DNA from: Filomicrobium sp.
GTDB lineage: Bacteria; Pseudomonadota; Alphaproteobacteria; Rhizobiales; Hyphomicrobiaceae
Assembly: GCA_017792465.1 (NCBI GenBank)
Contig: CP051234.1
Span: 2,760,501 to 2,824,500, forward strand
Reading direction: 5' to 3'
DNA: 64,000 nt
How positions within the stretch are numbered: the stretch's first letter is position 1; every line of letters starts with the position of its first letter. Below, piece by piece: positions 1 to 64,000 of this stretch. The notes beneath the pieces were generated by a model. That model was not told the origin of the DNA, made no database searches, and saw only the letters and a list, made by a program, of their open reading frames with translations. A program made the position numbers and the translations under genes.

Positions 1-611
1 GAATGCTGACGCAGGCGGTTTATCCATCGCTGGCGGGTACGGCGGTTTCGCGAGACTTCGTCGAACTCCCCTCGCAGCTTTACGAACACTGGCTTGGCGA
101 ACCGGAAGTGCTGGAACGCTTTGCGCTTCACTACAAGACCGGCAAGCCGATGCCGAAGGCGCTGATCAAGAAACTCAAAAAGGCTGAGACCTTCAACCAG
201 GGTTTTGCAACGGTCGAATATCTCGCCTGTGCTCTTGTCGACATGGATCTTCATGCGCAGGCCGAAGCCGAAGTCTCCGATCTCGACATCGGCGATTTTG
301 AGAAGAGCGCGCTCAAGCAGATCGGCATGCCGCGGGAAATCGTGATGCGTCACCGGCTGCCGCAGTTCATGCACATCACCGGTGGCTATGCCGCGGGCTA
401 CTACAGCTATATGTGGTCGGAAGTGATGGATGCCGACGCCTTCGAAGCCTTTAAGGAAACCGGCAATATCTTCGACAAGAAGACGGCCAACCGACTTAAG
501 AAGCACATCTATTCGGCTGGCAACACGCGCGATCCGGAAGCTCTGTGGCTGGCTTTCCGCGGCCGTCCGCCGGAAGTCTCCGGGTTATTGAAGAACCGTG
601 GCTTTGCCTGA
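1..611 (+). CDS. M3 family oligopeptidase, C-terminal part (5' end outside window)
   Basis: About 200 residues from the C-terminal part of a thimet-oligopeptidase/peptidyl-dipeptidase Dcp type zinc metallopeptidase, which degrades short peptides. The reading frame is open to the window edge, so the first Met seen is internal. The family's conserved block just after the zinc site is visible (YPSLAGTAV, then RDFVELPSQ, then the EHW segment), as are the late HITGGYAAGYYSYMWSE and NTRDPEALWLAFRGRPP blocks typical of Dcp/PrlC C-termini. The HExxH zinc motif itself must lie upstream, outside the window. The next gene begins 16 bases after the stop, suggesting possible co-transcription with the agmatine genes. 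Confidence 0.88.
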   Translation, partial: MLTQAVYPSLAGTAVSRDFVELPSQLYEHWLGEPEVLERFALHYKTGKPMPKALIKKLKKAETFNQGFATVEYLACALVDMDLHAQAEAEVSDLDIGDFEKSALKQIGMPREIVMRHRLPQFMHITGGYAAGYYSYMWSEVMDADAFEAFKETGNIFDKKTANRLKKHIYSAGNTRDPEALWLAFRGRPPEVSGLLKNRGFA

Positions 612-627
612 GAGCCTGGAACGAAGA

Positions 628-1647
628 ATGACGAATTCAAACTCGACATTTGTGCCGCCGGAATGGGCCGACCAGACTGCGGTCTGGACGGCATGGCCGG
701 CGGACCCGGACGAATGGAACGGCGATCTTGATCCGCCGCGACGCGATATCGCTGCGCTGATTGAAGTGTTGGCGGCTCATGGCAACCGCGTCCGGCTTCT
801 CGTCAACGGCGATGAAGCGACCAGAACGGCCAAGGCAGCGGTGGGCGACAACGCCGAGCTGGTTCCGGCCAAGTATGGCGATATCTGGCTGCGTGATACG
901 GGGCCGGTTTTCGCCCGTGGTTCTGAAGGTCTCGCGGCGTTGCGCTTCAAGACCAACAGCTGGGGCGGCAAGTATGACCTCCCCGACGACGCAACCGTCG
1001 GCGATGACATCGCGCGGCTTACCGGCTGGCCGATCCGGCGGTTCGATTTCGTGCTTGAAGGCGGTGCGGTCGATCATGACGGCCACGGCACTATCCTCAC
1101 GACGCGGCAAACGCTTCTCAATCCCAACCGCAACGGCTGGAGCAAAGATCAAGCAGAAGCCGCGCTCACAGAAGCCTTCGATGCGAAGAAGATCATCTGG
1201 ATCGATGAGGGGCTGAAGAACGATCATACCGACGGTCACATCGATAACATCGCCCGCTTCGTTGGCGAGGCGAAAGTCGTTTGTCAGGCGCCGACCGGGG
1301 ATGACGATCCGAACGCAGAAACGCTGGAAGCGATTGCAACGATCTTGGAACGCGCGACCGATGCGCTCGGGCGGCCGCTCCAGGTCTTCCGCATCCCCGG
1401 CGTTGGGCGCTACGTCAATCCGGCAGGAGAAATTTCGCCAGCTTCGCACATGAACTTTCTCATTGCGAATGGGGTTGTCGTCGTTCCAGTCTATGGTACG
1501 CCGTCTGAGGCAGCGGCACTTGCCGCCCTTCAAGAGGTTTTCCCGGATCGCAAAGTCGTCGGCGTGTCTTCGCGCGGCCTGCTTGGATCGGGTGAAGCCG
1601 GCGGAGGATCTTTTCACTGCATCACGCAGCAGGAACCACGCGTATGA
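628..1647 (+). CDS. aguA: Agmatine deiminase
   Basis: Converts agmatine to N-carbamoylputrescine plus ammonia, the first step of the deiminase route to putrescine. The protein is 339 residues, a little shorter than the usual 350-370. The N-terminal PPEWADQTAVWTAWP block, the DIWLRDTGPVF motif around residues 85-95, the EGGAVDHDGHGTIL block, the DHTDGHIDN block and the catalytic cysteine in GGGSFHCITQQ near the C-terminus all match porphyromonas-type peptidyl-arginine deiminase family AguA enzymes. I chose the ATG at 628, preceded by a purine-rich GGAACGAAG, over an upstream in-frame start that would overlap the preceding gene. It overlaps aguB by ATGA, so the two are probably translationally coupled. 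Confidence 0.95.
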   Translation: MTNSNSTFVPPEWADQTAVWTAWPADPDEWNGDLDPPRRDIAALIEVLAAHGNRVRLLVNGDEATRTAKAAVGDNAELVPAKYGDIWLRDTGPVFARGSEGLAALRFKTNSWGGKYDLPDDATVGDDIARLTGWPIRRFDFVLEGGAVDHDGHGTILTTRQTLLNPNRNGWSKDQAEAALTEAFDAKKIIWIDEGLKNDHTDGHIDNIARFVGEAKVVCQAPTGDDDPNAETLEAIATILERATDALGRPLQVFRIPGVGRYVNPAGEISPASHMNFLIANGVVVVPVYGTPSEAAALAALQEVFPDRKVVGVSSRGLLGSGEAGGGSFHCITQQEPRV

Positions 1648-2492
1648 CTGGCAGAACGATAACCGTTTCGGCGTTGCAGACGAGCTATGGTCCGGAGCTG
1701 AAAACGAACATTGATAAGACCGAAGCGTTCGTTCGCGAGGCGGCCAGGAAAGGCGCGCAAGTCATCCTGCCTTCGGAGCTGTTCCAGGGCATTTATTTTT
1801 GTTCGCGCCAGGACCCCAAGTGGTTTGCAGAAGCGCATCCCGTCGACGCTCACCCTTGCGTTTTGGCGCTTGCTCCGCTGGCGAAGGAGCTTGGAGTCGT
1901 CATCCCGATCTCGTTTTTTGAAAAGGACGGGCCGCGCTACTTCAACAGCGTGGCGATCGCCGATGCCGACGGGACAGTTCTCGGCGTCTACCGTAAGAGC
2001 CATATCCCCGATGGGCCGGGGTACATGGAGAAGTATTATTTCCGGCCGGGCGACACGGGCTTCAAGGCTTGGGATACCGCGCATGGGCGCATCGGCGTCG
2101 GCATCTGCTGGGATCAGTGGTTCCCTGAGTGCGCGCGTGGGATGGCGCTGCAGGGGGCGGAGGTTCTGTTTTATCCAACCGCCATCGGCTCGGAGCCCTA
2201 CGACGATAGTCTCGACACCTCGAAGCTCTGGCAGCGCGCCATGCAGGGTCATGCTGTTTCGAACTCCATTCCCGTCGTTGCGTCGAACCGGTTCGGGCTG
2301 GAGAACAATGACGGGACCGAGCAGAAGTTCTACGGCCATTCATTCATCGCCGACCACACCGGCGAGATCGTCGAGGAATTCGGCGCGGCCGACGAAGGCG
2401 TTCTGGTGCACTCGTTCAATCTCACCGAGATCGAAACCTATCGCGCCGACTGGGGCTTCTTCCGCGACCGGCGACCGGGCTTCTATTTTTGA
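1644..2492 (+). CDS. aguB: N-carbamoylputrescine amidase
   Basis: Nitrilase-superfamily enzyme that hydrolyses N-carbamoylputrescine to putrescine, CO2 and ammonia, completing the pathway begun by the adjacent aguA. It has 282 residues, normal for the family. The Glu-Lys-Cys triad is visible: Glu in LPSELFQGIYF, Lys in YRKSHIPDGPGY and Cys in GVGICWDQWFPE. The start codon overlaps the aguA stop (ATGA), the signature of a two-gene operon. The C-terminus DWGFFRDRRPGFY is typical of AguB. Pairing with aguA makes the substrate assignment much safer than for a lone nitrilase. Confidence 0.95.
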   Translation: MTGRTITVSALQTSYGPELKTNIDKTEAFVREAARKGAQVILPSELFQGIYFCSRQDPKWFAEAHPVDAHPCVLALAPLAKELGVVIPISFFEKDGPRYFNSVAIADADGTVLGVYRKSHIPDGPGYMEKYYFRPGDTGFKAWDTAHGRIGVGICWDQWFPECARGMALQGAEVLFYPTAIGSEPYDDSLDTSKLWQRAMQGHAVSNSIPVVASNRFGLENNDGTEQKFYGHSFIADHTGEIVEEFGAADEGVLVHSFNLTEIETYRADWGFFRDRRPGFYF

Positions 2493-2812
2493 GCCTGGCT
2501 GAAAAGCCTGACGCCCGACAAAATTTCTTCGCCGCGACACCCGCGATGCCGATTGCATACGAGAGAGCCAAGCGGCTTACCTTTATGCCTGTCTAATACT
2601 CACCGTGCCTATTGAGTAGCGTCTGCGCGCAGCCCTCCCCGCCATTTCGCCGCCATCAACTCAACAACAATTCGCTTTCGCGATGTTGTGACTGTCTGTG
2701 TGTTGCTGAGGTCCACGAACTCCCGCATCAAATCGGTCGCGATTTGCGGGATACGGAAATTGATTTCGGCAACGAGCCTGACCGATCCCTCGGACAACGA
2801 GGCGCATGACCT
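2493..2812. other. Non-coding gap between aguB and the TPR gene
   Basis: About 320 bases with only short, unconvincing open frames on either strand. I see no tRNA, no strong terminator hairpin and no repeat. It presumably holds the end of the agu transcript and the promoter of the TPR gene. Confidence 0.5.
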
Positions 2813-4189
2813 ATGATTACTGACAAGTATTTCGGCGAGCATTCGACAAATTCGACGGAGTCGATTGCCGCTTTCGAAGAGGCTGTATTCGCGGTGGCTG
2901 CACACCGTCCGGCTCTTGAGCCCATGAAGATGTGCCTTAGCGCAGATGAAAATCTGGTCGCCGGTTTGGCGCTCAAAGGACTGGGCTTGACGCTTCTTGG
3001 AAAAGCCGAAGACTTTGCCAACAGTCGCGCCGTTCTTATCAAAGTGCGCCTAGCGCTTGAAGCGGCCGATGGCGGCACTGCATTCGAGCGGGCTTTGGCC
3101 CAAGCGCTGGAGTTCGCGTCGCAAGGGCAATTGAAATCTGCAGCGCTCCGATTGGAAGCACAGGTGCAAAACCGGCCTCAGGATTTTCTCAGTCTGAAGC
3201 TCGCCAACGCGTTCCGGTTCATGACGGGCGAGCCGGAAAAGATGCTGGCGACGACTTCGAAAGCGCTTGGCGCGATGAAACGCGAGCATCCTGGTTATGG
3301 CTTCGTCCTTGGTCTGCACGCCTTCGGTCTGGAAGAAACCGGCGCGTTTCAGGCCGCTGAAGAGATCGGCCGGCAGGCGGTCGCCATCGAGAGTTGCGAT
3401 GCCTGGGCCGTCCATGCTGTCGCCCACGTTATGGAGATGGGCGGACGCACGGGAGACGGTGCCCAATGGCTGGCAGGGTCTCGACCGCTTTGGCCGCTGT
3501 GCAATAATTTCGGGTTTCACCTCGCCTGGCATCTTGCGCTGTTTCAAATTGAAGAAGGCGAGAGCGACGCTGCGCTTGATCTTTACGATCGCGAAATCCG
3601 CCCGACCCAGACCGATGATTTCCGGGATATGGCCAACGCCGTTTCGATGCTGTGGCGTCTGCAGCAGATGGGCATCGACGTGGGCCCGCGTTGGGAGGGT
3701 TTGCGCGAAATCGCCCATGCGCGCCGAACCGATACGTCCTACGTTTTCGCATCGCTGCATTACCTGCTGGCCTTGATCGGGTCGGGCGACCGGGATGGCG
3801 CGATTGAACTCGTCGAGAACCTGCGTCTCAGCGCCGCCGCCAATGACGATCAGGACCAGGCCCGGGTTGCCGATCAAGTCGGGATCGCTCTAGCTGAAGC
3901 CGTTCTTTGCCTACATGGCAACGGCCGGCCCGACAGGAACTTCGGAGATCTCGCTTTGGAGCTCAACGCGATTGGCGGGAGCCGGGCGCAGCGCGATGTC
4001 TTTGTGCGCACGTTGATGCTATCGGCGGCTGAGAGCGGTTCGGCTGACGCCTATGCCGCAGTCAAGCGCGTCCGGAGCCTGTTAAAAAGCGAAGACAGTT
4101 TTGTTAGGTTGGCCGACGCTCGACTGGGCCGCTCTGAGAGATCTCCTGCCGGTGGTCAATTTCAGGGTCTTGGGGCTCGCTTCGCCTGA
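2813..4189 (+). CDS. TTC38-like tetratricopeptide-repeat protein
   Basis: A 458-residue protein resembling bacterial homologues of TPR protein 38. The centre carries the conserved blocks of this family: GYGFVLGLHAFGLEETG, an AEEIGRQAV segment, WAVHAVAHVMEMGGR around residue 200, and NNFGFHLAWHLALF. These suggest paired alpha-helices throughout, with no signal peptide or membrane span, so it is likely cytosolic. The molecular function of the family is not established. Single gene, about 320 bases after aguB and 60 bases before the OpgC-like gene. The ATG at 2813 is the natural start; no strong ribosome-binding site is evident. Confidence 0.75.
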   Translation: MITDKYFGEHSTNSTESIAAFEEAVFAVAAHRPALEPMKMCLSADENLVAGLALKGLGLTLLGKAEDFANSRAVLIKVRLALEAADGGTAFERALAQALEFASQGQLKSAALRLEAQVQNRPQDFLSLKLANAFRFMTGEPEKMLATTSKALGAMKREHPGYGFVLGLHAFGLEETGAFQAAEEIGRQAVAIESCDAWAVHAVAHVMEMGGRTGDGAQWLAGSRPLWPLCNNFGFHLAWHLALFQIEEGESDAALDLYDREIRPTQTDDFRDMANAVSMLWRLQQMGIDVGPRWEGLREIAHARRTDTSYVFASLHYLLALIGSGDRDGAIELVENLRLSAAANDDQDQARVADQVGIALAEAVLCLHGNGRPDRNFGDLALELNAIGGSRAQRDVFVRTLMLSAAESGSADAYAAVKRVRSLLKSEDSFVRLADARLGRSERSPAGGQFQGLGARFA

Positions 4190-4252
4190 GCGGACCTCGA
4201 AAAGCTGCAAGCCTTATGGGCGTTCGACACGTTTTGAAACCTGCCATTTGAA

Positions 4253-5572
4253 ATGGCGTTCGATACTTCAGCGCAGGGTGCTGCCAATTTGTCTACACAT
4301 ACCAGCCAGACCGGGAGCGGACTAAGCTCTCATCCTCCAGCAACCCCCGCACGGCGGCAGCGTGACATCCGTCTCGATTTTTTTCGCGGGCTGGGGATGT
4401 TCATCATCTTCATCGCGCACCTGCCTTTCAATGGCTGGCGCGAATTTATTCCGGCCAGATTCGGCTTTTCGGATGCCACTGAGATCTTCGTTTTCTGCTC
4501 GGGGATGGCGTCTGCCATCGCCTTCGGCCGGCTCTTCGAAGAGCGCGGTTTTGTCGTTGGGACGTCGCGGATCGCCTATCGCTGCTGGCAGGTTTATTGG
4601 GCGCACATTTCAATCGTGTTCCTCGTCACTGCGACGATGATCGCGTTCGACCGGTGGCTCGGCACTGGCGGCGAATACCTGCGCGGTATCAATCTCGTGC
4701 ACCTGGTGGAAGGCGACAGCGCCGCCAACCTGCTCGGGCTATTCACGCTGACGTACGTCCCGAACCTCTTCGATATCCTGCCGATGTATCTCGTCATCCT
4801 GGCGATGCTGCCCATCGTCATGGCGTTGCGGCGGCTGGGGCGGATTTACGTTTTCGCTGCGATGGGCATTCTTTGGCTTTTGGCAACGACGGGACAGATC
4901 AACCTGCCGGCCGAACCGTGGACCGACCGCGTCTGGTTCTTCAATCCATTTGCCTGGCAGCTCGTCTTCTTCACGGGCTTTGCTTTCATCCGCGGATGGA
5001 TCCCCCCTCCACCCGTTGACCGCAGGGCGATGATTGCAGCCGCAGTATTCTTGATTGCGACGATCCCGTTGGCGCACAGCTGGTTTCTCACCAATTTCCA
5101 AATCTTTGCTGACGCCCGGAATTTTCTTGCGCCGCTTCTGGCGAAAACCGGGTTTGGCATCCTGCGTTACGCTCACTTCCTGTGCTTGGCTTATCTGGCG
5201 TATGCGCTGGCCGGGCCCGGCGGGCAAAACCTCCTCGCGTTCAAGGGGCCGACCGTCAAGATCATCTGCAAGGTCGGCCAGCAGGCGCTTGGGGTTTATC
5301 TTGCCGGGCAATTCCTGGCGATGATCGGCGGGATTTATCTCAACGAACTTGGCCATACCGTCTTCAACACGGCTCTCGTCAACATCGTCGGGATCGCTGC
5401 GCTGATTGGGGTTGCCTATACGGTGTCGTACTTCAAGTCGGCGCCGTGGAATTCACCGTCGGCAAAGGCTCAGAGTTATCAATCGAGCAAGCCGACGGTC
5501 GGGACGACTTCCGAGGACTCCTCTTCGGCGGCTAAGATCGGCGACCGGCAGGCGAGACAGCCAGCGGAATAA
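4253..5572 (+). CDS. opgC: OpgC-family membrane protein (periplasmic glucan acyl transfer)
   Basis: A 439-residue polytopic membrane protein. After a hydrophilic N-terminus (about 35 residues) comes RDIRLDFFRGLGMFIIFIAHL, then FSDATEIFVFCSGM, the hallmark blocks of OpgC-type acyltransferases, which in E. coli and Rhizobium relatives add succinyl groups to osmoregulated periplasmic glucans. About ten hydrophobic segments follow, and the last 45 residues are a Ser/Ala-rich cytoplasmic tail. No glucan synthesis genes are adjacent, so the substrate is inferred from family. It converges on the Sco operon, with 71 bases between stops. Confidence 0.85.
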   Translation: MAFDTSAQGAANLSTHTSQTGSGLSSHPPATPARRQRDIRLDFFRGLGMFIIFIAHLPFNGWREFIPARFGFSDATEIFVFCSGMASAIAFGRLFEERGFVVGTSRIAYRCWQVYWAHISIVFLVTATMIAFDRWLGTGGEYLRGINLVHLVEGDSAANLLGLFTLTYVPNLFDILPMYLVILAMLPIVMALRRLGRIYVFAAMGILWLLATTGQINLPAEPWTDRVWFFNPFAWQLVFFTGFAFIRGWIPPPPVDRRAMIAAAVFLIATIPLAHSWFLTNFQIFADARNFLAPLLAKTGFGILRYAHFLCLAYLAYALAGPGGQNLLAFKGPTVKIICKVGQQALGVYLAGQFLAMIGGIYLNELGHTVFNTALVNIVGIAALIGVAYTVSYFKSAPWNSPSAKAQSYQSSKPTVGTTSEDSSSAAKIGDRQARQPAE

Positions 5573-5643
5573 AATCCCCGAAAGGGTTTACCGCACGAGA
5601 AGAGCGTTCGCCGGATGAAAAGATGGCGGAGCCTATTCCAAGC

Positions 5644-6318
5644 TTACCGCTTGCCGGCGATGTAGTCGGTGACAAGTTCGGCAACGCGTTCGGGTGAGAG
5701 GACCGGCGGGAACAGCGTCTTGAATGTGCCGTCGGGTGCGAGGAGATAAATGTAGGACCCGTGGCTGTAGACGTCGCCGTAGTCGGGGTGCGTGAAGACG
5801 ACTTTTCTCTCCACCTGGAAGGCGCGATAGGCAGCCTCCAAGGCGTCGTTCGACCCGGTCAGACCGATCAGCCGCTTGTGGTGCTTCTTGCTGGCGGCTT
5901 TCAACGCATCCGCGGTATCGCGTTCTGGATCGACGGTGATCATCACCGGCGTGACGATTTCCCCCTTCGCTTCCAGCCGTTCGGTGACTTCGGCCATGCG
6001 CGGCAGAACGACGGAGCAAATGGCCTGGCAGTTGGCATAGCCGAAGAACAATAATTGATAGTGGCCGTCGGGGTCTTTGGAGGTTCGGTGCGCGCCGTAT
6101 TGATCGACAAGGTCGTAGTCACCGCCCTTGATCGTTGGGAAGCCGGGCGTATTGGCAGCTGTGGCCAGAGCGTTGGCGGTTGCCGCTGGTTTGGCGTCGC
6201 CAGCGTGATTGGCATGACTGGAGCCGCCGTGGGCGGCGGCCGCGCCGGCTAGCGCCAGCATCGAACCAGCGCAGACCGTGAGCAGGAACCCATTGCGGGC
6301 TGGAGTGCGCATTGGCAT
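5644..6318 (-). CDS. Sco1/SenC family copper-chaperone-like protein
   Basis: A 224-residue exported thioredoxin-fold protein. An N-terminal signal sequence (hydrophobic core about residues 10-25, AAAAHG) is followed by a His-rich linker (HGGSSHANH). The Sco copper-binding CxxxC is present as CQAIC in the YANCQAICSVVLPRMAEV block, with the distal copper-ligand His in SHGSYIYLL. Sco proteins deliver copper to the CuA site of cytochrome oxidase or nitrous oxide reductase, or act as periplasmic thiol reductases. The start at 6318 overlaps the upstream stop as TGATG, so it is the third gene of a coupled three-gene unit. No oxidase gene is adjacent. Confidence 0.9.
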   Translation of the reverse strand: MPMRTPARNGFLLTVCAGSMLALAGAAAAHGGSSHANHAGDAKPAATANALATAANTPGFPTIKGGDYDLVDQYGAHRTSKDPDGHYQLLFFGYANCQAICSVVLPRMAEVTERLEAKGEIVTPVMITVDPERDTADALKAASKKHHKRLIGLTGSNDALEAAYRAFQVERKVVFTHPDYGDVYSHGSYIYLLAPDGTFKTLFPPVLSPERVAELVTDYIAGKR

Positions 6319-6920
6319 CACTGGTTCTCCGCGCGCCATTTTTCGTCCACCTCATGGCCGAGGCCGAAATATCCGTTCTTTTCGATCTGTTTCACGACCC
6401 GCGGATCGCGGCGATACCACGGGCCTTCTCCCTGGCTATCGGGATTGCGCTTGTTCCAGGCGGCGGTCCATTTATCGGCCTTTGTCCATTCGGCTTCGCC
6501 TTTGTTTCGGATGAACTGGAGCATGTAGACCTGAGCGGCAACGCCGGGGTCTTCGCCGATCATCAAGCCATCGACATCGACCTCCTTGTTGCAATAGGGC
6601 AGGAGGTCTTCGACCGGGCCGTTGAATTCGAACTGAGCGTTCTTCGAAACGAGGACGAGCTTGTTGTCGCTGGCGCGGACAATCCCGAGGTTTCTATTTC
6701 CAGCGCCGCAGTCGGCAGGGCAGTCTCCGGAAAGTTCGCAAAGGACATCGACAACTTTGCCGGAGAAGGTCGCTTTTTTCTCTCCGACGAGGCCGAATTC
6801 TTCGGCCTTGCTGCCTTTGGAAAAATCTTCCGCAACCGCGGCCGGAGTCGATACGACACCAAGTCCAAGAGCAGCGATAACAATAGCGGCTATGTGCTTT
6901 GAGCCCATTTTTGTCTCCAT
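6318..6920 (-). CDS. Secreted Cys-containing protein of unknown function, middle gene of Sco unit
   Basis: About 200 residues with a clear signal peptide (hydrophobic stretch ending near PAAVAED). The mature part begins with a KVVDVLCELSGDCPADCGAG block and a following KLVLVSKN strand. This looks like a diverged copy of the conserved block in the upstream gene (KGEIIDTWCYLSG, then CALWC). The C-terminal half is charged and Trp-rich (GPWYRRDPRVVKQIEKNGYFG). I do not recognise a named domain. Both ends overlap neighbours (TGATG at 6918-6922 and again at its stop), so the three proteins are likely made together in the periplasm, perhaps for copper or thiol chemistry. An in-frame GTG at 6923 is an alternative start. 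Confidence 0.7.
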   Translation of the reverse strand: METKMGSKHIAAIVIAALGLGVVSTPAAVAEDFSKGSKAEEFGLVGEKKATFSGKVVDVLCELSGDCPADCGAGNRNLGIVRASDNKLVLVSKNAQFEFNGPVEDLLPYCNKEVDVDGLMIGEDPGVAAQVYMLQFIRNKGEAEWTKADKWTAAWNKRNPDSQGEGPWYRRDPRVVKQIEKNGYFGLGHEVDEKWRAENQ

Positions 6921-7405
6921 CACTGCTTTTCAGGAATTGCAAAACCGGGAACGGGACCGAAATCCTCGTGGTTCTTGTTCGTGATGCCGTCGTTCGCCAC
7001 GACGTTCTCAACGACCAGATAATTCACGCCGTCGCGGACGTAATGAACTCCTTTTGCGAGAATGACGTCGCTTTGGATTTCCATGAGGGTGTCGGTCTTG
7101 GCGAGAGCGTCTTCACCTTTGACCTTGAGGACCATGTATACGGTTCCGTCTTCGGCGCGTACGCCAACCGGAATTCCGCCAGCGGCGCACCAGAGCGCGC
7201 AGGTGTGGTGGGCGGTTCCGACGACGGCATCAGGGCCGCCCATGACGCCCGATAGGTAGCACCAGGTATCGATGATTTCGCCTTTGATCTCGATGGGCTC
7301 GCCTGCGTTGGCAGCGCGTGCAGAGCTCGCTGAAAGGCCTGTGAAAGTGCCAATGGCTGGCGCTATGACCGCCAGGCAAAGCGATGCGACCTGCAGTATC
7401 TTCAT
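6920..7405 (-). CDS. Secreted Cys-containing protein of unknown function, first gene of Sco unit
   Basis: About 161 residues starting at the ATG at 7405. I preferred it because a typical signal peptide (ILQVASLCLAVIAPAIGTF) follows at once; longer in-frame starts exist upstream. The mature domain has KGEIIDTWCYLSGVMGG, GTAHHTCALWCAAGG and a repeated beta-strand pattern (VYMVLKV, ESDVILAKGVHYV-type), suggesting a small beta-barrel with three conserved Cys and two His. Function unknown. It lies directly upstream of a paralogue-like secreted protein and a Sco protein, so a role in metal delivery or redox is a reasonable inference, not a demonstrated one. Confidence 0.7.
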   Translation of the reverse strand: MKILQVASLCLAVIAPAIGTFTGLSASSARAANAGEPIEIKGEIIDTWCYLSGVMGGPDAVVGTAHHTCALWCAAGGIPVGVRAEDGTVYMVLKVKGEDALAKTDTLMEIQSDVILAKGVHYVRDGVNYLVVENVVANDGITNKNHEDFGPVPGFAIPEKQ

Positions 7406-7640
7406 GTCCGAAACCTTTGCATTAAGAAAATCGGCTGGGATAATCCGGCGTCTCAAAAACGTGGGCAAGCTAGCTGGTTGCTATTGAGGCCACTAGAAAA
7501 CTCGTCTGACAAATGCGTGAGAACGCTTGAACTACTTGTCGTCTGCCGCGCGTTCAATGGCGAGTGTCGACCGACGACGCGGCAAGTTGCAAGCAGTTTG
7601 GTTTGTGTAGGAGCGCGGCTTTGTTCACCTCGGCGTTTGC

Positions 7641-8549
7641 TCAGCGGTCGCCGGGCCAAGCGTATTTCCCGCTGCTGTAGCTGCCGTAGGTTTGGGTCTT
7701 GCGTCGCGGACGTGCCTTCCGGCGCCGGATGGGCCGGCGTTTAATTTTTGAATACCGGTGCGCCGAGACGGAGGTCGGGGGAGGTTCTTGTATACTCGCC
7801 AGAGATTGTTCGGACGGCGCTGGCTCGGAGGAGAGCTGTTCGGCGATGCCATCGGTCGGTGCCGTTGCTCGATCTTCGACTGACCGATCTGAGACGGGTT
7901 CGTCATCACGTCGTTGCCAAGCTTCGGAGCGTGCGAGTGCTTCCAATCTCAAGCGGTCTTCGCGCTGAGCGGCAATGCGCAGCGCTTCTTCGCGGTAGGC
8001 GTAGCGGTTGTGGCGCGCGCGTTCGGACGCCGACCACGGCATCGGCCGGCAGGAGCAGCCATCGATTAGCGTTTTTCGATAGACGAATGCGCTCGGCATC
8101 TCATCGTAGCGGCGTCCTTGCAAATCGACCATTTCTTCAATCTCGGTCGAGTTCTTTGGGAGATAGAATAGCTTGGCGCCGCGGCACCGGTTTTGACACT
8201 TCTGCTCGGCTTCCTCGAAGTTGCTTCGCGAAGCCGAGCTTTCGATGGGGAAGTAATAGCCATCGCACTGGCGCACGCAGTAGGTTCGGTAATGGCCGCT
8301 GCGCGAAAGCCTGCGCTTTTCATAGGGCTGAAACGGCTTGGCGAGATAAGGGCTGGCCCGTGAGATGCTCGCCGGTGAAGGTTCGACGATGACAGGGGCA
8401 GGCGCAGGGCGCGGCCTTGCTGGAGCACTGCTGAACAGATTGCCAAACAGGTTCTGAAGCAAGGACTGGGCGTGTGCGCCAGGTGCCGAAACACCTAGCA
8501 ACGACAACGCCATCGCTGCGCAGAGGCAGGAATTCAGATGGAAACGCAT
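7641..8549 (-). CDS. DUF2865 domain-containing secreted protein (copy 1)
   Basis: A 302-residue exported protein: signal peptide to about residue 27 (GAHAQ), a Pro/Ala-rich linker, then the DUF2865 core (YRTYCVRQCDGYYFPI, CQNRCRGAKLFYLP, and CSCRPMPW near residue 170) with regularly spaced cysteines. The C-terminal third is Arg-rich and low in complexity. Such proteins are common in Hyphomicrobiales, and their function is unknown. A second gene of the same family follows on the same strand upstream (8712-9938), so this is a local duplication with divergence. The start is the ATG at 8549 directly before the signal peptide. Confidence 0.8.
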   Translation of the reverse strand: MRFHLNSCLCAAMALSLLGVSAPGAHAQSLLQNLFGNLFSSAPARPRPAPAPVIVEPSPASISRASPYLAKPFQPYEKRRLSRSGHYRTYCVRQCDGYYFPIESSASRSNFEEAEQKCQNRCRGAKLFYLPKNSTEIEEMVDLQGRRYDEMPSAFVYRKTLIDGCSCRPMPWSASERARHNRYAYREEALRIAAQREDRLRLEALARSEAWQRRDDEPVSDRSVEDRATAPTDGIAEQLSSEPAPSEQSLASIQEPPPTSVSAHRYSKIKRRPIRRRKARPRRKTQTYGSYSSGKYAWPGDR

Positions 8550-8711
8550 AACTCGATCGTCGGACGCGGGAACTGAGAACTTGAGAGACTATCGTCCGAT
8601 AAAGCGAAGAATTACTGAACGCCGGACAAATTTCAGGACGGTTGGGCCTTTGGGAATTCAGGCCGGAAATCCGGGCGAAATTGCTGAATGGGAGGCTGAG
8701 CACTTCTCGCG

Positions 8712-9938
8712 TCAGCGGAGCGGCACCAGGTTACGGCGCAATATTTCATCGGCTGAGACGTCTGCGTAGGCCTGCTGGGTGTAGGCGCTTGCGACCGAGC
8801 CAGTTGCCGTTGGCAAATCGTTAACTTGCGGTGGGGTTCCGGCAAACGCCACCACAGCAAAATAGTCGGCAGGTTCGGTCCCTTCGACCTGGATAAAATT
8901 GCGCCGTGCGCGCTCAGCCAAGAGCCGGCGCCGGTTGTCTTCGCGCAGCGCTGCCTCGGCAAGGCTTTGCTTGATATCGAATGAAGCGAGTAGGTCGGAC
9001 CTTTTGGTTATCGCAGCCATGCGTTCATCCAAGAGCGTGGCTAGTTCGACCGACGTGTCGGCGGGCTGGAATTCCAAGGCCGCAACCCTTTTCGTGGTGG
9101 GGAGATCTGCCAGCGACCGCGGACGGATATCGCGCAAAATCTTGTTCCTGCCGCCTGCGTCGCGCGCACGGACTTCGACGGCAGCGATGTTGGTCTCGGT
9201 CACGGGCATCGCTTTGGCAATCGGCATCCGGCTTTCAGCTGCCTTGGCTGCATAGCGGATGTGGCGCTCCTTGGCCGCGATCGTCCACGGCTGCGCGCGG
9301 CAGCGACATTGCGCAACGTACTTGGTGTGGAAGCGGAAGGCGTTTTTGGTCGTCAAATAGGGGTTGCCAGCCAAGTCGCGCATTGCCAGTGGGCTGCCAC
9401 CTTTTTCAGGATAGACAAACAGCCGGGCCGGCGAACCGCAGCGCGACCGGCATTGTTCCTCGTTCTCAGCGAACTTGTCGGATGTGACGTTAGTCCCGAT
9501 TGGGAAAAAGTAGCCGTCGCACATGCGCACGCAGACGGTGCGGTATTTCTGCCCAGCGCCAGCGGTGGATTTATGGGCGACTTTGGCGAGCGCTGAGCCG
9601 AGGTTTTCAGAAGACCCACGCAGGGCAAGAAAGGTCTTGAGCGGGTTATTCTGGTCTGCCGCATCGTCGGCGCCAGTCCCGGACGGACGAACGGATGTCA
9701 GTTTCTTGTCGTCCGGCTGCGAAGCGGTATTTGACGGTCGCGCGGCGGTGCGCTTCAAAGCAGCTTCGGTCGACTGAATGTTCTTGGACGGGATGGGTGC
9801 GTAGAGCGCGGTTAGCAGAGCGAAAGCGAAAAACGCCGGTCCGGCAAGAACGGAAAGCACAATCGTCGCGAGGATCAGCCAACGCCTTTGGGGAGCAGGC
9901 ACTCCCTCAGAACTTGGCAAATTACGCACGACGACCAT
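8712..9938 (-). CDS. DUF2865 domain-containing protein with N-terminal membrane anchor (copy 2)
   Basis: A 408-residue paralogue of the neighbouring DUF2865 gene. The N-terminus carries one hydrophobic segment (WLILATIVLSVLAGPAFFAF, about residues 20-40), likely a signal anchor, then a linker of roughly 100 residues. The DUF2865 core is at about residues 130-225: YRTVCVRMCDGYFFPIG, CRSRCGSPARLFVYP, CRCRAQPW. A long charged C-terminal half follows, with no recognised motif. The cysteine pattern matches copy 1 almost position for position while the flanking regions differ, suggesting an old duplication. Function unknown; probably cell-envelope located. Confidence 0.78.
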   Translation of the reverse strand: MVVVRNLPSSEGVPAPQRRWLILATIVLSVLAGPAFFAFALLTALYAPIPSKNIQSTEAALKRTAARPSNTASQPDDKKLTSVRPSGTGADDAADQNNPLKTFLALRGSSENLGSALAKVAHKSTAGAGQKYRTVCVRMCDGYFFPIGTNVTSDKFAENEEQCRSRCGSPARLFVYPEKGGSPLAMRDLAGNPYLTTKNAFRFHTKYVAQCRCRAQPWTIAAKERHIRYAAKAAESRMPIAKAMPVTETNIAAVEVRARDAGGRNKILRDIRPRSLADLPTTKRVAALEFQPADTSVELATLLDERMAAITKRSDLLASFDIKQSLAEAALREDNRRRLLAERARRNFIQVEGTEPADYFAVVAFAGTPPQVNDLPTATGSVASAYTQQAYADVSADEILRRNLVPLR

Positions 9939-10116
9939 TACAACAACTTTCGAACCGATAGAGTATGACTATCTTTGTGCTAGCTAACCTTAGAAGGCAG
10001 ACGCTGCAACCTTCTTGCGACGTATTCGGTAAATCATCCAAAGGACTGATTGTCCTTGGTGAATTCCTTCTTCTTCGTCATCGGTCTGATTGTTTGTAGA
10101 CCGGCGATGGCGACCC

Positions 10117-11100
10117 TCATACCCCTCCAATTTTCAAAACAATCTTGCCGATTGCCTTACGCTTTTCTATTTCCGCCAAAGCCTGCTTGATCTCTTCAAG
10201 TGCGAACGTTTTGTCGACGCGCGGAGCCAGCTTGCCTTCTGAGACCCAACGCAAGACTTGGTTCATATGTTCCCGATGTTGAGCGGGATCGCGTTTCACC
10301 GATTCACCCCAGAAAACACCGATCGCCGCGCAGCCCTTAACCAATAAGAGATTGAGCGGCAGTTTCGGGATTTCGCCGGATGCAAACCCGACAACGAGAA
10401 AGCGTCCTTCCCAGGCCATGGCCCTTACAGCCTGCTCGCTGCTATCGCCGCCGACGCAGTCGTAAACCACGTCGACGCCGCGGCCGTCGGTCAATTCACG
10501 TAGCTTGAGCTTCAGGTCGCATTCTTTGTAGTTAACCAGGTGTTTGGCGCCGTGATCCTGACAAATGGCGAGCTTCTGGTCATTCGATGCGACGGCGATG
10601 ACCTCGGCTCGGGCCGCCGCGGCGAGTTCGACGGCTGCGAGACCCGCGCCACCGGATGCGCCAAGGACAGCAACCGTTTCTCCAGGCTTCAGGCCCGCGC
10701 GGTCGATCAGACCGTGAATGGCGGTTCCGTAGGTGATGCTGATGCCGCTGGCGATGGCCGCATCGATCCCTTCTGGGATAGCAACGACGCGATCGGCAGG
10801 CACGGCGACCATTTCACGCGCCCCGCCCCATCCAAGATAGGCACAGACGCGGTCTCCGATCTTCCAGTCGCCAGCGTTTTCGCCGACGACGGCGATGGTG
10901 CCGGCAATCTCGCCGCCTGGAGAAATTGGCAGTTCTGGCTTGTGCTGGTATTTGCCGCGGGTAATCAGGGTGTCGAAGAAATTGAGCGCGCAGGCTTCGA
11001 CCGCGACGATCACCTCTCCTGGCGCCGGCGACGGTTCGGCAATATCATGCAATTCCAGCCCGGCCGGGCCTTCAAGAGACTTGCAGAGAATTGCCTTCAT
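10117..11100 (-). CDS. NADPH:quinone oxidoreductase family protein (MDR superfamily)
   Basis: A 327-residue zinc-independent medium-chain dehydrogenase/reductase of the quinone-oxidoreductase (QOR/Qor2) type. It has an N-terminal GroES-like domain with the CALNFFDTLITRGKYQ block and a Rossmann domain with the nucleotide-binding AVLGASGGAGLAAVELAAA motif (about residues 145-160) and YDCVGGDSSEQAVRAMAWEGR. The start at the ATG at 11100 (MKAILCKSLEG) is typical for the family; the longer frame adds 31 non-homologous residues. It is divergent from the RNA methyltransferase gene. The actual substrate cannot be told from sequence. Confidence 0.88.
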   Translation of the reverse strand: MKAILCKSLEGPAGLELHDIAEPSPAPGEVIVAVEACALNFFDTLITRGKYQHKPELPISPGGEIAGTIAVVGENAGDWKIGDRVCAYLGWGGAREMVAVPADRVVAIPEGIDAAIASGISITYGTAIHGLIDRAGLKPGETVAVLGASGGAGLAAVELAAAARAEVIAVASNDQKLAICQDHGAKHLVNYKECDLKLKLRELTDGRGVDVVYDCVGGDSSEQAVRAMAWEGRFLVVGFASGEIPKLPLNLLLVKGCAAIGVFWGESVKRDPAQHREHMNQVLRWVSEGKLAPRVDKTFALEEIKQALAEIEKRKAIGKIVLKIGGV

Positions 11101-11229
11101 ATAAAACCTCTCGCATGAGACATCTTGCGCCGGGCCACTTGCTTCCATGGCACAAGGCTGTTTTGGGAGTGGGACAATAGACCGGCAGCTCACCTGCCGA
11201 ACCAGAACTCCCGATCCTCAGGAGACACA

Positions 11230-11781
11230 ATGACCAAACGCGGCCACAACGTTCAAAGCGGCAACTGGCCGCCGCTGCCTCGCGGTTACTTCGCGATCGG
11301 GGCGGAACGTATGTCAAAGTCGCTCAACCTTGGCAATCTGATGCGCTCGGCCCACGGGTTTGGAGCGAGTTTCACGTTTACGATTGGCGCAACCTACAAG
11401 GCTTTGGAGGCAGTTGCCGATACCTCTAAAGGCCAAAACCACCTGCCGCATTACAACTGGGACGGTCTGGAAGAGATGGCTCTGCCGGAAGGATGCAAGC
11501 TTGTTGGCATAGAGCTGATCGACGAGGCCATCGACCTGCCGAGTTTCCGACATCCTTTGCGCGCGGCCTATGTGCTTGGCCCGGAACTGGGCTCATTGTC
11601 GGCACCTTTGGTTGAAAGATGCGATTATGTTGTCAAGATCCCGACGAGGTTCTGCGTCAATGTCGCCATGGCTGGGGCTATTGTCATGTATGACCGGGTG
11701 AAAAGTCTGGCTCGCTTCGCCGACCGCCCGATTCAGACTGGCGGACCCCGAGCGGGCATGACAAATATGCAAGAAGACTGA
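11230..11781 (+). CDS. TrmH/SpoU-family RNA methyltransferase (SPOUT fold)
   Basis: A 183-residue protein with the three SpoU signature regions: SLNLGNLMRSAHGFGAS (motif 1, Asn and Arg), YVLGPELGSLSAPLVERCDYVVKIPT (motif 2) and FCVNVAMAGAIVMYDR (motif 3, the AdoMet-binding knot). It would 2'-O-methylate a tRNA or rRNA ribose, but the target is unknown. There is no separate N-terminal RNA-binding domain and, at 183 residues, it is close to the minimal catalytic unit. The ATG at 11230 is preceded by AGGAGA at good distance; upstream in-frame codons lack support. Confidence 0.85.
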   Translation: MTKRGHNVQSGNWPPLPRGYFAIGAERMSKSLNLGNLMRSAHGFGASFTFTIGATYKALEAVADTSKGQNHLPHYNWDGLEEMALPEGCKLVGIELIDEAIDLPSFRHPLRAAYVLGPELGSLSAPLVERCDYVVKIPTRFCVNVAMAGAIVMYDRVKSLARFADRPIQTGGPRAGMTNMQED

Positions 11782-11872
11782 TTGTTCGGCCTGTGAGGGT
11801 GACAAATGGGGCTCGAATTATCTATACGGGACGCAGACGAACTCGAATTCGCGAAGGACGGTGCACTGAAAA

Positions 11873-12391
11873 ATGAGCTTGATTAATATGACCTGGATCA
11901 GAACCGCGGCCATCGCAGGTGTTTTCTTTGTTGCAGCCGGCAGCGCTGCCTCAGCCGCTCAGCTCGTCAAAACCTATCGTGACTGGAGCGTTTTCTCGCA
12001 CGAGCAAGCTGACAAGAAGATCTGCTTTGCAGCAACGCAACCCAAAGATACGGCGCCTGAAGGCGCGAACCGCGATGGTGTCTTCTTTTATGTTTCGGCC
12101 TGGCCCAAAGACGGCGTGAAGTCGGAGGTCAGCGTGCGGCTGGGATACACGATCCAAAAGGGCAGCACGGTGAAAGTCGTTGTTGGCTCGGACTCGTTCG
12201 ACCTGTTTGCAAAAGACGACAAGGCCTTCGTGGCTGATGCGACCGAAGAGCTGAAGCTGATCGACGCCATGCGGCGTGGTTCCAGCATGAAAGTCGAAGC
12301 AACATCAGATTCCGGCTCGGCGACGGCGGACACGTATTCGCTGATGGGTATTTCGGCGGCGCTTAAAGGTCTTTCCGACACCTGCCCCTGA
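11873..12391 (+). CDS. Invasion-associated locus B (IalB) family secreted protein
   Basis: A 172-residue exported protein: signal peptide with cleavage near residue 28 (SAASAAQL), then the family's opening TYRDWSVFSHE, a cysteine in KKICFAATQPKD, and a C-terminal Cys in SDTCP that may pair with it. IalB homologues are widespread in Alphaproteobacteria. The name comes from a Bartonella invasion factor, but free-living members have no demonstrated invasion role. The gene stands alone and is followed by a strong terminator shared with the convergent smr gene. Confidence 0.88.
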   Translation: MSLINMTWIRTAAIAGVFFVAAGSAASAAQLVKTYRDWSVFSHEQADKKICFAATQPKDTAPEGANRDGVFFYVSAWPKDGVKSEVSVRLGYTIQKGSTVKVVVGSDSFDLFAKDDKAFVADATEELKLIDAMRRGSSMKVEATSDSGSATADTYSLMGISAALKGLSDTCP

Positions 12392-12432
12392 GCTGATCGT
12401 TCGGACTGCAGCCTACTCACGATTATTTGACT

Positions 12433-12499
12433 GCGCTCTTCGGAGCGCGAACAGTTTTTAAAGCGCGGAGGCTCGCGGGGCCGCCCGCGCTTTTTATTT
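12433..12499 (+). terminator. Double hairpin between ialB and smr
   Basis: First hairpin: GCGCTC-TTCG-GAGCGC (a stable UUCG tetraloop) at 12433-12448, followed by GAACAGTTTTT. Second hairpin: AAAGCGCGG at 12460 pairs with the CGCGCTTT near 12487, followed by a T-run and ATTTG. The second can act for both converging genes. Confidence 0.7.
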
Positions 12500-13144
12500 G
12501 CGCGAGCGGATCTGCACGTAGATTGCGCCCTCACCGCCATGGTGGATGGCTGCTGTCGTGAAACCAACGACGACGGCGCGCATGTCCGGTTCAGCGAGCC
12601 ACATCGGAACGTTGCGGCGGAGGACGCCGCGCTGGGGGCCGTCCCAGTCGTCGTAGCCGCTTGATGTTGCCTGATCGCGTGCGAACGTTCCCTTGCCGGT
12701 AATGACCAGCACCCATTTCAGCTGCCGGGCCTGGGCTCTGAACAAGAATGCGCGCAATCGAGAATGGGCTTCGGATTGACGCATTCCGTGGAGATCGAGC
12801 TTGGCTTCGATGTCGATCCGGCCAGAGCGAATTTTCCTCGCCTTGCGTGAATCGATGTCGGCCAACGAGGGAAGGTGCTTGCCGCTATTGGTGTGCCGGC
12901 GGGCGGCGGGGATCGCCGGCGGCGTTGGTGCTGGCGGAGCTTCAGGTTTTTCGCGGCCGACTTCCGATGGCGAGCCGTGCGGTTCGAAAGGCGCTTCGTC
13001 GAAGACGGACGGTGCAATGCGCGAGTTGCGGCCATGGAATGGGCGCAGGCTTCGGGCCATGTGCTGCCACAGCGCGAGGTCTTCTTCCGACAATAGATCG
13101 GAGCGATTTTTCTTCCCGCCTTCTTTCCCGTCCTTTTTCTTCAT
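12494..13144 (-). CDS. Smr (small MutS-related) domain protein
   Basis: A 216-residue protein. The N-terminal 100 residues are charged and low in complexity, and the C-terminal 100 form an Smr domain with the diagnostic LDLHGMRQSEAHSRLRAFL and VLVITGKG blocks and a GAIYVQIR end. Smr domains are nicking or ribonuclease modules; bacterial stand-alone proteins are linked to ribosome rescue or recombination control. It overlaps mltA by ATGA. The order smr-mltA-tim44 near fxsA-secB-dnaQ is a conserved arrangement on the ppsR side of alphaproteobacterial origins, which supports the reading of the region. Confidence 0.9.
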   Translation of the reverse strand: MKKKDGKEGGKKNRSDLLSEEDLALWQHMARSLRPFHGRNSRIAPSVFDEAPFEPHGSPSEVGREKPEAPPAPTPPAIPAARRHTNSGKHLPSLADIDSRKARKIRSGRIDIEAKLDLHGMRQSEAHSRLRAFLFRAQARQLKWVLVITGKGTFARDQATSSGYDDWDGPQRGVLRRNVPMWLAEPDMRAVVVGFTTAAIHHGGEGAIYVQIRSRK

Positions 13145-14304
13145 GGCGACCTCGCGAAGGCGGTCTCATTGGGAAAAAGCGCATAGAAATGAACCCGGTG
13201 CTTGGTTACACCCGCTTTGGCGCCGGCTTGCTGGCCGGAACCGTAAAAGAGATCGCCGCGCTCTGGCCCGCGGATTGCCGACCCGACGTCATGGGCGACC
13301 ATTAGCCGGTTTAAGCCTTGCGGCGAGGCCTCATCGATGTGCGAAAGACCGGGGACTGAAATGAAGATCGGCATGCCCAGGCAATAATAGGCGGTGTCGA
13401 CGGCCAAGCTGCGCAGCGGCGTTAGAGGAATTTCGTAGGTGCCGAGCGTGTGCGTTTCGTTCTCTGGGCCTAAAATGCGAAAGAAGACGTAGGACTGGTT
13501 TTGCCACATGACCGGCTTGGCGCGTTCTGGGTCGACCTTCAGCCAATCGATCAGCGCCTGGAGGGTCATATCTTCGGCGGTGAACTGGCCGATCTCGATC
13601 AGATACTTGCCGATCGACGTGTAGTCGTGGCCATTCTTACCGTCATAAATGAGCCGGAGAGCTGTTCCGTCGGTCAGTCGTGCGAGGCCTGAGCCCTGCA
13701 CCTGCATGAAGAACAAGTCGACCGGATCGGCCACATACATGAGCTCAAGCCCTTGGCCGCTTAAAGCTCCCTCGTCGATTTCCTTGCGGGTCGGGTACGG
13801 CTCAAGTTCGCCGGAAGCCGTGCGCCGCGCGTGAGTCATCTGACCGGCCAGTGCGCCGCGCTGGGCTTCGTCCATGAGGTTGACAAGATCGGACGGGCGC
13901 GAAAGCACTGGGACTTCGAATCCGGGAGTTTTTTCACGCGAGGCGAGAATCTCAGGCTCGTAATAGCCGGTGAGGAGGCCGCTATTTTCTTCCGTGACGA
14001 TGCGGTGCGGCGTGAAATTGTCTTCGAAGAACCTGCGGGCGGCCTGGGCGTCTGAGATGGCCGCCACATCGGTTCGCCCCAGAAGCGCGGCCAGATCAGC
14101 GGCGACAGGAGCAGTGGATTTCGCGAGTGCCGGCGCCGAATCGCAGAAGGCGTGGAGGGCCGCCAGATGGTCGTCGCTCTCCCAGCCCGGGAGGCTTGAG
14201 AACTCTAGGGATTGAAAGCTATGCGATCCCTGATTTGACCCTGGCGCCTGATTCACGAGAAAAATTACTGGCTTAGACGGCGAAGAGAGGCCCACCGGCC
14301 TCAA
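13141..14304 (-). CDS. mltA: Membrane-bound lytic murein transglycosylase A
   Basis: A 387-residue MltA-family enzyme that cleaves the MurNAc-GlcNAc bond with 1,6-anhydro formation, for peptidoglycan turnover in the periplasm. Visible blocks: SGLLTGYYEPEI (about residue 105), MYVADPVDLFFMQVQGSG (about residue 190) and the 3D-domain end AHDVGSAIRGPERGDLFYGSG with its catalytic Asp. The called start is a TTG overlapping the tim44 stop (TTGA); a GTG three codons on is possible. I see no convincing lipobox or signal peptide at this N-terminus, so either the start is misjudged or export is atypical. Confidence 0.9.
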   Translation of the reverse strand: MRPVGLSSPSKPVIFLVNQAPGSNQGSHSFQSLEFSSLPGWESDDHLAALHAFCDSAPALAKSTAPVAADLAALLGRTDVAAISDAQAARRFFEDNFTPHRIVTEENSGLLTGYYEPEILASREKTPGFEVPVLSRPSDLVNLMDEAQRGALAGQMTHARRTASGELEPYPTRKEIDEGALSGQGLELMYVADPVDLFFMQVQGSGLARLTDGTALRLIYDGKNGHDYTSIGKYLIEIGQFTAEDMTLQALIDWLKVDPERAKPVMWQNQSYVFFRILGPENETHTLGTYEIPLTPLRSLAVDTAYYCLGMPIFISVPGLSHIDEASPQGLNRLMVAHDVGSAIRGPERGDLFYGSGQQAGAKAGVTKHRVHFYALFPNETAFARSP

Positions 14305-15044
14305 TTCGTCGCCAGTGTCGCGACCAGCTTCCAGTTGGGATTGGCAACGGCGCGCGCCGTCGAGACGTCGCGGCTGAACGTCCAGATGTCGGTGACATCC
14401 TTGATCTTCTGCGGATCGCCTTCGATCACTTCACCGTTGCGATCGCGGGTTGCCGCGATCAACTGGCTCGAAAACCGAACGGTGACGGACGCGATGCCTT
14501 CGTTGACTTCGGCTTCCAGAATGTCAGCGGCATCGATGCCGACGAAGCTCTGGTCGACCTGTTCGTCGCGGGCTTCCCGCTCAGAGATGGCGGTGACAAA
14601 GCCTTCGTAGACTTCCGGGCTCAATAGGTCTTTGAGCATCTTGCGGTTGCCGGCGGCAAAAGCCATGACGATCATTTCGTAGGCCGACTTGGCACCAGCA
14701 ACGAACTTGTCCGGGTCGAACGAGCGGTCGTGCCGAAGGATATCCATCAGGCCCTGTTTGACCGCGGTGTTGGTCCCAGCAAACGTCGTGATGCGGGCTT
14801 CCGCGTCGGCGGTCGTTACATCACCGGTATCCCGCGCGCCCATTTCGTGGTTGTCGCGGCGCGGCAAGGTTACGACTTTGTCAGAGCCAGCGGCTGCTTC
14901 CTGCTGCGCGCGCTCTGCCCGATAGCGCTCGATCCTCGTCTCTTCGTCTCCCGTGCGGCGGCCCAGAACGCTGCGCAGCTTGAGAATGACGACGACGGCG
15001 ACGATCAGTGCGATCAGAGTGAAGATATCAATATTGCCGTTCAT
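14301..15044 (-). CDS. Tim44/TimA-domain membrane-anchored protein
   Basis: A 247-residue protein with one N-terminal membrane segment (FTLIALIVAVVVILKL), a charged linker (GRRTGDEETRIERYRAERAQ) and a C-terminal Tim44-like domain containing DPDKFVAGAKSAYEMIVMAFAAGNRKMLKDLL, then VTDIWTFSRDV and PNWKLVAT. Homologous to the mitochondrial import motor subunit Tim44; in Alphaproteobacteria it is an inner-membrane protein (TimA) with no firmly known role. First gene of the tim44-mltA-smr unit, overlapping mltA by a few bases. Confidence 0.9.
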   Translation of the reverse strand: MNGNIDIFTLIALIVAVVVILKLRSVLGRRTGDEETRIERYRAERAQQEAAAGSDKVVTLPRRDNHEMGARDTGDVTTADAEARITTFAGTNTAVKQGLMDILRHDRSFDPDKFVAGAKSAYEMIVMAFAAGNRKMLKDLLSPEVYEGFVTAISEREARDEQVDQSFVGIDAADILEAEVNEGIASVTVRFSSQLIAATRDRNGEVIEGDPQKIKDVTDIWTFSRDVSTARAVANPNWKLVATLATN

Positions 15045-15645
15045 GTTGCGTATACCAATTGGCCTCTTCGGCGACGATGTCGCAAATTTGTCTTTGGCTC
15101 AATGCCTATTGCGCCCTGCGCCTGCCGCTTGCTGATATCGTTTAGATAGTCGTCGCCGGCAATTCTGACTACCCGGAAACTAGCCCCAATAGCTAACAAG
15201 GGGTCGTGACCGAACCAAGATCACGTTCAAGTCGCTAACATGGTCTTTATCAGAGCGGAGTGCAGTGCCTTCTTCGCCGGTTTTAACCGTTAGGGCGTCA
15301 CTTGCGTTGCGCACGCTCAATTCTGCCCAGTGCAATTGTTCCAATGACTTAACGATACCAGGTCTACCGGCTGCGGAAGACTGGTCGACCTTGACCGTCA
15401 TGTGCGTCAAAATTTCCCCGACCGGAAGCAGAATTCGCTGTCTTAAGGAATGAACGATAGTCAGGAACAATCCAAGTGAACTGGGCCTCAGCTTATGACA
15501 CATGTTCGGGGAAGCCAACATCGTTGTCCTGATTGGCGGAATAATAGGCCGGATTAAGCGGTGGCATTTGCGAAAGAGCGCTTTTGTGCAGCAACCACCC
15601 GTCTTCAATGAACTTCTATTGGCCGGGTTGGTTGCCTTAGAATAG
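15045..15645. other. 600-base divergent intergenic region tim44 / fxsA
   Basis: This gap lies between the diverging tim44 and fxsA genes. A 142-codon open frame at 15180-15608 on the minus strand and a short plus-strand frame exist. Their translations (Cys/Arg-rich, no domain, no ribosome-binding site) do not look like proteins I know, so I do not call them. I see no tRNA, repeat or terminator. It may hold promoters for both flanking genes or an unrecognised small RNA. Confidence 0.45.
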
Positions 15646-16257
15646 ATGCGTCACTGTCTTTCGTCCGTCGCACCGGTGCGCCATACCGCTGGCAACTTCG
15701 CAGTTAATGCTCAATTTCGACCGCAAACCTGGGAAACATCGCTTTTGCCGTTTTTGTTTTTACTGCTTTTCATCGCCGTTCCGCTGGCCGAGATCGCACT
15801 GCTGATCAAGGTCGGGCAATACATCGGCTGGCTGCCGACAATTTTCATCGTGATCCTGACGGCTGTGGTTGGGACGGCTTTGCTGCGCCAGCAGGGCTTC
15901 GGCGTCATGGCGCGGGTGGCGGAGGCGCTTGCGGATGGCAAAATGCCCGTTGAGCCCGTTATCGAGGGCCTTTGCCTGATTGTTGCCGGCGCATTTTTGC
16001 TGACACCCGGCCTCATCACGGACGCAACCGGCTTCTTGCTGCTTATTCCTGTCGTCCGCATCGCGCTGGCGAAATCCGTGCTGCAGTGGATGTTGCGGTC
16101 GGGAAACGTGAATGTCTACTCCGAGCGGACGCAGTACCGAGGTTCGGCTGAAGAAGCCGATTTCGACGAACCCTTCGAGGATGCGCGACGCAGCGGCGGC
16201 GGGCAGATCATCGACGGAGAATATTCCCGCGTTGATGACGACGAAGACAGGAAATAG
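15646..16257 (+). CDS. fxsA: FxsA family membrane protein
   Basis: A 203-residue frame. From about residue 34 it is a classic FxsA: PFLFLLLFIAVPLAEIALLI, GWLPTIFIVILTAVVGTALLRQQG, and a third hydrophobic hairpin LIVAGAFLLTPGLITDATGF, then a charged C-terminal tail. E. coli FxsA overexpression relieves F-plasmid exclusion of phage T7; the housekeeping role is unclear. Known FxsA proteins begin just before the first hydrophobic segment, so the true start may be a TTG near 15745 instead of the ATG at 15646, which lacks a good ribosome-binding site. Followed by secB, as in many relatives. Confidence 0.85.
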   Translation: MRHCLSSVAPVRHTAGNFAVNAQFRPQTWETSLLPFLFLLLFIAVPLAEIALLIKVGQYIGWLPTIFIVILTAVVGTALLRQQGFGVMARVAEALADGKMPVEPVIEGLCLIVAGAFLLTPGLITDATGFLLLIPVVRIALAKSVLQWMLRSGNVNVYSERTQYRGSAEEADFDEPFEDARRSGGGQIIDGEYSRVDDDEDRK

Positions 16258-16424
16258 CGGTCAGGATTTAAATCCGTGCGATCTGCACAGCAACTGTGCG
16301 GTCAACAGCCGGCTCCTCTTAACCAATTGCGGTTCGACATCACCTGTGTTAGCCAGCGCACAGCCTGACATGCTGGATCAGCGGGCTTTATTTCATTCAC
16401 CTTCAAGACGGACGTGCCCTGGAT

Positions 16425-16925
16425 ATGACCGAGAATTCAAACGGATCTGACAAGCAAGCTGCCGCTCCGGCAGGCGGAGACGCCATTCAGGCGCAGGTCG
16501 TCGCGCAATACATCAAAGACCTTTCGTTCGAAAACCCGAACGTCGAAAAGCTTCTGTCTGGTCCAGGCGACAACCCGAACATGAAGCTCGAAGTCAACGT
16601 CAACGCGCGGCGGATGAACGAAGACCTTTACGAAAGCGCGATCGATTTCAAGGCCCACGCCACCAACCAGACCGGCACCATTTATCAGTTGGAAGCCGTC
16701 TATGCGGGGATCTTCCGTATCAAGAACATTCCCGAGGAAGCGCTTGAGCCATTCTTGCTGATCAACTGCCCGGCGCTGCTCTTCCCATACCTGCGCCGGC
16801 TTGCTTCGGATCTGACGCGCGAAGGCGGTTTCCCGCCGCTGCTGCTCGATCCAATCGACTTTGCCGGCCTTTACATGCGCCGCAAGCAGCAAGAATCCGG
16901 CGAGACTTCACCGGTCGCCAGCTAA
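16425..16925 (+). CDS. secB: Protein-export chaperone SecB
   Basis: A 166-residue cytosolic tetrameric chaperone that keeps preproteins unfolded and hands them to SecA. The family blocks YIKDLSFENPN, EVNVNARRMNEDLYES and INCPALLFPYLRRLASDLTREGGFPPLLLDPIDF are complete. The N-terminal 20 residues are a Gly/Ala-rich alphaproteobacterial lead. It lies between fxsA and the convergent dnaQ and is followed by a strong terminator. The order fxsA-secB-dnaQ is conserved near alphaproteobacterial origins. Confidence 0.97.
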   Translation: MTENSNGSDKQAAAPAGGDAIQAQVVAQYIKDLSFENPNVEKLLSGPGDNPNMKLEVNVNARRMNEDLYESAIDFKAHATNQTGTIYQLEAVYAGIFRIKNIPEEALEPFLLINCPALLFPYLRRLASDLTREGGFPPLLLDPIDFAGLYMRRKQQESGETSPVAS

Positions 16926-16964
16926 GTTCTCAACTGTTTGACTTGCGAATTATTAGAGAAGATT

Positions 16965-16994
16965 TCAGCGCCTGTCGGGGCGCTGATTTTTTTT
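16965..16994 (+). terminator. Rho-independent terminator of secB
   Basis: The stem TCAGCGCC (16965-16972) pairs with GGCGCTGA (16979-16986) and is followed directly by eight Ts. It lies 40 bases after the secB stop and also close to the dnaQ end. Confidence 0.88.
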
Positions 16995-17007
16995 GCGCGC
17001 CTGGAGA

Positions 17008-17703
17008 TTAATTATAGCGCTGCCAGAGTGCGTTTTCCCCCAGAGTGGCAACGAAGGCTTCGTGGGCTTTTTTCTCCTCGGCGCTCAGGCGCGAGGGTAG
17101 AGGCTCGGGCCTTTGTTTGGCTGGAGCGTCGGCTGAGATGGCGACTCCGCTGGCATCCAATTGCACATAAGCCAGCTCCATACGGCCTTGGCGCTCATCG
17201 AGCAGCTCGATGTAGACTTCCGCCAACAGGAGTGAGTCGAGAAGCGCGCCGTGCTTGGTTCGCTGGGAGTTGTCGATCCCGTAGCGCTTACACAAAGCAT
17301 CGAGCGTATTCGGGCCACCGGGATGTTTTCTGCGCGCCAGCGCCAGGGTATCGACGACGCGGTCCTTTTTGATCAGCGGAGCATTGAGCCGCTTCAATTC
17401 CATGTTCAGGAAGCCGACGTCGAAGTCGGCGTTGTGGATCACCAGCGGGTCGCCCTGGATGAATTCGAGGAATTGGCGGGCAACTCTGGAAAACAGCGGC
17501 TTGTCGACGAGGAATTCGGTCGTCAGCCCGTGAACCGCGGCGGCTTCGGCGGGGACGTCACGCTCGGGATTGATGTAGACGTGGAATTCGGTTCCTGTCG
17601 GCATCCTGTTGATCAGCTCGACGCAGCCGATTTCTACGAGGCGATCTCCGCCTTCAGCCTGAAGGCCCGTCGTTTCCGTATCGAGCACGATCTCGCGGCG
17701 CAT
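17008..17703 (-). CDS. dnaQ: DNA polymerase III epsilon subunit (3'-5' proofreading exonuclease)
   Basis: A 231-residue proofreading subunit of the replicative polymerase. The Exo I motif is REIVLDTETTGL at the very N-terminus (Asp and Glu metal ligands). Exo II is in PLVIHNADFDVGFLNMEL, and Exo III epsilon-type is in KHGALLDSLLLAEVYIEL, with His and Asp. The linker and C-terminal tail are short, normal for alphaproteobacteria. It is read toward secB and belongs to the minus-strand series dnaQ, coaE, aroE, maf, ppsR leading back from the origin. Its start ATG is at 17703. Confidence 0.97.
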   Translation of the reverse strand: MRREIVLDTETTGLQAEGGDRLVEIGCVELINRMPTGTEFHVYINPERDVPAEAAAVHGLTTEFLVDKPLFSRVARQFLEFIQGDPLVIHNADFDVGFLNMELKRLNAPLIKKDRVVDTLALARRKHPGGPNTLDALCKRYGIDNSQRTKHGALLDSLLLAEVYIELLDERQGRMELAYVQLDASGVAISADAPAKQRPEPLPSRLSAEEKKAHEAFVATLGENALWQRYN

Positions 17704-17770
17704 TGGTGCCTCGCTTGTTTCTTTCAGCAGTTTTCGTCCGGGACTTCATCATCCGCCAGAACGATAACCG

Positions 17771-18385
17771 TCATTGCCAGTAGCGCTGATAAGCATCGCC
17801 TTGCCAGGTCAGCAATTCGGAGATGATTGAAGCGAGTTCGGCTTGCGATTTCGAGATGCTCTCAGAGGTATCCACAACGAAGTCTGCGCGGTTGCGCTTC
17901 TCGCTGTCGTGCATTTGCCGGGAGCGAATTTTTTCGAACTTGTCGCGAGTCATATTCGGTCGCTCGAGAACGCGGGCTTCTTGAATATCCGGTCTGGCAC
18001 TGACAACGACGACAGCGTCAACGAATTTGTCCGCGCCGGTTTCCAGAAGCAGAGGAATTTCCAGGACCGCCATCTTGGCTCCCGCCTCCATCTGGTCTTG
18101 CAGGAACTGACGTTCTGCTTCGCGGACCATGGGATGAATAATCGCTTCGAGTTTCGCGAAGTCCGCCGGGTTTTTCAGCAGTGCTCCGGAGAGTAAGTGG
18201 CGATCGACTTTTCCTTCCGCCGTCGTGCCTGGAAAGGCGTCTTCGATGAGCGGCGCGGCGCGTCCGGCATAAAGCTCATGAACCGCGGCGTCTGCGTCGA
18301 AAACGGCGATACCTTGATCTCGAAAATAGCTTGCCGCAGTCGACTTCCCCATTCCGATAGAGCCAGTCAGGCCGACAATCAGCAT
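17771..18385 (-). CDS. coaE: Dephospho-CoA kinase
   Basis: Phosphorylates dephospho-CoA, the last step of coenzyme A synthesis. It has 204 residues. The P-loop GLTGSIGMGKST starts at residue 5, followed by VFDADAAVHELY (substrate Asp) and the lid-region sequence SRQMHDSEKRNRADFVVDTS. Only three bases separate its start from the aroE stop, so the two are in one transcript. With coaA at 33.1 kb, two CoA-pathway genes lie in the window. Confidence 0.97.
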   Translation of the reverse strand: MLIVGLTGSIGMGKSTAASYFRDQGIAVFDADAAVHELYAGRAAPLIEDAFPGTTAEGKVDRHLLSGALLKNPADFAKLEAIIHPMVREAERQFLQDQMEAGAKMAVLEIPLLLETGADKFVDAVVVVSARPDIQEARVLERPNMTRDKFEKIRSRQMHDSEKRNRADFVVDTSESISKSQAELASIISELLTWQGDAYQRYWQ

Positions 18386-18388
18386 AGC

Positions 18389-19222
18389 TCAGGCTCCGAT
18401 ATCGGCGAGAACGCGTTGTCTCAACTCAGGCGTCACTTCCGGTCGTACGCCAAACCAGCGTTCGAAACCCGGCACAGCTTGATGCAACAGCATGCCCAGA
18501 CCGTCGACGGTTTTTAATCCGTAGCGTTTGGCTTCGGCGAGCAGTTTGGTTTCAAGCGGGACGTAGACGATATCGCAGACGACGCAATCGGGATCGGCGG
18601 AGAAGAAGTCGACACCCAGATCACCTTCGCCCTTCATGCCGAGCGTTGTCGTGTTGACGATGACGGAGGCCCACTCACCGCAACGGACCCGATCTCCCCA
18701 ATCGCCGGCACGAATATTGCCGCGTCCTTCAAAATCCTTGGCGAGATTTTCGGCGCGTTCTTTCGTGCGATTGAGGATGATAATTTCGCTGACGCCAGCT
18801 TCCAGAAATCCATGACAGATGGCACGCGCCGCTCCGCCTGCGCCAAGAAGCACGACTGGCTTATCGGGGTGTTTCCAGCCTGGCGCTTCGAGGCTCAGGT
18901 GAGTCATGAAACCATAGGTGTCGGTATTGGCGGCGTGGATCTTGCCGTCTTCCAACCAGATCGTGTTGGCCGCTTTGACGGCAAGGGCTGACGGGTCGCA
19001 ATGGTCGGCGACAGCGAACGCGATCTCTTTCAGCGGCACCGTCACGTTGCAGCCTGCCAGACCTTCCTGCTCCAGGTTGCGGAGAAAAGATTCAGCAGCA
19101 TCGGGGGCGACGGCGCGCTTTTCGTAGCTGCCGTCGATGCCGTACTTTTTCAGCCAATACCCGTGAATGATCGGAGATCGAGAGTGCTCGATCGGCCAAC
19201 CGATGACGCAGGCTTTGATCAT
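18389..19222 (-). CDS. aroE: Shikimate dehydrogenase (NADP+)
   Basis: Reduces 3-dehydroshikimate to shikimate in aromatic amino-acid synthesis. It has 277 residues: the N-terminal substrate domain with VIGWPIEHSRSPIIHGYWL and the catalytic Lys in GCNVTVPLKEIAF, then a Rossmann domain with VVLLGAGGAARAICHGFL, ILNRTKERAENLA and the C-terminal DGLGMLLHQAVPGFERWFG. Placed between maf and coaE, as in many Hyphomicrobiales near the origin. Confidence 0.97.
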   Translation of the reverse strand: MIKACVIGWPIEHSRSPIIHGYWLKKYGIDGSYEKRAVAPDAAESFLRNLEQEGLAGCNVTVPLKEIAFAVADHCDPSALAVKAANTIWLEDGKIHAANTDTYGFMTHLSLEAPGWKHPDKPVVLLGAGGAARAICHGFLEAGVSEIIILNRTKERAENLAKDFEGRGNIRAGDWGDRVRCGEWASVIVNTTTLGMKGEGDLGVDFFSADPDCVVCDIVYVPLETKLLAEAKRYGLKTVDGLGMLLHQAVPGFERWFGVRPEVTPELRQRVLADIGA

Positions 19223-19251
19223 TCAGAATTACCCATCAGCTCAGGTCCCCA

Positions 19252-19863
19252 TCAATTCAGGATCGCGCCGCGGCGGCGAAGTTCGCCAAGCAGCGGCAGC
19301 ATTGGCAGACCGAGGATGGTGAAATAATCTCCTTCGATCTCCTCAAAGAGCTGCAGGCCGAGCCCTTCGATCTGATAGGCGCCGACCGACTGGCAAACGT
19401 GGGCGCCGGCGCGGAGCAGATATTCCGACAAATAATCGGACGTGAACCGCCGCATCGTTAGTCGTGCGGTCTCGACGTAACTCCAGGTGACCTCACCATC
19501 TTCGGCGAGAACGACGGCGGTGTGCAGGAAGTGCTCGTTGCCGCGCAAGCGCAGCAGAGTTTCGCGCGCTTCTTCCAGGTCGGCAGGCTTGGAGAAGATT
19601 TCGTTATTCATCGACAGTGTCTGATCGGCGGCGATGATCAGACTGTCGGAGTTCTGGGCGCTGACGGCCTCGCCTTTGGCGCGGGCCAAAATTTCGGCAA
19701 CGTCGGCGGCATCGATCTCATCGTTGTCGGCCGTCAACGTCATGCGGATCGTTTCTTCATCGATATCGGCAGGCACGACCGTGAACGCCAGACCGGCGGC
19801 CTTCAGCATGTCGTGACGGGTGTGCGATCCAGAGGCCAGAATAATGTGCTGACTTTCATTCAT
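19252..19863 (-). CDS. maf: Maf-family nucleoside triphosphate pyrophosphatase
   Basis: A 203-residue Maf/HAM1-related house-cleaning pyrophosphatase that hydrolyses non-canonical nucleotides (dTTP/UTP or modified forms). Visible are the N-terminal IILASGSHTRHDMLKAAGL, the catalytic SLIIAADQTLS, a motif around EARETLLRLRGNEHFLHTA, and the C-terminal GDYFTILGLPMLPLL. I chose the ATG at 19863, which overlaps the ppsR end by eight bases; the longer frame to 19956 would run far into ppsR. It is part of the ppsR-maf-aroE-coaE-dnaQ series. Confidence 0.93.
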   Translation of the reverse strand: MNESQHIILASGSHTRHDMLKAAGLAFTVVPADIDEETIRMTLTADNDEIDAADVAEILARAKGEAVSAQNSDSLIIAADQTLSMNNEIFSKPADLEEARETLLRLRGNEHFLHTAVVLAEDGEVTWSYVETARLTMRRFTSDYLSEYLLRAGAHVCQSVGAYQIEGLGLQLFEEIEGDYFTILGLPMLPLLGELRRRGAILN

Positions 19864-20710
19864 TGACTTGTTCCACTTCGTCGGCGTCCGCGCGTCTGTC
19901 GTGCAAAAGCCTGATGATCGTTGCTGCGGTTTCTTCGACAGAACGGCGCGTGACATCGATCACCGGCCAGCCGTTCTTGGCGCAAATCCGCCGCGAGTGC
20001 GAAATTTCGGCAAGGATCGCATCGCGGTTCACATAACCATCGAGGTCGCGGTCGCCAAGCACCATGGCGCGGTTGCGGCGGACTTCTGCGATGCGGTCTG
20101 CCTGCGCCACCAGACAGACGACGAACGCCGAGTGCTTACCTGTAAGGGGCTCAGGCAGCGGTATCGTCGGCACGATTGGAACGTTGGCCGTCTTGTAGCC
20201 GCGCTGGGCGAGATAGATCGAAGTCGGCGTTTTCGACGTGCGCGAGATGCCCATGATGATGATATCGGCTTCGTTCAAATCCTGCGGCAACTGACCGTCG
20301 TCGTGGCGCATCGTGAAGTTCAAAGCATCGATACGGCGGAAGTAATCGGCATCCAAGACGTGCTGGCCGGCGACCGTCGGCGTCTGCGGTTCGCCGATAT
20401 AGGATTCAAAAATCTGCATGATCGGCTTCAGCACCGCCAGGCAGGGAATCTTCAGTTCATGGCACTTGGCTTCGAGCGCCTCGCCAAGCTCCTTATTGAC
20501 GACCGTATAAAGAACGATGCCGGGCGCCTGCTCGATCTCCTTCAAGACGCGGATCAACTGGCGCTGGGTGCGCACGAGCGGGTGAACGTGCTCGATCGCC
20601 CTCAAGTTCGCGTATTGGACGGAGGCCGCCTTGGCGATTGTGGTCAGGGTTTCGCCGGTTGCATCCGAAACCATATGAAGATGATAGTAGCTGGCTTGAG
20701 TGTCTGGCAT
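19856..20710 (-). CDS. Pyruvate, phosphate dikinase regulatory protein (DUF299; RP001 homologue)
   Basis: A 284-residue bifunctional ADP-dependent kinase/pyrophosphorylase family protein that inactivates and reactivates PPDK or PEP synthase by phosphorylating a regulatory Thr. It begins with HMVSDATGETL and carries the P-loop-like GISRTSKTPTSIYLAQRG and NVPIVPTIPLP. The family was named RP001 in work on alphaproteobacterial origins, and the gene borders the origin opposite hemE in Caulobacter. Here too it faces hemE across a 414-base gap. The ATG at 20710 sits beside a DnaA-box-like sequence. Confidence 0.93.
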   Translation of the reverse strand: MPDTQASYYHLHMVSDATGETLTTIAKAASVQYANLRAIEHVHPLVRTQRQLIRVLKEIEQAPGIVLYTVVNKELGEALEAKCHELKIPCLAVLKPIMQIFESYIGEPQTPTVAGQHVLDADYFRRIDALNFTMRHDDGQLPQDLNEADIIIMGISRTSKTPTSIYLAQRGYKTANVPIVPTIPLPEPLTGKHSAFVVCLVAQADRIAEVRRNRAMVLGDRDLDGYVNRDAILAEISHSRRICAKNGWPVIDVTRRSVEETAATIIRLLHDRRADADEVEQVNE

Positions 20711-21124
20711 CTGTGGACAAACGTTGGGTGAAATTTCCGGGTTGCTGATAGCACTTCTGAGGGGGTGGAAAAGCAGCGATGCGATCCACCGTCATGCACA
20801 CATTTGCTGCGAGATGGGCTGACTTGTCGAGACTTCTTCGATTGACGTGGATTTCTCTTCTTTGAGGCTGCTATGCAGGGGTTCTACACGGCTTTCCCCA
20901 CATGCGATGGCACTATCTTAGATGATAAGCCCTTGAATGATATGGGCTAAAAACGGTCTTGTGGTTGCGCGTGCGGGGTGCCACTAGGTATTGGGGAGCA
21001 GGTTTTGCCAGCTTGGCAAGCTGGGGGAATGATGTGGACAGATGCGATGTTCCCACAATCCACGCCCCTAAAGAGAAAATAGAAAAAAACTTCAAAAGAT
21101 GATTTGAGATTTGAAAGGGAAGAG
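20711..21124. other. Candidate chromosomal replication origin (oriC) between ppsR and hemE
   Basis: This non-coding gap of 414 bases separates divergent ppsR and hemE, the location of the mapped origin in Caulobacter (hemE-RP001). It holds DnaA-box-like 9-mers: TGTGGACAA at 20712-20720 (one mismatch to TGTGGATAA), TGTGGACAG at 21033-21041 (two), GGTGGAAAA at 20764-20772 (two) and TTCCCCACA at 20894-20902 (two). A purine/A-rich unwinding-like stretch runs over 21068-21120. A perfect 7-bp inverted repeat, CCAGCTTGGCAAGCTGG, lies at 21008-21024. No CtrA site of the TTAA-N7-TTAA type is obvious. The role is inferred from synteny and these motifs. Confidence 0.72.
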
Positions 21125-22186
21125 ATGCGTGCAGAACCCCTCGCGGAACGAGCCAACCGCCGGCGTTTCCTGAAGCCGTTTGCAGGTGAAGCGCTATCGC
21201 CTCCGCCGATGTGGCTGATGCGCCAGGCGGGGAGGTATTTGCCGGAGTATCGCGAGACGCGCGCTGAGGCCGGCAGCTTCCTCAAGCTGTGCTATTCGCC
21301 AGCGCTTGCGGCTGAGGTGACGCTGCAACCGATCCGGCGCTATGGGTTCGATGCGTCGATTTTGTTTTCAGACATCCTGGTGGTTCCCGATGCGCTGGGC
21401 CAGGAGGTTCGGTTTGTCGAGGGCGAGGGACCGCGGCTTGATCCGATCGAGGATGCTTCGGGGCTTTCGCGGCTCAATCGGAACGCGACGGGGGAGAAAT
21501 ATTCGACCGTTTGCGAGACGGTTTCACGGCTGCGCAGTGAGCTTCCCGACGAAACGGCGCTGATCGGTTTTTGCGGTGCACCATGGACGGTGGCGACCTA
21601 CATGGTCGGCGGAAAAGGCTCGACCGACCAGGCGGCAGCGCGGCTGATGGCGTATAAACATCCTGATACGTTTCAAAGGCTTATGGATATTCTGGTCGAC
21701 AGCTCGGTGGATTACCTCTCGCAGCAGGTAGAGGCCGGAGCGGACGCTTTGCAGATTTTCGACAGCTGGGCGGGATCTCTTGCCGACAACCAATTTGAGC
21801 GTTGGGTGGTGGCGCCGACTCGGGTAATGGTGTCCCGGTTGAGGGAGAAATATCCTGAAATTCCGATCCTCGGATTTCCGCGCGGCGCCGATCAGCTCAG
21901 TGCGCATTTTGCCCGGGAAACCGGTGTTGATGGGGTGAGCTGCAATACGGCGATGCCGGTTTCAGCGATGGCGGAGCTTGCCGATCAGACGGGCAAGGTC
22001 GTGCAGGGAAATCTGGATCCGCTTCTGCTGGTGGCAGGGGGATCGCAGCTTGATGAACGGGTGGATGAAATTTTGAAGGCCATGCAGGGACGAAAATATA
22101 TTTTCAATCTTGGGCATGGGATTTTGCAGTACACGCCGCCGGAGAATGTTGCGCGGCTGGTCGAGCGTGTCAGGCGGGCAGCTTGA
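21125..22186 (+). CDS. hemE: Uroporphyrinogen decarboxylase
   Basis: Decarboxylates the four acetate side chains of uroporphyrinogen III to give coproporphyrinogen III in haem synthesis. It has 353 residues, with PPMWLMRQAGRYLPEYRE near the N-terminus, the catalytic Asp in SILFSDILVVPDALGQ, FCGAPWTVATYMVGGKGS, and the C-terminal FNLGHGILQYTPPENV. I chose the ATG at 21125, preceded by AGGGAAG; a TTG at 21104 is also in frame. It overlaps hemJ by TGATG. The gene forms the right-hand border of the candidate origin. Confidence 0.97.
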   Translation: MRAEPLAERANRRRFLKPFAGEALSPPPMWLMRQAGRYLPEYRETRAEAGSFLKLCYSPALAAEVTLQPIRRYGFDASILFSDILVVPDALGQEVRFVEGEGPRLDPIEDASGLSRLNRNATGEKYSTVCETVSRLRSELPDETALIGFCGAPWTVATYMVGGKGSTDQAAARLMAYKHPDTFQRLMDILVDSSVDYLSQQVEAGADALQIFDSWAGSLADNQFERWVVAPTRVMVSRLREKYPEIPILGFPRGADQLSAHFARETGVDGVSCNTAMPVSAMAELADQTGKVVQGNLDPLLLVAGGSQLDERVDEILKAMQGRKYIFNLGHGILQYTPPENVARLVERVRRAA

Positions 22187-22719
22187 TGGAGACTGCTAAG
22201 GACCGCCGTTTGGGAAGCCCTGCCGTTCGCGCGTTCGTGGCATTGGGGATCACGGTTGCAGCTACAGCGGCGGCGATTTTTATCCTCGGATCAGACGCCT
22301 ATAACTGGGTGAAAGCTGTTCACGTCATCGCTGTGATCGCCTGGATGGCAGGCATGTTGTATCTGCCGCGGCTGTTCGTTTATCACGCCGATTCAGAGGT
22401 TGGCTCGCAGCAGTCGGAAACCTTCAAGCTGATGGAATATCGGCTGACGACCATCATCATGAACCCGGCGATGATTGTTGCCTGGGTTTTGGGGTTGTGG
22501 CTCGCCTGGCAGGGTGATTTCTTCAGTTCCGGCTGGTTTCACGGCAAATTGCTGCTGGTCCTGGCGATGTCGGGCGTTCACGGCATGCTCTCTGCGGCCG
22601 TTCGGCGGTTTGCCGAGGACAAGAACACCCAAACTGCCCGCTACTGGCGCATCATGAACGAAGTTCCGACCTTGCTGATGTTTGGGATTGTCATCCTCGT
22701 GATCGTCAAACCGTTCTGA
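22186..22719 (+). CDS. hemJ: Protoporphyrinogen IX oxidase HemJ
   Basis: A 177-residue inner-membrane protein with four or five hydrophobic spans, oxidising protoporphyrinogen IX to protoporphyrin IX in bacteria that lack HemG and HemY. It has the conserved WVKAVHVIAVIAWMAGMLYLPRLFVYH block (essential His) and MEYRLTTIIMNPAMIVAW with the conserved Arg/Lys region. Coupled to hemE (TGATG), it forms a haem-biosynthesis pair. hemE-hemJ-rho is a conserved block beside alphaproteobacterial origins. Confidence 0.93.
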   Translation: METAKDRRLGSPAVRAFVALGITVAATAAAIFILGSDAYNWVKAVHVIAVIAWMAGMLYLPRLFVYHADSEVGSQQSETFKLMEYRLTTIIMNPAMIVAWVLGLWLAWQGDFFSSGWFHGKLLLVLAMSGVHGMLSAAVRRFAEDKNTQTARYWRIMNEVPTLLMFGIVILVIVKPF

Positions 22720-22998
22720 TTTGATTGATTGTGACTTTCTGGAAACTTTCCGAATACCCTTGCATCTGCTAAAAGATGCGCCTAAATCGAAAGAAACGCG
22801 ATCGGCTTGATGTGAGTGAGCTTGTATCGCGACAGCACAGCTCTCATGTGCGCTCTCACCCAATAATGCCATTGCCATCCGCCCCGGCGAAGCAATGCGC
22901 GTTCACTCCTTGAGAATTTATCCCCCACCTCTCGGCCGGCGAACCAAAGCCGCTTACTAGCGTTTTTTAATTTCGCTGCAGCCTTTCGGAGCATTCCG

Positions 22999-24273
22999 AT
23001 GGAAGAAATCAAGCTGGAAGACTTGAAACTCAAGTCCCCTACGGAGCTTTTAAGCTTCGCAGAAGAAGTCGGCGTGGAAAACGCCAGCACCATGCGCAAA
23101 CAGGAATTGATGTTTGCGACGCTTAAGCAGCTCGCCACCAATGATATTGAAATTATCGGCACGGGCGTTGTCGAGGTCCTGCAGGACGGGTTCGGGTTCC
23201 TGCGATCGCCGGACGCGAACTATCTGCCTGGCCCGGACGACATCTATATCTCTCCCTCCCAGATCCGGCGCTTTGCGCTCCGAACCGGGGATACGGTTGA
23301 AGGCCACATCCGTAGTCCGAAGGAAGGCGAGCGCTACTTCGCGCTTTTGAAGGTCAATAAGATCAACTTCGAAGAGCCCGAAGCGGTCAAACACAAGATC
23401 CACTTCGATAACCTGACGCCGCTTTATCCGACCGAGTGGCTGAAGCTGGAGATTGAAGACCCCACCATTAAGGACCTCTCGCCGCGGGTTATCGACATCG
23501 TGGCGCCGCTTGGCAAAGGCCAGCGTGCTTTGATCGTGGCGCCTCCTAGAACCGGTAAGACGGTTCTTTTGCAGAACATCGCCCACTCAATCACCGCCAA
23601 TCATCCCGAATGCTATCTGATCGTTCTTTTGATCGACGAACGACCGGAAGAAGTCACCGATATGCAGCGTAACGTCCGCGGGGAGGTTATTTCCTCGACG
23701 TTCGACGAGCCTCCGTCCCGCCACGTTCAAGTCTCTGAAATGGTTATTGAAAAGGCGAAGCGGCTGGTCGAGCACAAGCGCGATGTCGTGATCCTTCTCG
23801 ACTCGATTACGCGACTTGGCCGCGCCTATAACACTGTCGTTCCGTCTTCGGGCAAGGTGTTGACCGGTGGTGTCGATTCCAACGCATTGCAGCGTCCGAA
23901 GCGGTTCTTCGGTGCGGCGCGTAACATCGAAGAAGGCGGTTCGCTGACCATCATCGCGACGGCTCTTGTCGAGACGGGCTCGCGTATGGACGAAGTCATC
24001 TTCGAAGAATTCAAGGGCACCGGTAACTCGGAAGTCATCCTCGACCGCAAGGTTTCCGACAAGCGCATCTTCCCGGCCATCGATGTGGCGCGCTCGGGTA
24101 CGCGTAAGGAAGACCTGCTGGTTCCCCACGATCAGCTCAAGAAAGTCTATGTACTGCGGCGTATCCTCAACCCGATGGGAACGATGGATGCGATCGAGTT
24201 TCTTATTGATAAACTCAAGAGCACCAAGACAAACGGTGAGTTCTTCGACTCGATGGGTTCGAAGAACCAGTAG
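22999..24273 (+). CDS. rho: Transcription termination factor Rho
   Basis: A hexameric RNA helicase ending transcription at untranslated RNA. It has 424 residues, normal length. The N-terminal RNA-binding domain carries the cold-shock-like fold ([29 protein letters not shown]). The motor domain carries the P-loop [19 protein letters not shown], the [11 protein letters not shown] Walker B region and the Q/R-loop segment near [18 protein letters not shown]. It follows hemJ after a 280-base leader, which would allow autoregulation as known for rho in other bacteria, and is followed by a strong terminator. Confidence 0.98.
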
Positions 24274-24307
24274 TTTTTCGAATAAGCACCACAATAGAAG
24301 AAAAATT

Positions 24308-24352
24308 AAAGGCCGCATCCTTTCGACTGAGCGTCGAGGGTGCGGCCTTTAT
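24308..24352 (+). terminator. Rho-independent terminator after rho
   Basis: AAAGGCCGCA at 24308-24317 pairs with TGCGGCCTTT at 24341-24350 across a loop that adds further pairs (TCC/GGG); T-rich sequence follows. The stem is symmetrical and flanked by A/T runs, so it could also work on the opposite strand. Confidence 0.85.
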
Positions 24353-24462
24353 GTTTTTAGGCGTCAATTTTCATCAATAGATATTTTAACTTTACTTGTA
24401 TTTCTTTCGCTATGACTCATCCAGTTTAACCAGCGACTCAACTGTCAAGTTGTAAAGACTCC

Positions 24463-24478
24463 GGTTTCACGTGAAACA
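24463..24478. other. parS: parS site 1
   Basis: GGTTTCACGTGAAACA matches the parS consensus TGTTTCACGTGAAACA at 15 of 16 positions (first base only). It lies in the gap between rho and the yyaL-like gene, 8 kb from parA-parB and 3.4 kb from the candidate origin. ParB loads at such sites to start chromosome segregation. Confidence 0.93.
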
Positions 24479-24537
24479 ACTGGAAAACGACTCTAGATCC
24501 ACAATTCCAAATCTTGCACATCTTAAGAAGTTGGCGA

Positions 24538-26571
24538 TCAGGACTGGGCGACAGCTTTTCTTTGCTCGACAAGCAGGGTTTTGAGCGCGGAAGCGTCAGT
24601 TACTGGCTCTGAGCACTGGAGACCAATGCAGGCGTAGGCCGTTGCGGCTCCATCCTTCGCGGTTTTTCCTTCCAACGCGGGTGTTGCGCTACCGGCGTTG
24701 TCGCCTTGGAGCTCTAGGACGAGTGCGCCAGGAAGCGAGATCGTGCGCAGGGTCTTGGCCATGGCGTCAGAGCCGCTTCCTGCGGTCACCACCACCATTT
24801 GTGGGCTCATCGCATCGATCGAGCAGGCGAGAAGCCCGGTGTGGGCGACCAGGTTGCGCTGAATATCCGGCGAAAAGCTCTCCAGGATCGAGATGCCCTG
24901 CTCGGCGAAGCTTTGGTCTCCGGTGAGAAGCGCCAAATGCGCGAGGTTGGTCACCTGGAGCGCATTAGCACTGGGGACAGCGTCGTCGGTTCCGCTCGCG
25001 AGGCGGACTAGGACATCGTCGGTGTCGTCGGCGGTTGTTGCGTAACGGCGTTCTTCGGTCAGCCAATAGTGCGCGTGGAGCGTGTCGGTCCAGCTGAGCG
25101 CCTGGCTCAAATACTCCTGCTCCTGGGTCGATTGGTAGAGCTGCAGGGCTGCCCAGATCATATTGGCGTAATCGGCGGCGGTTGCTGCGGCGCCGAGACG
25201 GTCAGCGCGCCAAGAGTGGCGCAGGCGGCCGTCGACCATCATCTTTTCGGTAACGAAGCGGAAGGCGGTCTTGCAGCGCTCGAGCCATTCGGGCTTGCCG
25301 AAGGTGATTGCAGCGCGCGAAAGGGCGGCGATCATCATGCCGTTCCAGTCGGCGAGGACTTTGTCATCCCAGCCAGGCCGGAGGCGACTGGCGCGGTGGT
25401 CGAGCAGTTTCTGGCGAAGCTGCGTTAGGCGCTCTTCGTCTTCGGACGAGCCGAAACCGAGGCTTCCCAGACGGTTTGGAATGTTCAGGCCTTCGAAGTT
25501 GCCAGCGTCGGTGATGTCGTAGTTGGAGGCAAAGAACGCTGCGTCTTCGGCTCCTAGGACGGCTTCGATCTCCGCGCGAGACCAGACGTAGAATTTGCCT
25601 TCCTCGCCTTCGGAATCTGCGTCGAGCGAGGCCGCGAAAGCTCCGCCTTCGGCGATAATCTCACGTTCCAGCCATTCGACGGTTTCTTCGATACGGATGC
25701 GGAAGAGCGGGTTTTGCGTTTCCTGCCAGACGTCCGTCATCAGGTGGATGAGGAGTGCGTTGTCGTAGAGCATCTTCTCGAAGTGCGGGACGAGCCAGCG
25801 CTCATCGACCGAATAGCGCGCAAATCCGCCGCCTAGGTGGTCGTAGACGCCGCCCTGGCAAATGTGGGTCAGCGTCTTCTCGACGGCGTCGCAAGCTTTT
25901 TGGTTTTCGTAGCGGATGCCGCCGCGCCAGAGCATCCAGAAGAAGCTCCATTGCGGGAACTTGGGCGCGCCCTGGATGCCGCCGTGCTGCGGGTCGATGA
26001 TGCCGGTCATGCGCTGGGTCAGGTCGGACAGTAGGCGGTCGGAGACGATGATCTGGCCGGCACCTGGTTCTCGGGCAGCAAGCGCTTCGGTGATGACCTT
26101 GGTGTTGTGGGCGACGCGGTCGGGTTCGTCCTTGTAGATGCGGGAGATATTCTCCAGCACCTCGACGAAGCCGGGGCGGCCGTAGCGGGGTTCGGGAGGA
26201 AAATAGGTGCCGCCGAAGAAGGGTTTGCCATCTGGGTCTAGGAACATGGTTAACGGCCAGCCGCCCTGCTCGCCCAGCATGTGCAGGGCGTTCATATAGA
26301 TGGCGTCGATGTCGGGGCGTTCTTCGCGGTCGACCTTGATGTTGATAAAGAGGTCGTTCATGACGGCAGCGATATTGTCGTTTTCGAAGCTTTCGTGCGC
26401 CATGACGTGACACCAGTGGCAGGCCGCATAGCCGACCGATAAAAGGATCGGCTTGCCGGTTTCTTTGGCTTCAGCGAGGGCTTCAGGACCCCACGGCCAC
26501 CAGTGGACAGGGTTATCCTTATGCTGCAGCAGATAGGGGCTGGTGGTCTCGGCGAGGCGGTTGCGGCCCAT
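24538..26571 (-). CDS. Thioredoxin-domain protein, YyaL/spermatogenesis-associated 20 family
   Basis: A 677-residue protein with an N-terminal DUF255 thioredoxin-like domain ([18 protein letters not shown], CxxC as [14 protein letters not shown], then [15 protein letters not shown]-type strand and [13 protein letters not shown]) and an (alpha/alpha)6-type C-terminal region resembling glycosidases ([30 protein letters not shown]). The family occurs from bacteria to man; its biochemical role is unsettled. The ATG at 26571 has a strong AAGGAGA site; the longer frame is not needed. It runs against the flow of the surrounding origin-domain genes and ends beside parS site 1. Confidence 0.92.
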
Positions 26572-26648
26572 TTGGGTCTCCTTTTCACTCACGATCTTTG
26601 CAAACGGGTCCGTTGCGAAAAAGGGCCCTAACCTTGTAATCGAGGCAG

Positions 26649-28025
26649 ATGGCTTACGGTTCAACCTCATCAGATACGATTTTTGCGCTTTCGAGTGCGC
26701 CTGGGCGGTCGGGGGTGGCCGTGGTGCGGGTCACCGGGGGTAGCGCTAGAGACGTCGTTCAGAGGCTTTGCGGCGGGTTGCCGGAGGCGCGGAAGGCGGC
26801 GCTACGAACGATTTGCGATCCCGAGAGCTCTGCGGTCATCGATAAGGGGCTGGTGCTTTGGTTTCCCGGGCCTTGCAGCTTTACGGGCGAAGATTGCGCC
26901 GAATTCCAGGTTCACGGCGGGCGCGCCGTGGTTGCGGCTTTGTTGTCGGCGCTTGGGAGAATAGAGGGCTGCCGTCTGGCTGAGCCTGGCGAATTTGCCC
27001 TTCGCGCTTTCGAAAACGGAAAGATCGATCTGGCGCAGGCGGAAGGGCTGGCCGATCTCATTGATGCGGAAACCGAAGCGCAGCGTGTCCAAGCATTGCG
27101 GCAGTCCGAGGGTGCGCTGAGCGGGCTGACCGAGCAATGGCGGGCTGAGCTGATCGGTGCGATGGCACTCGTTGAAGCGGGGATAGACTTTTCGGATGAA
27201 GGTGATGTCTCGGATAATGCTGTCCAGGAGGCTGAACGCATCGTCGGGAGGCTTGTTTCTGAGATCGGGGAGGCTATTGCGGATCAGCGGCGCGGCGAGA
27301 TCCTGCGCGATGGGTTTCAAGTCGTTCTGGCCGGTGCGCCGAATGTCGGTAAGTCGAGCCTGCTGAACGCTTTGGCGCGGCGCGATGTGGCGATCGTGTC
27401 GGAAGAGGCGGGCACCACGCGCGATGTTATAGAGGTGCGGCTGGATCTGGGTGGCGTGCCGGTGGTGATTTCGGACACGGCGGGGCTGCGCGAGGCGGCA
27501 GGCAAGGTCGAGGAAGAAGGGATCCGGCGGACCTTGAAGCGGGCGGAGGCGGCCGATCTGGTGATCTGGGTCGATGACGGCGTCGATCCGCGGCTGCCGG
27601 AAGGCGGATTTAGTGGGGTTGCGGGTTCGACGGAGGGCGAAGCGGGGCGATTCAATGCTGCTGTTCTCTTGGTGGCCAGCAAGTCGGACCAGGTTCAGAG
27701 GGCAGTCGGCGGTTCTGGTTCGCAATTCCTCGAAATCTCCACCAAGAGCGAAGAAGGTTTGCGGGGTCTCGTCGATGCCATCTCTGAGATTGCCTTGAGC
27801 CGTGCCGGGACGGGCGAAGATGCCGTCATCACGCAGGCTCGGCATCGCCAGCATATCGGACGGTGCCAAGCGCACCTTGCGGCATTTATGGAGATGGCGG
27901 GCGAGATTGAGCTTCGAGCCGAAGAGCTGCGGTTGGCGGCCGATGCTCTTGGGCGGATTTCCGGCCGGGTCGATCCTGAAGATGTACTCGACCAAGTCTT
28001 CGGACGTTTCTGTATTGGCAAGTAA
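26649..28025 (+). CDS. mnmE: tRNA uridine-5-carboxymethylaminomethyl modification GTPase MnmE
   Basis: With MnmG it modifies wobble uridine 34 of certain tRNAs. It has 458 residues: an N-terminal formyl-THF-binding domain ([40 protein letters not shown]), a central G domain (P-loop [28 protein letters not shown]) and a C-terminal CIGK ending with the conserved Cys. The usual G4 NKxD is replaced by ASKSD. It sits upstream of mnmG and rsmG with parS sites between, as in many origin regions. Confidence 0.97.
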
Positions 28026-28055
28026 GTCGTCGTAGTTGATCGTCCGGCTCGCCGA

Positions 28056-28071
28056 TGTTTCACGTGAATCA
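28056..28071. other. parS: parS site 2
   Basis: TGTTTCACGTGAATCA matches the parS consensus at 15 of 16 positions, with A to T at position 14. It lies 30 bases after the mnmE stop. An identical 16-mer is repeated 54 bases downstream. Confidence 0.9.
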
Positions 28072-28109
28072 ATTTGACTTATGCTAGTCGTGCCCCCAGA
28101 TCGGGTCAG

Positions 28110-28125
28110 TGTTTCACGTGAATCA
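28110..28125. other. parS: parS site 3
   Basis: The same 16-mer as site 2 (TGTTTCACGTGAATCA) in the same orientation, 54 bases further on, between mnmE and mnmG. The flanking bases are also alike (a TTTG follows soon after each), so the pair may derive from a short duplication. Confidence 0.9.
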
Positions 28126-28214
28126 TTTGGTCAAGGCTGCTCGCGGTATCCGAGTGTTGATAGAATTCGATTTCGCGCATTCAAGACGCGCAAAGCTGGT
28201 GATAAGACGGTCGA

Positions 28215-30086
28215 ATGGAAAAGACGTCTGATGTCATCGTTGTCGGGGGTGGGCACGCAGGCTGCGAGGCGGCTGCTGCGGCTGCGCGGATGGGTGCGCG
28301 CACGGCTCTTGTCACTCATCGCTTCGACACCATCGGTGAGATGTCATGCAATCCGGCAATCGGCGGGCTCGGTAAGGGCCACCTCGTCCGTGAGATCGAC
28401 GCGCTCGACGGCTTGATGGCTCGTGTCGGTGACGCGTCCGGCATTCAATTCCGGTTGCTCAACCGCTCCAAGGGTCCGGCGGTTCAGGGGCCGCGTTCGC
28501 AGGCCGACCGTAAGCTCTACCGCGAAGCGATGCAGGCGGAGATTCGAGCGATCCCAAACCTCACCGTCGTTGAAGGTGGGGTCGAGGACCTGATTGTCGA
28601 CGAGAATGGTCGGGTCGCAGGCGTGGTGACTGCCGACGGCACCGAGCTTCGGTCCGGTTCGGTGGTTCTGACGACGGGGACGTTTCTCAACGGTCTCATT
28701 CACATTGGAGACGAGCGCATTCCGGCAGGGCGTGTCGGTGAGCAGCCTGCGCTGAAGCTGTCCGAAAGGCTCTATGGTATGGGGCTCAGCCTCGGCCGCC
28801 TCAAGACGGGAACTCCTGCCCGGCTGATTTCGAAGACGATTGATTGGTCGGTGCTTGAGATGCAGCCGGCCGATGATCCGCCGGTGCCGTTCTCGTTCCT
28901 GACCGAGAAGATCACCGTTCCGCAGATCAGTTGCGGCATTACTTCCACGAATGCTGAGACGCACGAGATCATTCGGCAGAACCTGTCGCGGGCGCCGATG
29001 TATTCGGGAGCGATTCAGAGTGTTGGTCCGCGCTATTGCCCGTCGATCGAGGATAAGGTTGTGCGCTTTGCCGACCGGGCTTCGCACCAGGTGTTTCTGG
29101 AGCCGGAAGGGCTCGACGATGAACTGGTCTATCCAAACGGTGTTTCCACATCCCTGCCCGCGGACGTGCAGTTGCAGTTCCTTCGCACGATGCCGGGGTT
29201 GGAAAAGGTCGAGTTCAAGCGTCCGGGCTACGCCATCGAATACGATTATGTCGATCCGCGCGAATTGAAGCCGACGCTGGAAGTGAAGCGTTTGCCGGGG
29301 TTGTTTCTGGCTGGGCAAATCAACGGCACGACCGGATACGAAGAAGCTGGAGCCTTGGGGCTCGTTGCCGGGCTCAATGCGGCGCTGCTTGCTGGCGGTG
29401 GTGGTCGCGATGTCAATATCTCGCGGGCGGACGGGTACGTCGGCGTCATGATCGACGATCTCGTAACGCGCGGCGTCTCCGAGCCCTATCGCATGTTTAC
29501 GTCGCGGGCGGAGTTCCGGCTAAAGCTTCGGGCGGACAATGCCGATCAGCGGTTGACGCCGCTTGGGATTGAGATTGGGTGCGTTGGTGCGCGGCGGCAG
29601 GAAGCCTTCGGCGCAAAGGTGGACGCACTCGCGCGCGGCCGAGAGCTTTTGCAGTCGCTGACCGTCACGCCGAACGAAGCTGAGCGGCATGGACTGCAGA
29701 TCAACAAGGATGGCCGCCGTCGTTCAGCGTTCGATTTGTTGTCGCTGGCGGAGATCTCCTTTGAACGGCTTCTGCCGATCTGGCCGGAGCTGCAGGCTCT
29801 GGAGCCGAAGATCGCCTCTCAGCTGGCAGTTGATGCCCGCTATTCAGCCTACGTGAAGCGCCAGGACGAGGATGTTGCGAACCTGAAGCGGGATGCAGAG
29901 CTGCGCATTCCCGACACGTTCGATTTCGGGGTCATCGCAGGCCTCTCCAACGAATTGCGCGCGAAGCTGGAGCGTCATCGTCCGGCGTCGCTGGCGCAGG
30001 CCCAGCGGATCGATGGAATGACGCCGGCGGCGCTGATGCTGCTGGCGGCGCACCTTCGCAAGCTCGATGTCAAAGCCTCGGCCTGA
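28215..30086 (+). CDS. mnmG: tRNA uridine-5-carboxymethylaminomethyl modification enzyme MnmG (GidA)
   Basis: The FAD-dependent partner of MnmE. It has 623 residues, normal length. The dinucleotide-binding [21 protein letters not shown] is at the N-terminus, followed by [23 protein letters not shown], the LTTGTFLNG block, [10 protein letters not shown], and the [24 protein letters not shown] motif near residue 370. The C-terminal domain contributes tRNA binding. First of mnmG-rsmG-parA-parB on the plus strand, with rsmG 35 bases on. ATG at 28215. Confidence 0.98.
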
Positions 30087-30120
30087 GATTTTGCTGCAAG
30101 GTCGGGGGAGTTGAAGGCGG

Positions 30121-30780
30121 ATGAGGATCGCGGGGCCGAAGGACTTTCAGGCGCATTTTGGCGTCTCGGATGAGACGATCGAGCGGTTGAAGATCTACGA
30201 AGGGCTGCTTCGGCAGTGGCAGAAGAAGATCAACCTGGTGGCGCCGAGCACGCTGGATGAGGTCTGGCACCGGCATTTCGCCGATAGCGCGCAGCTCTTG
30301 GCGCTGGCGCCGCAAGGGGCCAAAACCTGGCTCGATTTAGGGTCCGGAGCCGGGTTTCCAGGGCTCGTTTTGGCGATCATGCGGGCTGGAGAGGTGCCGG
30401 AAAGTGAGTTCGGCAGCCATACGCTGATGGAAAGCGATACCCGAAAGGCAGCTTTCCTTGGGGAAATCGCCCGAAAAGCTTCCGTGCCTGTGGACATCGT
30501 CGCAAAGCGAATCGAGTTATCATCGACTCAGGGTAGATACAAATCAGTAGATGTGGTGACGGCGCGAGCGTTAGCGCCGCTTGATCGATTGATCGGGTTG
30601 GCGAAGCCGTTTTTTGGTTCTCATACGGTTGGGTTGTTTCCCAAGGGCCGGGATGTGGTCCAGGAGATCGAGGCAGCCGAGCAGAATTGGTGTTTCACGT
30701 GTAAGCTTGCTGACAGCCTGACTGAGTCCCAAGCGCGTATTGCCGTCGTCAGTGACCCGAAGGTCAAAAGCGAAGGATGA
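30121..30780 (+). CDS. rsmG: 16S rRNA (guanine527-N7)-methyltransferase (GidB)
   Basis: Methylates G527 of 16S rRNA. It has 219 residues. The RQWQKKINLVAPSTLDEVWHRHFADSAQL block and the AdoMet-binding WLDLGSGAGFPGLVLAI are diagnostic, as is VDVVTARALAPLDRLIGLAKPFF. The last codons overlap parA by ATGA. A degenerate parS-like half site lies inside the gene at 30691, which is worth noting because parS sites sit within or near rsmG in several bacteria. Confidence 0.97.
   Translation: MRIAGPKDFQAHFGVSDETIERLKIYEGLLRQWQKKINLVAPSTLDEVWHRHFADSAQLLALAPQGAKTWLDLGSGAGFPGLVLAIMRAGEVPESEFGSHTLMESDTRKAAFLGEIARKASVPVDIVAKRIELSSTQGRYKSVDVVTARALAPLDRLIGLAKPFFGSHTVGLFPKGRDVVQEIEAAEQNWCFTCKLADSLTESQARIAVVSDPKVKSEG
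30691..30706. other. Degenerate parS-like site inside rsmG
   Basis: TGTTTCACGTGTAAGC keeps the left half and core of parS (first 11 bases perfect) but has three mismatches in the right half. It may be a weak ParB site or chance, since codon constraint may have eroded it. Confidence 0.4.
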
Positions 30781-31619
30781 CAGCCGTGACAGGCGCAAAC
30801 GCTATGGGCAGAGGCCCCCGTGTGCTTGCTATCGCCAACCAGAAGGGCGGAGTGGGCAAGACGACGACGGCCATCAACCTCTCGACGGCGCTGGTTGCCG
30901 TCGGTGAACAGGTGCTGGTTGTTGACCTGGATTCTCAGGGAAATGCATCGACCGGACTTGGCATCGAGCCAGGCGACCGCCCGAAGACGTCTTATGATGT
31001 CATGACCGGCCGGGCGAACCTGAAGGAGGCAGCGCTTGGCACTGCCGTTCCGGGGCTCGACATCGTTCCTGCAAATGCTGATCTAGTCGGGCTTGAATCG
31101 GAACTCTTTAATGAGGCTGATCGGCCGTTTCGGTTGCGCGATGCGGTTGCCGAGCTGGTGCAGCAGTGTGCTAGTCTGCCGGAAGACGAGCGCTACGGCT
31201 ATCTGCTGATCGATTGCCCGCCATCGGTGAATATCCTGACGCTGAATGCGATGACGGCAGCGAATGCGGTGCTGGTTCCGGTGCAATGCGAATTCTTCGC
31301 GCTGGAAGGGATTTCCCAGTTCAAGGAAACCATCGACCAGATCAGGGCGAGCCTCAATCCGGGTCTTGAGATCCAAGGCGTTGTCCTTACCATGCATGAC
31401 GCACGAACCTCCTTATCCAAAGAGGTTGCTGATAACGTGCGGGAGTTTTTCGGACCGAAGGTTTACGATACGGTCATTCCAAGGAATACGCGGGTTGCCG
31501 AAGCCCCCTCGCACGGCAAACCGCTGCTTCTTTACGACTACGACTGTGCGGGCAGTCAGGCCTATATCCGCCTGGCAACGGAGATCATCGAGCGCGAAAA
31601 GCAGATCAAGGCCGCTTGA
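30777..31619 (+). CDS. parA: Chromosome-partitioning ATPase ParA (Soj)
   Basis: A 280-residue deviant-Walker ATPase that drives origin segregation with ParB. The Walker A is NQKGGVGKTTTAINLSTAL at about residue 22, then VVDLDSQGNAST (Walker A'), LLIDCPPSVNILTLNA (Walker B), QCEFFALEGISQ and the C-terminal DYDCAGSQAYIRLATEII. There is no extra DNA-binding N-domain, typical of chromosomal type Ib-like ParA. It overlaps rsmG by ATGA and precedes parB by 89 bases. Confidence 0.97.
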   Translation: MTAVTGANAMGRGPRVLAIANQKGGVGKTTTAINLSTALVAVGEQVLVVDLDSQGNASTGLGIEPGDRPKTSYDVMTGRANLKEAALGTAVPGLDIVPANADLVGLESELFNEADRPFRLRDAVAELVQQCASLPEDERYGYLLIDCPPSVNILTLNAMTAANAVLVPVQCEFFALEGISQFKETIDQIRASLNPGLEIQGVVLTMHDARTSLSKEVADNVREFFGPKVYDTVIPRNTRVAEAPSHGKPLLLYDYDCAGSQAYIRLATEIIEREKQIKAA

Positions 31620-31708
31620 TTTGCGCTTTTTGGGCTTGGCGTTGGGTTAGCTGGTTGGCCGGCGTGAAGGGCTATTGGGTTTAAGATCAATCGAGGGGTG
31701 AAGGCGGA

Positions 31709-32686
31709 ATGGATACGCCGGCGAAGAAGAACAGATTGGGGCGTGGCCTTGCCTCTTTGATCGGTGGCAACAATGGCGGCGCTGACAACGTCGAGAAGCT
31801 GCCTCTTGCCAGCGTCCAACCGGTGTTGGATTCGCCCGTCATCGCGCATGAGACAGGTAAAACCGTGCCATTGAGTGCGACAGCTGCGGATCGTCTGGAG
31901 GGTGAGCACAAGCTCATCAGCATCGACAAGATCAAGCCCAGCAGCCTCAACCCACGTCGCGACTTCAAGGATGATGAGCTCGCCGAGCTTGCCGATTCCA
32001 TTCGCGCGAAGGGGCTTGTGCAGCCGATCCTGGTGCGTCCTGATCCGGTCGCAGGAGGCTTTTTTGAAATCGTCGCAGGCGAGCGGAGATGGCGGGCCTG
32101 TGGGTTGGTGGGGCTGCACCGCATTCCGTGCGTTGTGCGGGACCTTTCCGACAAGGAAGTCCTGGAACTCGCTATTATCGAGAACGTCCAGCGCGCCGAT
32201 CTCAATTCCATTGAAGAAGCGATCGGGTATCGTGAGCTTCTGGAACGCTTCCATTATTCGCAGGAACAGATTTCCGAGATTATCGGCAAGAGCCGCAGCC
32301 ACGTCGCCAATACCTTGCGGCTCTTGCGGCTGCCGGACGCGGTGCAAGCACTCGTGCAGATGGGCAAGTTGACGGCTGGTCATGCGCGGGCGCTGATCGG
32401 CCGGGACGATGCGGAGGCGCTGGCTGAGCGGATTATCGCGGAGGACCTTAACGTCCGTGCGGTGGAGGCCTTGGTTCAGTCGGGCGAACAAGTGGTTCCA
32501 AAGGGCCGCCAGGCGCGAGAAAAGGATGCCGACACCAAGGCGTTCGAAAAGGATCTCACCGAAGCGCTGGGGCTGAAGGTCGAAATCAAGCGGGGATCCG
32601 GCGAAAGCGGGAATCTCGTCATTCGCTACGGGAATTTCGACCAGCTGGAGTACATCCAGAAGCGCCTGACGGGAAATTACGGCTGA
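31709..32686 (+). CDS. parB: Chromosome-partitioning CTPase/clamp ParB (Spo0J)
   Basis: A 325-residue ParB that binds the parS sites seen upstream and spreads as a CTP-dependent sliding clamp. The N-terminus has the KNRLGRGLASLIGG patch typical of the ParA-contact region. Then come INPSSLNPRRDF-like text with the real sequence IKPSSLNPRRDF, VQPILVRPDP, and the CTP-binding EIVAGERRWRAC. The HTH is in YSQEQISEIIGKSRSHVANTLRLLRLP, and a C-terminal dimerisation domain ends the protein. Its sites lie 1-8 kb upstream in the same domain. Confidence 0.97.
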   Translation: MDTPAKKNRLGRGLASLIGGNNGGADNVEKLPLASVQPVLDSPVIAHETGKTVPLSATAADRLEGEHKLISIDKIKPSSLNPRRDFKDDELAELADSIRAKGLVQPILVRPDPVAGGFFEIVAGERRWRACGLVGLHRIPCVVRDLSDKEVLELAIIENVQRADLNSIEEAIGYRELLERFHYSQEQISEIIGKSRSHVANTLRLLRLPDAVQALVQMGKLTAGHARALIGRDDAEALAERIIAEDLNVRAVEALVQSGEQVVPKGRQAREKDADTKAFEKDLTEALGLKVEIKRGSGESGNLVIRYGNFDQLEYIQKRLTGNYG

Positions 32687-32816
32687 TCGGTCTTCGGTAG
32701 CCGTTGGCATCACCGTTTTTTGCAAACCAATTATCAATTTTCCGGGGTTAGCCAACACTTGACCTCGTCGGGCGAGGCTGCTCGATTGGGTGCCTAAAAA
32801 GTAACCGGGGCCCTTG

Positions 32817-33149
32817 ATGTCTGATGCCGTAATGTCTCGACTTGCTGCGACGATCAAATCACGTCGCCAGGCAACCGCCGAGAAATCCTATACCAAGCAA
32901 CTCCTTGAGGCGGGCCCAGCGCGTTGTTCGAAAAAGTTCGGGGAGGAGGCGTGCGAGGCCATCATCGCGGCGCTGAGCGAGGATGACGACGCGCTGCGCG
33001 GCGAAGCGGCTGATGTGCTCTACCATTTGCTTGTTTTGCTCGAAGCCAGAAACATTGATATTGCGGATGTCTTGAGTGTCCTGGAGGGCCGGATGGGAAC
33101 GTCCGGCGTCGAGGAAAAAGCCAGCCGCAGCGCAAAACAGCAGCCTTGA
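32817..33149 (+). CDS. hisE: Phosphoribosyl-ATP pyrophosphatase
   Basis: The second step of histidine synthesis, hydrolysing PR-ATP to PR-AMP. It has 110 residues, the usual size for stand-alone HisE. The family blocks [43 protein letters not shown] with acidic metal ligands and the C-terminal RMGTSG are present. The ATG at 32817 is chosen over an overlapping TTG at 32814. In Rhizobiales hisE-coaA usually ends a hisBHAFE cluster; here only the hisE-coaA tail is present after parB. Confidence 0.95.
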
Positions 33150-34117
33150 CCGTGGCCAATTCAGAGATATTTCCGGCCAATCTGGAATTTTCACCCTACC
33201 AGTTCTTCACCCGGGACGAGTGGGCGCATTTGCGCGCCGGCACGCCGATGACGCTTGTGCCGCGAGAACTGGATGAGCTGTCGGGTCTTATCGAGTCGCT
33301 GTCGGTTGAGGAAGTCGAGACGATCTACCTGCCATTGTCTCGGCTCTTGAACCTCTATGTCTCTGCCGCGCAGGAACTCCACGCGGTGACCTCCAAGTTC
33401 CTGGGATACAAGAAAAGCAAGGTCCCGTTCATCATCGGGGTGGCCGGGTCGGTGGCGATCGGCAAGAGCACGACGGCTCGTGTGCTGAAAGCGCTTTTGA
33501 AGCGCTGGCCGGACCATCCGCGGGTCGATCTTATTACGACGGACGGTTTCTTGTATCCGAACGCCGAATTGGAACGGCGCAAGATCATGAACCGAAAGGG
33601 TTTCCCGGAGAGCTTCGATTCCGCGAAGCTGTTGTCGTTCCTGGTGGATGTAAAGTCTGGCCGTGAGCGCGTCTCGGCGCCCGTTTATTCCCACTTCCAT
33701 TACGACATCCTGCCGGATCAGGAGGTTGTTGTTGAACGGCCGGATATCCTGATCGTTGAGGGTTTGAATGTCCTGCAGCCGGCGCGTCTGCCCAAGGACG
33801 GAAAAGCCATTCCGTTCGTTTCCGACTTTTTCGATTTCTCGATCTATATTGATGCTGATCCGGAGCTGATTGAGAAGTGGTATCTGGAGCGTTTTATGCG
33901 CCTGCGTTCGACGGCGTTCCAGGATCCTGCCGCCTACTTCCACCAATATTCGCTTTTAACCGATGAGGAGGCACGCGCGATGGGCAGTCTCATTTGGCGC
34001 AATATCAACCGCAAGAACCTGGAAGAAAACATTCTTCCGACCAAACAGCGGGCGCAGTTGATCCTTCTGAAATCAGAAAATCATGAAATCGAGCGCGTGG
34101 CACTTCGCAAACTTTGA
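33146..34117 (+). CDS. coaA: Pantothenate kinase, type I (CoaA)
   Basis: Phosphorylates pantothenate, the first and regulated step of CoA synthesis. It has 323 residues, normal for the family. The N-terminal [13 protein letters not shown], the P-loop [30 protein letters not shown], the [11 protein letters not shown] segment and [20 protein letters not shown] match bacterial type I enzymes. The frame begins with a TTG that overlaps the hisE stop; a GTG two codons on (33152) is the other plausible start. coaE at 17.8 kb completes the same pathway. Confidence 0.95.
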
Positions 34118-34238
34118 ATGTTCGCGTGGTGCGTAGAATTTCGATTTCTCACTGCGCCGGAGTTGATGGTGGATTTCATCTCATCGCCTCGTGAAACAAT
34201 CTATTGTATATAAAAGTTAATGTCGATCAGGCAAAAGA

Positions 34239-34272
34239 AAAACGGCCGCTTTGGGGAGCGACCGCTTTTCGT
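34239..34272 (+). terminator. Possible terminator after coaA
   Basis: AACGGCCGCT pairs with AGCGACCGCTTTT (one mismatch inside the stem), the loop is TTGGGG, and a short T-run follows. It is weaker than the other terminators reported here. Confidence 0.45.
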
Positions 34273-34322
34273 GCATTTGAGGTTTTATTGTCGTTGGCAA
34301 TGTGTCTTGCGGTCAGGCTCTT

Positions 34323-34907
34323 TTAGCAATTCGCTTTGGGTTGGGGCCCGGCGAAGCCAAAGAGTGCTTGGGAGAAGGCGATCTGATAACGCATTGCTGA
34401 TCGCACCGCTGGCGTATGAAATGTTTGGGTTGCAATAGCGAGGTGCATATTCATTATCGAACTTGCAGTACTCAGACCGGAGGAAACCAGTCTCTGCACG
34501 ATCTCTTTTTGTGGCACCGGTGAAATTTCGGGTTGTCGGGGTTCTTCGTCCTTATCGTTATCGATTTTTTGTGTCGATCGTGACTTCGGCGCGGCCGTCT
34601 TAGAAGGCTCGCGGGCGTGGTTCAAAGCCATCGTTCTCGTATCGGTTGTTGGCTGCGGTTCCGCATGGAAAGCATTTCCGCGAAATTCGGCTTTTTCGGT
34701 TTCCTGCATCAACATTTCACGCGCTTCGTTGAATTTGTCGCGTAGGCGCCGAATAACCGACGGGTCCGAAATGCCAATGTTCTTAATTGCGGTGGTTGGT
34801 CTTAGTTCGGGATCATCAGCGATCATTGCCGCGATTTCCCGGAGTCGACCTGTGTCGTCGATGCCTGTCCCTTTCGGACGGCCTCTACGGGATCTTGGGG
34901 AGCCCAT
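34323..34907 (-). CDS. Putative DNA-binding protein with basic GRP patch and helix-turn-helix-like region
   Basis: A 194-residue protein of unknown function. It opens with an AT-hook-like RRGRPKGTG. A predicted all-helical part follows (GRLREIAAMIADDPELRPT, then TAIKNIGISDPSVIRRLRDKF) that reads like an HTH, with DPSVIRRLRDKF as recognition helix. The middle is charged and disordered, and the C-terminal 55 residues form hydrophobic helices (GLSTASSIMNMHLAIATQTF) reminiscent of phasin-type oligomerisation helices. The start at the ATG at 34907 precedes the GRP patch directly; a longer frame to 35075 is doubtful. It is isolated in an AT-richer patch. A local regulator or nucleoid-associated protein is my guess. 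Confidence 0.6.
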   Translation of the reverse strand: MGSPRSRRGRPKGTGIDDTGRLREIAAMIADDPELRPTTAIKNIGISDPSVIRRLRDKFNEAREMLMQETEKAEFRGNAFHAEPQPTTDTRTMALNHAREPSKTAAPKSRSTQKIDNDKDEEPRQPEISPVPQKEIVQRLVSSGLSTASSIMNMHLAIATQTFHTPAVRSAMRYQIAFSQALFGFAGPQPKANC

Positions 34908-35513
34908 TAAAGAAAACCTTGTGTGAAGTGTTGCCTCGATGTCGTTGATATTCTGGTAATTTCTTTGAGAGGTCCAGGGAGAAAAATAACTAAAGGCGAA
35001 ATGGAGGCGATAGGTAGCTACAATTGTTGCACTTGTGCCTCCGCATTTGATCGGGGAAATGGATTGGTTTGACATTTGCCACGGTTTGTTTCCCGTCGAG
35101 CGGAATATTGCCGGCGAATTTTGGGGTTAGGCTTATTTGAATTTGATTCGCTCTATTATTTTTTTGGAATATTGAGGTTGGAGAGTTGGCTGCAAATTGA
35201 GGCCGGCGTTGCCGTCGCCGGTTCGGTCTTTTGAAATCATTGTCCGTTGAAACAGTGAATGCTCATTAACTTCTATATTTGAGCAGGCGGTGGCTGAGTG
35301 ATTTGGTCTTTTGGAAATTGGAGTGTGATCTCTCTTTTATAGGTTTTGGGCGGAGTCAGCGTTTTTCATGAGTTGAAAAACAGCGATAAGAGTTGCGCGC
35401 TTGTGTGTCTGGCAGGTTGGTTCTTATAAGGTCGAGGGGGCTCTTGATATATATAGAGAGAGTGTGCGTCGGGCCGTGGTCCGATATCCAACGTAGAGAG
35501 GCGGTTGAGAAAT
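34908..35513. other. AT-richer 600-base intergenic region upstream of rimM
   Basis: Composition is visibly richer in A and T than the surroundings, with T-runs and a TTGATATATATAGAG segment at about 35441. It holds the divergent promoters of the putative DNA-binding gene and rimM. I see no tRNA, repeat array or convincing small protein. A Met-initiated N-terminal extension of the minus-strand gene is possible up to 35075. Confidence 0.45.
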
Positions 35514-36059
35514 ATGAGCGGAAGCGATCGTGTGTTGCTGGGGAAGATATTGGCAGCGCATGGCATCCGTGGGGATGTGCTCATCAAGACGTTCACCGGC
35601 GATCCCATGGATATCGGCAGCTATGGTGAGCTGACGGACGCCGAGGGCGGGCGGCCAATCTCAATCAAGCCACGGCGCTTGAACGCCAAAGGCGGGCTGA
35701 TAGCGGCGGTGCAGGGCGTTTCGGACCGCAATGGAGCTGAGGCGTTGCGAGGCGCCGAACTCTGGGTCGCGCGGGAGCAACTGCCGGAGCCAGACGAAGA
35801 AGAATTCTACTACGTCGACCTTGTTGGCCTTGCGGCCGTCGATCTTGCTGGAAAGCGGTTTGGCCGAATTCAGAGCGTCGAAAACTATGGGGCGGGTGAT
35901 CTTCTCGACGTCCTGATCGACGAGACGGGAAAATCGGAGCTGATCCCGTTCAAGACGGAATACGTTCCTGCGGTCGATATCGAAGGCGGGCAGGTTTCCA
36001 TCGCGTGGCCGATACAATTCGAGATCGCGCAGGAGTCCGATGAGGCCGGGGAAGATTAA
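35514..36059 (+). CDS. rimM: Ribosome maturation factor RimM
   Basis: A 181-residue 30S assembly factor that binds S19. The N-terminal LGKILAAHGIRGDVLIKTFTG and the PRC-barrel part EEFYYVDLVGLAAVD, GDLLDVLIDETGKSELIPFKTEYVPAVD are complete. The ATG at 35514 is preferred over a TTG nine bases earlier. rimM normally lies in rpsP-rimM-trmD-rplS. Here it stands alone, 17 kb from rplS-trmD and in the opposite orientation, showing a rearranged operon. Confidence 0.95.
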   Translation: MSGSDRVLLGKILAAHGIRGDVLIKTFTGDPMDIGSYGELTDAEGGRPISIKPRRLNAKGGLIAAVQGVSDRNGAEALRGAELWVAREQLPEPDEEEFYYVDLVGLAAVDLAGKRFGRIQSVENYGAGDLLDVLIDETGKSELIPFKTEYVPAVDIEGGQVSIAWPIQFEIAQESDEAGED

Positions 36060-36083
36060 GGCGCCGTTTTGCTATTCAAATCT

Positions 36084-37328
36084 CTAGAGGGCCTCGCCGC
36101 GCAACAGGCGTGGGACTTCGCCGCTCAGGCCGGCGGCTTCATTGACGAACATAGACTTTGCGAAGGGTAGGCGGTCGACAAGGCCGAGGCCTGCTTCTCG
36201 GACTGAACGCAACAGCGTGTTGTCGTTCGAAAAGAGCTTGTTGAGCCCGTGGAAGGCTGCGGCAGACATCGTCGAGTCGAATCTGCGCCAGCGCTCGTAC
36301 CTTTGGAGCCCATCCAGATCGGAGGGGGGCAATCCAATCCGTGCGTTGTCGACGATAATTTCGGTCAGGGCGGCAACGTCGCGCATGCCCAGGTTCAGGC
36401 CCTGCCCGGCGATCGGGTGAACGCCGCGGGCGGTATCACCGATCAATGCGAGGCGGCCGGCCACCAAGTTCCGGGATATTCGCAAACTGAGTGGCCAGGA
36501 CGCGGGCTTGGTCACGATAGAGAGTTCGCCCAGGCGTCCAGCAACGCGTTTTTCGACTTCGGCCAGGAAGCCAGCTTCGTCGAGCGCCATAATGCGGCGC
36601 GCCTCGCCGGACTTCTCGCTCCAGGTGATGCAGCTCTTATTTCCGGGCAGCGGCAGGATCGCGAAGGGTCCGCCGGGGAGGAAATGTTGCACCGCGCGCC
36701 CGTCATGCGGTTTCGAGTGCGAAATCACGGTGCAGATGCCGGTCTGATTATAATCCCAGCCGAGGGATTTTATTCCTGCCGCATCGCGAAGCCTTGAAAT
36801 ACGGCCTTCAGCGGCGACGACGAGGTCAGCGGTGCGTTCGGCGCCGTCTGAGCATTTGATGGCCGCGGCTGAATTAATCTCCCTCATTTCCAGGGCTTCG
36901 AGGCCTCTCAGCACCGTGATCGACGAGCTGCCGAGTGCTGTCTGCAAGGCGATGGCGAGGACCGCGTCAGGGACGATATGGGAGCCGGGGGCGCAATCGT
37001 CGATCGTGTTCTCATAGGTCATCAGGACAGGCCGGATGCCTGCGTTGAGCGGAGAATCGGTGATCTCGATTTGGGCGACGGGCTGGGATCTGTCGGCAAT
37101 TTGTGGCCAGACGCCTATATATTCGAGAAGGTTGCGGGAGGCGGCGGCGATTGCGAAGGCTCTGGGGCTTTCGGGCTGCTGGCCTGCCGTAGCGGGGTCG
37201 GATTTGTCCAATACGCCGATCCTGAGTGCCGGTTGCGGTGGGCCTCCGAGGCTTTTTTCCAGCGCCAGCGCCAGTGCGGCGCCGGAGTAGCTTGCTCCGG
37301 AGATCAGGATGTCGAAGCGGTCGGTCAT
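36084..37328 (-). CDS. UbiH/UbiF-family FAD-dependent monooxygenase
   Basis: A 414-residue flavoprotein hydroxylase of the ubiquinone-biosynthesis family. The N-terminal FAD fold is FDILISGASYSGAALALALE; the DG motif region is TADLVVAAEGRISRLRDAAG; the FAD-ribityl motif is LALIGDTARGVHPIAGQGLNLGMRDVAAL. The GxGxxG is altered (GASYSG), as in some UbiH-like proteins. It probably hydroxylates a polyprenyl-phenol ring carbon; the precise position (C5, C6 or C1) cannot be told. The gene converges on rimM and is divergent from tesB. Confidence 0.88.
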   Translation of the reverse strand: MTDRFDILISGASYSGAALALALEKSLGGPPQPALRIGVLDKSDPATAGQQPESPRAFAIAAASRNLLEYIGVWPQIADRSQPVAQIEITDSPLNAGIRPVLMTYENTIDDCAPGSHIVPDAVLAIALQTALGSSSITVLRGLEALEMREINSAAAIKCSDGAERTADLVVAAEGRISRLRDAAGIKSLGWDYNQTGICTVISHSKPHDGRAVQHFLPGGPFAILPLPGNKSCITWSEKSGEARRIMALDEAGFLAEVEKRVAGRLGELSIVTKPASWPLSLRISRNLVAGRLALIGDTARGVHPIAGQGLNLGMRDVAALTEIIVDNARIGLPPSDLDGLQRYERWRRFDSTMSAAAFHGLNKLFSNDNTLLRSVREAGLGLVDRLPFAKSMFVNEAAGLSGEVPRLLRGEAL

Positions 37329-37489
37329 AACATTGGTGCTCTAGTTTTATCGTTTGAGGGCACTTTGCGCCGCTGCTGCGGCTTCGTAAAGTCGGGGCAA
37401 TACGGGCGAAAGGCCGCGACGTCGTTGTTGCGGGTCAAATGCTGGCTTGTGGCGCTTTCGCTGAAAAACCAAGGGACCGGTTTCAAGAG

Positions 37490-38377
37490 ATGAGCGATAC
37501 GGCAGATTTCGATGGCGATCCGGGCAGTTCGGTCGAGGCTTTGGTCTCTTTGTTCGATCTTGAGCGGCTGGAAGACAATCTTTTTCGCGGAAAGAGCGGG
37601 TCGGTCGGCTGGCGGCGGATCTATGGCGGGCAAGTTCTGGCGCAAGCGCTTGTGGCAGGCATGCGGACCGTCGACAGTGCGCGGGGTGTGAACTCGCTGC
37701 ACGGGTATTTCATGCTGCCTGGCGAGTTGGGGCATCCGATTGTTTATGAAGTCGAACTTTTGCGGGACGGGGGCAGCTTTTCGACGCGGCGGATCAAAGC
37801 AATCCAACACGGGCGCACGATTTTCGTGATGGTGGCGTCATTTCATCGGGTCGAAGAGGGGCTCGATTATCATGCCAGCATGCCCGACGTGCCGAAGCCC
37901 GAGGAGCTAAAAAGCGCTCAGGAGCTGTTTACGGGCGACTTGTCAGGGCTTCCCGACAATATGCAGCGGTTCTGGAAACGGTTCCGGTCGATCGAGTTCA
38001 AGCCGGTCGATATTTCGCGATACGTCGATCGATCGCAGCGTGGCTCGACCCAGCAGATCTGGTTTCGTACCGCCTCGCCACTGCCCGATGCCCAAGAGGT
38101 CCACGCGGCGGTTCTCGCCTATATCTCTGATTTCGCCCTATTGGAGACGGCATTGTCGCCGCATGGAAAGATCCTGTCGGATCCTGATGTGCGGCTGGCG
38201 AGCCTCGATCACGCGCTTTGGTTCCACAGGCCATTTAAAGCAGACAAGTGGCTCCTATATTCACTGGATAGCCCCAGCAGTTCAGGCTCAAGAGGCTTCT
38301 GCCGGGGTCAGATTTTTAGCGAAGATGGCACGCTGATCGCGTCGACTGCTCAGGAAGGTCTGATGCGGATCGGTTGA
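37490..38377 (+). CDS. tesB: Acyl-CoA thioesterase II
   Basis: A 295-residue double-hotdog thioesterase hydrolysing medium- and long-chain acyl-CoA. Visible: LERLEDNLFRGKSG, RIYGGQVLAQALVAGMRTV, HGYFMLPGE, DGGSFSTRRIKAIQHGRTIFVMVASFH, and in the second hotdog SLDHALWFHRPFKADKWLLY with RGFCRGQIF. The start is placed at 37490 (MSDTADFDG), giving the family's usual length; an ATG at 37439 would add 17 residues. Confidence 0.93.
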   Translation: MSDTADFDGDPGSSVEALVSLFDLERLEDNLFRGKSGSVGWRRIYGGQVLAQALVAGMRTVDSARGVNSLHGYFMLPGELGHPIVYEVELLRDGGSFSTRRIKAIQHGRTIFVMVASFHRVEEGLDYHASMPDVPKPEELKSAQELFTGDLSGLPDNMQRFWKRFRSIEFKPVDISRYVDRSQRGSTQQIWFRTASPLPDAQEVHAAVLAYISDFALLETALSPHGKILSDPDVRLASLDHALWFHRPFKADKWLLYSLDSPSSSGSRGFCRGQIFSEDGTLIASTAQEGLMRIG

Positions 38378-38522
38378 CGCTGGATATTGCGCCTAAAAAT
38401 CGTGCAATTTTTGAAATTTGCACACTATTTCACCAAAAGAATTGAGCGTTAACTAGGCAAGCTGTTTCGCTTTGCCCTTTTTATAGTCGCATTTTCAGTA
38501 CTTTAAAGAGATTCCCCCGAGT

Positions 38523-38538
38523 TGGCACATGTCTTGAG
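38523..38538 (+). promoter_or_regulatory. Possible sigma-54 promoter upstream of glnK
   Basis: TGGCAC-N5-TTGAG has the -24 GG and a -12 element reading GA in place of GC, with ten bases between. glnK-amtB operons are classic NtrC/sigma-54 targets, which raises the prior. I do not see a clean NtrC palindrome upstream, so this is tentative. Confidence 0.4.
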
Positions 38539-38548
38539 AAAGCGTTAG

Positions 38549-38983
<435 letters not shown>

Positions 38984-39006
38984 GTGGAAGTGGAGGGAAT
39001 CCGAAT

Positions 39007-40365
39007 ATGAAGTTTCTGAAGAACAACCTGAACCTGGGAATGGCCGCCATTACGGTTTTGGCCATCGCTACGGTTCCTGCATTGGCACAGGACGCAGCTG
39101 CTCCTGCAGTCGATAAAACTGCGGCGACCGCTGCAAACGTCGACTACGTCTTCAATACTCTGCTGTTCTTGATGGCAGGCTTCCTCGTGATGTTCATGGC
39201 TGCCGGCTTCGCCATGCTCGAAGCTGGTCTCGTGCGGACCAAGAACGTCGCGATGCAGTGCACCAAGAACATCGCACTTTACGCCATCGCCGGCCTGATG
39301 TTCTGGGCGATCGGCTACAACATGATGTACCCAGGCGACGATTGGATCGTTGCCGATATGGTCGGCAAGTTCCTGCCGGTCACTATGCCTGATCCTGCCG
39401 GTGATACGGCGAATGCCTATTCGGTCGGTTCGGACTGGTTCTTCCAGATGGTGTTCTGCGCAACGACCTGTTCGATCGTTTCGGGTACGCTTGCTGAGCG
39501 CATCAAGCTGTGGCCATTCCTCATCTTCTGCGTTGTTCTGACCGCTCTCATCTACCCGATCCAGGGTTCTTGGGAATGGGGTGCAGGCTGGCTCGACGAC
39601 ATGGGCTTCTCCGACTTCGCCGGTTCGACGCTCGTTCACTCGACTGGCGGTTGGGCTGCTCTTGCTGGTGCCCTCCTGCTTGGCGCACGTCACGGCAAAT
39701 ACGGTCCGAACGGTGAAATCCATCCGATGCCGGGTTCGTCGATGCCGCTGGCAACGCTTGGTACGTTCATCCTGTGGCTCGGCTGGTTCGGCTTCAACGG
39801 CGGTTCGCAGCTCGCACTCGGTACGCTTGAAAACGCTTCGGCTGTTTCCAAGATCTTCGTCAACACCAACATGGCTGCTTGTGCCGGTGTTGTTGTCGCA
39901 ATCATTCTGACCCAGGTCGTTTACGGCAAGGTCGACTTGACGATGGCTTTGAACGGCGCACTTGCCGGTCTGGTGTCGATCACGGCTGAACCTCTTACGC
40001 CAGCGATCTGGCAGGCCGTTGTCATCGGTGCTGTCGGTGGTGTGATCGTTGTCTTCACCGTTCCATTGCTCGACAAGATGCGTATCGACGACGTTGTCGG
40101 TGCTATTCCGGTTCACCTCCTCGCAGGTATCTGGGGCACTCTGATCGTCGCATGGACCAACGGCGATGCTAACGTCGTGACCCAGGCGATCGGCGTCGGT
40201 GCGATTGGTGCCTTCGTGTTCATTTCCAGCTTCGTGGTTTGGGCGTTCCTCAAATTCACGATTGGTCTTCGTCCGACCCTGGAAGAAGAAATCGAAGGTC
40301 TCGACAAGGCGGAAATCGGTATCGAAGCCTATCCGGAATTCGGAACCGGCAGCCAACGGATCTAA
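39007..40365 (+). CDS. amtB: Ammonium transporter
   Basis: A 452-residue trimeric ammonium channel: signal peptide to about residue 27 (ATVPALAQ), a short periplasmic linker, then eleven membrane spans. It includes ADFCATTCSIVSG-type text with the real FCATTCSIVSGTLAER, the DFAGSTLVHSTGGWAALAGALLLG block (first pore His), and AGIWGTLIVAWTNG near the second. The start at 39007 has GGAGGGAAT upstream. Co-transcribed with glnK and followed by a strong terminator. Confidence 0.97.
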   Translation: MKFLKNNLNLGMAAITVLAIATVPALAQDAAAPAVDKTAATAANVDYVFNTLLFLMAGFLVMFMAAGFAMLEAGLVRTKNVAMQCTKNIALYAIAGLMFWAIGYNMMYPGDDWIVADMVGKFLPVTMPDPAGDTANAYSVGSDWFFQMVFCATTCSIVSGTLAERIKLWPFLIFCVVLTALIYPIQGSWEWGAGWLDDMGFSDFAGSTLVHSTGGWAALAGALLLGARHGKYGPNGEIHPMPGSSMPLATLGTFILWLGWFGFNGGSQLALGTLENASAVSKIFVNTNMAACAGVVVAIILTQVVYGKVDLTMALNGALAGLVSITAEPLTPAIWQAVVIGAVGGVIVVFTVPLLDKMRIDDVVGAIPVHLLAGIWGTLIVAWTNGDANVVTQAIGVGAIGAFVFISSFVVWAFLKFTIGLRPTLEEEIEGLDKAEIGIEAYPEFGTGSQRI

Positions 40366-40461
40366 CTCAAGACCGCGCAGAAAGGGTTTCGCCGAGTTCG
40401 GCGGAACCCAGCTGTTCCTCCCTAAGTCCTGCTGACTTGCGGATGATCATGAGCAAAAAAA

Positions 40462-40497
40462 AGACCCGCTGGGATTTCTCCCGGCGGGTTTTGTTTT
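40462..40497 (+). terminator. Rho-independent terminator after amtB
   Basis: ACCCGCTGGGA at 40464 pairs with TCCCGGCGGGT ending near 40489 around a TTTC loop (one G-T pair), with a poly-A run before it and TTTTGTTTTT after it. Confidence 0.88.
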
Positions 40498-40685
40498 TGG
40501 TGGCGTCTGATGGTTCTGAAATCGCTTGAACGCTTGGTGGCATTGAGTTCGGTTGGCAGATTGTTCAAAGGTCTTGTCGGAATAGGCCTAGCTTTAGTTG
40601 GTTGGTGCCCTTGGACTTGGGGCCAGGTTGATTGAGGCGCAAGCAATCGCCGCCCAACGTGATTCAAAGACTGCATCGAGACCCC

Positions 40686-40729
40686 AAAAAAAGCTCATGC
40701 CCCCGCTTTTGCGAGGGCATGTTTTTTTG
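40686..40729. terminator. Bidirectional terminator before the OmpA-repeat gene end
   Basis: CATGCCCCCGC-TTTT-GCGAGGGCATG, with one mismatched pair, is followed by seven Ts and preceded by seven As, so it can end transcripts from both sides. It probably serves the minus-strand OmpA-domain gene as well as read-through from amtB. Confidence 0.82.
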
Positions 40730-40836
40730 TTTGGGGACACGTGACAACGAAATCCTGGTGGAGGAATTCAAACCGTTTGAGTCAGTTCATTCGGCAACAG
40801 GAGATCTCGTGGTTGCTGCCGTAAGAAGCGCCCGAA

Positions 40837-43782
40837 TTACTTGATGGCAAATTCGATGCGACGGTTGAGAGCCCGCGACTTGCGCGTTGCGTTGGATGCA
40901 ATCGGTTTGCTTTCACCGAAGCCAACTGCTTCCAGACGGGTCCGGCTGACGCCAGCGTTTGCGAGATATTCAAGGACCGACTGAGCACGTGCCTGGGAGA
41001 GTTTCATGTTGAGATCGCCCGAACCGACGCTGTCGGTGTGCCCTTCGATAATCAGGGCCGTTTCACCGCATGCATTGATCGTTTCGACGACCTTGTCGAG
41101 GATCGCATTCGAAGAGGGATCAAGTTCGGCGCTGTTGTTGCCAAACAGGATTGAGCGATTTCCAGAAAGCTTGCTCAGATCGTCCTTGCAGCTGTTCAAG
41201 CCGGCCGTGTTGGAGGGCGTTGCCTGACCAACGGCTGCAACCTTGACTGGCGTGCCGGCGTCGGCGTTTTGCCATTTGTCCCGCATGGCGAGATAATCGC
41301 TGAGGGTCGTGATGGTGCCCGTCGATCCGGTTACGATTGATGAGGTGCCGGCAAGGGTAGGCTCGGTGCCCCAGGAGGTGCGGGTTTCAAGCAGCGACTT
41401 GAGCGCATCGGAGAGTTTCGTTGGCGCGACAGATGCCACTTGCGGCAACGGACGAGCTTCGGCTTCGTGGACGATTGGCGGTTTGCCTTTCGGAGCGACG
41501 CGTGTTTTCGCAAGCTTCAGGCGGCGCGATGCACCCTTGGCGAGCGGAGCGCGGATTCGACGCGCACGCGGGCCTGTGCCCCAGGCGTCACGGCGAGCGA
41601 AATAGCGGTTCAGGTCGCCAGCAAAGCGAGTCCCGCTGAGGGAAGGTTCGGTTCCCCAGTTGCCGCGCGTTGCCAGAAGTTCTTTCATTGCCGTCGTGAT
41701 CGTTGCACTGTCGACAGCAGTCGGAGCTGGCAGCGGAGTCGCCGGCGTCTCGTTGATGATGACGGGTTTCTGATCTGCCACCGGAGCGGCCTTAACCAGC
41801 TTCAGTTTGCGTGAGGCGCCTTTGGCAAGCGGTGCTCTGATAGGCTTGGCTTTCGGGCCTGCGCCCCAGCGATCGCGGCGTGCCATGAAGGCGTTCAAAT
41901 CGCCAGCGACACGAGCTTCGCTGATGACCGGGGCAGAACCCCAGCCTTCTCTTGCTGCCAGCAGATCTGACAGAGAAGCCGTGATGGCGCTGGCCGAAAC
42001 CGGCGTCAACTGCGGCAGCGGACGCTCTTCGGTTTCGTTGATGATCGTTGGCTTGCCGCCGGCTTTTGGAGCGGCTTTGGCGAGCTTGAGTTTGCGGGAA
42101 GCGCCCGCAGCAAGTGGTGCTTTGACCGGTTTAGCCTTGGGGCCGTTGCCCCATGCTTCGCGGCGGGCGATGTAGCGGTCGAGATCGCCAGCGAAGCGTG
42201 CCGAGCTCAGTTTCGGTTCGCTTCCCCAGCCTTCGCGGGTGGCCAATAGCTCGGTCAGTGCCGTTTGGATGCTGTCATTTGAGACAGCGCTGACGGCTGG
42301 CATCGGGAGGGCGCCAGCATCATTGATGATCGGTGCGGCGTCGCTGCCTTGGGATGCGACAGCCGCTGCAAGGGCGAGCTTGCGTGATGCGCCGGCAGCA
42401 AGCGGTGCTGCAACGGCTTTCGGCTCCGGTCCCTGGCCCCAACGTTCACGGCGCTCAATGTAGCTTGCGAGGTTCCCGGTCACGGTGCTCTGCGCAACGG
42501 TAGGCTCGGTGCCCCATGCGGCACGCTCATCCAACAGTGCGTTGCGTGCACGTACGATGTCGGCCTGGGAGACGAGCGATGGCTTGGGCAGTGGTGGATC
42601 TTCGTATTCGTTGACGATGGTGTCGGCGGCCGGTCCGGGTGCGACAGCCGGTGCCTGGGCCTGGACGAAACGTTCAGGTGCGCCGGCTGCCAAAGGTGCC
42701 GCGATGGCGGTTGCTGCCGGACCGGTTCCCCAGCTGTCACGCTGTGCGAGGAAGTCGGTCAGCGAGGCCGTTCCCAAGATCGTCATCGGAGTTTCGATCT
42801 TCAGCGCGCCTGAGCGGTAGGATTTGGCAGGCTCCGAACCCCAGCTCTCACGCGTTTTGAAAAGGTCCGACAGAGCATTGCCGATGCTTTCGCCCGATGG
42901 TGCCGCATCTTGCGCGCTTGCAGCCTTTGTCGCCGAAGTTTCGGCTTCGGGTGCCGAGCTTTGTTTCCAGCTATCACGGATTTCAAAGTACTTTTTGAGG
43001 TTGCCGGTGCCTTCGAGCGTCGGGTTGTCGGAAGCACCTGCAGCGGCTGCAGGAGTTTCTGATGGGGCCTCAGACGGTGCGGCCGAGCCGGACGTCCAGG
43101 ATTCGCGTTCGGAGAACAGTCCGGAGAGCGCGTTGTCAATCTCATCCTTGGGAACTGCGGTGAGTTCCGGCAAAGCGCGCTCTTCCTGCTTGATGGGTTC
43201 GACAGCGTTGGTCTCAGGGAAGGGGATGGCTTCGAGTTTGGGAAGCGGGGAAACGGCGCCACTGGCGAGCGGTGCCTTGACGTCGTGGCCTTCCCCGGTG
43301 CCCCAGCCTTCGCGCGTCTTGAAGTAGTCTTCCAGCGAGGTCACTGAAAGGGCGATGGTCGCATTGTTGGAAGCGTCGCCGGCGGCTGGCGCATCAGCCT
43401 TCTCTTCAGCTGCCTTTTCGGCCCCATTCTCGGGCTTTTTCTCTGCTTCCGTCTCGGGCTTCTTTTCAGGCTTTTTGTAGCCGAGAAGCTCGTTGATGTA
43501 GTCTTGAAGGAGCGTCTGCAGGTCTTTTTGCTTTTCGGCTTCGGCGAGCTCGATAAAGCCATCCCTATCGCCGGATTCGGCGACTGCGAATTCCAGGCCT
43601 GTGACCGGCTTGTAGCCTGTCAGGCTGTCTGCACGCTGAACATTTCGTCGTGAAGAGCAAGAGACTAGTGAACTCGTCGATTTGCAAAACTTGCCCAACG
43701 TCAGGGTCGTGTGCGGGAAATCCGCAGCGGCGGGAGCTGACAGGGCGCAGCACAAGCCGACAAATAGGGTTGTACGCATCAT
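40837..43782 (-). CDS. Large secreted OmpA-domain protein with 15 alternating R-x-x-W repeats
   Basis: A 981-residue envelope protein. A signal peptide (CCALSAPAAA, cut near residue 20) is followed by a Lys/Glu/Ala-rich low-complexity part (about 95-140). About 700 residues of internal repeats come next, then a C-terminal OmpA peptidoglycan-binding domain (SILFGNNSAELDPSS, IIEGHTDSVGSGDLNMKLSQ, RALNRRIEFAI). The repeats are short helices ending in R-x-x-W-(G), 15 in all. They alternate strictly between type B (LxxYxxRRxxWGxGP) and type A (ALxxLLxxRxxWGxEP). Type B is followed by an APLAxGASRKLKLAK linker, then by PLPxxTxV before type A. The ATG at 43782 follows GGAGGA. Function unknown; likely anchored to the cell wall. 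Confidence 0.85.
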   Translation of the reverse strand: MMRTTLFVGLCCALSAPAAADFPHTTLTLGKFCKSTSSLVSCSSRRNVQRADSLTGYKPVTGLEFAVAESGDRDGFIELAEAEKQKDLQTLLQDYINELLGYKKPEKKPETEAEKKPENGAEKAAEEKADAPAAGDASNNATIALSVTSLEDYFKTREGWGTGEGHDVKAPLASGAVSPLPKLEAIPFPETNAVEPIKQEERALPELTAVPKDEIDNALSGLFSERESWTSGSAAPSEAPSETPAAAAGASDNPTLEGTGNLKKYFEIRDSWKQSSAPEAETSATKAASAQDAAPSGESIGNALSDLFKTRESWGSEPAKSYRSGALKIETPMTILGTASLTDFLAQRDSWGTGPAATAIAAPLAAGAPERFVQAQAPAVAPGPAADTIVNEYEDPPLPKPSLVSQADIVRARNALLDERAAWGTEPTVAQSTVTGNLASYIERRERWGQGPEPKAVAAPLAAGASRKLALAAAVASQGSDAAPIINDAGALPMPAVSAVSNDSIQTALTELLATREGWGSEPKLSSARFAGDLDRYIARREAWGNGPKAKPVKAPLAAGASRKLKLAKAAPKAGGKPTIINETEERPLPQLTPVSASAITASLSDLLAAREGWGSAPVISEARVAGDLNAFMARRDRWGAGPKAKPIRAPLAKGASRKLKLVKAAPVADQKPVIINETPATPLPAPTAVDSATITTAMKELLATRGNWGTEPSLSGTRFAGDLNRYFARRDAWGTGPRARRIRAPLAKGASRRLKLAKTRVAPKGKPPIVHEAEARPLPQVASVAPTKLSDALKSLLETRTSWGTEPTLAGTSSIVTGSTGTITTLSDYLAMRDKWQNADAGTPVKVAAVGQATPSNTAGLNSCKDDLSKLSGNRSILFGNNSAELDPSSNAILDKVVETINACGETALIIEGHTDSVGSGDLNMKLSQARAQSVLEYLANAGVSRTRLEAVGFGESKPIASNATRKSRALNRRIEFAIK
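41260..43330 (-). repeat. Coding repeats of the alternating R-x-x-W protein
   Basis: The part of the gene that encodes the 15 R-x-x-W motifs. The best-conserved section (about 41330-42480) holds four units of roughly 330 bases, each with one type A motif, one type B motif and the APLA(A/K)GASR(K/R)LKL linker. These units are alike also at DNA level, for instance in recurring CCCCAGCCTTC and CGGCGGGCG-like stretches. The N-terminal units are more diverged. Confidence 0.75.
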
Positions 43783-44129
43783 ACCTTGGTGTCCTCCAAT
43801 TACATTACGGCATTTATGACTCCGGTTACCTTAATTTTTGGTGTCGGAACGCCCCTCTATGAGTTTGACTCGCTTAGTTTTTTTAGGCGTTCGCTGTTAG
43901 GCCTCCCGAAATGCCGTGTGGCAAGCCGTGCAATCGGTGACGGATACACGCATCGCTTTCGTCGAGTGCAAATGGCACAATCGCCGCGTTTGCAGGATCA
44001 ACTTGAGCTTCATCGTTGCACAGCCATGCAAATGATCTACATTTTGCAAAGAGTTAAGACAACAGGGGAAAGACTTGTCCAACCCTTTCGCGATAACAAC
44101 GCAACGGATAATTGCGGCAGATTGAGCAC
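43783..44129. other. Divergent gap between the OmpA-repeat gene and map
   Basis: About 350 bases with no supported gene, hairpin or repeat. It carries the GGAGGA ribosome-binding site of the minus-strand gene at about 43792-43797 and must contain promoters for both directions. An apparent plus-strand frame here has no family resemblance. Confidence 0.45.
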
Positions 44130-44933
44130 ATGAATTCAAAACACAAAGAAAGAGGCATTACTCTGTACGGAGAGGAAGGCTTTGCGGGCATGCGGAAGGC
44201 TGGGAGCCTGGCCGCGGCAGCCTTGGACTTGATGGTCGAGCATGTGAAGCCCGGGGTCACCACCGACGAGCTTGATGACATCATCATGGATTTTGCGAAG
44301 GCCAACGATGCTATTCCGGCAACGCTGAACTATCGCGGATACACCAAGGCGATCTGTACTTCGGTGAACCATGTGGTCTGCCATGGCATTCCAGGTCCGA
44401 AGCCGTTGCGCGAAGGCGATATCGTCAATATCGACGTGACGCTGATTGTCGACGGATGGCATGGCGATACGAGCCGCATGTACGGTGTCGGTGAGATCCC
44501 GCGCAAGGCGGAGCGGCTTCTCGATGTCACGTATGAAGCGCTGATGCGAGGTATTGCAGCCGTCAAGCCTGGACATACGACCGGCCATATCGGCGCAGCG
44601 ATCCAGAACTTTGCCGAGGCTGAGCGCTGTAGTGTCGTGCGGGAATTTTGCGGGCATGGATTGGGCCGCCAATTCCACGAACGGCCGAATATTCTGCACT
44701 ATGGTGTCGAAGGCGAAGGGGTTGAACTGAAGCCGGGGATGATTTTCACGATCGAGCCGATGATAAATATCGGGAAGGCGGCAGTGAAGGTCCTGCCGGA
44801 TGGCTGGACGGCCGTGACCCGGGACCGGCAGCTGTCGGCCCAGTTCGAGCATTCCGTTGGCGTGACGGAAGAAGGCTGCGAGATTTTCACGCGGTCTTTG
44901 AAAGGATACGATCGACCGCCCTATCTTGGCTGA
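44130..44933 (+). CDS. map: Methionine aminopeptidase, type I
   Basis: Removes the initiator Met from nascent proteins. It has 267 residues. The metal-binding residues are in NIDVTLIVDGWHGDTSRMY (two Asp), CGHGLGRQFHERPNILHYG (His) and MIFTIEPMIN (Glu), with the last Glu in AQFEHSVGVTEEG. The ATG at 44130 is preferred over a TTG at 44112. Followed after about 60 bases by radC, an order seen in other Rhizobiales. Confidence 0.97.
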   Translation: MNSKHKERGITLYGEEGFAGMRKAGSLAAAALDLMVEHVKPGVTTDELDDIIMDFAKANDAIPATLNYRGYTKAICTSVNHVVCHGIPGPKPLREGDIVNIDVTLIVDGWHGDTSRMYGVGEIPRKAERLLDVTYEALMRGIAAVKPGHTTGHIGAAIQNFAEAERCSVVREFCGHGLGRQFHERPNILHYGVEGEGVELKPGMIFTIEPMINIGKAAVKVLPDGWTAVTRDRQLSAQFEHSVGVTEEGCEIFTRSLKGYDRPPYLG

Positions 44934-44996
44934 TGGACTTGGCAGGGCTTTTTATTTTGATGAAGCTTTTCAGTCGCTGAGATGGGACGGCGCCTT

Positions 44997-45818
44997 ATGG
45001 CCGATTTCGATGACAACAAATCGCCAGCGAAATCGGGCCGGGCGCGGAAGGCGGCGGGCAAGTCTGTCGCAAACGATGAGGCAATCGGTTCTGGCCAGCA
45101 ATCGTTTCTTGAGGCTCCAGTGGCCGTGCCGCAGCTGAAACAGCAGCCGAGCTATCTTGGCCATCGGCAACGGCTGCGGGAGCGTTTTGCAGCAGGTGGC
45201 GCCGATGCGCTTGCCGATTACGAACTCCTCGAGCTCGTTTTGTTTCGCGCCTTTGCACGCCGCGATACCAAAGACGTCGCCAAGCGGCTCATCGCGCGAT
45301 TTGGATCATTCGCGGAAGTCATCAATGCGCCCGCAGATCGGCTGAAAGAGGTCAAAGATGTCGGCGATGTCGTTGTCGGTGAATTAAAACTCATCCGGGC
45401 GGCGGCCTTGCGGCTGGCAAAAAGCGAGGTCATGCAGCGGCCGGCGCTGTCATCGTGGCAGCAGGTCCTCGATTATATTCATTCTGCGCAAGCCTATGAA
45501 CAAAAAGAGCAGTTCCGGGTTCTCTTCCTCGATAAGAAAAACAAACTGATCGCAGATGAAGTGCTAGGAGAAGGGACGGTGGATCATACGCCGGTTTATG
45601 TTCGGGAGGTCGTCAAGAGAGCGCTTGAGCTTTCTTCAACGGCGATCATCCTGGTGCACAACCACCCCTCGGGTGATCCGACACCGTCGCGTGCAGATAT
45701 CGATATGACGAAGCTCATCGTAGATGCGACCCACCGCCTGGGTGTTTCGGTCCACGACCACATCATTGTCGGGCGCGATGGTCATGCCAGTTTTCGATCG
45801 CTGGGGTTGATCTCATGA
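44997..45818 (+). CDS. radC: RadC family JAB1/MPN-domain protein
   Basis: A 273-residue RadC: a disordered lead of about 45 residues, an HhH region ([49 protein letters not shown]), then a metallo-protease-like JAB domain with E and the HxHx7SxxD zinc motif in [18 protein letters not shown]. Long called a DNA-repair protein, but its true function is unsettled. An ATG at 44982 is an alternative start. Its stop overlaps the next gene (ATGA). Confidence 0.93.
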
Positions 45819-46765
45819 TGGCTCGATTGACGGCGCGGCGGCTGCCATCGAGTTCGCTTCGCTCAGGCAGCTATATCGGTCTCGATCCAAATGCGTTGAA
45901 CATCGACTTCGCGGGCTTGAGCGAAATTGCGCCGCGATGGGCGGGCGATCTGGCTTTCAGGCTGTTTTGTCTACCGCGGTTTTCTGAATACCGTTCAAGC
46001 GATCACCTGGTACTGGTGCGGCGGGCGAGGTTCCACTTGCGCGGCGCGAATATGCGCAAGCACCGGACTGCTGCCGGAGAGGTCGCCACCTATGAGCTTC
46101 TACCAGAAGGCGAACCGCGCGGCAGCATTCTGATCGTTCACGGCTGGACCAGTGAAGCGTCTTTCATGATGGCTTTGGCTGAGCCGCTGCGCCGAAGTGG
46201 CTTCCGAGTCGTTTTGATCGATTGCCCCGCGCATGGCCGCAGTCGCGGGGAGCAGACGACGCTGGTTGCGTGCGCGCATGCCGTGGTCGAAGTTATTCCT
46301 GAGATCGGTCCATTTGACGGTATCGTTGCGCATTCGATGGGCGCATTGGCGGGCTTGCTCGCCGGTGTGGGCGAAGCGGCCTTGCCGATGGCTCTCGATT
46401 TCAAGCGCTATTGTCTGATCGCAGCGCCAAATAGGTTCCTGGAGATCACACGAAGATTTGCAGACCGGCTGAGGGCGTCGCGTGCGGCGCGCGTCCAATT
46501 TGAGCGTCACCTTGAGCGGACCGCCCATATGCCGCTGAAAGATTTTTGCGGCAGCCGGTTCCTCAGCATGATCCAGCGCCCGACGCTTCTGATCCATTCG
46601 CGCGATGACATGGAAGTGCCGTTTCATAACGCCCTTGAGATGGAAGCGGTTGGTGATCACGTTGCGCTTGAGGTGTTCGACGGTCTTGGTCACCGCAAAA
46701 TTCTTTATGCACCGCCGGTCGTGCGGAAAGTCGTCTCGTTCATGCGCGAGATCGGTCCGTCGTAG
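45815..46765 (+). CDS. Alpha/beta-hydrolase fold protein coupled to radC
   Basis: A 316-residue serine-hydrolase-like protein. Visible: oxyanion-hole [13 protein letters not shown], the nucleophile elbow [15 protein letters not shown] (GxSxG-like, reading AHSMGA), [11 protein letters not shown], the acid region [13 protein letters not shown], and the catalytic His in DGLGHRKIL. The first 90 residues are a basic lead without homology that I recognise. The substrate is unknown. The start overlaps the radC stop, so the pair is translationally coupled. Confidence 0.85.
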
Positions 46766-47006
46766 GCTTTGTTGCGGGCGCAATCCGCCCCTCATAGGGG
46801 CTAATCCGCGGTTTGATGCTGCCTTTTGGATCTTGATGACGTCTTAGTGCCGCTCTTTCAAACTCGTTCTGCCAGGGTCGGCTCGCGCGCCGCAAATCCG
46901 CGGAATTACTCCGAAACAAAAGGTTTTCTTGTCGCTGCTCGATATTTTCTGCAACTCGGCTTATATGTCTGTCCGACAAACCATCGAATATGGTCCGGCG
47001 GGTTGA

Positions 47007-48008
<1,002 letters not shown>

Positions 48009-48105
48009 GTGGTGAAATTTAGTCAACGGGGAAAGTGAGCGGCTGACGCTTTCGCCCAAACCCGCTTAGCGCGTTCCAACATCAGCATCTTGCGGATTGA
48101 TTGGT

Positions 48106-48996
48106 ATGGACTGGGACAAGCTACGGATCTTCCATGCTGCGGCTGAGGCTGGCAGTTTTACCCATGCCGGCGATGCGCTGAATCTCAGCCAGTCTGCGGT
48201 CAGCCGACAAGTGGCGGCGTTGGAGCGCGATCTCAAGCAATCGCTTTTTCACCGCCATGCGCGTGGGCTTGTCCTGACGGAGCAGGGAGAGATCCTCTAC
48301 AACACCGTATCAGAGGTGATGAACAAGCTGCAGACGGCTGAGATGCTGCTGTCTGATACTTCGACGAAGCCTGCAGGTGAACTGCGGATTACCGCGCCCA
48401 TCGGTCTTGGAACGGTGTGGGTGACGCAATGGGTGCGTGAATTCCAGGAGCTCTACCCCGACGTCAACATCGAACTCGTTCTTAACGACGATCAGCTCGA
48501 CATTGCGATGCGGGCGGCAGACGTTGCGATCTGGACTGCCGAACCGGTCCAGCCGGATCTCATTCGCCGCCGCTTGTTCGACGTCAACGTGCGGGTCTTT
48601 GCCTCGGCGGGATATATCCGCAAATACGGCGCGCCCAACTCTCTAGAAGACCTGGCGCGGCATCGGATCGTTTCATATAGCGGGCGGCCGGCGACCCACT
48701 TGATGCCGATTGTCTGGCTGGAAACGGTGGGTACGACCGAAGGCGTAACGCGCACGCCGGTGTTCCGGGTCAACAGCGTCATTGCGCTGAAATATGCAAT
48801 CCAGTCTGGGATCGGGATCGGCATGCTGCCGGAATACATGACCGGCGACGAGTCCGATCTGGTTCCGCTTCTGGAGCACGTCAAGCCGCCAAGCCTGGAC
48901 GTTGTTTTCGTCTATCCCGAAGAGCTGAGGACGGCGAAAAAGGTCAATGTGCTGAGAGACTTCCTGGTTTCGAAGGCGCGTGCGTGGAAGCGCTGA
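48106..48996 (+). CDS. LysR-family transcriptional regulator
   Basis: A 296-residue LTTR. The N-terminal winged HTH is MDWDKLRIFHAAAEAGSFTHAGDALNLSQSAVSRQVAALE-like (split here: FHAAAEAGSFTHAGDALNL, then SQSAVSRQVAALERDL), followed by a substrate-binding domain with the usual RITAPIGLG start. The ATG at 48106 is chosen over a TTG at 48097. It lies directly after trxB. LysR regulators beside trxB are common in Rhizobiales, but the target genes are unknown. Confidence 0.92.
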   Translation: MDWDKLRIFHAAAEAGSFTHAGDALNLSQSAVSRQVAALERDLKQSLFHRHARGLVLTEQGEILYNTVSEVMNKLQTAEMLLSDTSTKPAGELRITAPIGLGTVWVTQWVREFQELYPDVNIELVLNDDQLDIAMRAADVAIWTAEPVQPDLIRRRLFDVNVRVFASAGYIRKYGAPNSLEDLARHRIVSYSGRPATHLMPIVWLETVGTTEGVTRTPVFRVNSVIALKYAIQSGIGIGMLPEYMTGDESDLVPLLEHVKPPSLDVVFVYPEELRTAKKVNVLRDFLVSKARAWKR

Positions 48997-49001
48997 TGCG
49001 G

Positions 49002-49382
49002 TTATTTCTGCGCCAGTAGTTCGTCGAGCTTTCGCAAGCGCTTCGACAAGACTTCCAGGACATAGAGAGCGAATTCCGGATCGGCCTTGATGGTACGCAG
49101 GAACGCCGATCGGTCGAGGATTGCGACCTCGGCATTGGTTGCGGCCAAGGCTGCCGCACTGCGCGGGGCCTGGTCGATCAAGGAGAGTTCGCCGATGATG
49201 CCGAACTCGCCGACGGTTTCGAGAACGCGTCCGAACATCAAGATATCGATCAGGCCGGAGCGGACCAGATACATGGTGCCGCCAGGATCGTCTTGAAGGA
49301 AGACTTTTTCGCCAGCAGGGATGCTCGCCAACGGAATGCCATCGGCGTGCAGCTTGTCGAAATCTACCGGGCCTTCCGGCAA
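49002..49382 (-). CDS. Stand-alone cyclic-nucleotide-binding domain protein
   Basis: A 126-residue protein made almost entirely of a CRP-type cNMP-binding domain. It has KVFLQDDPGGTMYLVRSGLIDIL, GEFGIIGELSLIDQAPRSAAALAATNAEV with the phosphate-binding cassette (GELSLIDQAPRSAA; Glu and Arg conserved), then one helix RTIKADPEFALYVLEVLSKRL. No C-terminal HTH or other effector domain follows. The start is a TTG preceded by GAGG; no ATG exists earlier in the frame. It may act by protein contact, or it may simply bind cAMP/cGMP. It converges on the LysR gene. Confidence 0.82.
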   Translation of the reverse strand: MPEGPVDFDKLHADGIPLASIPAGEKVFLQDDPGGTMYLVRSGLIDILMFGRVLETVGEFGIIGELSLIDQAPRSAAALAATNAEVAILDRSAFLRTIKADPEFALYVLEVLSKRLRKLDELLAQK

Positions 49383-49478
49383 AGTCGGGCCTCGCGTCTT
49401 GATCGCTGGGCTGAACCAGCTTGGCTGATCGGCCTGAACGGCGGCGCAAGTTGGCTGCCGCTCAGGCCGTTTTCTTGA

Positions 49479-50891
49479 TCAAGACTGTTGCGGCCAGTCG
49501 CGGATGTCAACGAAGTGACCGGTGAGAGCGGCAACGGCAGCCATCTTTGGCGACAGCAAATGCGTGCGGCCTTTGTAGCCCTGGCGGCCTTCGAAGTTAC
49601 GGTTCGAGGTCGACGCGCAGCGCTGCTCGGGTTTGAGCTGGTCGGGGTTCATGCCGAGACACATGGAGCAGCCCGGCTCGCGCCATTCGAAGCCCGCTTC
49701 CAGGAAGATCTTGTCGAGGCCTTCGGCTTCGGCTTGTTCTTTGACGAGGCCGGAGCCCGGGACGATCATCGCGTAATCGAGGCGCTCGGAGACCTTCTGG
49801 CCTTTGACGAGGTCGGCGACGGCGCGCAAGTCCTCGATGCGGCCGTTGGTGCACGAGCCGATCCAGACGACATCGAGCGGGATGTCGGTGACTTTGGTTC
49901 CCGGCGTCAGTCCCATATAGGCCAAGGCGCGTTCGATTGACGCGCGCTTGTTGGCGTCATCGATGGCGGCGGGGTCGGGAATCGTGCCGGTGATGGCGAC
50001 GACATCTTCAGGCGAGGTGCCCCAGGTGATGATCGGTGGTAGCGAGGCGGCATCAAGTTTGATCTCGCTGTCGAAGTGGGCGCCTTCGTCGGACTTGAGC
50101 GTTTCCCAGTACTTCATGGCGGCGTCCCATGCAGCACCTTTGGGTGCGCGCGGGCGATCCTTGATGAAGGCGAAGGTTTTTTCGTCAGGCGCGATCATGC
50201 CGGCGCGGGCGCCACCTTCGATGGTCATGTTGCAGACCGTCATGCGGCCTTCCATCGACAGGTCACGGATGGCTTCGCCGGCATATTCGATGACGTGTCC
50301 GGTGCCGCCTGCGGTGCCGATTTCGCCGATGATTGCGAGGATGATGTCTTTTGCGGTAACGCCATCGGGCAATTTGCCATCGACGCTGACGCGCATGTTC
50401 TTGGCTTTTTTCTGGACCAGTGTCTGGGTCGCCAGGACGTGCTCGACTTCGGACGTTCCGATGCCGTGAGCCAGAGCGCCGAATGCGCCGTGGGTCGAGG
50501 TGTGGCTATCGCCGCAGACGATGGTCGTGCCGGGCAGCGTGAAGCCTTGTTCGGGTCCGACGACGTGGACGATGCCCTGGCGCTTGTCGAGCTCGTTGAA
50601 GTACTCGATGCCGAATTCCTTGGCATTCTTTGCCAGGGTCTCGACCTGCAGTTTGCTTTGCGGATCGTCGATGCCTTTGGTGCGATCGGTGGTCGGCACG
50701 TTGTGGTCGACGACGGCGAGCGTCTTTTCAGGGGCGCGGACCTGGCGGTGGGCCATGCGCAGGCCTTCGAACGCCTGCGGGCTCGTCACTTCGTGGATGA
50801 GGTGACGGTCAATGTAGATGACGCAGGTGCCGTCTTCTTGTTTGTCTACGATGTGGTCGTCGAAAATCTTGTCGTACAGCGTCTTGGCCAT
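49479..50891 (-). CDS. leuC: 3-isopropylmalate dehydratase large subunit
   Basis: The second step of leucine synthesis, isomerising 2- to 3-isopropylmalate with a [4Fe-4S] cluster. It has 470 residues. Visible: the N-terminal [44 protein letters not shown], and the cluster cysteines in [14 protein letters not shown] and [15 protein letters not shown]. The start is placed at the ATG at 50891; the frame extends to 50999 but without homology. The small subunit leuD is not in the window. A small perfect inverted repeat (AAACCC-GTCAG-GGGTTT, 51054-51070) lies in its upstream region. Confidence 0.97.
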
Positions 50892-51159
50892 GAACGTCGG
50901 GTTCCGTTGCCAGAGTTGAGGTCTTTGCGTGTTGCAGCGCGCGTCGCTCTCGAATGTGCGAAAGCGCGGTCGCTCCGCGATTGCACATGGGGTCGCCACC
51001 GGCGATGAAACGCTCTTTGGGAAGCGGATTCGAGGTGGAAAGCTGCGTGCTCCAAACCCGTCAGGGGTTTAGATAGCCTTCCCGGGGGGAATGCGCAATG
51101 TTCCTGCGCTATATTGGATGGCTATCTTATATCAGACGGGCTTCAGGACTCAGGGGTGT

Positions 51160-51846
51160 TCAGGGTACGAGCTTATAGCCGCCGGTTTCGGTGACTAGAA
51201 GTTCGGCGTTTGAGGGGTCGCGCTCGATTTTCTGGCGCAGGCGATAGATGTGGGTCTCAAGCGTGTGGGTGGTGACGTTGGCGTTATAGCCCCAGACCTC
51301 GTGCAGCAGCACGTCGCGCGTAATGACCTTCTCGCCGGAGCGATAAAGGTATTTGAGGATCGAGGTTTCCTTCTCGGTGAGGCGAATTTTCGAGCCGTTT
51401 TCGTCGACGAGAAGCTTGGAGGCCGGTTTGAAGGTGTACTGGCCGATGGTGAAGACCGCATCCTCGGATTGCTCGTGCTGGCGCAGCTGGGCGCGAATTC
51501 GCGCCAGGAGGACGGCAAACTTGAACGGTTTGGTCACGTAGTCGTTGGCGCCGGCGTCGAGGCCGAGGATCTGGTCGGCATCCGAATCGTTGCCGGTCAG
51601 CATGATGATCGGGCTCTTGAAGCCGGCCTTGCGCAGCATTTTTACAGCTTCGCGTCCGTCCATATCCGGCAGTCCGACGTCGAAGAGGACGAGGTCATGG
51701 TGGTCGGCGCGGGCTATTTCGATGCCGCGGGCGGCGGTATCGGCAGCTGAGATTTCAAATTCGTCATGCAACGCCAACTGGTCTCGCAACGAATCTCGCA
51801 GATCGTCATCGTCGTCCACGATCAGGATTTTGCGCAGGTTGCTCAT
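51160..51846 (-). CDS. OmpR-family response regulator, CenR-like
   Basis: A 228-residue two-component regulator. The receiver domain has acidic pocket residues in ILIVDDDDDLRDSL, the phospho-acceptor Asp in LVLFDVGLPDMDG, Thr in IMLTGND and Lys in YVTKPFKFAVLLARIRAQL. The C-terminal winged helix has TEKETSILKYLYRSGEKVITRDVLLHEVWG-type text (LTEKETSILKYLY, then HTLETHIYRLRQKIERD). The sequence is close to the alphaproteobacterial CenR cell-envelope regulator, which would be consistent with neighbouring envelope genes. No histidine kinase is adjacent. The CenR assignment is from memory and tentative. Confidence 0.9.
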   Translation of the reverse strand: MSNLRKILIVDDDDDLRDSLRDQLALHDEFEISAADTAARGIEIARADHHDLVLFDVGLPDMDGREAVKMLRKAGFKSPIIMLTGNDSDADQILGLDAGANDYVTKPFKFAVLLARIRAQLRQHEQSEDAVFTIGQYTFKPASKLLVDENGSKIRLTEKETSILKYLYRSGEKVITRDVLLHEVWGYNANVTTHTLETHIYRLRQKIERDPSNAELLVTETGGYKLVP

Positions 51847-52007
51847 TTTTGACGTCGCTCCGTAGTGTGCTTCGAGACGCTCAGCAGTTTATCTATCATG
51901 GGTTGCTGACAACGCCATAGAGGTAGGAGAAGGCTCGAAATGGTTAAATCCGGGGTGAGGTGGGAGTGCGTAGAGGTAAATGTTTAAAAGCCGGTCGTTT
52001 TTTCCCG

Positions 52008-52574
52008 ATGATGCGGCGCGCGGCAAGTCGTAAGACACACACGTTAAAACACATTTGTGTCAGGCGGCGACCCGGTTCCGTGACTGCCGGTGTTCTTCAG
52101 GCCGGCCATCTGACGCTTATATGCGCCTTGGGACGGTCCGGGATCAAGGTGATCAAGCGGGAAGGCGATGGCGCCTCGCCGCGGGGTGTCTGGCCGTTGC
52201 GCGAAGCCTTTTTCCGTGGCGACCGCAGAAAAATCCGGCTGCCGGTCCGTCTTCCGCAGCGCGCGCTGAAGGAGACCGACGGGTGGTGCGATGCCGTTGG
52301 CGATCGCAACTACAACCGTTACGTGAAGCATCCCTACCCGGCGAGTGCCGAGCGGCTTTGGCGCGACGACTGGCTTTACGATGCCATTATCGTTGTCGGT
52401 TACAACGATTTGCCGCGCTCTAAGGGGGCCGGGAGCGCGATTTTCATGCACTTGGCGCGGGAAGAAGGCGCTGGGTTTCAAGCGACGGAGGGCTGCATTG
52501 CCTTGCGGCGGCGGGATCTCATGCGGCTGTTGCCCCTGATCGGCCGGAAAACGCGGCTTCGGATCGGGGTTTAA
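52008..52574 (+). CDS. L,D-transpeptidase catalytic-domain (YkuD) protein
   Basis: A small protein (188 residues from the ATG at 52008; a GTG at 51960 adds 16) with the YkuD cross-linking domain. GDGASPRGVWPLREAFFR resembles the family's substrate-binding opening, and GSAIFMHLAREEG followed by ATEGCIALRRRDLMRLL gives the catalytic His and Cys (family S/T-x-GC). The N-terminus is strongly basic with no clear signal peptide, so the site of action is uncertain. It would form 3-3 cross-links or attach proteins to peptidoglycan. Divergent from the CenR-like regulator. Confidence 0.82.
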   Translation: MMRRAASRKTHTLKHICVRRRPGSVTAGVLQAGHLTLICALGRSGIKVIKREGDGASPRGVWPLREAFFRGDRRKIRLPVRLPQRALKETDGWCDAVGDRNYNRYVKHPYPASAERLWRDDWLYDAIIVVGYNDLPRSKGAGSAIFMHLAREEGAGFQATEGCIALRRRDLMRLLPLIGRKTRLRIGV

Positions 52575-52628
52575 GCTGAGAGTGCGGACCGCCTGGTCGG
52601 GCAGTTTTGACTGATGTCAGGTTCAAAA

Positions 52629-52667
52629 GAAAATAGCCCGCCGACGGGCTGTCAGCGGGCCATTTTC
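52629..52667 (-). terminator. Terminator of rplS (and of the L,D-transpeptidase gene)
   Basis: GGCCCGC (minus strand) pairs with GCGGGCT around a longer internal loop; the minus-strand transcript then reads ATTTTCTTTTG. It sits about 45 bases after the rplS stop and in the convergent gap. Confidence 0.7.
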
Positions 52668-52710
52668 AGATTCTGAGGTTCGCCTGGCGGTTCGGCCAAG
52701 CCTTCGAGGC

Positions 52711-53412
52711 TTAGTTGCCTTCTTCAGCGGCCTTGGCGTCGGCTTCGGCCTTTGCGGCAGCTTCTTCGGCTTCGGCCTGGGCCGCGGCTTCACCAGCGGC
52801 GGCTTCGGCGATCAGGCGCTGGGCCTGGCCGACCCAATCCTGCTTTTCAATCTGGCCGTCGAGCTTGAGGAATTCATCGACGTTGGCGATGTCATCGTCA
52901 GAGAAGTTGGCGATCTGCTCGAGCTTGATGCAGTTGACCTGCTTCAGGCGCGATACCAGTTCGGCGTCGATGCCTTCGATCTGGGAGAGATCGTCGGGCT
53001 GGCCCTTTTGCTTCTTGAAGCCCTTCCAAGCCGCGTTCAGGCGGCGGGCGCGTGCATCGGTACGCTCGGCGATACGGGCCGAACGGCCACGGCGACCGCG
53101 GAGGTAGTAGAGTTTGGCGCGGCGGACACGACCGCGGCGGACGACTTCGATGGCGTCAATCAGCGGCGAATAGATTGGGAATACACGCTCGACGCCTTCG
53201 CCGTAGGAAATCTTGCGGACGGTGAAGCTCTCGTTGAGGCCGCTACCGGAGCGGGCGATGACAACGCCTTCATAGGCCTGCACGCGCTCGGTCTTGCCTT
53301 CGATGACCTTGACCATGACCTTGACGGTGTCGCCAGGGCCGAATTCAGGCACGCCGCGCTTGGCGGAAATGGCGCGCATCTGCTCGTGTTCGAGCTGTTG
53401 GATGATGTTCAT
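52711..53412 (-). CDS. rplS: 50S ribosomal protein L19 with C-terminal helix-hairpin-helix-like extension
   Basis: A 233-residue L19; the ordinary protein is about 115-130 residues. Residues 1-115 are canonical ([59 protein letters not shown]). After a basic linker, residues 130-195 form a helix-hairpin-helix-like unit ([20 protein letters not shown], then [21 protein letters not shown]), followed by an Ala/Glu tail. The same kind of extension occurs on alphaproteobacterial L21. It lies downstream of trmD but about 180 bases apart. Confidence 0.95.
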
Positions 53413-53592
53413 TATTGCTTTCCTCGATGCTTTCGAAAGCAGAGGAGCGTAGCCTCAAGCCCTCAGTTGGAGAGGACGGGCATCGCTCATGCAACCCATG
53501 TCCGGGAATTCAAGCTGCCCTCCTAACCTAATTCCGGAGCGCTGTCGATGGGGCAATTTCGTTAAATCGCGCCGAATTTGCGCCGTTTCCAG

Positions 53593-54327
53593 CTATTTTT
53601 TCGGCCGTTTGGACGACAAGAGATCGGGACGGCGCTCGCGCGTCAGGCGTTCGGCTTCTTTTCGGCGCCAGTCTTCGATGCGGGCGTGATCGCCCGAAAG
53701 CAGGATTTCGGGGATCGGCCGGCCTTCCCACTCGCGGGGCCTTGTGAACTGCGGGTATTCCAGGAGGCCATTTTCGAAGCTCTCATGTTCGAGGCTGTCG
53801 GCAGCGCCCAGGACGCCCGGTAGCAAGCGGACGCAGGCGTCGATCAGCACCATCGCGGCCAATTCCCCGCCCGAGAGCACATAATCTCCGATTGAGATTT
53901 CGCGGAAATTGCGGGCTTCGAGAACGCGTTCGTCGACGCCCTCGAAGCGGCCCGCGAGCATTAATGCTCCGGGACCCGCTGCCAGTTCCTTGACGATGTC
54001 TTGGGTCAGCGGTTCGCCGCGTGGGGAGAGATAAATCCGCGGCAGGCCGTCGGCTGCACCTTTTTGACAGGCATGATCGACGGCGGCAGCGACGATATCG
54101 GCGCGCAGGACCATCCCGGCTCCGCCGCCAGCGGGGGTATCGTCGACCTGGCGGTGGCGGCCGTCGCCGAATTCGCGCAAGGGAACGGTCTCAAGCGACC
54201 ACCGTCCCGAGCGTAGCGCCTGGCCGACCAGTGACACCTCAAGCGGGCCGGGGAACATCTCCGGGAAGAGCGTAATGATGGACGCCCGCCATGGCTGGTG
54301 AGCGTTTGGGGCATCATCCTGGGGCAC
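53593..54327 (-). CDS. trmD: tRNA (guanine37-N1)-methyltransferase
   Basis: Methylates G37 next to the anticodon to prevent frameshifting. It has 244 residues. Visible: [24 protein letters not shown], the knot region with [31 protein letters not shown] and [32 protein letters not shown]. The start is a GTG at 54327. trmD-rplS remain neighbours, but rpsP is missing and rimM is 17 kb away. Confidence 0.97.
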
Positions 54328-54366
54328 GGGTTGCGCCTTGGCTAATTGGTGTCCGGCGTCGTTCGA

Positions 54367-54654
54367 TCAGACGCCTTCGACGACGATGATATCGATGGTG
54401 CCGGCACCCTGGCGCAAGGCCTTGGCTTCGGCATACTCGGGCGACTTGGCATAGCCGAGCGCTGCTTCATAGCTTGGGAATTCAAGCACGACGTTGCGGG
54501 CGACACCGTTGCCTTCCATGACTTCATAACGGCCGCCGCGAACGATCGGGGTGCCGCCGAACTTGTCGAGCGCGACCTGGGTCTTGGCTGCGTACTGGCC
54601 CCAGGCTTCGGCGTCGGTGACGACGGCGTGGGCGATGACGTATCCCTTTGGCAT
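54367..54654 (-). CDS. DUF1330 domain-containing protein
   Basis: A 95-residue ferredoxin-like alpha/beta protein with the family opening KGYVIAHAVVTDAEAWGQYAA and FPSYEAALGYAKSPEYAEAKALRQGAGTIDIIVVEG. Members form dimers related to monooxygenase or dabb-type folds; no function is established. The ATG at 54654 has AAGGAA upstream. It is read between pyrF and trmD, all on the minus strand with small gaps. Confidence 0.9.
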   Translation of the reverse strand: MPKGYVIAHAVVTDAEAWGQYAAKTQVALDKFGGTPIVRGGRYEVMEGNGVARNVVLEFPSYEAALGYAKSPEYAEAKALRQGAGTIDIIVVEGV

Positions 54655-54734
54655 GATTGTGGTTCCTTAAATCGTGAGTGGTCCGGCGTTGCCGGGGGAG
54701 GTTAATCCGAACTTGGTTTCGGTTCTTATTGTCG

Positions 54735-55463
54735 TTAGGCGGTGGCGTCTGCGATGCGCTCGACGAATGTCGCGGCGGCTGATTTTGGATCGCTCGCCTG
54801 ATTGATCGGGCGGCCGACGACAATGTAGCTGGCGCCGGATGCGATCGCACGTTCCGGCGTCATGATGCGCTGCTGATCGCCGGCATCGCTGCCTGGTAAA
54901 CGAATACCGGGGGTGACGATCAAGAAGTTTTCGCCTGTCGCGGCTCGGATGGCGGCAGCCTCCTGGCCTGACGAAATCACTCCATCAAAGCCCGCTTCTT
55001 TTGCAAGTCCGGCGCGGTGCAGGACCATTTCGGCAGGCGTTTTGGAGATGCCCTGCTCGGCCAGATCCTCTTGGGTGAGGTTGGTGAGGACGGTGACGGC
55101 CAGAAGTTTCAGACCGCTCTGACCGCGTCCGGCGACGGCGGCTTTCATGGTCTTGAGGTCGGTGCCATGGATCGTAAGGAAGGTGGCGCCAAGTTCGGCG
55201 ACCCGTTCGACCGAGCGCTCGACGGTGTTGGAGATGTCGAGAAGCTTGGCGTCGAGAAACACCTGCTTGCCCTTGTCGATGAGTTCGGAGACAAGCCCCA
55301 ACCCGGTCGCGCCGTCGATAGATCCCGAAAGGATGAGCTCCAGGCCGACCTTATAGAAGGTGACTTCATCGCCGAGCGTGCGCACGAGGTCGCGCGCGTC
55401 GTCAACGGTGGGGACGTCGAGGGCGACGATCAGGCGATCGCGCGGGTTGAGATTGCCGGTCAT
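54735..55463 (-). CDS. pyrF: Orotidine 5'-phosphate decarboxylase
   Basis: The last step of UMP synthesis. It has 242 residues, a TIM barrel. The catalytic Asp-Lys-Asp is in VFLDAKLLDISNTV. RLIVALDVPTVDDARDLV opens the protein, and GVISSGQEAAAIR, FLIVTPGIRLPGSDAGDQQR and GASYIVVGRPI are the phosphate-binding strands. The frame extends to 55883, but the added part is the shadow of the adjacent kinase gene; the ATG at 55463 starts the homologous protein. Confidence 0.97.
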   Translation of the reverse strand: MTGNLNPRDRLIVALDVPTVDDARDLVRTLGDEVTFYKVGLELILSGSIDGATGLGLVSELIDKGKQVFLDAKLLDISNTVERSVERVAELGATFLTIHGTDLKTMKAAVAGRGQSGLKLLAVTVLTNLTQEDLAEQGISKTPAEMVLHRAGLAKEAGFDGVISSGQEAAAIRAATGENFLIVTPGIRLPGSDAGDQQRIMTPERAIASGASYIVVGRPINQASDPKSAAATFVERIADATA

Positions 55464-55479
55464 GCTGGTCCGCCTGCGA

Positions 55480-56478
55480 TTAGAGCGACACGCCTTTTTG
55501 CTGGGCCAGCTCGACAAGTTTGGTCTGTGGCCGAGCGCCCATGTGGCTGATGATTTCGGCGGCGGCAATGCTGCCGAGGCGCCCTGCGGTGGCGAAGTCT
55601 TTGCCGGCTGCGACGCCGTAGAGGAAGCCCGCGGCGTAGAGGTCGCCGGCGCCGGTGGTGTCGACCAGTTCTTCGACGGGCTCGACGGGGATTTCGATGC
55701 GCTCGCCCTTGGAGATGACGACGGAGCCTTTTGCGCCACGCGTGAGAGCGGCCAGTTCGGTTGCCGACGTGATCTTTTTGGCGGCTTCCTCGAAGTCGGA
55801 GGTCTCGTAAAGCGAGGTAATCTCTTCCTCGTTAGCGAAGAGGATGTCGACGCCGTAGTGGATAAGTTCGAGGAATTCGGCACGGTGGCGATCGACGCAG
55901 AAGCCGTCCGACAAGCTCAGCGCGACTTTGCGACCGGCGGTCTTGGCGATTTCGACGGCTTCGCCGAAGGCGGCCTTGGCGTCCGGGCGGTCGAACAGGT
56001 AGCCTTCGAGATAGACGATCCTTGCGGCCTTGATGGCGTCGGGATCGACTTCGCCGTTATCGATGTCGGTCGAGATGCCGAGATAGGTGTTCATGGTGCG
56101 CTCGCCGTCGGGGGTGACCAGGATCAGCGAGCGCGAGGTCGGGTCTTTGCCATCGACGGCTTTCGAGTTGAACTCGACGCCGGCGGCGCGGATGTCGTGC
56201 GCGAAGATCTTGCCGAATTCGTCGCCAGCAACCTTGCCGATGAAGGCCGCTTTGCCACCGAAAGAGGACACGCCGACCAGTGTGTTGGCAGCCGATCCGC
56301 CGGAAATTTCAACGGCTGGGCCCATGTCGTTGTAGAGCGTGTCGATGGTTGGCGCATCGACGAGGCGCATGTTGCCTTTGGGAGCGTCGTGTTTTGCGAG
56401 GAATGCGTCGTCGCAGCGGCCCAAAATGTCAACGATTGCGTTGCCGATGCCGATGACGTCGTAGCGGATGTCGCTCAT
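55480..56478 (-). CDS. PfkB-family carbohydrate/adenosine kinase
   Basis: A 332-residue ribokinase-superfamily enzyme; the family in Rhizobiales is annotated adenosine kinase. Visible: YDVIGIGNAIVDILGRCDDAFL at the N-terminus, GGSAANTLVGVSSFGGKAAFIGKVAGDEFG, and the C-terminal PfkB signature VDTTGAGDLYAAGFLYGVAAG with the catalytic Asp in GAGD. It would phosphorylate adenosine or a related nucleoside or sugar; substrate not proved. Neighbour of pyrF, with 16 bases between, so a nucleotide-salvage context is plausible. Confidence 0.9.
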   Translation of the reverse strand: MSDIRYDVIGIGNAIVDILGRCDDAFLAKHDAPKGNMRLVDAPTIDTLYNDMGPAVEISGGSAANTLVGVSSFGGKAAFIGKVAGDEFGKIFAHDIRAAGVEFNSKAVDGKDPTSRSLILVTPDGERTMNTYLGISTDIDNGEVDPDAIKAARIVYLEGYLFDRPDAKAAFGEAVEIAKTAGRKVALSLSDGFCVDRHRAEFLELIHYGVDILFANEEEITSLYETSDFEEAAKKITSATELAALTRGAKGSVVISKGERIEIPVEPVEELVDTTGAGDLYAAGFLYGVAAGKDFATAGRLGSIAAAEIISHMGARPQTKLVELAQQKGVSL

Positions 56479-56687
56479 ACCTGCTCCTGTGCGGCCGACG
56501 CTGCAACGTCAGACCTTGTGTGTATTAAGAATTCAAACTCGGTGATTGGCGGCACTATAGGGATCGATGATCGAAGGGCAAGCGCTCCGCCTGTAGGGGG
56601 TCTCGAATAGCGATATGCTGCATGTGAGCATGTGGCGGCTGCGCTGGGTGCTCCGGTGGCGAGGAGCGCCGTGCGGATGGCTCAGGG

Positions 56688-57707
56688 TCAGCGGGACAGC
56701 CGTGCGAGCGCCAAGACCAGGCCCTCGGTGATGAGATCATCGCGCGATCCGGTCTGGCGGGATTTTTTTGCGGCCGTTGAAATCAGTTCGTTGGCGCGGC
56801 CGAGTTTCGGCAAGCTCCATTTGCGGGTTTGTGCGGTGACGGCGTTCTTCTGCTTGAAGTGCAAAGGCGGGCGCAGGCTTTTCATGACGTCTGCCAGTGG
56901 GCGGCCTGCATCGGTTTCGGCGACGATGCGATGGAGGCGCAGAAAATGGCGCTGCAGAGCGATAATGACGGATTGAGCGTTTTCGCCTGAGCTGAGTGCG
57001 CGTGCCAGTTCGCGCGCGGCGGGTCCGGCCTGGCCGCCAGCGGCGGCGTTGACGATGCGGTCGATGTTGAGTTCGGAAGCATCACTGACGATAGCTTCGA
57101 CGTCGCTTAGCTCGATGCGATTTCGCTCGCCGCAGTACAAGACGAGCTTGCCGATCTCGCCGCGAGACAAGGCGCGGTCGGCGCCGAGCTGGGCGAGCAG
57201 GACTTCGCGCGCTTCCGGGGCGATGGTCTTTCCGGCGGCCTTCATTTCTTCATCGACCAAAGCGCCCAGGTCGCGGCCTTCGTCGGGGAAGCAGGCGATG
57301 GCGGCGGCGTGTTTGGCCTTTTCGAAGACGCTGCGCATTTTGTCGGATGGCTTGAGGTTGCCGGCTTCGACGACGAGGATGCCGGCCAACGGTCCGGGGC
57401 GGACGAGTTCTTCGATCAGTTTCGCATTGATGCGGCGGCCTGCGGTAGCGAGTACAACCTTGCGGCCCCCGAACATCGGGATCGTCATCAGCTCGTTGGC
57501 GATACGATCCGGCTCGGATTCCAGGTCGGCGTCGTCGAGGCGGATGATTTCGGAGGGGGGATTTTCCTGCGCGGCCCAGGCTTTGGCGGCGTTGCGGGCG
57601 CGCTCGGCGATGAGGCCGGCATCGGTGCCGTAGGTCAGGACGGCCGTGATCGCATTTGAGGGAGATTTAATGAAGCGCTCGGCTTCATGGCTTTTGACGG
57701 CGACCAT
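56688..57707 (-). CDS. holA: DNA polymerase III delta subunit
   Basis: The clamp-loader wrench subunit that opens the beta clamp. It has 339 residues. Visible: VLTYGTDAGLIAERARNAAKAW, the IPMFGGRKVVLATAGRRIN beta-clamp-contact strand region, EEMKAAGKTIAPEAREVLLAQLGADRALSRGEIGKLVLYCG and the C-terminal DPKRKN-like stretch here HFKQKNAVTAQTRKWSL. Its stop codon is followed by 209 non-coding bases before the kinase gene. holA-lptE-leuS is a conserved order. Confidence 0.95.
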   Translation of the reverse strand: MVAVKSHEAERFIKSPSNAITAVLTYGTDAGLIAERARNAAKAWAAQENPPSEIIRLDDADLESEPDRIANELMTIPMFGGRKVVLATAGRRINAKLIEELVRPGPLAGILVVEAGNLKPSDKMRSVFEKAKHAAAIACFPDEGRDLGALVDEEMKAAGKTIAPEAREVLLAQLGADRALSRGEIGKLVLYCGERNRIELSDVEAIVSDASELNIDRIVNAAAGGQAGPAARELARALSSGENAQSVIIALQRHFLRLHRIVAETDAGRPLADVMKSLRPPLHFKQKNAVTAQTRKWSLPKLGRANELISTAAKKSRQTGSRDDLITEGLVLALARLSR

Positions 57708-57735
57708 GGTCCCATCCCCGGCAAGTTCACTAACT

Positions 57736-58344
57736 TCAGGCCGAGGTTGCCATAAACGCCGACAGCCGGGCGATCAAATCGGTCGCGACCGTTTTGGCGG
57801 CGCGATCTTCGGCTTCGCGACGTGCGCGAACGTTGGAGAAGATCGAGTTGAAGCGTTCGAAACCAGCACGGCCATAGCTCGTTCCGGTGAGCACGACTTT
57901 TTTGTCGGTGAGCCGGACGACCTTGAACTTGGCGTCGAGGTTATAGACCTGTGCACGGGCATCACCGCTGCGTTGGACAAGCGTTGAAATGACCCGTTCG
58001 CGGACCGCGATTTCGACGCGGTATTCCGGCGGCAGCGGCTTGGCGCCGCCATTTGCCTGGAAAATCAATTCGTTGCGGATCTGCTGACCGACGCGGCCAG
58101 GGATCGGGGCAACCTGCAGATGTGCCAGTTTTTCGGTGGTTGGCCGGCCGCCGCCGAGATCGGCATATAGCGGTCTGAAGCCGCCATCGCCACAGGCTAC
58201 GAGCAACGGCGCCGCGACGAGGGCTAAGGCGATCGCTGCAAACCGGCGACCGAAACGCGATTTCGCGCGTGCCTGGCCCTGCTGGCTCGGCACTTGGCGG
58301 CCTTTTCCGAAGAGTTTGCTCCAACCCGGCTCAAACGACGACAT
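57736..58344 (-). CDS. lptE: LPS-assembly lipoprotein LptE
   Basis: A 202-residue lipoprotein that plugs the LptD barrel for LPS insertion in the outer membrane. The hydrophobic region [16 protein letters not shown] ends in a lipobox with lipidated Cys51; LptE-like blocks follow ([46 protein letters not shown]-like end). The lead before the hydrophobic region is unusually long (34 residues), but no later start fits. It overlaps the leuS end by 14 bases, so it is read from leuS mRNA. Confidence 0.88.
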
Positions 58345-60967
58345 TTACGATCCTCTGCGGAACGACAATCACCTTCTTGGGCTGCCGACCATCCAAAGCG
58401 CGGACAATAGCTTCAAGCGCCAGTGCGGCGGCTTCAACCTCATCTTTAGAGGCGTCCTTGGCGATTTTCAGTTCGTCCCGTCGCTTTCCATTCACCTGTA
58501 CGGCAATGGTGATCTCATCGTCAACGAGCAAGGCCGGTTCTGGCTCCGGCCAAGGCTGATTGGTGACGAGGGTGTTGTAACCGAGCCGCGACCAGCATTC
58601 TTCGGCCAGATGCGGCATCATTGGGGCGAACATCTGGACTGTGAATTCTCCGGCCTCGCGCAGCGCCCAATCGTGGCCTTCGCCGTCCTTTTGCAGGGAC
58701 GAACCGAGAACATTGGCGAGATCGTAAAGCGTGGCGACAGCAACGTTGAAGCGCAGGGCTTCGATGTTGCGGCCGACATTATGGAGCGCCTTGTGGACGG
58801 CGCGGCGCAATTCGGTGGCTTCGGGCCCGAATTTTTCCGGCTTCGGAGCATCCTTGGCGGCGGCTTTTTCGGCGATTTCGCTGATGACGCGCCAAATGCG
58901 TTGGACGAAACGGCGGGCGCCTTCGACGCCGACGTCGGTGTAGATGACGTCGCGCTCGGGTGGGCTGTCGGAGAGGACGAACCAGCGGGCCGTGTCGGCG
59001 CCGTAGTTGCCGATGAATTCGTCGAGGTCGATGACGTTCTTCTTGGATTTCGACATCTTCTCGATCGGACCGATGGTGACGGGGGCTCCGGTTTTCGCCT
59101 CCTTGGCCGAGCGATCTTTGCCTTCGCCTTCCAAAACGACGGATTCAGGCGGCAGCCAGGCGCCTTCGGACGATTTGTAGGTTTCGTGGGTCACCATGCC
59201 TTGCGTGAAGAGCGCCGCGAAGGGTTCGCGCAGGTTGGAGCCCTTGCCGGTGGCTTTCGGCGCGTGTCCGGCATCGGTCATGGCGCGGAAGAAGAAGCGC
59301 GAATAGAGCAAGTGCAGGATCGCGTGCTCGACCCCACCGATATACTGGTCGACGGGGAGCCAGTAGCCGGCCTCTTTGGCGTCGACGGGTTTGTCGGCGT
59401 GGGGGGCGGTAAAGCGGACGTAATACCAGGACGAGTCGACGAAGGTGTCCATGGTGTCGGTTTCGCGCTTGGCCTGCTTGCCGCATTGCGGGCAGTCGAC
59501 CTTGCTCCAGGTCGGATGGCGCTCCAGCGGGTTGCCGGGGGCGTCGAAGGTTGCATCTTCGGGCAGTTCGACGGGGAGCTGATCGTCGGGGACCGGGACA
59601 ACGCCGCAATCACCGCAGTGGATGATGGGGATCGGGCAGCCCCAGTAGCGCTGGCGGGAAATGCCCCAGTCGCGCAGGCGGAAGTTGACCTTGCGGTTGG
59701 CGACCGGCTTGCCGAACAGCTTTTCTTTCTCAAGCCGCGAGACGACCTCGTCGAAAGCCTGCTTGGGGTTCATTCCATCCAGGAAACGCGAGTTGATCAT
59801 GGTGCCGTCGCCGTCGGCGGCAGTGTCGCCGATCTCGAAGGTTGCGGCGTCTTCGCCTGCTGGCAGAACGACGGGGACGACCGGCAAATCGTAGGCGCGG
59901 GCGAAATCGAGGTCGCGCTGGTCACCAGAGGGGCAACCGAAAATCGCGCCGGTGCCGTAGTCCATGAGGACGAAGTTGGCGACCCAGACGGGCAGAAGCC
60001 AGTCAGGATCGAGTGGATGGCGGACGCGCAGGCCGGTGTCGACGCCTTTTTTCTCCGCGCTTTCCAGATCTGCGGCGGAGGTTCCCTGGCGGGCGCACTC
60101 GGCGGCGAATTCGGCGATCTCGGGCTTGTTCTTGGCAGCTGCCTTAGCGAGCGGGTGATCGGGGGCGATCGCCAGGAAGGATGCACCAAAGAGCGTATCA
60201 GGCCGGGTCGTGAAGACTTCGATTTCCTCGATGCCAGCGGCTGCGCCCTTATCCTCGATGGCCCAGCGGACCATGGCGCCTTCGGAGCGGCCGATCCAGT
60301 TGGCCTGCATGATGCGGACTTTTTCGGGCCACTGGTCGAGGGTGTCGAGCGCTTCGAGCAGCTCTTCGGCGTAGTGCGTGATGCGGAAGAACCATTGAGT
60401 CAGTTCGCGCTGCTCGACGAGCGCGCCCGAACGCCAGCCGCGGCCGTCGATCACCTGCTCGTTAGCCAGAACGGTGTTGTCGACCGGGTCCCAGTTGACT
60501 TTCGAGGACTTGCGGTAGGCCAAGTCCTTTTTCATCATGTCGATGAAGAGCTTTTGCTGGTGCTTGTAGTAGTCGACATCGCAGGTGGCGAATTCGCGCG
60601 ACCAGTCGATGGCGAAGCCCATGGATTTGAGTTGTTCGCGCATGGCGGCGATGTTTTCGCGGGTCCAGGCGCCGGGGTGGACCTTGCGTTCCATGGCGGC
60701 GTTTTCGGCCGGCATGCCGAAGGCGTCCCAGCCCATCGGATGCAGAACATTGAAGCCTTTGGCGCGCTTATAGCGGGCGAACACGTCGCCCATCGTGTAG
60801 TTGCGCGAGTGTCCGACGTGGATCCGGCCTGAGGGATATGGGAACATCTCGAGGATGTAGGCCTTGGGGCGCTTGTCATCGGCTTTGGCGGCAAAAAGGT
60901 CGGCTTCCTGCCAGATTTCCTGCCAGTGTTTCTCGCGTTCAGGCGCGTTATAGCGTTCGACTGCCAT
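58331..60967 (-). CDS. leuS: Leucyl-tRNA synthetase
   Basis: Charges tRNA-Leu. It has 878 residues, normal for bacterial LeuRS. The class I HIGH signature is in [17 protein letters not shown]. The editing domain includes [15 protein letters not shown], the zinc-like Cys pairs are IIHCGDCG and VDCPQCGKQ, and KMSKS is [15 protein letters not shown]. The anticodon and C-terminal domains follow to [11 protein letters not shown]. The ATG at 60967 is chosen; a longer frame exists. leuS-lptE-holA is a conserved Hyphomicrobiales order. Confidence 0.98.
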
Positions 60968-61117
60968 GGGATTTGGCCCGTCCCCTCGTGTATATGGAGC
61001 TTCAGCTCGCAACTGCATCTGTTCGGCGGGAGATGACCGCAAAGGTGGCAACGGGTCAAGCGAGGCGATCGAATGGGGCTTGCGAAGGGCCTGGATATCC
61101 TCTGAAGGAGGTTTGAA

Positions 61118-61786
61118 GTGACTGAAACGACGGCTGAAAGGCTGAATGCGGTGCGACAGCGGATCGCAAGGGCTGCGGCAGCAGGTGTCGGGCGGGTTCC
61201 GAGTGACGTGACGCTAATTGCTGTTTCAAAGACGTTTGCGGCGGAGGATATCCGTCCGGTCCTGGACGCCGGGCAGCGCGATTTCGGTGAAAACCGCGTG
61301 CAAGAGGCGCAGGGCAAGTGGCCGGGCCTCAAGGAGGATTATCCGGACATCGTTTTGCATCTGATCGGGCCGCTGCAATCCAACAAGGCGGCCGACGCGG
61401 TGGCGCTATTTGACGCCATTCATTCCATCGACCGTCCGAAGATTGCCAGGGCGCTGGCGAAGGAAATGGACGCTCAAGGGCGAAAGCCGAAGCTTTTCAT
61501 CCAGGTGAATACCGGGGAAGAGGATCAAAAAGCCGGGGTCTTGCCGAAGGAGGCTGGAGATTTATTGGCGTTGTGCCGCGATGAATTGGGATTGGAAATT
61601 GCGGGGCTGATGTGCATTCCGCCGGTTGAAGAAGAGCCCGCTATTCACTTCGCGTTTTTGCACAAGCTTGCCGGAGAGCTCGGATTGAAAGAGCTCAGCA
61701 TGGGTATGAGCGGGGATTTCGAAACGGCGGTGGAATTGGGGGCGACTTACGTCCGCGTCGGCTCGGCGATTTTTGGTGATAGATAA
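61118..61786 (+). CDS. YggS/PLPBP family pyridoxal-phosphate homeostasis protein
   Basis: A 222-residue fold-type III PLP protein (alanine racemase N-terminal domain) that buffers PLP and affects amino-acid metabolism without a known enzymatic reaction. The PLP-Lys lies in [32 protein letters not shown], with later [33 protein letters not shown] and the C-terminal [28 protein letters not shown]. The start is a GTG preceded by AAGGAGG. Divergent from leuS. Confidence 0.95.
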
Positions 61787-62047
61787 ACGTTCTGTGGAAA
61801 ACAGACTATAGCGCGAATTCCTTCTTGCTGTTTGCAAAAAGGGCGCACAAAGTCCCAGCGCTTATAGTTGTTGCGTTTGTTCCGAAACATGAAATTTGGG
61901 GACCGCTAAGCCGGCTAAAACCTAGCGGCCCCAAGTTCCACCGCCGTGTCCGGCGACGCAACTTCAGCAACCTTAGATTCGCATGAGCGAATCCAAGGCG
62001 TCAATGGATTCGGCTGCTTTTCCACAATTGAAAAAAGCAGGACCGAC

Positions 62048-62416
62048 ATGACAATCACCGTTCCCATCACGACGACTGAGCTGATTTGGATCGGCTTTTC
62101 AGGGGCGAAATACATATTTCGTGTTCATCCTATCGGCGAGATGTTTTGGCCAAATCAGCCGGGGAATTACATCTATGCCAAGATAGATCAGTTTGGATTT
62201 TGGCAGCCAGTTTACATCGGTCAGGGAGATTTAGCCGAGCGGTCAAATATTGGTCGCCATCACCAGGGGCATTGCATTTTGAGTAAGGGTGCAACCCATT
62301 TCCATGAGCACCTGAATGCAAATAGCATTTTGCGATTGATCGAAGAACGCGATTTGCTAGCGGCCTTTCCAATGACGTATGCGCCCGTAGGTTGCAACGT
62401 CAAATACGGTGGCTAG
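62048..62416 (+). CDS. Small GIY-YIG nuclease-like protein
   Basis: A 122-residue protein. The middle has the GIY-YIG arrangement: NYIYAKID, a short spacer, then PVYIGQGDLAER with Arg after Y-I-G-x-G. Downstream are a GATHFHEHL block, an R-x-x-E-E-R-D-L-L helix and a closing YAPVGCNVKYGG, as in short GIY-YIG-family proteins of Hyphomicrobiales. It has no added DNA-binding domain. The role (repair-like nuclease, mobile-element remnant or inactive) cannot be told. The ATG at 62048 is the likely start; a longer frame begins at 61946. Its 3' neighbourhood holds REP-like hairpins. Confidence 0.65.
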   Translation: MTITVPITTTELIWIGFSGAKYIFRVHPIGEMFWPNQPGNYIYAKIDQFGFWQPVYIGQGDLAERSNIGRHHQGHCILSKGATHFHEHLNANSILRLIEERDLLAAFPMTYAPVGCNVKYGG

Positions 62417-62844
62417 TGACTTGCATCGGGTCGGAGAAAACCGTAGCGCCGTCCCGGTGGGGTGCAGTTCGTCTTTCCTTCGTCATCCCGGCGCAGGCCG
62501 GGATCCGGCCATGCTGCCGTATTCGGTAATGGGACCTTGTTAGCTGGCAAGCGTGGAATTCAGCGGCACTGGTGGAAGTTCTCCTTCGCCTTGGACAGGC
62601 CCCCGCCTGCGCGGGGGTGACGGTGGTGGGGGAGGAACTGTTTTCCCAGCCAAAGTCGGTTTCGTGGGTGATGGTGGCGGGATGGGTTGCGCCGTCAGGG
62701 ATTGCACTACTGCGAAAAGAGTTATGCCCATCCAAGCTTTTGGAACCTGGGGACGCTCAGTTCGTTCACTGTTTATAAAGTGTTAACGTGTCGATTAGTG
62801 ATTCGCGTTTGTGCATGCGTTTGGGATGAATAGGAGCGACCCAG
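62417..62844. other. Gap with paired REP-like hairpins
   Basis: About 430 bases, with no supported gene. It holds the two inverted REP-like hairpins reported next. The short frames on both strands (Pro/Arg/Gly-rich) are produced by the hairpin composition. Confidence 0.6.
62481..62620. repeat. Inverted pair of REP-like palindromes
   Basis: Left element: CGTC then ATCCCGGC-GCAG-GCCGGGAT (stem 62485-62504, eight perfect pairs). Right element: CCCCCGC-CTGC-GCGGGGG (62600-62617, seven perfect pairs), then TGACG. The right one is the left type read on the other strand: loop CTGC is the complement of GCAG, and the CGTCA flank lies on the opposite side. The elements lie about 95 bases apart. This is the layout of a REP doublet, as mobilised by RAYT-type transposases; none is encoded here. 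Confidence 0.75.
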
Positions 62845-63762
62845 ATGGCAGTAGCAAGCGCGACACTTGCCGAAGCAAACGCAGCGGCTGCGGATGCAGC
62901 GCGCGAAGCACGGGCTGAAGTCCTCCAGCGCGACAAAACCGAAGACGGTTCAGATAGCGCGGACGAAAAGGTCTCTCGCGGGACAGCGCGCGCTTCAACC
63001 TCCAACGACAAATGGCACAAGTTCGTCATTGACGTCTGGCTCACCGACCTCAACGCGACGGAATTCGGCGTTTACAAGCGCTCGCGCAACCGCGCCAAGT
63101 CGCGACAGTTTTCTTCCGACATGGATATCTATGCCGAGGTGATCGAGGACGGAAAGCGGACCGGTCTCGTCGGCTTCCGCAAAGACCCCTGGCGCAACAA
63201 TACTGGGATGGACCGGCGTCTCGTCTTCAAGCTCTTCACCAAGAGCCTGGGTTGGCGGGCGACGATGGATCTGATGATCGGGCGCAGCCTGCAGTTGACG
63301 ATGGGTGCGCGCGGCCTGCCGGTGACGGCTTATTCGATCAATACCAACGACGACGACTTCATCATTTATATGGAGCGTTCGGCCTATAAGTGGCCGTTAC
63401 TGCCCGAGCACTTCTCGTTCTTCCTGATGCGCGATGGAAAGCCTGAATATTATCGGCTGAAGCAGGCGCTTATCAATATTGGCGGCGACTACACGCTCTA
63501 TGACCAATACGACAACAAGATCGGCTACATCGACGGGAAGATCATGTCGCTGGCCGGTAAGTGGAAGTGTGGGGTCAAGGCTGAGCGAGCGGACAAGAAG
63601 CTTCTGACGACGATGAAGCTGTTCGCCGGGATGATCATCTTCAACCGGCAGACGCGCTGGCATGTGTGGCGGCTTTGGAAAGACGTGCTGGCTGGTAAAA
63701 TCGAGCCGAAGCTGGAGCACCAGGAGTCGGATCTTTATAAGAACCCACGGCGGATGCGTTAA
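62845..63762 (+). CDS. Conserved-looking protein of unknown function
   Basis: A 305-residue protein that I do not recognise. The first 50 residues are Ala/charged and likely disordered. From about residue 55 (WHKFVIDVWLTDLNATEFGVYK) the protein has regular amphipathic strands, many Trp, Tyr and Arg residues, and a late YTLYDQYDNKIGYIDGKIMS segment reminiscent of Tubby/LURP-one-type beta-barrels, which I offer only as a search hint. Near the end, FAGMIIFNRQTRWHVWRLW may be a membrane-associated helix. No signal peptide. A clear terminator follows. Confidence 0.7.
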   Translation: MAVASATLAEANAAAADAAREARAEVLQRDKTEDGSDSADEKVSRGTARASTSNDKWHKFVIDVWLTDLNATEFGVYKRSRNRAKSRQFSSDMDIYAEVIEDGKRTGLVGFRKDPWRNNTGMDRRLVFKLFTKSLGWRATMDLMIGRSLQLTMGARGLPVTAYSINTNDDDFIIYMERSAYKWPLLPEHFSFFLMRDGKPEYYRLKQALINIGGDYTLYDQYDNKIGYIDGKIMSLAGKWKCGVKAERADKKLLTTMKLFAGMIIFNRQTRWHVWRLWKDVLAGKIEPKLEHQESDLYKNPRRMR

Positions 63763-63800
63763 GCCGCGGCCGGTAACCGACCGAATAGATCGACAGAATT

Positions 63801-63838
63801 GAATGCCCGGATCGCCTAAAATCCGGGCATATTTTTTG
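63801..63838 (+). terminator. Rho-independent terminator after the last gene
   Basis: ATGCCCGGAT at 63803-63812 pairs perfectly with ATCCGGGCAT at 63821-63830 around an 8-base loop, followed by ATTTTTT. The remaining 160 bases of the window show no gene. Confidence 0.88.
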
Positions 63839-64000
63839 TGCATTCCGACTAATATTTAATCGATTGTCAGGTCTGCCCAAATCGGCTCAGAGGTCGATCA
63901 AATGTGGCTCGACAAAGTGACTTTCCTGATTAATAGTTCAGCATAATGCTTCATATTGCGCCGCTATTTCAGGCAAATCGGCCTTGTTTCGCGGGTGTGA

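What the first reader, a model, noticed from the sequence alone, without database searches (positions are those of the whole stretch)
40837..43782. OmpA-domain protein built of 15 strictly alternating R-x-x-W helices
Every repeat ends in R-x-x-W, and the two flavours (B: Y-x-x-R-R-x-x-W-G-x-G-P; A: L-L-x-x-R-x-x-W-G-x-E-P) alternate without a break, starting and ending with B. Linkers also alternate: APLAxGASRKLKLAK after most B motifs, PLPxxTxV before A. Followed by a peptidoglycan-binding OmpA domain and led by a signal peptide. I know no described family with this design. It could be a cell-wall-spanning ruler, a binding array, or a polar or stalk structure.
Basis: partly seen in the sequence, partly recalled or inferred. 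Interest (0 to 1): 0.8.

Follow-up and report, generated by a model that had tools for sequence, protein, structure and literature searches.

The report
Peptidoglycan-anchored array of secreted R-x-x-W helices
A bacterium makes an exported protein that carries fifteen copies of one short helical motif in front of a cell-wall-binding domain, and the same motif turns up in several other small exported proteins of its close relatives, so it is probably a docking tag for an unknown envelope partner.

Summary
The minus-strand ORF 40837-43782 encodes 981 aa: a signal-peptide-like start, 15 R-x-x-W helices alternating B-A without a break, and a C-terminal OmpA domain. All 15 tryptophans lie in R-x-x-W; 20,000 shuffles never gave more than six.

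The repeating unit is one ~95-aa B...A module. Over 13 array proteins (window included), B-to-A spacing is 70-71 residues in 40 of 51 pairs, while A-to-B spacing runs from 25 to 61. Alternation is unbroken in 7 of 13 and broken only within the first four motifs in six. Complete OmpA-bearing arrays hold 6 to 15 motifs, which argues against a ruler.

The module matches no Pfam, NCBIfam or PDB entry convincingly. It occurs in 11 of 103 genomes of the family, in two of 25 genera.

The new point: the same helix occurs in exported-looking proteins without OmpA: one-motif mini-proteins, basic-tailed proteins with 2-4 motifs, and one dense array. The helix is thus portable, not a spacer. I favour a peptidoglycan-anchored multivalent docking array; the partner is unknown and the mechanism inferred.

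The parts
40837..43782 (-). whole gene, 981 aa, ATG start; divergent from a map-like gene (metAP, 44112-44933 +), convergent with an amtB-like gene (38980-40365 +)
   Evidence: synteny (gene names recalled from the look of the translations)
43723..43782 (-). signal peptide, residues 1-20, likely cleavage after APAAA, no lipobox seen
   Evidence: read by eye from the translation; no signal-peptide program was run
43348..43722 (-). N-terminal segment, residues 21-145, with a further helix-like stretch (DLQTLLQDYINELLG) that has counterparts in G002, G003 and G008; K/E-rich linker
   Evidence: read by eye
43081..43347 (-). module 1 (B160 to A229)
   Evidence: profile 85.9 bits
42826..43011 (-). 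degenerate module 2 (B272 to A314, spacing 42, middle part lost)
   Evidence: 5.8 and 17.7 bits for its halves
42499..42774 (-). module 3 (B351 to A423), positionally conserved SQADIVRARNALL type
   Evidence: 5-row clade 99/91
42211..42483 (-). module 4 (B448 to A519)
41926..42195 (-). module 5 (B544 to A614)
41641..41910 (-). module 6 (B639 to A709)
41356..41625 (-). module 7 (B734 to A804)
41257..41316 (-). final single B helix (B837)
   Evidence: 6.5 bits
40861..41148 (-). OmpA domain (PF00691), residues 879-974, with the GHTD-x14-R spacing and LSxxRA

Best explanation
An exported, peptidoglycan-anchored multivalent docking array. Shown by sequence: a signal-peptide-like start, an OmpA domain with the usual contact residues in place, and modules whose best conserved residues are those of a short amphipathic helix (hydrophobic at -10/-7/-6, R at -3, usually E/D at -2, W at 0, G at +1). 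The two helices of each module are separated by a near-constant stretch that is mostly predicted as coil. Inferred: the OmpA domain holds the protein on the cell wall while the flexible arm displays up to 15 helices, each docking on the same envelope partner (protein or assembly). The one-motif mini-proteins and the basic-tailed proteins of the same two genera would use the same helix to reach, or compete for, that partner. Copy number sets avidity, so it can drift between species. The partner and the physiological role are not known.
For: The same helix occurs in four exported-looking architectures within two genera of one family: OmpA-anchored arrays, basic-tailed proteins with 2-4 motifs, one-motif mini-proteins, and, in one genome, a dense frame with nine profile hits. 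At E <= 1e-6, 11 of 13 genomes of the two genera have at least one 30-position match outside the OmpA arrays, as do 9 of 9 genomes with at least 90% completeness and at most 5% contamination; the misses are G004 and G006, 70% and 67% complete. In 46 near-full modules (of 71 profile hits, 25 partial ones left out) R, W and G of the B helix and L and R of the A helix are identical in 46 of 46, and W of the A helix in 45 of 46, while the DNA copies are 61-75% identical: selection on the helix. R was never replaced by K in these modules, and mean helix net charges are near zero (-0.05 for A, n 57; +0.49 for B, n 65), which points to specific docking rather than generic charge. Both AlphaFold2 runs place helices at the A and B motifs with mostly coil between. 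GHTD-x14-R and LSxxRA are kept in 12 of 13 array proteins; the thirteenth (G005b) has no OmpA domain.
Against: No partner was found; the neighbours of mini-proteins that I read look like housekeeping genes. The near-constant 70-71-residue B-to-A distance and the conserved APLAxGA and I(V/I)(N/H)...P.P segments are more than a bare sticker-and-spacer chain needs. Seed rows were picked with an R..W pattern (Y allowed in place of W), so part of the R/W conservation is by construction. B helices are only moderately amphipathic against shuffles (mean percentile 0.70; A 0.88). Export of the proteins without OmpA rests on signal peptides judged by eye.
Confidence: 0.5

Rival explanations
1. Tandem folded domains: the ~87-residue B...A stretch is one small domain in which the two R-x-x-W helices pack on each other, and the protein is a string of beads that reaches out from the cell wall.
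For: B-to-A spacing 69-75 in 45 of 51 pairs against 25-61 for 48 A-to-B pairs; conserved non-helical segments inside the module; the A half keeps its length in 24 of 25 rows inspected (by eye).
Against: AlphaFold2 gives separated helices, mostly coil between and pTM 0.19 / 0.26, though on shallow alignments; the B helix occurs without an A partner in mini-proteins and basic-tailed proteins; 6 of 51 B-to-A pairs have other spacings; no match to a solved structure by sequence.
Confidence: 0.22
2. Membrane-binding amphipathic helices: the array lies on the outer or inner membrane and ties it to the peptidoglycan, a substitute for other envelope tethers.
For: Amphipathic helices with a terminal W; OmpA anchor; basic tails in related proteins could bind anionic lipids or LPS.
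Against: Mean helix net charge near zero, E/D at -2 in 38 of 57 A and 57 of 65 B helices, and R, never K, at -3 in 46 of 46 near-full modules: unusual for a lipid-binding helix.
Confidence: 0.15
3. Passive spacer or cell-wall ruler: only length matters.
For: Four genomes of genus g11 have OmpA proteins at the same place beside map with other spacers, in two of them (G018, G072) an Ala/Glu/Lys-rich stretch.
Against: 6-15 motifs and frames of 442-1004 residues in the complete OmpA-bearing arrays; the motif also occurs in mini-proteins that consist of little else; the g11 proteins also carry their own W motif, one to four copies.
Confidence: 0.06

Closest known systems
OmpA-family peptidoglycan-associated proteins (PF00691: Pal, YiaD, YfiB, Rv0899)
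   Same: C-terminal OmpA domain, significant in Pfam and in the PDB sequence search; GHTD-x14-R and LSxxRA kept; signal-peptide-like start.
   Different: An array of R-x-x-W modules of about 700 residues in front and no lipobox seen; below the curated cut-off of each of the 25 NCBIfam models shown of 41.
EPYC1 / PYCO1 Rubisco linkers (repeat proteins with sticker motifs; PMC10288592, abstract and start of the introduction seen; PMC9614477, passages seen)
   Same: Works-like comparison only: a short motif repeated in a flexible protein and present in other proteins; in Chlamydomonas a Rubisco-binding motif can localise proteins to the pyrenoid matrix.
   Different: No sequence relation claimed; chloroplast systems with a known partner; here the partner is unknown and a cell-wall-type anchor is attached.
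map-adjacent OmpA proteins of genus g11 (same family as the window's genome)
   Same: Same place, divergent from map; OmpA domain; W-containing motif (PWAxxAxxNPxY-like) in one to four copies.
   Different: The W motif is a different sequence; no R-x-x-W array.
EspF repeat (PF04806)
   Same: One of 25 module rows, E 0.025.
   Different: Below the gathering score where one was printed (10.7 vs 20.2 bits, E 0.74, in the G005 array protein); treated as chance.

Membership tests
OmpA family (PF00691) | OmpA domain above the Pfam gathering score | tested here: met
   78.2 bits vs cut-off 27.2, residues 879-974
OmpA family (PF00691) | peptidoglycan-contact Asp and Arg 15 residues apart (recalled from OmpA structures) | tested here: met
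   GHTD-x14-R in the window protein and in 12 of 13 array proteins in all; the thirteenth, G005b, has no OmpA domain
OmpA family (PF00691) | actual binding to peptidoglycan | not testable with these tools
   sequence only
any described repeat family | convincing match of the R-x-x-W module to a Pfam-A or NCBIfam model | tested here: not met
   25 module rows: best E 0.025 in Pfam (one row) and 0.11 in NCBIfam (one row); whole protein: OmpA plus one E 0.26 match in Pfam; in NCBIfam the 25 models shown of 41 all match the OmpA end
any solved fold | sequence-profile match in the PDB | tested here: not met
   best E 1.5; folds themselves were not searched because both models were poor
sticker-and-spacer scaffold (EPYC1-like, works-like only) | many copies of a short helical motif in a flexible chain | tested here: inconclusive
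   copies and helix prediction yes; flexibility rests on low-confidence models
sticker-and-spacer scaffold (EPYC1-like, works-like only) | a partner that binds the motif; condensation | not testable with these tools
   no partner found

The most novel reading that the evidence does not exclude
The R-x-x-W-G helix is a lineage-specific extracytoplasmic address motif: a small set of exported proteins (cell-wall-anchored long arrays, basic-tailed arrays and monovalent mini-proteins) all carry it and are brought together by one hub, forming a cross-linked or condensate-like layer in the periplasm of these bacteria, with copy number tuned per species.
Probability: 0.25. Interest if true: 0.82.

Novelty: new variant of a known kind. 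Interest (0 to 1): 0.55.

Why it matters
Shared short helical motifs that organise sets of proteins are known from intracellular systems such as the pyrenoid. A periplasmic set built on one motif, with a cell-wall-anchored multivalent member and a monovalent mini-protein of about 30-45 mature residues, would be a compact natural system for studying multivalency outside the cytoplasm. It is directly testable: the mini-protein is nearly the bare motif and can serve as bait. It also gives boundaries to a protein family that the family libraries searched here (Pfam-A, NCBIfam) do not recognise.

Tried and rejected
Chance repeats: rejected by shuffles. Recent DNA-level tandem duplication in the window gene: rejected, no TRF array and 61-75% identity of the reported copies; some homologues do hold close copies (G003, G005a). 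Ruler: rejected on copy-number variation. Wider distribution: at E <= 0.01, 6 of 397 genomes of the order, three of them genus g1; the other three (G127, G140, G385) score E about 0.003 on 93-165-residue frames, one with a stop, and are taken as chance. At E <= 0.001, 1 of 385 of the class and 1 of 398 of the phylum, the window's own genome only. In these three searches at most 13 first-look candidates per genome were scored, so weak or buried copies could be missed. Absence in G001 and G006 (same genus): G001's assembly gave no map match and G006's map starts 230 bases from a contig end, so the locus is probably unassembled rather than lost. Other OmpA proteins from the whole-protein search whose frames I printed carry other repeats (BON-like is recalled, not tested) and were dropped. 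Literature: five searches aimed at this family listed nothing that describes it; titles and abstract starts only, and one search had no hit at all. Two more were for the EPYC1 comparison. Papers seen: PMC10288592 (abstract and start of the introduction) and PMC9614477 (passages). Fold search was not used because both models had pTM below 0.3. Rows dropped or mended before counts: the R-x-x-W at residue 75 of G002 lies outside the array and was left out of the motif strings; those strings were typed by eye, with one G008 motif (421) that the automatic rule had misread as A put back as B, and with one G007b R-x-x-Y helix counted as A. The spacing counts and the helix counts still carry the automatic classes. 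G005b is counted among the 13 array proteins although it has no OmpA domain.

Full report
Observation. The minus-strand ORF at 40837-43782 translates to 981 aa with a signal-peptide-like start (judged by eye) and a C-terminal OmpA domain. It holds 15 tryptophans and each is part of R-x-x-W; 20,000 shuffles of the protein gave at most six R-x-x-W. Classed by the residues in front of R-x-x-W, the order is BABABABABABABAB. The 15 conserved arginines use four codons, TRF finds no DNA tandem array, and the DNA copies that the repeat finder reports are 61-75% identical, mostly at 285-nt spacing. The regularity is thus kept at the protein level.

What the unit is. I worked with 13 array proteins, the window's included, from 11 genomes: G000, G002, G003, G004 (cut by a contig end), G005 (two), G007 (two, adjacent), G008, G096, G097, G098, G099. 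One of them, G005b, has no OmpA domain. By automatic classing, the distance from the W of a B helix to the W of the following A helix is 70 or 71 in 40 of 51 pairs and 69-75 in 45 of 51; the other six are 42-64 or 79. The distance from A to the next B is 25 in 21 of 48 pairs and otherwise 26-61. One G008 motif is misclassed there. The natural unit is therefore one B...A module, about 87 residues from helix to helix, with the A-to-B stretch as the variable linker. Alternation is unbroken in 7 of 13 array proteins; in the other six (G002, G003, G007b, G008, G096, G099) the breaks lie within the first four motifs. Six of 13 end with B (strings set by eye).

Conservation. A 90-position profile from 25 modules (A2) gives 71 hits in the 13 proteins, 46 of them near-full. 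In these 46, R, W and G of B, a G in APLAxGA, and L and R of A are identical in 46 of 46, and W of A in 45 of 46 (one Y). The seed rows were chosen with an R..W pattern (Y allowed), so this is partly by construction. A tree of 45 modules shows one positionally conserved module, the SQADIVRARNALL type, in five proteins (99/91 support), while other modules group within genomes, for example in G003 and G005.

Distribution. Modules occur in 11 of 103 genomes of the family, in 2 of 25 genera: 7 of 9 in g1, and four in g34, with no g34 genome among the listed misses though that list was cut. In the two g1 misses the locus is probably unassembled. Beyond the family nothing convincing was found: three weak matches among 397 genomes of the order, and only the window's own genome among 385 of the class and 398 of the phylum; at most 13 candidates per genome were scored there. 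There is no convincing match to Pfam, NCBIfam or PDB for the module (best E 0.025, 0.11 and 1.5).

Locus. The gene is divergent from a methionine-aminopeptidase-like gene (map) followed by a radC-like gene in g1 and g34 genomes where the stretch was seen. Of 41 genomes with a map hit, I fetched 20 from other genera (one stretch shortened by a contig end); an OmpA protein next to map was found in one, G018 of genus g11. Three more g11 genomes, picked because they gave an OmpA hit, also have it: G066, G072, G073. These g11 proteins have another W-containing motif, PWAxxAxxNPxY-like, in one to four copies counted by eye.

The motif is portable. Profile searches with the single helix found further exported-looking proteins without OmpA in the same two genera. 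First, one-motif mini-proteins, a signal peptide (by eye) plus about 30-45 residues of the type VAGRPALTTKSxxELIxQREKWGTxP: read in G000, G001 (frame without a start codon in view), G002 (two), G003, G005, G008, G096, G098 and G099, with a further 77-residue frame in G007 that I did not read. Second, proteins with two or three motifs and a tail with 15-19 K/R in the last 40 residues, in G096, G097 (two) and G099; a frame cut by a contig end in G098 may be another; and G005b with four motifs and 13 K/R. Third, in G005 a 268-residue frame with nine head-to-tail profile hits. A search with the OmpA end finds none in the fetched stretches around the second and third classes; around the mini-proteins it finds one, a weak match 2.5 kb from that of G000. 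In all, 11 of 13 genomes of the two genera have a match at E <= 1e-6 outside the OmpA arrays; g34 genomes also show such matches inside them. The two misses are the 70% and 67% complete assemblies. In the order search, matches below E 1e-13 came from three g1 genomes of 397; the other seven genomes listed had E above 0.007. In a looser family search with the 21-position profile (E <= 0.5) 65 of 103 genomes gave some match; every one listed outside g1 and g34 had E above 0.015, which is what chance would give with so short a model.

Structure. AlphaFold2 with window sequences only gave helices at A and B and mostly coil between: A-B-A-B, four rows, pLDDT 63.7, pTM 0.19, with one more short helix at residues 64-70 where confidence is about 50; B...A, six rows, pLDDT 69.5, pTM 0.26, residues 61-80 with helix A at 84-89. 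These are shallow alignments, so a fold is not excluded. The helices have hydrophobic residues at -10, -7 and -6, R at -3, E or D at -2 in 38 of 57 A and 57 of 65 B helices, and W at 0. Mean net charge is -0.05 (A) and +0.49 (B); the hydrophobic moment lies on average at the 88th and 70th percentile of shuffles.

Mechanism. Shown: OmpA domain with the usual contact residues, a signal-peptide-like start, and a conserved amphipathic helix motif in several exported-looking architectures. Inferred: OmpA holds the arm on the cell wall, and the helices dock many times on one partner. The mini-proteins are the strongest argument that the helix, and not the length, is what matters. The near-constant B-to-A distance is the strongest argument for the bead-domain rival. 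I put the docking array at 0.5, the bead domain at 0.22, membrane binding at 0.15 and a spacer at 0.06; the rest is unassigned.

Relation to known systems. It is a member of the OmpA family by its C-terminal domain. The array has no described family in the libraries searched. It works most like repeat proteins with shared short stickers, such as EPYC1 and PYCO1; no relation by descent is claimed.

Noticed in passing
L114, L130, L131, L132 (genus g11, beside map): OmpA proteins at the same locus with a different W motif, PWAxxAxxNPxY-like, in two of them (L130, L132) with TSYYG/TSFYG-like stretches in front: a second lineage-specific motif at the same place.
   Followed up: partly
L167 5922-6182 (-), G000:C1 about 2402421-2402681: The window genome's own one-motif mini-protein lies beside a radical-SAM-like ORF that resembles pqqE (PLQCPYC, recalled) and about 2.5 kb from a weak OmpA match; its neighbourhood is not shared with the mini-proteins of the five other g1 genomes compared.
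   Followed up: partly
L175 1967-2770 (-) (G005): 268-residue exported-looking frame with nine head-to-tail YLARRxAW-type profile hits and a mildly basic tail, no OmpA.
   Followed up: partly
L061 7910-9535 and 9700-11676 (+) (G007): Two adjacent array genes in one genome; the first has an N-terminal segment like that of genus g34 (W..I..IC...C..LE, by eye).
   Followed up: no
L071 948-3464 and 3756-6845 (-) (G000:C1 about 4268947-4274844): 839-residue ORF with several tandem RIxGID...GVxSYxQIxKW...GRVxRENW repeats next to a 1030-residue OmpA ORF.
   Followed up: no
window 41356-42483: B helices seem to alternate a second time: FAGDLxRYxARRxAW and VAGDLxAFxARRDRW types take turns in the window and in some homologues (by eye), but the module tree does not group them by type.
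   Followed up: partly
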